Translations under genes and position numbers: made by a program
Notes under the pieces: model-generated
Seen by the model: only the letters and a program-made list of their open reading frames with translations
The model's database searches: none
What the model was told of the DNA's origin: nothing
Virus record (IMG/VR): IMGVR_UViG_3300044225_001034
Location: 1 to 20,284 of that record
Length of the DNA: 20,284 nt
Reading direction: 5' to 3' (one strand)
Source: a virus
Part shown: piece after piece, positions 1-20,284 of the stretch
Numbering within the stretch: the first letter of the stretch is position 1
Layout of the letters: the number at the start of each line of letters is the position of its first letter

Positions 1-388
1 TAGTGATGAGCAAGAAAGTGTACAACAGGAAGAAAAACAAGAACCTGCTGAAGAACCTGTAGAAGAAACAAAAGAAACTACAGAAGAGCCTAAACAAGAA
101 ATGAAGCAAGAACAAAAACAAAAGGCAGCTACAAAGATTGTTAAAAAGATGGGTGACAAAGGCAGATACGAAACAAACAATCAAATAAAAACTTTAGTTG
201 TTATGCAAGTATTAGCAGACAGTAAAAGTTTTTTTGAAACACAAACTATGTTACAAGATATAGAAGGTTTTTTTACAGATGTAACTTTACCTGATACAGT
301 AATATCAGATAACAATATTGCAAACTATTACATGACAATAGATAGTGATAATACATTTAACAAAATAATAGATAGTCAATATCAATAG
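1..388 (+). CDS. C-terminal part of a rightward protein of unknown function (5' end outside window)
   Basis: The reading frame is open from base 2 to the TAG at 386-388, so the first ATG at 101 is internal and the gene starts before the window. The visible part begins with about 45 residues rich in Glu, Gln, Lys and Pro (repeats such as EEPVEE and TTEEPK), which looks like a flexible charged linker. A more ordinary folded tail of about 80 residues follows, with a stretch KTLVVMQVLAD. No family is recognised. It is the first visible member of the rightward late gene block and is followed after 7 bases by the next gene, whose ribosome binding site TAGGAGA overlaps its stop codon. A structural or assembly role is inferred from position only. 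Confidence 0.7.
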   Translation, partial: SDEQESVQQEEKQEPAEEPVEETKETTEEPKQEMKQEQKQKAATKIVKKMGDKGRYETNNQIKTLVVMQVLADSKSFFETQTMLQDIEGFFTDVTLPDTVISDNNIANYYMTIDSDNTFNKIIDSQYQ

Positions 389-395
389 GAGACAA

Positions 396-878
396 ATGGC
401 AGAAGTAGAATACAAAGGAATAAAGGTAGGTGGCTCAAAGCTACTACTTATAATCCCATTATTAGGTACACTCATAGGTGGACTATGGGGTGGTTTTGAA
501 GTTCTACAAAGATATAAGTCCATGGAAAAAAAGATAAATTCTTTTGTAAGTCCTGATATGAGCGGATTTGATAAGAGAATAGATTTAGTACAACAAGAAG
601 TAACTATGTTACAAAGTGAATTATCTATGATATTAGAAGAGGTAAACTTAGTAGCTGATGTTGCAAAAGAATTAAAAAATGACCTTAAAGGTGATGTCCG
701 CAGAATAGAAACTATTGTGGAAGATGTAGAGACCAGAGTTAAAGAAGACTCTAGAACTAATGAAAAAGAATTAAAAGAATTAGTAAAAGAAATAGAAGAA
801 GATATGGCTGACCTAGAAGCAAAAGTATCAGACACTATACAAAAAACTTTAGCTAATCCATTAGCAGGTATGAAATAA
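396..878 (+). CDS. Small membrane-anchored coiled-coil protein (160 aa)
   Basis: The ATG has a strong ribosome binding site, AGGAG, 5 bases upstream. Residues 14-36 (LLLIIPLLGTLIGGLWGGF and flanks) form one hydrophobic helix near the N terminus. The rest, about residues 40-150, is highly charged with heptad-like hydrophobic spacing and should be a long coiled coil. Proteins of this kind are common in the late regions of marine podoviruses, but I know no proven function. It overlaps the next gene by one base (TAATG), and that gene repeats the plan of one membrane helix plus a coiled coil, so the two may act together, for example in the virion or at the host membrane during lysis. That role is inference. 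Confidence 0.75.
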   Translation: MAEVEYKGIKVGGSKLLLIIPLLGTLIGGLWGGFEVLQRYKSMEKKINSFVSPDMSGFDKRIDLVQQEVTMLQSELSMILEEVNLVADVAKELKNDLKGDVRRIETIVEDVETRVKEDSRTNEKELKELVKEIEEDMADLEAKVSDTIQKTLANPLAGMK

Positions 879-1072
879 TGAAAATAGATTTAAAAATAAT
901 ATTACCATACATAGTTATCATAGCAAGTTTAGCTATGACTTGGGGCATGTGGAGTGAGAGACTAGAAGCTGTAGAACAAAAAGCAGATGCAGTTGCTCAA
1001 ATGCAACAAGACATTGCAATCATAAAAGAAAAAATTATGTGGATGGAATCTTATTTAATGGGAGATAATTAA
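878..1072 (+). CDS. Small membrane protein with coiled coil (64 aa)
   Basis: The start ATG overlaps the stop of the gene before it (TAATG) and its own stop overlaps the next start in the same way, so translation is probably coupled on both sides. Residues 6-24 (KIILPYIVIIASLAMTWGM region) form one membrane helix. Residues 26-60 (ERLEAVEQKADAVAQMQQD and on) form a short coiled coil. The length and plan fit small phage proteins sometimes labelled holin- or spanin-like. There is no lipobox and only one membrane helix, so neither label can be assigned. It reads as a pair with the 160-residue membrane protein upstream. Confidence 0.72.
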   Translation: MKIDLKIILPYIVIIASLAMTWGMWSERLEAVEQKADAVAQMQQDIAIIKEKIMWMESYLMGDN

Positions 1073-2742
1073 TGGCAATAGACATTAGAACAGGCAGTAT
1101 GGGTCAAGCCGACAATATAAACATAGGTAAAGTAAGAACAGCAGTGATGCAAGATTATTACAATCCAAAAACAGGACAATATTTTCGTAGCGGTGCAGGA
1201 TTAAGCACAGATGAAATTCCAGAAGGTTTTGAATCTGTACCTTATGGCACAAAAGCAGCTAATGATTATTTTAGTAGATTAGCTAATCAAAATCAATCAA
1301 CATTAGAATCTAAACCTAGACCCGAAAATCCTCCTTTTATGCCTAATATGCCATTTCCAAGTCCTACTCCTCAACCACAAACAATACCTGCATCTCAAGA
1401 CCCATCACAATTTGTACAAACACAAGTAGGTGCTGCAGTTAGACAACCTAGTTTACCAACAGGAACAGCAATAACACCTGGTTTAGCATTACAAGCACCG
1501 ACAGCAGCTACAACTGTAGCGACTCAAGGCTTAACAGGTGAAGTTCAAGCAACAGTTCCAAGTGCTACGACACCTACAACAATCACCCCTACAACAGTTC
1601 CAAGTGCTTCTCAGATAGCACAACAACCTCAAGTAACAGCACCACAGTATCAAGCTGTGACAGGACAAGCTGTACCTCAAGCAACTGCAGCACAAGGTGT
1701 TGTATCTCAACCTTTAATTGCACAACAAGAAGACTTAACAGCATTACCTCCTGAAGCAACAGTACAAGGACAACTAGCAAACATATCACAGGCAATACAA
1801 ACATCTGTAGATGAGGGTAAACCTTTACCTGCATTTGCACAGGGTGCTAAAAGATTAGTAGATGCAGCAATGCAACAAAGAGGTTTAGGTGCTTCTAGTA
1901 TTGCAGCCGAGGCTTTAGCTACAGGTATATTACAATCTTCTATACCTATTGCACAACAAGACGCACAGTTTTATCAACAAGCTATATTTCAAAATTTATC
2001 TAACAGACAACAAGCTGCAGTATTAAATGCACAACAATACTTCCAAATGGATATGCAGAACTTATCTAATAGACAGCAAACAAGTTTAACAAATATACAA
2101 TTAAGACAACAAACATTATTATCAGACCAATCTGCAAGTAATGCATCTCTACAATTTAATGCACAAAGTGAGGGGCAGACTGACCAATTCTTTGCAAGTT
2201 TACAAAATCAAATAAATACTAATAATGCACAAAGAACAGATGCTATGAATCAATATGCTGTAGCAGAAAATAATAAAATAGCAGCACAGAATACACAAAA
2301 TCAGATTGCAGTTAATGAAGCTAATGCACAAAGAGAATCAGTTATTAATCAATTTAATGCACAATTAAAAGACCAAAGAGAAAGATTTAATGTAGAAAAT
2401 CAAAGAGTAGTAGACCAATCAAATGTGACATGGAGAAGAAGTGTTAATACTGCAAATACTGCATCTATTAATGCAGCTAATCAAGCAGATGCACAAAACC
2501 TATTAAATATATCTAACTTTGGATTGTCTGCATTATGGCAACAATGGAGAGATGAAGCATCATGGGTAAATACATCATCAGAAAATTCTAAAGACAGAGC
2601 ACATAATATAGCAATGGCTGCTTTAGAAAGAGAGGCAGAATTAGATTTATTAGACGAAGCATCAAAAAGTGAACTAAATAGTATTATTGGTGCTATTGGT
2701 ATAGAAATATTTAAAGATATAAATATCGGAGATTTTTTTTAG
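1072..2742 (+). CDS. Q/A/T/P-rich probable virion protein (556 aa)
   Basis: The protein has three parts. Residues 1-75 are an ordinary folded-looking start (NPKTGQYFRSGAGL motif). Residues 80-235 are a low-complexity linker rich in Pro, Thr, Gln and Ala with tandem-like TVPSA units. Residues 240-530 are a long helical region rich in Gln, Asn and Ala, with the heptapeptide NLSNRQQ at 308-314 and again at 330-336 and the motif RGLGASSIAAEAL at 270-282. A helical Gln/Asn/Ala-rich make-up is common in podoviral internal or ejection proteins, but I recognise no named domain. It lies in the late operon directly before other virion-type genes. The start is set by the TAATG overlap with the previous stop. 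Confidence 0.7.
   Translation: MAIDIRTGSMGQADNINIGKVRTAVMQDYYNPKTGQYFRSGAGLSTDEIPEGFESVPYGTKAANDYFSRLANQNQSTLESKPRPENPPFMPNMPFPSPTPQPQTIPASQDPSQFVQTQVGAAVRQPSLPTGTAITPGLALQAPTAATTVATQGLTGEVQATVPSATTPTTITPTTVPSASQIAQQPQVTAPQYQAVTGQAVPQATAAQGVVSQPLIAQQEDLTALPPEATVQGQLANISQAIQTSVDEGKPLPAFAQGAKRLVDAAMQQRGLGASSIAAEALATGILQSSIPIAQQDAQFYQQAIFQNLSNRQQAAVLNAQQYFQMDMQNLSNRQQTSLTNIQLRQQTLLSDQSASNASLQFNAQSEGQTDQFFASLQNQINTNNAQRTDAMNQYAVAENNKIAAQNTQNQIAVNEANAQRESVINQFNAQLKDQRERFNVENQRVVDQSNVTWRRSVNTANTASINAANQADAQNLLNISNFGLSALWQQWRDEASWVNTSSENSKDRAHNIAMAALEREAELDLLDEASKSELNSIIGAIGIEIFKDINIGDFF
1550..1608 (+). repeat. 17-bp direct repeat, 42 bp apart, in the low-complexity linker
   Basis: The 17-mer CAACAGTTCCAAGTGCT occurs exactly at 1550-1566 and 1592-1608. 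The offset of 42 bases is 14 codons, so both copies are in the same frame and encode TVPSA with flanks. This is direct sequence evidence for in-frame duplication as the way this Pro/Thr linker grew. Confidence 0.85.
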
Positions 2743-2756
2743 ATAAGGAGTAACAT

Positions 2757-3023
2757 ATGTGGAGTACAATATTTACAGCAGCGTCTACAGTTTTAGGAAA
2801 TAAAATGTTAGGCGGAGGAGGACAATCAGGTCCTGCAATAACAGCAGCAGATGCAAAAGCTGCAATTAATTTTACACCCTATAAAATGCAAACATCTTCT
2901 CCAGAAGAAGCAGGAGAGGTAGGGTCAGTAGGAGGTGCAGCACAATACAATCAATTATTAGCTGCATGGGATAGTTATTTAAATAACGAATACTTAGAAA
3001 TGTCTAAGAGGATAATAACATAA
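2757..3023 (+). CDS. Small Gly/Ala-rich protein of the late operon (88 aa)
   Basis: A clear ribosome binding site, AAGGAG, sits 6 bases before the ATG. The N-terminal 20 residues are mildly hydrophobic and end in a GGGG run (MLGGGGQ), followed by an Ala-rich section (ITAADAKAAINF) and a Gly/Ser/Glu-rich loop (EEAGEVGSVGGAAQ). The C terminus (LAAWDSYLNNEYLEMSKR) is helical. There is no signal peptide and no known motif. The stop overlaps the next ATG by one base (TAATG). A minor virion protein is the natural guess because the genes on both sides look structural, but nothing in the protein itself shows this. Confidence 0.65.
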   Translation: MWSTIFTAASTVLGNKMLGGGGQSGPAITAADAKAAINFTPYKMQTSSPEEAGEVGSVGGAAQYNQLLAAWDSYLNNEYLEMSKRIIT

Positions 3024-3526
3024 TGGCAATAGAAAGACAACAAAATCCATTTGATACTCCTGTTCCAGGACAATCCTTAACAGATACACCTAAAAACTGG
3101 GCATGGGAAAACCCACCTAGATTTACTAATTCTGAAAAAGCAGCACAATTTGTTTGGAGTAAATTACATAATAAAGAAACTGCTAGTAAAATAATTATAT
3201 TATTAGAAGCAGGTGTTTCAGTAGAGGCTCTTACAAAAGTTATAGTATTTTCAGGATTTATTGAAGGTGCATACACACCTGATGTTGCTTTTTTAATTAC
3301 ACCCATTATAGAAAAAATGATTTTAGCTATGGGTAAAGCTGCTAAGATAGAAAAAATTAAATTAAGTAGACCAAAAGAAAAACAAACTAAAAAAATACTA
3401 GAGTCAATATTTAAAAGTAGAGATGTTAATGAAGACATAATGGCTTTAGAAATGAAAGATAAACAAAAAAAGACCGAAGATAATAAAAATAATAATAAAG
3501 GTCTAATGTCAAAAGGAGATAAGTAA
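3023..3526 (+). CDS. Conserved late-operon protein, probably structural (167 aa)
   Basis: The N terminus has the pattern PVPGQSLTDTPKNWAWENPPR (residues 14-34), which I recall as typical of a protein found widely in marine podovirus late regions. It is followed by a helical domain with LLEAGVSVEALTKVIVFSGF (about 60-80) and DVAFLITPIIEKMI. The last 50 residues are Lys-rich and probably disordered, ending in a KNNNKG run. It has no catalytic motif that I can name. It is coupled to the neighbours by overlapping stop and start codons at both ends. I call it a virion or assembly protein from context, with no claim to a specific role. Confidence 0.68.
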   Translation: MAIERQQNPFDTPVPGQSLTDTPKNWAWENPPRFTNSEKAAQFVWSKLHNKETASKIIILLEAGVSVEALTKVIVFSGFIEGAYTPDVAFLITPIIEKMILAMGKAAKIEKIKLSRPKEKQTKKILESIFKSRDVNEDIMALEMKDKQKKTEDNKNNNKGLMSKGDK

Positions 3527-4392
3527 TGAGTTTATTAAGTCCTAAAACTTTTAGACAAATAGCTTTGGGTGGAGCAAAACAACTTCTAGGTACAATAGCT
3601 GAAGAAAGAGCAAAAGGTGAAGAGTATCTTACTACATTAGCTGCAGCTAAAGAGGAGGTAAATAATGAGGGAAAAATTATAGGTGATAATTATAACAAAG
3701 CATTAAGAGTTATGCAATCTACAGGAAATACAGGATTTAATAATTTTTTATACTCAGAAATGTCTATTGACCAACTTTCAGCACTTTCAGATTTAGCACC
3801 TACTACACAAGATGCACAATTAAAACAATTAAAATTTCAATATGAAGGATTAAGTGATGAAAGAAAGGCCGAACTTGAAAAAGGTAATTATGCACAAGAG
3901 GCCAAAGCAGCTTATGATACAGAAATAGAAAATTTAAAAGTTAAGAAAAATTTAGTTAATAATAATCGCATGGGTGAAAATACTTTAGAGTCTTTAATAA
4001 CTACAGGCGTTAGAAAAAAGATGAAAAAAGAAGAAGACAAAATTATAGGTCAAGCTGTATTGCCTGAAATAGATGTTTCTGATGTACCAGAAGGTGCAGG
4101 TATTTATGGTAGTATTGGCGAGACTGCATTTCAAGATAGTAGAATTAAATTAATGATAGACCAAGATTATATAGACGGAACAATGGAAGATATAGTTAGG
4201 AATAGATTAATAATGACAAATGAAATTTATAATACATCTAATGAGCAAATACAATTTCTGATTAATGCAGAATATAATAAACAAGTTCAAGCTGCTGAAA
4301 AAATATTTATGACATCAGGCGATAGTAATCTATTACCAGAAACAAAAACTACAATTAGTACAGATGACGAAGTAAACAAATTTATTTCATAG
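3526..4392 (+). CDS. Probable virion protein of unknown function (288 aa)
   Basis: The ribosome binding site AAGGAG lies 7 bases before the ATG, which overlaps the preceding stop. The sequence is soluble and mostly helical, rich in Lys, Glu and Ala. Examples are EERAKGEEYLTTLAAAKEEV near residue 30 and EIENLKVKKNLVNNN near 135. A basic stretch RKKMKKEED lies near residue 165. No cysteine, membrane helix or catalytic motif is seen. It sits between the 167-residue protein and the 1375-residue protein, the place where podoviruses often carry internal core proteins. The function is unassigned. Confidence 0.65.
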   Translation: MSLLSPKTFRQIALGGAKQLLGTIAEERAKGEEYLTTLAAAKEEVNNEGKIIGDNYNKALRVMQSTGNTGFNNFLYSEMSIDQLSALSDLAPTTQDAQLKQLKFQYEGLSDERKAELEKGNYAQEAKAAYDTEIENLKVKKNLVNNNRMGENTLESLITTGVRKKMKKEEDKIIGQAVLPEIDVSDVPEGAGIYGSIGETAFQDSRIKLMIDQDYIDGTMEDIVRNRLIMTNEIYNTSNEQIQFLINAEYNKQVQAAEKIFMTSGDSNLLPETKTTISTDDEVNKFIS

Positions 4393-4401
4393 AGGTGAAA
4401 A

Positions 4402-7400
4402 ATGACAACATTTAATTATGTAACCTCAGATGGTAAAATCTTAGAGGTAGATACTAAAAATTTATCTGATGAAAGTAAAATAAAACTTAAAGATTTTATT
4501 AAAGAAGATTTAACACTAAAAGAAAATCTAGCACAAGAAGAAATAGAAATGGAAAATAATCCTGTAGGTGTGACAGATTCAGAAACTAAAGAAAAAAAGT
4601 TTGATGATATAGGTACTACACTAGGATTTAGACAACTATATTATGGAGGTCAAGGAGGTTATCACGAAGCATCAGGTAATTTTTTATACCATGGATTAGC
4701 AAATATTGCAGGTATGGGTTTTGATGATAAACAATTAGCACAAGCAAGAGAAGGTATTTATTTAGACCCTAAAGGTCGTAAGTTAGACCCTATCAATAAA
4801 GCAGCTTTAATAACCCGTAATAAATTATTAGATTTAAAAGCTATAAGTTTAAAAAAAGCAAAAGAAAATTTTGATAAAGCACCTGATGATTTTTATACTA
4901 AACTTTATGGTGCTTTTGGTGCAGCTACAGTTCAAATACCTACATATGTAGGTGCTATAGCTTTAACTAAAAATCCTATGGTTGGTATGGGAGTTACAGA
5001 TGCAGTTGTTGCAGCAGACCAAGGTATAAAAGAATCTGTAAAAGCAGGGGCAATGGGTGCAGGAATGGGTTATGCATTAGGTTATTTAAATCAATTTGCT
5101 CCCATAACTAAAATATCTGCAATGGGTACTTTAGGATTTGCATCACCTGCAGAAACATTAGAGGATAGGTTTGTACATGGAATTACTTTTGCATCTTTAT
5201 CTGCTATTGGTCCTATATCAGGAGCAAAAGGATATGCAGAAAAAACTATAGATAAAGTTTTAGATTATAGAAGTAAGAAAAAATTTATACAAGACTTAGA
5301 AAAAAATACCCCCTCTACTGCAAAAGAATTAAATACTAGTATTGACACTTGGAATTTTTTAGCACAAAGAAAAGTACAAATTAAAAATGAATTAGCAGAA
5401 TTAAAAAAGAAAGAAGCAAGGCAAAGAAACGAAGAAAATAAAAAAAAGACTAGAGAAAAAATGGATACTCTTGTATTAGAATTTAAACAAGCTAGTCGTT
5501 CTCAAGGTCAGTTAAAAAAAGTTATAGACCAACTAGATTCTTATTTAGAATTACAAACTAATTTTGTTAATCGAGTAAATAAAGAAGTTGCAGATATTAG
5601 AGAACCTACAGAATTTAGAAATGATGCTGTTATTTTAAAAACTAGAGAAGAAACTATAGTAGATAAAAAAACTAAAAAAGAAAGCACAGTTAAAGTAAAA
5701 TATTTAGAGAGAAAATATAAAGATTTAGACCCAAATATATTAGATAAATTAGGTAGAGTTACACTCCCTCAAGAATTTAATGATAATCCTATAGTTAGAA
5801 AAGTTGTAGCAGAGTATAATACTTTTCGTATTAAAAACGAAGATGCAATCTTAAAAATACTAGACAATCCTAAGTTTACAAAAACTGTAGGGGCTACTGC
5901 TCTTCGCTATGGTAAGTTAGAAGCTAGTGAAGGAGGTATGTTATTTAGATTTAATAGACTATCTCAGAAAGAAAAACAAACATTAGTAGATGGTACATTT
6001 AAAGTAGAAGTAGGATATAATAATTTTATAAAAAGTAGAAAAGCATTTATATCAGAAAAATTAGCAGAAGATACTTCAGGTAATTTAAATGCTAGGATAT
6101 TAAAAAAAGAATATAAAGATACCAGATTTGATAAAGATGATATAGCCACTGATTTTTATTTAAAAGAATTAGGATTTAATGATAAACAAATATTAGCGTA
6201 TAGAGATATAATTAACGGCTTTGAAAAAGTTAGAGAATATTATAATATGCAAATTAAAAAAACAGGTTCTAATACTTCTTTACTACCAAGAAGACCTAAC
6301 TATTTTCCACATATATTTACTGGTACATATAGAGTTTATGTAAATGATAAAAATGGAGTATTAATACAGGCGTTACCTGCGTCTACTAAAGCAGGTGCAA
6401 ACAGATTAAAAAAAAGATTAGAAGAAGAATTAGGTAATGAAGTTATAGTTAATGTAAATAAACCTAATGTAAGTAGATACTCTGATGATGCTGTAGCAGC
6501 TTTTCAAATAGTAACGGAGCATTTATACAGAGGTAAGAAAAAAGAATTAGGTCTTAAAATAAAAGAACTGTCTGATGAAATATATTCTGCAGAAGGATTT
6601 AACAGAAGGAAATTAAAAAGAAGAACAGTAAAAGAAGAATTAGTAAAAGGTTTTTTAGGTTCTGAAGGTAGAAACATATTAGGTGTAAAATCTTCTAGAA
6701 AAGATGTAGATGATTTTAATTTAGCAATTAAATTATATGTTGAAGGTGGTATAAAAGCTGCCAATCACATGGAGTTTAATTTTAGAATAAAACAACTGTT
6801 AGACACACCAATTAGATTTAATGTTAAGTATGGTGAAAAAAATACTATAAGACAACTATATCCCAATGCTGCAGAGTTTGCTGTTAATTATTTAAATAAT
6901 GCTTTAGGTAATGCATTAGCTATAAGAACTTTTGGTAAAAAAAGACAAAAACCTAAAGAGGTTATTGAGTCTATAGAGGACACACTTACTGATGGTTTAA
7001 AAGTTTTACCTCAATTTAGAAATTTGTATACTACTAGTGCTGCATTAGCAAACCATTTTTATTTATTAAGTTTAAATGCGAGATTTGCCTTGGCTCAAGG
7101 TATTCAGCCTTATCAAATGATACCTCATAAACTTGCTCACTTATCTCAATTAGCAGGTATGAACTCAGCAAAGTCACTAGCTGACGCATATATTACAGTT
7201 TTAAAAGTTCAAAAAGAATTAGTTGCTCCTAGCGAATTTAGTAAAAAAGTCATACAAAATGCAGTTAAAAATAGAACTATTAATGATAACTTTTTAAGAG
7301 AGTTTGCAGGTGAAGGCTATTATAAAAAAGGTAAATTCACAGATGTTAAAAATATGAAAGGAAATATTTTGAACATGGCTAGTGGTAGAGCATTAGCATC

Positions 7401-8529
7401 TAACATGGAACAATTTTCTAGATTAAATGCAACATTATTATTTGCACATCATTTAAAAAGACTAGGTGCTAAAGAAGAACTTGCTACCACAAGAGCATGG
7501 GAACTAGCTGATAAATACATGGTTAGATATGATATTGCAGAAAGACCTATTATATTTCAACAATTAGGAACAATAGGTAGAGCCGCAGGTTTATTTAGAA
7601 CATTCCAACATAATTGGTATGCTCAAATGATTGAAGCTATAAAAAATGCAGATAGAGGTGATAGAGCACAGCTAATAGGTTTTATGGGTAGTAATGTTTT
7701 AACTGCAGGATTAATAGGTGCGATAGGTGTTAATGGTGCTGATGCATTAATACAATTAAAAAATAGATTATTTCCTGGTGACCCTACGCCTACATTAAGT
7801 TTGTTTTTACTTCAACAAGGATTGCCAGATTGGTTACTATTTGGAGTACCCTCTAAATTAACTAATATGGACTTGACTGCAACACTTGCAGCACCAAGCC
7901 TACATCCTGGAGATTTTATATCATTTCCGGGAATTGAATTTGGTGTAGGAATATTAAAAGCATCAAGTGCGTTAACTATGTATGGTATAAACTCTTTGAT
8001 GATTGGGGCAGTAGGAGAGCCTTTGAGCATACCCATAGATAAAGGTGAATTAAAAAAACAATTAAAAGCCGTCACACCTAAAGGTATCTTTCATGCTTTT
8101 ATAGAGCAGTTTGTTTTCTCAGATGATAATCCTTTACAGATAACTAATGATAATGCGACATTTCAAAGAGAGTGGGCCGATTGGAAAGCAAGGTGGTTTA
8201 CATCTTACTCTTTAAGAGAATCAAAATATATTAAGTACACATGGTATGGTTCACAATTAGAGAAAGTAGAAAATTTAAGTAAGGATGCATTAATGGATTA
8301 TCTTGCACATAATTCATTTAACTTTGATGAGCCTTTAGTAGTGCCTCAATGGGCATGGGATAAAGCCATGGAGTTAGGATTGACACCTACTAAATTATTT
8401 AAAGGCATACAAACAAGAGTAAAAAATATGAGTGAAAGTGCTATAAGAAAATTATACAAAGGAGAAATGACTCCTAAAAAATCAGAAAAAATAAAAGAAT
8501 TAAATAGAATATTAAATATAAAGGAGTAA
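4402..8529 (+). CDS. Very large internal-virion-type protein (1375 aa)
   Basis: This is the largest gene of the window, with ribosome binding site GAGGTG 4 bases before the ATG. Visible regions are: an acidic N terminus; an Ala/Gly-rich hydrophobic part at about 168-233 that could insert in or cross a membrane; a charged coiled coil at about 292-390; a long mixed central part; and near 1060-1120 a segment GRAAGLFRTFQHNW followed by a hydrophobic Gly/Ala-rich helix (LTAGLIGAIGVNGADAL). That last combination resembles the tail of large phage 'polyvalent' proteins that are packaged and injected with DNA, but the match is from memory and loose. No lysozyme or transglycosylase active-site motif was found. 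The likely role is a core or ejection protein that helps DNA cross the envelope. This is inferred from size, composition and operon position. Confidence 0.65.
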   Translation: MTTFNYVTSDGKILEVDTKNLSDESKIKLKDFIKEDLTLKENLAQEEIEMENNPVGVTDSETKEKKFDDIGTTLGFRQLYYGGQGGYHEASGNFLYHGLANIAGMGFDDKQLAQAREGIYLDPKGRKLDPINKAALITRNKLLDLKAISLKKAKENFDKAPDDFYTKLYGAFGAATVQIPTYVGAIALTKNPMVGMGVTDAVVAADQGIKESVKAGAMGAGMGYALGYLNQFAPITKISAMGTLGFASPAETLEDRFVHGITFASLSAIGPISGAKGYAEKTIDKVLDYRSKKKFIQDLEKNTPSTAKELNTSIDTWNFLAQRKVQIKNELAELKKKEARQRNEENKKKTREKMDTLVLEFKQASRSQGQLKKVIDQLDSYLELQTNFVNRVNKEVADIREPTEFRNDAVILKTREETIVDKKTKKESTVKVKYLERKYKDLDPNILDKLGRVTLPQEFNDNPIVRKVVAEYNTFRIKNEDAILKILDNPKFTKTVGATALRYGKLEASEGGMLFRFNRLSQKEKQTLVDGTFKVEVGYNNFIKSRKAFISEKLAEDTSGNLNARILKKEYKDTRFDKDDIATDFYLKELGFNDKQILAYRDIINGFEKVREYYNMQIKKTGSNTSLLPRRPNYFPHIFTGTYRVYVNDKNGVLIQALPASTKAGANRLKKRLEEELGNEVIVNVNKPNVSRYSDDAVAAFQIVTEHLYRGKKKELGLKIKELSDEIYSAEGFNRRKLKRRTVKEELVKGFLGSEGRNILGVKSSRKDVDDFNLAIKLYVEGGIKAANHMEFNFRIKQLLDTPIRFNVKYGEKNTIRQLYPNAAEFAVNYLNNALGNALAIRTFGKKRQKPKEVIESIEDTLTDGLKVLPQFRNLYTTSAALANHFYLLSLNARFALAQGIQPYQMIPHKLAHLSQLAGMNSAKSLADAYITVLKVQKELVAPSEFSKKVIQNAVKNRTINDNFLREFAGEGYYKKGKFTDVKNMKGNILNMASGRALASNMEQFSRLNATLLFAHHLKRLGAKEELATTRAWELADKYMVRYDIAERPIIFQQLGTIGRAAGLFRTFQHNWYAQMIEAIKNADRGDRAQLIGFMGSNVLTAGLIGAIGVNGADALIQLKNRLFPGDPTPTLSLFLLQQGLPDWLLFGVPSKLTNMDLTATLAAPSLHPGDFISFPGIEFGVGILKASSALTMYGINSLMIGAVGEPLSIPIDKGELKKQLKAVTPKGIFHAFIEQFVFSDDNPLQITNDNATFQREWADWKARWFTSYSLRESKYIKYTWYGSQLEKVENLSKDALMDYLAHNSFNFDEPLVVPQWAWDKAMELGLTPTKLFKGIQTRVKNMSESAIRKLYKGEMTPKKSEKIKELNRILNIKE

Positions 8530-8532
8530 AAA

Positions 8533-8970
8533 ATGTTAGGTGGATTACCAGTAGAAATGATTACAATGCTAGGCTCAAGCCTACTAGGTGGAGTAATGTC
8601 CATATGGAGTCAAAGCATTAAAGCAAAACAAGAAGAACAGAAAATGTTACTAGCTAGAGCAGAGACACAAATGTCTTTTATAGAAAAGGCTAGAACATAT
8701 GACAACAAAGGTTTTCAATGGACAAGAAGAATTATTGCATTGACTGCAGTATTCATGGTTATAGCATATCCTAAACTTGTACCAGTATTATTTGATGTAC
8801 CAGTTATATTAACATGGACAGAATTTACAAATGGATTTTTCTTCTTAGTAGAAAAGAAAGAGATACTAATGGATAAATCTTTTGCAGGTGTAATTATCAC
8901 ACCACTAGATACACACCTAATGTCAGCGATAGTGGGATTATATTTTGGTGGGAGTTTAGTAAAAAAATGA
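8533..8970 (+). CDS. Holin-like membrane protein (145 aa)
   Basis: The ribosome binding site AAGGAG is 6 bases before the ATG. Three hydrophobic stretches are visible: residues 9-26 (weak, Gly-rich), 66-91 (IIALTAVFMVIAYPKLVPVL, strong) and 128-143 (LMSAIVGLYFGGSLV). A charged helix lies at 28-58 and the conserved-looking WTRRIIALTA begins at 63. The plan resembles the three-helix holins found beside phage and gene-transfer-agent lysins. The gene lies directly before the lysozyme and overlaps it by 4 bases (ATGA), which is the classic lysis cassette order and the main support for the call. A non-lytic membrane role cannot be excluded. Confidence 0.6.
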   Translation: MLGGLPVEMITMLGSSLLGGVMSIWSQSIKAKQEEQKMLLARAETQMSFIEKARTYDNKGFQWTRRIIALTAVFMVIAYPKLVPVLFDVPVILTWTEFTNGFFFLVEKKEILMDKSFAGVIITPLDTHLMSAIVGLYFGGSLVKK

Positions 8971-9683
8971 GTGAGCAGAGAATAAAAGATTTAGGAACAG
9001 TATTAGATAAAGCATTTACATTTATAGCTAAACAAGAAAATGCACCATTATATAATGCAATTTTATCCTTTAAAAGGTATGATGGTAATAGTAAGTATAT
9101 ACCTAATGAAGCGACAGGAGAAATACCTTTACTAGGTGAATATAAAGACCCATCAGGTAATAGAACCTACGGATTTGGATTAGAAATTAGAACTGCAAAC
9201 AATATGGGTGGAGTGGTTCCTGCTACAACAGTTCCTGAAATGGAGTTACAATTTAAAGAAAGAATACAAAAAGATATAGACTTTGTTAATAAATTAACAG
9301 ATGCTAAAGGAAAAAGATTAAACTTAGATATTAATCAAAAAGCAGCTTTAACCTCTCTTGTGTATAATATAGGACAAACAGGTTTTTTAAATAGTAAAGC
9401 ATACAAAGAAGGACTAGCTGTTGGAGATATAGATAGATTTAAAAAAGAAGCCTTTGATTCTAAAATAGGTTTTGTAAAAGATAAAAAAGGTGGTACTATT
9501 TTAGATGGTTTAGTTAATAGAAGACAAGCTGAACTAGAATTATTTGAAACAGCACAGAGAGAAAGAACTGCAGAAACAAATCCTATGGTAGACATGACAA
9601 AAATAGAACCAGAACCATTAAAAGATAGACAGATAACTATGGCAGAATTAGCTGCTAGAAGAGCAGGAGTTAATACTAATTAA
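8967..9683 (+). CDS. Phage lysozyme / endolysin, GH24 (T4-lysozyme type)
   Basis: This enzyme would cleave the glycan strands of peptidoglycan at the end of infection. The family's Glu-Asp-Thr set is visible: E24 (in AKQEN), D61 and T67 in YKDPSGNRTYGFG. The D-to-T spacing of 6 matches T4 lysozyme D20/T26, and the motif aligns with YKDTEGYYTIGIG. Also present are NQKAALTSLVYNIG (123-136) and the terminal NRRQAELELF (184-193), both standard in the family. E24 and D61 are 37 apart against 9 in T4, so about 28 residues are inserted in the active-site lobe. The last 45 residues extend past the usual end. There is no signal peptide or membrane anchor, so release would depend on the holin encoded just upstream. 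Confidence 0.9.
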   Translation: MSEQRIKDLGTVLDKAFTFIAKQENAPLYNAILSFKRYDGNSKYIPNEATGEIPLLGEYKDPSGNRTYGFGLEIRTANNMGGVVPATTVPEMELQFKERIQKDIDFVNKLTDAKGKRLNLDINQKAALTSLVYNIGQTGFLNSKAYKEGLAVGDIDRFKKEAFDSKIGFVKDKKGGTILDGLVNRRQAELELFETAQRERTAETNPMVDMTKIEPEPLKDRQITMAELAARRAGVNTN

Positions 9684-9694
9684 TACTATTAATA
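9670..9694. repeat. 10-bp-period AT-rich repeat at the strand switch
   Basis: TTAATACTA occurs at 9670-9678 and again at 9680-9688, followed by a third partial unit TTAATA at 9689-9694. It covers the overlapping stop codons of the convergent lysozyme and the 87-residue leftward gene. No GC-rich stem or T-run typical of an intrinsic terminator is present here. Confidence 0.7.
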
Positions 9695-9939
9695 AATTTA
9701 GTTAAATCTTCTGTCAAATCCTCAAACATAACTTTAGTCTCTTGAGTAAGAGCAACTAGAATATTAGTGTGCATGTATTCGGGGTATTTTTTCTTCATAG
9801 TTTCATAAAGTTTTTTATGATTAACTGTACTATAGTCTAACACTAATTCAAAATCTCTATTAATTCCTACATTAAATCTACCAACATCAATTAAAAAATC
9901 ATATTTTCTTCGTATTAGATTCTTTCTTTGGACTTTCAT
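9676..9939 (-). CDS. Small protein of unknown function, end of the early operon (87 aa)
   Basis: The start at 9939 has GAGG 9 bases upstream. The sequence begins basic (MKVQRKNLIRRKYDF), continues with a beta-rich section (FNVGINRDFELVLDYS), then a charged helix (KLYETMKKKYPEYMH) and an acidic end. No family is recognised. It is the last leftward gene: its stop region overlaps the lysozyme stop by 8 bases in the opposite orientation. Its first 41 bases overlap the 52-residue gene in another frame, so the two are probably translationally coupled. Confidence 0.6.
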   Translation of the reverse strand: MKVQRKNLIRRKYDFLIDVGRFNVGINRDFELVLDYSTVNHKKLYETMKKKYPEYMHTNILVALTQETKVMFEDLTEDLTKFINSIN

Positions 9940-10057
9940 TTTCTTTTACCTCGACAGCTATAGAATTTAAGAGTTGATTAACTTGATTCCATGGTAGTGT
10001 GGATAAGAAATTAACTATTGCTTGTATTAGTTTTTGACTGATTTCGTATTTTGGCAT
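9899..10057 (-). CDS. Small overlapping gene (52 aa)
   Basis: This reading frame is short but has the best ribosome binding site of its neighbourhood: AAGGAGA, about 9 bases before the ATG at 10055-10057. The product starts MPKYEISQKLIQAIVNFLST, has the segment LPWNQVNQLLNSIAVEV, and ends in a Lys/Glu-rich tail (ENESPKKESNTKKI). The first 38 residues look like two amphipathic helices. It overlaps the 83-residue gene by 47 bases at its start and the 87-residue gene by 41 bases at its end, each in a different frame. It bridges what would otherwise be a 71-base gap between two leftward genes. Function unknown. Confidence 0.6.
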   Translation of the reverse strand: MPKYEISQKLIQAIVNFLSTLPWNQVNQLLNSIAVEVKENESPKKESNTKKI

Positions 10058-10262
10058 TTCTGCTTTTCTCCTTTTGCGTTTGTATATTTCTTAATTCTTC
10101 AGTAATGATTGCAGATAAATCATCATGCAAAACTTTTAAGTAACCAAAGAAATTTGTTTTAGTAGATATCTTTACATATCCTTTATCTTTTACTTGTTTA
10201 GACTCAAATGTGTCTAAAGACAAAAGTAAATCTCCTGTGAATGGGTCTTTAAGTATTCGCAT
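10011..10262 (-). CDS. Small protein of unknown function (83 aa)
   Basis: The start overlaps the end of the nuclease gene by 14 bases and has no visible ribosome binding site, so translation by coupling is likely. The N-terminal part (MRILKDPFTGDLLLSLDTFE) and the middle (STKTNFFGYLKVLHDDLSAIITEEL) look folded. The last 25 residues are Lys/Arg/Asn/Ser-rich and probably disordered. No motif is recognised. The start codon is ATG and no better start exists close by. It is part of the nuclease gene cluster, which is the only hint to function. Confidence 0.55.
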   Translation of the reverse strand: MRILKDPFTGDLLLSLDTFESKQVKDKGYVKISTKTNFFGYLKVLHDDLSAIITEELRNIQTQKEKSRNAKIRNQSKTNTSNS

Positions 10263-10635
10263 AGTTATAATTATTTACATCCATTAAATCTTTTATAGGA
10301 ACTAACCAACCCCATGATGTGTTACTATCACCTCCTGGTGCAGACCTATAGTTATTATTCTTAATCATCATTTTTAATTTATCTGTTTCTAAAGATATAG
10401 CAAAGCAAAAATCTTTACCTTTATAAAAATTGATAGTCCAATATTGTGATTGTGTTTTTAATATTCCACTATCTTTACCTCTACTTCTGTATTCACAGTA
10501 ATGATTACCACTCTTAATCCATTTATCTATTTCTGATTTAACTTCAACCTTATCACCTTCTAGTATTGTACCTATTATACCTTCACCTTTTTTACCTGTA
10601 GCTAAATCATATTTAAAATCTGAGTTATGTTTCAA
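10249..10635 (-). CDS. PD-(D/E)XK nuclease, resolvase-like (128 aa)
   Basis: Numbering is from the TTG at 10635. The sequence shows a restriction-fold core: E18 in GKKGEGI, D28 and E31-x-K33 in GDKVEVKSE, then SGNHYCEYRSRGKDSGI (42-58) and TQSQYW. This pattern is typical of small phage nucleases labelled Holliday-junction-resolvase-like or endonuclease-I-like, which cut branched or displaced DNA during replication or packaging. The start codon is not ATG. A TTG at 10635 overlaps the preceding TGA as TTGA and has GGAGG/GGAAG 8-11 bases upstream. A TTG six codons earlier (10653) is possible but has no good site. The nuclease fold is well supported by motifs, the exact DNA substrate is not. Confidence 0.75.
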   Translation of the reverse strand: MKHNSDFKYDLATGKKGEGIIGTILEGDKVEVKSEIDKWIKSGNHYCEYRSRGKDSGILKTQSQYWTINFYKGKDFCFAISLETDKLKMMIKNNNYRSAPGGDSNTSWGWLVPIKDLMDVNNYNYANT

Positions 10636-10910
10636 TTTAATTTCTTCCTCCAATCATCTAAGTTAATAATGTTTGCTTTTCCATTTTCCATTTCCTCTAA
10701 TTTTGAAACACCCAAACCTATTTCATATACCATGTCGGGGTCATCTAGTGCTATCTGACATAGACCTAATGCAACTTTAAAACAAATATCTTTTTGTTCT
10801 GTATCTTTAACATAACTTCTATCTATACCACAAATAAATTTATTCTTTTTTCCAAATGGTTTTACAACTATAACCACACTATCTTTATCTAACTTAACTT
10901 GTTTAATCAT
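10632..10910 (-). CDS. Conserved-looking small protein, unknown (92 aa)
   Basis: The ATG lies inside the end of the Cas4-like gene (8-base overlap) and has AAGGAG 7 bases upstream. The N-terminal half is beta-like (DSVVIVVKPFGKKNKFICGI). The middle is helical and hydrophobic (ICFKVALGLCQIALDD), and the end is IINLDDWRKKLN. Three cysteines are present but not in a metal-binding spacing. It sits between two nucleases of the replication block, so a role in DNA processing is plausible, but nothing in the sequence proves it. Confidence 0.65.
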   Translation of the reverse strand: MIKQVKLDKDSVVIVVKPFGKKNKFICGIDRSYVKDTEQKDICFKVALGLCQIALDDPDMVYEIGLGVSKLEEMENGKANIINLDDWRKKLN

Positions 10911-11802
10911 GTACTATCTCCTTTGGTTTATTTACTTCTGCATACCAATAATACTTAGGATTTTTGGCCTTAGATTGTTGTTGGGGCAAGTATTCAATAG
11001 TATCACCCCAACATTTATGTTTATAAGGACAATAAGAACAGACAGTACCTAAAACTTTATTACCTGTTTTCTTTTGATAAAATGATTCTTCTTGTAATTC
11101 ATAACATCTTTCAAAAGGTTTATCTTCCATTAATGCTTTTACATTATGATGTACCTTTTCTAATGCTTTCTTTCTATACTCTGTATCATCTTCGGGAGGC
11201 TGACTAACTAACATTTCACCTGTAGCTTTGTTGACTACAATCCAACCACCAAAGGGTTTACCTGTAGCCTCTGAGTATAAATATCCTTGTGATAAATAAC
11301 CAAAGACATCATCCTCTGCTATCTTGTGAAAGCCACCACCACTTTCTCCAAACTTTTTTTCAAACGCAAAAGGTGAAGCAGATTTTATATCATAAACTTT
11401 ATCATCTATAATGATATCATATGTACCTTTCATGTCAAAAAATTCTGTATTTAATTTTACTTTACCTTGAACGCCATCAATCTTTGATTTAACTGCTCTC
11501 AGTAACATAACTACAACCGCTTCTATTATATCCCCAAATAAATTTCTTAACTTAAAATTATAATTTTCATAACTAATGATACTATCTTTGCCCGAATACT
11601 TTTTATCCATTTGTAATTGACATAGTGGTTTACCTATGTTAGACATTCGGATTCTAAACTCTGATTCTCTTTTGTCTGTAAATTGTTTTCTTATTGCTTG
11701 TTCACATTCTTGTTTAAACTTTTCTATAATAGGTTTAGGTATAGCGACAGGCTCTCGCTGAGCCTGTGCTAAAAATGATTTTACTTCTTCTAAGAAAGTC
11801 AA
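10903..11802 (-). CDS. Cas4/RecB-like PD-(D/E)XK exonuclease with predicted Fe-S cluster
   Basis: The nuclease motifs are visible in order: G90-xxx-E94 (LFGDIIEA), D129 in KGTYDIII, D138-I-K140 in VYDIKSA, and Q172-xxx-Y176 in SQGYLY, the RecB-family signature. Four cysteines are placed as in Cas4 and AddB: C61 before the nuclease core, and C255, C258 and C264 after it (CSYCPYKHKC). They would hold a 4Fe-4S cluster. Such phage enzymes resect DNA ends or degrade host DNA, so a recombination or nucleotide-recycling role is likely. The start is TTG at 11802, overlapping the TGA of the binding-protein gene as TTGA with AAGGA upstream. It is not part of a CRISPR locus here. Confidence 0.85.
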   Translation of the reverse strand: MTFLEEVKSFLAQAQREPVAIPKPIIEKFKQECEQAIRKQFTDKRESEFRIRMSNIGKPLCQLQMDKKYSGKDSIISYENYNFKLRNLFGDIIEAVVVMLLRAVKSKIDGVQGKVKLNTEFFDMKGTYDIIIDDKVYDIKSASPFAFEKKFGESGGGFHKIAEDDVFGYLSQGYLYSEATGKPFGGWIVVNKATGEMLVSQPPEDDTEYRKKALEKVHHNVKALMEDKPFERCYELQEESFYQKKTGNKVLGTVCSYCPYKHKCWGDTIEYLPQQQSKAKNPKYYWYAEVNKPKEIVHD

Positions 11803-12623
11803 GCGGTAACTTCCTTCATTATTTCATCATCTAAAATATCTTCTGCAGTCACTTCGCTTTTCTTTGCTTTACTATGCTCTGCTTTGACATAATCATTTTC
11901 TTGTTTTACATATTCTAAGAAATCTTTTAGTATTTCTTTATCAGTATCAGAAAATTTTACATCTTTATTTGCATCTTTAATTTTTGCAGTAAAGTAAGTT
12001 ACACTACCTTTAGTATGTTTTTCTGTTCCATTAAAATCTAAAACAGTATTATACATAATCTTATTTCTTTTAGATAGACTTTTTAATTGGTCACCAATAG
12101 GTAAAAAGTTTACACCTCTAACTCTGTATAGGACTGCCTCTTCTGTAATCGTGACATCCTGCCCTTTAGAGGTTTTACCTTTTGCAGATACCACGCCAAA
12201 TACATTTCTATAACAAGTAACCTTATCCTGTTCTATTTTAGAAGCAGGGTCTAAGTCTTCTCGTAATGCTTTAGGTACACTACCACATGCATCAGTTCCA
12301 TTCGTATCGGGTTTGGCATCAGACCAACTCGTGAACATAACAGATTTATAATTGTTATCTTCATTCTCTTCATCGTATTTATTATATTGGAAAGTATTTA
12401 GAAAGGGTCTAAATGATACTTTCTCTGCAAAGACAAGTCCGTGTTCCTGACTGTCTATTTTATATAGACCTCTTTTAATCAGATTACCTTCACTGTCTTC
12501 GGTATCGTAGTTAATTGATAGCCTTGATAGGGAAGAGCCACCCGACTCTACATCTTGACCTAACATAGCCATCACTTTATCGTTGGACATATTATCTATA
12601 TCCGCTAGTACTTCGTTTGACAT
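11799..12623 (-). CDS. Probable single-stranded DNA-binding protein (274 aa)
   Basis: It is an acidic soluble protein with a mostly beta-type sequence in the middle (about 35-200) and a charged C-terminal region: a Lys-rich stretch, then an acidic end (AEDILDDEIMKEV). An acidic C-terminal tail and a position between polymerase and recombination nuclease are typical of phage ssDNA-binding proteins such as T7 gp2.5. I see no OB-fold signature that I could call certain, so the name rests on context and composition. It has its own strong promoter and a strong ribosome binding site (AAGGAGG, 6 bases before ATG), which suits a protein needed in large amounts. Another replication-accessory role is the main alternative. 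Confidence 0.55.
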   Translation of the reverse strand: MSNEVLADIDNMSNDKVMAMLGQDVESGGSSLSRLSINYDTEDSEGNLIKRGLYKIDSQEHGLVFAEKVSFRPFLNTFQYNKYDEENEDNNYKSVMFTSWSDAKPDTNGTDACGSVPKALREDLDPASKIEQDKVTCYRNVFGVVSAKGKTSKGQDVTITEEAVLYRVRGVNFLPIGDQLKSLSKRNKIMYNTVLDFNGTEKHTKGSVTYFTAKIKDANKDVKFSDTDKEILKDFLEYVKQENDYVKAEHSKAKKSEVTAEDILDDEIMKEVTA

Positions 12624-12647
12624 ATAATGCCTCCTTTTTGTTGTGTT

Positions 12648-12676
12648 ATTATATCATTAAACTGTGGATAAGTCAA
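12648..12676 (-). promoter_or_regulatory. Strong sigma70-like promoter for the binding-protein gene
   Basis: On the leftward strand TTGACT (12676-12671) is followed by a 17-base spacer and TATAAT (12653-12648), 11 of 12 consensus positions. The start of transcription would be near 12641, giving a leader of about 18 bases that contains the AAGGAGG ribosome binding site. The -35 box lies inside the last codons of the polymerase gene and the spacer contains its stop codon. Confidence 0.8.
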
Positions 12677-14693
12677 GCCAATTTATACCTTTTTTTATCT
12701 CAAAGTCTAATGGAACATTTAACTCACAATCATATCTATTTAATAGTGAGTCTTTTATATTACTAAATCCTGTCTTTATAACACTAATAACATGATGTAT
12801 TTCATCGGGATGTGTATCTAATATTACAGAATCATGGACAGTATTTATAATTAAACTTTTCATTTTTCTTTTTCTTAGTAACTCCCAAACATTAATACAT
12901 GCTATTGGTACTATGTCTGCCGTAGCAAACCCTTGGACAGGATAATTTTTTATAGCCGTAGCTTGTGTAGTAGAGCCGTCTTTTCTTCTATAAACATTTG
13001 GAAAATAATATTCTCTACCACTAGGTAGTTTTACTATCTTTGTTTTGTATGCTCTATCTTGTAACACTTGATGCCACTCTGCAATTTGTGGATATTTTTT
13101 TAAAAACTTCTCGTAGTATTCTCTTTCTTTTTTCTTACCCATCATGCCACCATACAAAGGTTTAAATGTATGTGCCTTTGCAGTTTGTCTATCACATCCT
13201 ATAACATCTGCAGTATACTGATGAACATCTATACCATCCTCTATATCTTTCATGCCTTGTTTATCTTGTGCTAAAAATACTGCAGTTCTAAATTCTAACT
13301 GAGCAAAATCTACTTCTAGTATTTGTCCATTTTCCCACCTAGACTGTATAACTTTTTTTACAGGAAACTTATCACCTCTAGGCATGTTTTGGAAATTAGG
13401 TTTAGAACTAGATAGTCTTCCTGTAGCAGTTATGTGTTGATTAAAAGAAGGATGTAATATATTATCATGATTAGTATTATCTCTTATGCCTGTTATAAAA
13501 GTATTAAGATAAGTTTCTAATGCACCAAACCTAACAATAGAATCTACAAACTCTTTTAATGTACCTTCAGCATAAATACCTATTCTATTTAAAGTTTCTT
13601 TATCAGTTTTAAAACCGCCTTGTGCCACATCTTGTACACTATTAGCCCTCCAATTAAATCCTGCTTTAGCTTCGGTCTCAATAAATAACATACCTTCACC
13701 TTTACACTTAGGACACTTAGATAACTTAGCAAAAGGACTACCATCTTTTTTTATTTTTCTGACATGTCCTACGCCTTTACACACATCACATTGTTGTGCT
13801 ATTGTTTTATACATAGGGTCTGTATATTTATTTACTAACTCTTGAAATGCTCTATCTGTCATTCTAGGTCTTCTCTTAGGTCTTCTCGTTCTTTTATCTA
13901 TACCTATGTTAAACATACTTGTCCAAATATTTTTGTCTTGTACTTTTCTAGAGTAAATTACTTTAGACAAATCTTCTGTAGAAGATAAATTAATCTTTGT
14001 ATCACCCATAACTTGAGCAATAATTTTTTCTATCTTACTTTTTAACTTGTAGTATTCTTGTGTTAATTCTTTCTCAACACTTTCTAAGTCTTGTAAATTA
14101 ATATAGTTTCCATTACATTCCATATCTATTAACACTTGTAGAAAATCATTCATCAAATCTCTAGTTGGTAATAGTCCTTTGTTTGCAGGTAAATTATAAA
14201 ATCTTACTTGTGTAAGATATAACTCTTTAGTTATTTTAACATCTTGCCTACCATAAGTTTCTAAATGTTCTATTGGAATTTCATCAATACCATATCCGTC
14301 TTCCATATATGTAGCTAGTATATCAGATTTTAAACTAATATTATGTCTTCTACAACATTCTTTTAGAGACAATGATTTATCTTTATTACCTCTCATAATA
14401 ATATACTCTGCTAACATTGTATCATATAACTTACCATTGTATGTAAATCCAAACTCATACATCCACGACATATCAAATTTTAAATTATGTCCTATGATTA
14501 AATCAGATTCATCTAGTATCTCTTGAACTCTTTGTTTATTTTGTTTTATCTGTTCTACATCTTTAACATCTTTATGATAAAAGAAATAGTACTCATCATT
14601 AATACCAATGCTTACTAATCTATTCTCATAGTTAAAAGGTGAAGGGTCTCCTTCGTTACTTACTGTAGTTTCTATGTCTAGTGTTGTTATCAC
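12657..14693 (-). CDS. polA: Family-A DNA polymerase with 3'-5' exonuclease and DnaJ-like zinc insertion
   Basis: The exonuclease domain shows LDIETT (D6, E8), IIGHNLKFD (N70, D74) and YGRQD (Y147, D151). The polymerase domain shows TATGRLSSSKPNFQNMPRG (422-440), motif A EVDFAQLEFR with D462, motif B RQTAKAHTFKPLYG (R502, K506, F510, Y514) and motif C TVHDS with D621. Residues 302-334 form an inserted zinc module with CDVCKGVG and CPKCKGEG, preceded by a very basic patch (RTRRPKRRPR, about 268-277). It lies in the thumb region between INLSST (235-240) and the conserved helix after FNWRANS. Such a DnaJ-type insert is published for phage HMO-2011. The start codon is GTG, with AAGGA 6 bases upstream; no 5'-3' nuclease domain is present. 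Residue 510 corresponds to E. coli F762. Confidence 0.95.
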   Translation of the reverse strand: MITTLDIETTVSNEGDPSPFNYENRLVSIGINDEYYFFYHKDVKDVEQIKQNKQRVQEILDESDLIIGHNLKFDMSWMYEFGFTYNGKLYDTMLAEYIIMRGNKDKSLSLKECCRRHNISLKSDILATYMEDGYGIDEIPIEHLETYGRQDVKITKELYLTQVRFYNLPANKGLLPTRDLMNDFLQVLIDMECNGNYINLQDLESVEKELTQEYYKLKSKIEKIIAQVMGDTKINLSSTEDLSKVIYSRKVQDKNIWTSMFNIGIDKRTRRPKRRPRMTDRAFQELVNKYTDPMYKTIAQQCDVCKGVGHVRKIKKDGSPFAKLSKCPKCKGEGMLFIETEAKAGFNWRANSVQDVAQGGFKTDKETLNRIGIYAEGTLKEFVDSIVRFGALETYLNTFITGIRDNTNHDNILHPSFNQHITATGRLSSSKPNFQNMPRGDKFPVKKVIQSRWENGQILEVDFAQLEFRTAVFLAQDKQGMKDIEDGIDVHQYTADVIGCDRQTAKAHTFKPLYGGMMGKKKEREYYEKFLKKYPQIAEWHQVLQDRAYKTKIVKLPSGREYYFPNVYRRKDGSTTQATAIKNYPVQGFATADIVPIACINVWELLRKRKMKSLIINTVHDSVILDTHPDEIHHVISVIKTGFSNIKDSLLNRYDCELNVPLDFEIKKGINWLDLSTV
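14201..14218. repeat. Palindrome ATCTTAC-N4-GTAAGAT inside the polymerase gene
   Basis: Perfect 7-base inverted repeat with loop TTGT. The same stem occurs between genes at 15891-15908 and, one base pair shorter, at 19930-19944. It lies in the coding part of the exonuclease domain. Confidence 0.7.
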
Positions 14694-14705
14694 TTATTGT
14701 CCTTT

Positions 14706-15878
14706 CTATGTAAATGAAGTGAATTGTGATAAGGTGGGAACTAATCTTACTTCGAACTCACCATGGTCACCTGTTAGTTTATTTTTAGAAATAGTTATCT
14801 GTCTTACACATGCTTCGCTAGGGTCTTCTCTACCCTCATCTAATTTTCCTATACCTACAATAACATCTGCCTCCGCAGCTTTGCCTGTCTTAGAATTTGC
14901 CATAACATTAAAACTTAATCTTGTTCTACCATGAGCCTCTGCTGACGCTTGAGATAATCCTATTACAAATACATCATGCCTTTTAGCAATCTCTCTAGCC
15001 TGTCTATATACCTCCCCTAACTTTTCATGGGATGAATTATATTTACCTGTCACATTAACTTTATCTAATTGGTCTATGATTAATATATCTACATCATGTT
15101 CTTTACAATAAGTGTTTAAGTCTTCCATATTCATATCAACACTATCATGGGTATAGATATAAGATTCTATTTCTTTCCATTTATCTTTAGCTAATTGTCT
15201 ACTACCATTTAATATCTGCCTTTTGGTTAGATTACTACATGCATTTAACATTCTCATTTGTGTACGGATAGCAGGTTCTTCATTGCAAAATATGTGAACA
15301 TTCTTTTTTTGCCATGCAAAGCCTCCTTCGTTTGCTACCATGCTAACCCAAAAGGCAGTCTTGCCACTCTCGGGTCTAGCAAAGACAATCATAAAATTAC
15401 CTTTACCAATACCCTCGGTAGCGTTTTGTAGTGCTGTATCAAAATACTCTTCGTCAATAGTTTCTAAAAATCTTTGTACTTCTTTAAAAGAATGTTCGCT
15501 AGGATTGTTACCAATAGATATACATAGCCTTGACATCTCGTCTGCTTTAGCTGATTTATACATACTCTTAATAGCATTTTCTACAACGCTATCGTTCATG
15601 TCTTGGATATGTTCTATCCTACTAATTAAATCTTTAATATTTTTTTGTGCTTGATAACTTTGATTAGCAAAGTATGTTTCGAAATAACTGATTCTTAAAT
15701 CAGCAATACTTATCTCTTCTATCCCAGGATTGTCTTCGTATATTTTAGAGATAGCTTTGTATATATCTCTACCACCATTTGTAAAGAAAGAATCCGATAC
15801 AATTTTTTTAACTCTGTCAAATACATTCTTTTTTAAAATTATTTTTAAAACATATAGTTTTAAATTGCCGTCTTCCAT
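14706..15878 (-). CDS. DnaB-type replicative helicase
   Basis: It would unwind DNA ahead of the fork as a hexamer. The first 100 residues are a helical N-terminal domain like that of DnaB. The RecA-type motor follows: Walker A ARPESGKT (167-174), Walker B ILIIDQ with D269, the IGLSQAS motif with Q310, and the terminal SKNKLTGDHGEFEVRL, which fits the DnaB C-terminal motif with Lys where many members have Arg. At 390 residues it is shorter than bacterial DnaB and has no primase part: the primase is a separate gene five genes upstream, unlike the fused T7 gp4. The ribosome binding site AAAGGG is 4 bases before the ATG, and a palindrome lies just ahead of it. Confidence 0.9.
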   Translation of the reverse strand: MEDGNLKLYVLKIILKKNVFDRVKKIVSDSFFTNGGRDIYKAISKIYEDNPGIEEISIADLRISYFETYFANQSYQAQKNIKDLISRIEHIQDMNDSVVENAIKSMYKSAKADEMSRLCISIGNNPSEHSFKEVQRFLETIDEEYFDTALQNATEGIGKGNFMIVFARPESGKTAFWVSMVANEGGFAWQKKNVHIFCNEEPAIRTQMRMLNACSNLTKRQILNGSRQLAKDKWKEIESYIYTHDSVDMNMEDLNTYCKEHDVDILIIDQLDKVNVTGKYNSSHEKLGEVYRQAREIAKRHDVFVIGLSQASAEAHGRTRLSFNVMANSKTGKAAEADVIVGIGKLDEGREDPSEACVRQITISKNKLTGDHGEFEVRLVPTLSQFTSFT

Positions 15879-15890
15879 GATACCCTTTCT

Positions 15891-15908
15891 ATCTTACACA
15901 TGTAAGAT
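15891..15908. repeat. Palindrome ATCTTAC-N4-GTAAGAT in the helicase leader
   Basis: Perfect 7-base inverted repeat with loop ACAT in the 30-base gap between the lipoprotein stop and the helicase start. It lies immediately before the AGAAAGGG ribosome binding site. In RNA it would be a short hairpin beside the site; in DNA it could be a dimer-binding operator. Confidence 0.7.
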
Positions 15909-16106
15909 TTAATATTTTAACTCCAATAATCTAGCTTCCATTTTACATTTAGCTATCTGTAATTCAGTAAGATTATCTGTGTCACACTCTACCTTTGTAT
16001 CTTTGATAGGTTCTAACTCTTCTATAATTATTTTCTTTTCTTTATCTTTGTTAAAAGAAAATGAACAAGAACTAATAAATAATAATAATAATAATTTTAT
16101 TGCCAT
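15909..16106 (-). CDS. Small predicted lipoprotein (65 aa)
   Basis: The N terminus is a type II signal peptide: MAIK, then a hydrophobic run LLLLLF, then the lipobox ISSC with the lipidated cysteine at C14. Residue 15 is Ser, not Asp, so in a Gram-negative host it would be sorted to the outer membrane by the E. coli rule. The mature part is about 50 charged residues with two further cysteines, C41 and C54, that could form a disulfide. It lies in the early replication operon, overlapping the 148-residue gene by 10 bases. Early phage lipoproteins of this size often block superinfection, as T5 Llp does. Rz1-type spanin is another option but the late position and Pro-rich make-up are missing. Confidence 0.68.
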   Translation of the reverse strand: MAIKLLLLLFISSCSFSFNKDKEKKIIIEELEPIKDTKVECDTDNLTELQIAKCKMEARLLELKY

Positions 16107-16543
16107 AGTATTTTTTCCACACTCACAATAGGTTTGTCTTCAAATGTTTCTGCATCAAAATATTTATCTCTATGTATACCACTTTCTTTTAATAAAGATT
16201 TTGCTGATTCTAAAATAGCTTCTTGGCTAGTATACTGTGGATTATATTTCATAATATTACTAAAGTCTGAGCGAAATCCTGTATCACTAAATGGTAATTG
16301 ATATTCTTTTAATCTTTTACCACTAACTATATTTACACCACTAGTCTTACATTTTTTATTGGGTTGATAAGTTTTATCTGTGTTATCACCTAAGTCATGT
16401 AGTGCTTTGTTCTCGTAAGTAATATGGTACATTATTGTAGGCTCATCATATACATCATCATATCTACTATAGCCAACTTTAACTATTGTGGCCACTCCCA
16501 TTACATCTATTAAATATTTTTCTTTATCGTCAAATAATCCCAT
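16097..16543 (-). CDS. Unknown early protein (148 aa)
   Basis: A ribosome binding site AAAGGG lies 6 bases before the ATG and directly follows the TAG stop of the gene before. The N-terminal half is beta-like (YLIDVMGVATIVKVGYSRY, TIMYHITYEN). The C-terminal half is helical (SQEAILESAKSLLKESG) and ends in a Glu/Lys-rich section. I recognise no domain. It is encoded between primase and helicase with three other small genes, so it could be a host-takeover or replication-accessory protein, but that is only a guess from position. Confidence 0.62.
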   Translation of the reverse strand: MGLFDDKEKYLIDVMGVATIVKVGYSRYDDVYDEPTIMYHITYENKALHDLGDNTDKTYQPNKKCKTSGVNIVSGKRLKEYQLPFSDTGFRSDFSNIMKYNPQYTSQEAILESAKSLLKESGIHRDKYFDAETFEDKPIVSVEKILWQ

Positions 16544-16554
16544 TGTTTCCCTTT

Positions 16555-16845
16555 CTATTCGTATTTGTGTGTTTTATAATAATCTTCGTATAATTTTTTT
16601 GTTTGCTTATCACAATCAAAAACTTTCATATTATAATTCTGTGCCTCTTTATCTGTCAAAGTAATTTTATCAACTAAACTATTTCTGTGTTCGTAGTCTT
16701 TTGGATTTAATTGTTTCTCGGGTTTGTTAACTGCTTTATCCCAAGTCTTCCAAAACTTTTTATTCTTTTCAGATATTTTAAATCTGCCACCTTTACTGCC
16801 TTTCTTGTAGTGTCTCTCTAATATAATATTGTTATACATATGCAT
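16555..16845 (-). CDS. Unknown basic early protein (96 aa)
   Basis: The protein is strongly basic, with HYKKGSKGGRFKISEKNKKFW in the first third and many Lys and Tyr at the end (TKKLYEDYYKTHKYE). This would suit nucleic acid binding, although no fold is recognised. Two ATG codons two residues apart (16845 and 16839) can start it. Neither has a good ribosome binding site, and both lie in or at the end of the 30-residue gene upstream. Translation is therefore probably coupled to that small gene. The stop TAG is fused to the ribosome binding site of the next gene. Confidence 0.6.
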   Translation of the reverse strand: MHMYNNIILERHYKKGSKGGRFKISEKNKKFWKTWDKAVNKPEKQLNPKDYEHRNSLVDKITLTDKEAQNYNMKVFDCDKQTKKLYEDYYKTHKYE

Positions 16846-16924
16846 TAGGTAGATTTGCTACTAAGTAAAGTAGAAATGCTAACACTATAAACATTGACAT
16901 CAATAACGCTATAAAGTCTCGCAT
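16832..16924 (-). CDS. Single-pass membrane micropeptide (30 aa)
   Basis: The frame starts at the ATG 16922-16924 with GGGGTG 7 bases upstream and ends with TAA at 16832-16834. It encodes MRDFIALLMSMFIVLAFLLY then LVANLPNAYV, where residues 4-24 form one unbroken membrane helix. It overlaps the end of the primase by 16 bases and the start of the 96-residue gene by 14, filling the only gap between them. The hydrophobic pattern plus the ribosome binding site make chance unlikely. Its function is unknown; a role in membrane signalling, superinfection exclusion or tethering can only be guessed. Confidence 0.55.
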   Translation of the reverse strand: MRDFIALLMSMFIVLAFLLYLVANLPNAYV

Positions 16925-17703
16925 AATTTTTCACCCCATTCTTTTAATTCTTTTACACTATAATATTTTAAATCTTTGTCAATCATTTCTACATATGTAG
17001 GAACATGATAAGACAATGTATCTTTTATTTTAAAACTTTTATCCGTTGCATCTTTATCTAAACAAACAAAACATCTGTCTACAATATCAGCTATTGGTGT
17101 TATGAACTCTTCTTTTAAACTTGTACCCATGATAGCTACCCCTGTTAGGTTAGCCATTGCAACTTTACAGGCTGAGACACAATCCTCCACGACCACACCA
17201 ATGTACTTATTACTACCTGCCACGAAAGGGTAATGGCAAGTATTATATTTGTACCATTTTGGAATTGTGTCATCAGCCAAGCCACGACCTACCGCACCGA
17301 CAACTTCCCCATTATTTTCTATGAGGAAAACTATTCTATCTTGTTTCACATCATACATTAATCTAGCTTCAGTATTTTCTAACTCATACTTATCAATGTA
17401 TTCTCTTGCTTTATTATTACCATAGACTGTTACAAACTCTTTAGGTATAGTAAATTTTGGAGGGATATCATGAGGAATATCTTTACTGTCCATAAAAGTT
17501 TGTAAGTCATCTATGGTTACACCATTATTAGCGATACCTTTAGCTTCACAACTAGCATGAAAACAATTCCAAATTAATTTACCGTTTTCATTTCTAACTG
17601 ATAAGGTGTTTCTATTCAAACAGAATATACAATCACCCCTATAATTCCTACCCTTCTCAATGTTAAGGGTTTGAATTGCTTTTAATTGATGTTGATATTC
17701 CAT
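16909..17703 (-). CDS. DNA primase: zinc-binding domain plus TOPRIM
   Basis: It would make RNA primers for replication. The N-terminal zinc-binding domain has C25-xx-C28 and C47/C52 (DCIFC and NCFHASC), as in T7 gp4 and bacterial DnaG. The TOPRIM part shows VVEDCVSACK with E173 and FVCLDKDAT with D216 and D218, which bind the metal ions. At 264 residues it ends after TOPRIM, with no helicase part; the helicase is a separate gene. No ribosome binding site lies before the ATG at 17703. Instead a strong promoter places the RNA start only a few bases upstream, so the message is probably nearly leaderless. No other in-frame Met precedes the zinc domain. Confidence 0.88.
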   Translation of the reverse strand: MEYQHQLKAIQTLNIEKGRNYRGDCIFCLNRNTLSVRNENGKLIWNCFHASCEAKGIANNGVTIDDLQTFMDSKDIPHDIPPKFTIPKEFVTVYGNNKAREYIDKYELENTEARLMYDVKQDRIVFLIENNGEVVGAVGRGLADDTIPKWYKYNTCHYPFVAGSNKYIGVVVEDCVSACKVAMANLTGVAIMGTSLKEEFITPIADIVDRCFVCLDKDATDKSFKIKDTLSYHVPTYVEMIDKDLKYYSVKELKEWGEKLCETL

Positions 17704-17713
17704 TGGCTAGTAC

Positions 17714-17741
17714 ACTATACACTTTTTTTTACATATGTCAA
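17714..17741 (-). promoter_or_regulatory. Sigma70-like promoter of the primase operon
   Basis: On the leftward strand TTGACA (17741-17736) is followed by 16 bases and TATAGT (17719-17714). Transcription would start near 17707, about 4 bases before the primase ATG. The -35 box is preceded by ATAC, the same decamer ATACTTGACA as in the gap at 18496-18505. It also forms half of a 7-base inverted repeat with a rightward TTGACA at 17756-17761. Confidence 0.75.
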
Positions 17742-17789
17742 GTATTATTTTTTTCTTGACAAATCTATTTATATATGATAACATATGAT
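17736..17789. promoter_or_regulatory. Inverted -35 pair and 10-bp-spaced repeats in the early gap
   Basis: TGTCAAG (17736-17742) and CTTGACA (17755-17761) form a perfect inverted repeat with a 12-base T-rich centre. The right half can serve a rightward promoter: TTGACA, 17 bases, TAACAT (17779-17784). ATATGAT is repeated at 17773-17779 and 17783-17789, exactly 10 bases apart on one DNA face. Together they could be a regulator site or divergent promoters. No protein-coding gene was found in 17704-17830. Confidence 0.45.
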
Positions 17790-17830
17790 TCCCAATGCGG
17801 GGGTATATATCTATTATACACATGGAGAAA

Positions 17831-18016
17831 TCAGAAGTTATTTTCATTAGCCAAAGACACATAAGTTACTTCTCTATCTGTTTCTGCGTCATGTAAAGGT
17901 GAAGTTAAACCCTCTAATAAATATTTATCTTTAGCTTCTTCACCACTTACTGCGTCAACAAAATACTTTTTAGTTACTGTTTCCTTAACATATACTACAT
18001 ACTTTTTGGTTTCCAT
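17831..18016 (-). CDS. Small early protein, weakly DpnD/PcfM-like (61 aa)
   Basis: The protein begins METKKYVVYVKETVTKKYF, followed by VDAVSGEEAKDKYLLEG, then an acidic section and VTYVSLANENNF. The strand-strand-helix-strand pattern (KYVVYVKET, YFVDA, GEEAKDKY) recalls the small DpnD/PcfM-like family of phages and plasmids, whose function is unknown. I give this only as a weak resemblance. The start overlaps the preceding stop (TAATG) and has GAAAGGA upstream. It is the last gene of the short early operon before the primase promoter. Confidence 0.6.
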   Translation of the reverse strand: METKKYVVYVKETVTKKYFVDAVSGEEAKDKYLLEGLTSPLHDAETDREVTYVSLANENNF

Positions 18017-18252
18017 TATATTATCCTTTCTTTTCTAACTTGTTCTATAAGTGTATCTTCTATATCTCTCTTCATAGTTTCAAGATACTCATCATCTATC
18101 AGATACTTATCGTCTTGTGGGTCATACTCCTCTAGCCAAGAACCATGTCCTTCACATACAGGACACTCATCTATCTCATCGTTCTTGTCACCCCAAGCTA
18201 TATAACCTTTGCCATTACATTCGGGGCATTCTACTTTTATTTTTTGTTTCAT
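18016..18252 (-). CDS. DnaJ-type zinc-finger small protein (78 aa)
   Basis: Two CxxCxGxG motifs are visible: CPECNGKG (9-16) and CPVCEGHG (30-37), with an acidic loop between them. This is the repeat of the DnaJ central domain, which binds zinc. The remaining 40 residues are acidic and helical (EEYDPQDDKYLIDDEYLETM), ending basic. There is no J domain, so it is not a chaperone partner in the usual sense. Small proteins of this kind are frequent in phages and their role is not known. The same motif is inserted in the polymerase of this genome. Overlaps with both neighbours (ATGA, TAATG) and the AGAAAGGA site show it is translated. Confidence 0.8.
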   Translation of the reverse strand: MKQKIKVECPECNGKGYIAWGDKNDEIDECPVCEGHGSWLEEYDPQDDKYLIDDEYLETMKRDIEDTLIEQVRKERII

Positions 18253-18452
18253 TTTAGTTCCTTTCTTATAGCTTCTTTGTCTAGTAGATAATAATATAAA
18301 TCATTTAAAAAATTATAGGGGATTAAACCTTTATTATCTAATTCCATAATATCTGAAATAGTTAATTGGCATACCTTTTCTATATGCTCATCACTTGCTT
18401 CAGTCTTTGCATCTGTTCCTATTACGCTTTTATACATTTGGTTTTCATACAT
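18249..18452 (-). CDS. Unknown small early protein (67 aa)
   Basis: The ATG at 18452 has AAAGGA 7 bases upstream and is preferred over the ATG at 18482, which has no such site and would lie within the promoter region. The product begins MYENQMYKSVIGTDAKTEAS, then a helix EHIEKVCQLTISDIMELDNKG, then NFLNDLYYYLLDKEAIRKEL. It looks like a small all-helical protein, but I cannot assign a family or DNA-binding motif. It is the first gene of a three-gene leftward unit with the DnaJ-type zinc protein and the 61-residue protein. Confidence 0.65.
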   Translation of the reverse strand: MYENQMYKSVIGTDAKTEASDEHIEKVCQLTISDIMELDNKGLIPYNFLNDLYYYLLDKEAIRKELK

Positions 18453-18468
18453 TTTATTTTCCTTTCTA

Positions 18469-18547
18469 ATTATAGTATGCATATTTTATATCGTTTGTCA
18501 AGTATAAAATATACAAAATTGTAACACCTCATTTGCTAAAATAACAC
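18469..18547 (-). promoter_or_regulatory. Leftward promoter region with TAACAC repeats
   Basis: TTGACA (18501-18496, leftward) is preceded by ATAC as in the primase promoter. The -10 box is uncertain: TACTAT at 18 bases (18477-18472), CATACT at 16, or a perfect TATAAT at an unfavourable 21 bases (18474-18469). TAACAC occurs twice, at 18522-18527 and 18542-18547, 20 bases apart, which could be an operator between this promoter and the rightward gene. Confidence 0.5.
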
Positions 18548-18569
18548 TAGTACTTTCATAAAACATCAC

Positions 18570-18596
18570 TATAATTTATATAATGCATGGAGGTGA
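18570..18596 (+). promoter_or_regulatory. -10 box(es) and strong ribosome binding site of the lone rightward early gene
   Basis: TATAAT occurs at 18570-18575 and again at 18579-18584. No good -35 box lies upstream of either. From the first, RNA would start near 18582 and keep the ribosome binding site GGAGGTGA (18589-18596), whose GGAGG core lies 7 bases before the ATG at 18601. Confidence 0.5.
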
Positions 18597-18600
18597 AATT

Positions 18601-18774
18601 ATGAATGTATTTGGGATTACTGAAAAATCTATCGGGTTTCTTGTTGGTATGTTTAATAGGTATAATTCTGATGAGAAGTATATCAGAAAGTTTGTACAAA
18701 CAGAATACCCACAAGATGATTGGGCATGGATTGAAGACAAACTTAAAGCTAAAAAATCTAAAAAAGTCAAATGA
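18601..18774 (+). CDS. Lone rightward early gene, unknown (57 aa)
   Basis: This is the only rightward gene in the early region. The ATG at 18601 has the strongest ribosome binding site of the window, GGAGGTGA, and is preferred over the ATG at 18583, which would overlap that site. The product starts MNVFGITEKSIGFLVGMFNR, continues SDEKYIRKFVQTEYP and QDDWAWIEDKLK, and ends in a very basic tail (KAKKSKKVK). It is small and helical and could bind nucleic acid or another protein. Divergence from the leftward operon and the basic tail would suit a regulator, but no helix-turn-helix is clear. A two-tier hairpin follows the gene. Confidence 0.62.
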   Translation: MNVFGITEKSIGFLVGMFNRYNSDEKYIRKFVQTEYPQDDWAWIEDKLKAKKSKKVK

Positions 18775-18795
18775 TAGCTGATTTTTTTCCATTTT

Positions 18796-18836
18796 AAGAC
18801 GCATACAAGGGGTCTGTATAGACCCTCGTGTGTCTT
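18796..18836. terminator. Two-tier hairpin in the convergent gap
   Basis: Outer stem AAGACGCA / TGTGTCTT (18796-18803 with 18829-18836, one G-U pair), internal loop TACAA / CG, inner stem GGGTCT / AGACCC (18810-18815 with 18820-18825) with loop GTAT. It lies between the stop codons of the rightward 57-residue gene and the leftward 62-residue gene. There is no U-run on either side, so termination is likely by position but not canonical; it could also be a stable RNA end or a protein-binding site. Confidence 0.55.
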
Positions 18837-18845
18837 TGTAAGGGG

Positions 18846-19034
18846 TTAAAAGTCAGTATAAAAGACCTGTCCATGCTTTCTCATTTCTATTAAGTCATCA
18901 ATACTTTTCTCTAAGAACTTTAACTTTTCGTATTGTTCATCATCCCAATCAACACCATTAATCCATTTCATTTTAGCATCTTTTACCATTAGTTTTGTAG
19001 CCTCGATGTATTCATCTAGATAATATACTGCCAT
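18846..19034 (-). CDS. Unknown small early protein (62 aa)
   Basis: The start overlaps the preceding stop (TAATG), with only a weak site (GACAGAG) upstream, so coupling is likely. The sequence is a mostly helical acidic protein: YYLDEYIEATKLMVKDAKMKW, then DWDDEQYEKLKFLEKSIDDL and a short end QVFYTDF. No family is recognised. It is the last gene of a run of five or more coupled small leftward genes and ends in front of the two-tier hairpin. Confidence 0.6.
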   Translation of the reverse strand: MAVYYLDEYIEATKLMVKDAKMKWINGVDWDDEQYEKLKFLEKSIDDLIEMRKHGQVFYTDF

Positions 19035-19357
19035 TACTCTGTCTTAGCAATTCCTTTTGTATCTAAATTCTGAACTCTCTCGCTCACCTCGTCTACAGTC
19101 TTAGCTAATTCTTGAGCCTGTTTGAATTGTGTTTTATTTCTAGATTGCTCAACAACTTCGTCTAATGTCATGTTAATTTTTTCTTGGCGTAACTCAAAGT
19201 TTCTCTCTGCCCATTTCTCTAGCCTCTCAATCAACACTTCATTTTTTATTTCTAAGGAAGTAATTTTTTCTTCTAACTCTTTTATCTTTTTTAATCGCTC
19301 CCTGCTTCTCTCTTTTACTTTTAATACTTGTGCTTCCATTTCTGTTACTGTACTCAT
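19034..19357 (-). CDS. Coiled-coil early protein (107 aa)
   Basis: The ribosome binding site GGGAG lies 7 bases before the ATG, which overlaps the preceding stop. Residues 5-60 are a continuous charged coiled coil with Leu, Ile and Val in heptad spacing (LKKIKELEEKITSLEIKNEV). A second helical part follows (MTLDEVVEQSRNKTQFKQAQ). It has no membrane helix or cysteine. Such proteins often form dimers that bind a host or phage partner, but the target is unknown. Confidence 0.62.
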   Translation of the reverse strand: MSTVTEMEAQVLKVKERSRERLKKIKELEEKITSLEIKNEVLIERLEKWAERNFELRQEKINMTLDEVVEQSRNKTQFKQAQELAKTVDEVSERVQNLDTKGIAKTE

Positions 19358-19560
19358 TCTTCACTCCCTTTTAATTGGTCTATCAATTCAGATATTTCTT
19401 CTTGTTTCTCTACCAAGTTACATATTATATCTGATAAAACTTCTTTTTGATTATACATAAAATGCGGATGGTCTTTCATCCATTTATTTTTTATAATACC
19501 ATACAAATATTTTTCTGTATCTCTTAAATTATATTGTATTAGTTTTAGTTTATCTATCAT
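19354..19560 (-). CDS. Unknown small early protein (68 aa)
   Basis: The start overlaps the stop of the 58-residue gene (ATGA type) and the stop overlaps the next start, so it is part of a tightly coupled set. The sequence is helical: MIDKLKLIQYNLRDTEKYLYG, a His/Met-rich middle (KDHPHFMYNQK), then DIICNLVEKQEEISELIDQL. No known motif. It is placed with small acidic and coiled-coil proteins of the kind phages use early to modify host functions. Confidence 0.6.
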   Translation of the reverse strand: MIDKLKLIQYNLRDTEKYLYGIIKNKWMKDHPHFMYNQKEVLSDIICNLVEKQEEISELIDQLKGSEE

Positions 19561-19733
19561 TCTGACCTCTCTTCAAATAACTTCTCTACTATCATTCCCA
19601 TATGTTCGTCTATGTTTTGATTTAATGCTTTAAAATAATGTTTCTCTAAAAGTTCTTGAAACTCATGTAATGACATGGCCTCAACCTCTTCCAAGATATC
19701 TTCTTTTATTCTATCGTTTTGTATGTTACTCAT
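19557..19733 (-). CDS. Small acidic early protein (58 aa)
   Basis: The frame runs from the ATG at 19733 to the TGA at 19557-19559. GAGGTG lies 6 bases before the start, the start overlaps the preceding stop as ATGA, and the stop overlaps the next ATG. It fills exactly the gap between its neighbours. The product begins MSNIQNDRIKEDILEEVEAM, continues SLHEFQELLEKHYFKALNQN and ends in an acidic helix (VEKLFEERSE). It looks helical and acidic, with no recognised family. Confidence 0.65.
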   Translation of the reverse strand: MSNIQNDRIKEDILEEVEAMSLHEFQELLEKHYFKALNQNIDEHMGMIVEKLFEERSE

Positions 19734-19918
19734 AAATTACACCTCGCAAATTCTTCTATCTCTTCAAATAGTTCTCTACCTTTCTCGGTATTCCTTGTAC
19801 CATGAAGATTATCGGGGTCTGCTTCTATAAAATCACCAACACTTCTTGGATGTAATTTCTCAATAAATATCCAAAATATTCTATCAGCTATCTTATATGC
19901 TCGTTCATCTTTTGTCAT
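19730..19918 (-). CDS. Unknown small early protein (62 aa)
   Basis: The ATG at 19918 has AAGGA 7 bases upstream and is preferred over the ATG at 19984, because the longer form would translate both hairpins in front of the gene and overlap the previous gene. The product begins MTKDERAYKIADRIFWIFIE, then KLHPRSVGDFIEADPDNLHG and RELFEEIEEFARCNL. It is helical with an aromatic patch (IFWIF). No family is recognised. Confidence 0.62.
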   Translation of the reverse strand: MTKDERAYKIADRIFWIFIEKLHPRSVGDFIEADPDNLHGTRNTEKGRELFEEIEEFARCNL

Positions 19919-19929
19919 TATATATCCTT

Positions 19930-19963
19930 TCTTACTGTGTAAGACAGGGGTATGAAACCCCTG
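19930..19963. promoter_or_regulatory. Two adjoining hairpins next to a ribosome binding site
   Basis: CAGGGGT / ACCCCTG (19945-19951 with 19957-19963, 5-base loop) directly adjoins TCTTAC / GTAAGA (19930-19935 with 19939-19944, 3-base loop). In the leftward RNA they stand in this order, right before AAGGA and the ATG at 19918, and after the stop of the preceding gene. Read rightward, the GC-rich stem is followed by a T-rich stretch and would resemble an intrinsic terminator for antisense RNA. Confidence 0.6.
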
Positions 19964-19976
19964 CCTATTTGTTTTG

Positions 19977-20284
19977 TTAAGCAACTTTCTTAGCCTTACT
20001 TTTAGCTAACTTTAAAAGTTTAGATAGTCTATGCTCTATTGGTTTAGCATTTTCTTGTATAAACTCTTGTAAGTTTCTATCGCTCAGTAGGGTATCAAAA
20101 TCTCCCTCTGTTAGATTTGTTAATGATATTAGATAAGATATAGTTTCTTCTATCTTTTCATCTGTACTAGTAATCTCTACATAATCTTGTTTAGGTTTAT
20201 GATTACTCTCTTCAACTGTGGGTACAGATACATCAGCAGTTTCTATTTCTATCTTAGTATCTTTTGTAGGTTTGTTAATAAACT
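19977..20284 (-). CDS. C-terminal part of a leftward protein of unknown function (5' end outside window)
   Basis: The leftward frame is open from the window end to TAA at 19977-19979 and has no ATG within the visible part, so the start lies outside. The 102 visible residues start with an acidic, probably flexible section (DTKIEIETADVSVPTVEES) and continue with a helical domain (EETISYLISLTNLTEGDFDT, NLQEFIQENAKPIEHRLSKL). They end very basic (LKLAKSKAKKVA). The codon pattern and lack of stops over 102 codons in an AT-rich sequence argue for a real gene. A basic helical tail could bind DNA, but no family is recognised. Confidence 0.68.
   Translation of the reverse strand, partial: FINKPTKDTKIEIETADVSVPTVEESNHKPKQDYVEITSTDEKIEETISYLISLTNLTEGDFDTLLSDRNLQEFIQENAKPIEHRLSKLLKLAKSKAKKVA

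Follow-up and report, generated by a model that had tools for sequence, protein, structure and literature searches.

The window, i.e., the whole stretch of 20,284 nucleotides analysed here, carries on its minus strand (12657..14693) a gene with a GTG start for a family A DNA polymerase of 678 aa, composed of a 3'-5' exonuclease domain and a polymerase domain. Pfam matched the protein to DNA_pol_A with E 6.4e-52 (PF00476, 177 bits against a curated cut-off of 34.3, which places it in family A) and to DNA_pol_A_exo1 with E 4.1e-9 (PF01612, 36.9 bits against a curated cut-off of 23.6). The AlphaFold2 (AF2) model was built with 61 sequences and had a mean pLDDT of 92. The top Foldseek match was Klenow 8oo6 (E 7e-28), and the PolA fold was recognized through Klenow and Bst with E about 1e-26 or better. 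The polymerase is 53% identical to that of HTVC033P and 40% to that of HMO-2011, and it therefore belongs to the HMO-2011-type group; it shares one tree with HMO-2011, CRP-3 and HTVC033P. Phages of the HMO-2011 type belong to the dominant phages of the sea.

A partial DnaJ domain with two CXXCXGXG motifs, lying between the exonuclease and polymerase domains, is used as the criterion of HMO-2011-type polymerases in the relevant passages of PMC6918029 and PMC9038755 and likewise of PMC8528129. The polymerase of the window has the two motifs and the partial domain in the position described in PMC9038755. The same order of exonuclease, partial DnaJ and polymerase domains is found in HMO-2011, HTVC033P, CRP-1, CRP-3 and others, and their module does not differ essentially from the one studied here. 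As to the function of the insertion, those passages of the three papers offer nothing beyond a comparison with DnaJ. The insertion is thus a published hallmark of the group; the earlier note had already linked it to HMO-2011 and called its function not established. New here are the invariance of the cysteines, the exact loop in which the module is placed, the separability of a basic patch and a candidate partner.

The candidate partner is the product of the gene adjoining the polymerase gene downstream (11799..12623, minus strand), an SSB-like protein of 274 aa whose C-terminal tail is acidic. This gene is kept across the group and codes for a conserved protein of no assigned family. Its AF2 model (pLDDT 89.8) was matched by Foldseek to viral proteins, two of which are annotated as single-stranded DNA-binding protein (E 2e-4 and 1e-3). 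A fold search of the PDB gave no significant match for it, SsbB being a weak one. Across the relatives, the last 20 residues have a mean charge of -7, and the charge is -2 or lower in 97% of them.

On the opposite arm, the structural ORF of 1375 aa (4402-8529, plus strand) matches no HMO-2011-type phage; its only match is an Alcaligenes phage (24% over 45%). The window may therefore combine a replication module of the HMO-2011 type with a structural module of another kind. A protein of 78 aa (18016-18252, minus strand) has two knuckles of the CxxCxGxG type, CPECNGKG and CPVCEGHG, with weak Anti-TRAP and DnaJ-type matches, and no match to it was found in 50,697 phage records.

The cysteine module and the basic patch

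Two CxxCxGxG knuckles of the polymerase hold C302, C305, C327 and C330, exactly as the earlier note had read them from the letters. The codons from C302 to C330 span 13704-13790 on the minus strand, and the whole module, residues 302-334, occupies 13692-13790. The range of 13700-13793 given before covers the four cysteines, but its start at 13700 cuts off the last glycine of the module. Knuckle 1 is CDVCKGVG with C302 and C305 (13767..13790), knuckle 2 is CPKCKGEG with C327 and C330 (13692..13715), and between them lies the basic loop HVRKIKKDGSPFAKLSK, residues 310-326 (13716..13766), all on the minus strand. The pair of knuckles is not a product of chance, since none of 20,000 shufflings of the 678-aa protein gave two spaced CxxCxGxG motifs.

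Relatives of the polymerase were gathered without requiring cysteines, which gave 241 full-length proteins with identity down to about 40%. Both CxxC pairs are present in all 241. The interval from first cysteine to first cysteine is 25 residues in 240 of them and 37 in phage CRP-738, the only one with a 12-residue expansion between the knuckles, which is very basic (loop net charge +9). For conservation, the relatives were clustered at 80% identity, which gave 64 clusters. The four cysteines of the module are conserved in 100% of the clusters and are the only invariant cysteines of the polymerase, the six others being conserved in 8-64%. Such invariance fits the presumed binding of one zinc by the four cysteines.

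The inter-knuckle loop is itself a basic element of the module. Lysine or arginine stands at position 313 in 92% and at position 315 in 97% of the clusters, G318 is conserved in 100%, and each of the 206 relatives tested has a loop net charge between +1 and +7. The insert as a whole carries a positive net charge in all clusters, ranging from +3 to +22 with a mean of +11.6, and the whole protein has a mean charge of +1.8. The density of conserved lysine and arginine in the insert is not significantly higher than in the rest of the protein (6/111, p = 0.28).

The cysteine-rich domain of DnaJ has CxxCxGxG knuckles with an interval similar to that of the module. Among solved structures, the module profile matches this domain best (1exk, E 1.6e-5), over its second and third motifs, and PF00684 is weakly matched by 58 of the 61 members. 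In the polymerase of the window, PF00684 scores 25 bits, below the gathering cut-off of 32.7, and Pfam found no J domain, the HPD-bearing part that stimulates DnaK, so that the protein does not qualify as a DnaJ / Hsp40 co-chaperone. Assignment to the DnaJ cysteine-rich domain was rejected on account of this score and of the two motifs in place of four. Because of the missing motifs, the module would hold at most one zinc as against two in DnaJ. Judged by sequence, it is DnaJ-like in its knuckles and is not a DnaJ domain. A search of the 50,697 phage records with the module alone returned only HMO-2011-type polymerases and one insignificant match.

The basic patch KRTRRPKRRPR, residues 267-277 (13863..13895, minus strand), was previously described as eight Arg/Lys in ten residues. 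The basic stretch is there, and its best 10-residue window, RTRRPKRRPR, has 7 of them; eight are reached in the 11 residues of KRTRRPKRRPR. The patch is clade-specific and dispensable. The polymerase of the window has the longer basic patch, which is missing in HMO-2011 and CRP-1; altogether it is absent from 27 of the 64 clusters, all within the HMO-2011/CRP-1 clade, which on the tree amounts to one change. The earlier treatment of zinc module and patch as one element had to be abandoned, because the patch is missing in these 27 clusters, the cysteines in none. Unlike the pairing with the patch, the basic element inside the module does hold.

Place of the module in the thumb

The canonical thumb helix H1 was located at the segment INLSSTEDLSKVIY, residues 234-247 (13953..13994, minus strand), which begins with the INLSST noted before. 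This segment was paired by phmmer with Klenow NLSSTKQLQTILFEK and by hhalign with FNxxSxxHLSALIFGG of other phage polymerases. Residues 239-247 are helical in the AF2 model, N235 is conserved in 95% and S238 in 100%. The order of elements in the model is helix 200-229, H1 239-247, helix 254-260, the basic loop, the insert helix 280-290 (13824..13856), strand 291-301 (13791..13823), the module, strand 335-343 (13665..13691) and helix 365-374 (13572..13601), the coordinates again being those of the minus strand. The last of these is the next thumb helix, which opens the canonical stretch after the insert, as seen by Pfam, phmmer, AF2 and spacing. The two strands probably pair into a beta stalk, as their predicted secondary structure suggests. 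The placement of the module between INLSST and the later thumb helix was therefore correct. The earlier reading as a zinc-type module within the thumb is supported, and the confident AF2 model puts it between two strands downstream of H1.

From H1 to the next helix there are 128 residues in the polymerase of the window, 30 in Klenow and 29 in T7, and the insert is accordingly assigned to the loop after H1. The module is a two-knuckle finger at the end of a roughly 100-residue insert in this loop. The ENG motif and H1 are 43 residues apart here, as against 38 in Klenow and 107 in T7. The thioredoxin-binding domain of T7 gp5 is likewise a basic thumb insertion in a family A phage polymerase, but it lies in the other loop, between H and H1, and this slot is Klenow-like in length in the polymerase of the window. 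Location of the module in the T7 thioredoxin slot (the earlier note had put both in the same region) was thus rejected. The insert has no similarity to the T7 domain either (hhalign probability 0.7%).

MAFFT and whole-protein hhalign against T7 aligned T7 FNPSSR to a second, weaker segment, FNWRANS, in alignments without a confidence value. Assignment of H1 to this segment was rejected, as the N-x-x-S motif is kept in the first segment, whereas the second shows no such conservation. The first segment is H1 because N235 and S238 are conserved, the Klenow sequence and the phiKT, ICP2 and MEP402 profiles align there and the spacings agree; it also forms the longer helix of the two in the AF2 model. 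The second, NLSST-like segment FNWRANSVQDVAQGGF, residues 346-361 (13611-13658, minus strand), follows the module and may be a degenerate copy of the H1 segment.

In Klenow, the loop that follows H1 forms the thumb tip; there it has no cysteines and spans 30 residues instead of 128. Extra-long inserts are found in this loop in the polymerases of phiKT, ICP2 and MEP402, with spans of 67-125 residues (125 in phiKT and 72 in ICP2, both without cysteines). In place of the cysteine knuckles, these inserts have the motif Y/F-K-x-G-x3-4-G-E/Q-x-K-x-K (the YKxGxxxGExKxK form). The loop is therefore a recurrent insertion site.

Possible function of the module

The position at the thumb tip, the constant positive charge and the neighbouring gene for an acidic-tailed SSB-like protein fit a role in processivity or in partner binding. 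We tentatively favour, at somewhat less than an even chance, a module acting as a zinc-stapled extension of the thumb tip that grips duplex DNA. Zinc on the four cysteines would lock the finger, and the inter-knuckle lysines K313, K315 and K316 would make contact, behind the active site, with the backbone phosphates of the product duplex. The finger would then extend the grip of the thumb, and DNA affinity and processivity would both rise with no need to borrow a factor, the basic patch possibly adding grip in some lineages. The thumb mutant of Minnick 1996 is reportedly a deletion of Klenow residues 590-613, which by alignment numbering are within the loop after H1. Thumb truncation lowers both processivity and fidelity (PMC10061031).

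The T7 domain requires host thioredoxin, whereas the module has its own predicted zinc-type site. The absence of a thioredoxin gene nearby, pointed out earlier, was borne out by PF00085, which was found neither in the window nor in the complete HMO-2011 genome. T7 relies on the thioredoxin of its host, and for that reason the missing phage gene says little. Against a grip on DNA speaks the fact that DnaJ-type knuckles bind protein more often than DNA, and so does the density of conserved lysine and arginine, which is not significantly raised in the insert; a charge so strongly positive would suit an acidic partner protein as well.

By analogy, the module could instead serve to dock another replisome component, for which the acidic tail of the downstream SSB-like protein is the likeliest candidate; this is the main rival reading, held to be somewhat less probable than the grip on DNA. 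The neighbour gene kept across the group, the viral proteins annotated as SSB among its fold matches and the inter-knuckle loop, positive in all relatives tested, argue for it. In T7, the basic thioredoxin-binding domain binds the tail of gp2.5. Such a contact of the T7 SSB C-terminal tail with the thioredoxin-binding domain (PMC7699545) makes a contact of the SSB-like tail with the module conceivable, and a contact between thumb tip and SSB is predicted in another family A polymerase (PMC10061031). However, SSB tails bind many proteins, and the SSB-like protein itself lacks a significant PDB fold match. Nor do patch and tail co-vary as simple partners: it is the clade lacking the patch whose tail is the more acidic (-9.7 vs -5.1, a comparison confounded by relatedness), which is the opposite sign to that of a partnership. 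Co-variation of patch and tail was thus rejected, and the patch is unlikely to be the binder of the tail.

The zinc site might also be purely structural, capping a hairpin that stabilizes or rigidifies the enlarged thumb without making any contact of its own. The invariance of cysteines and glycines amid otherwise variable residues is consistent with this, as are the long cysteine-free inserts of phiKT and ICP2 in the same loop. But the inter-knuckle loop keeps its length and its positive charge, including that at K315, which exceeds the need of a passive cap, and this explanation appears improbable. A DnaJ-like chaperone element recruiting host DnaK or client proteins might be suggested by the comparison with DnaJ and lambda replication in the phage papers and by the matches to 1exk and PF00684, but it is very hard to sustain with only two of the four motifs, a score below the cut-off and no J domain found by Pfam, which DnaK activation needs.

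An inbuilt grip on DNA, if confirmed, would be a second, thioredoxin-independent route to processivity for a family A polymerase, and the finger would be a portable part, graftable like the T7 domain, which has been grafted onto Pol I. It is conceivable, although we would not expect it, that family A phage polymerases have arrived at processivity two or more times, making use of different thumb loops: T7 through an H-H1 insert borrowing host thioredoxin, the HMO-2011 type through a zinc finger after H1 that is self-contained, and other lineages through cysteine-free basic inserts there. The precise loop, the invariant finger separable from an optional patch and the candidate partner turn the vague label of 'DnaJ domain' into tests by point mutants.

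Several observations concern the polymerases used for comparison. The family A polymerase is annotated as two separate ORFs in ICP2_2013_A_Haiti, MEP402 and ctOsX528, and in the latter two a small ORF lies between these. In Stenotrophomonas phage StenR_269, a gene with a thioredoxin domain (29-295 of that locus) lies directly upstream of the polymerase, which has no T7-like insert (spacings 37 and 37). Polymerases of the HMO-2011 type also occur on contigs filed as bacterial or archaeal genomes (single-cell and MAG records), which are likely phage contigs binned with their hosts.
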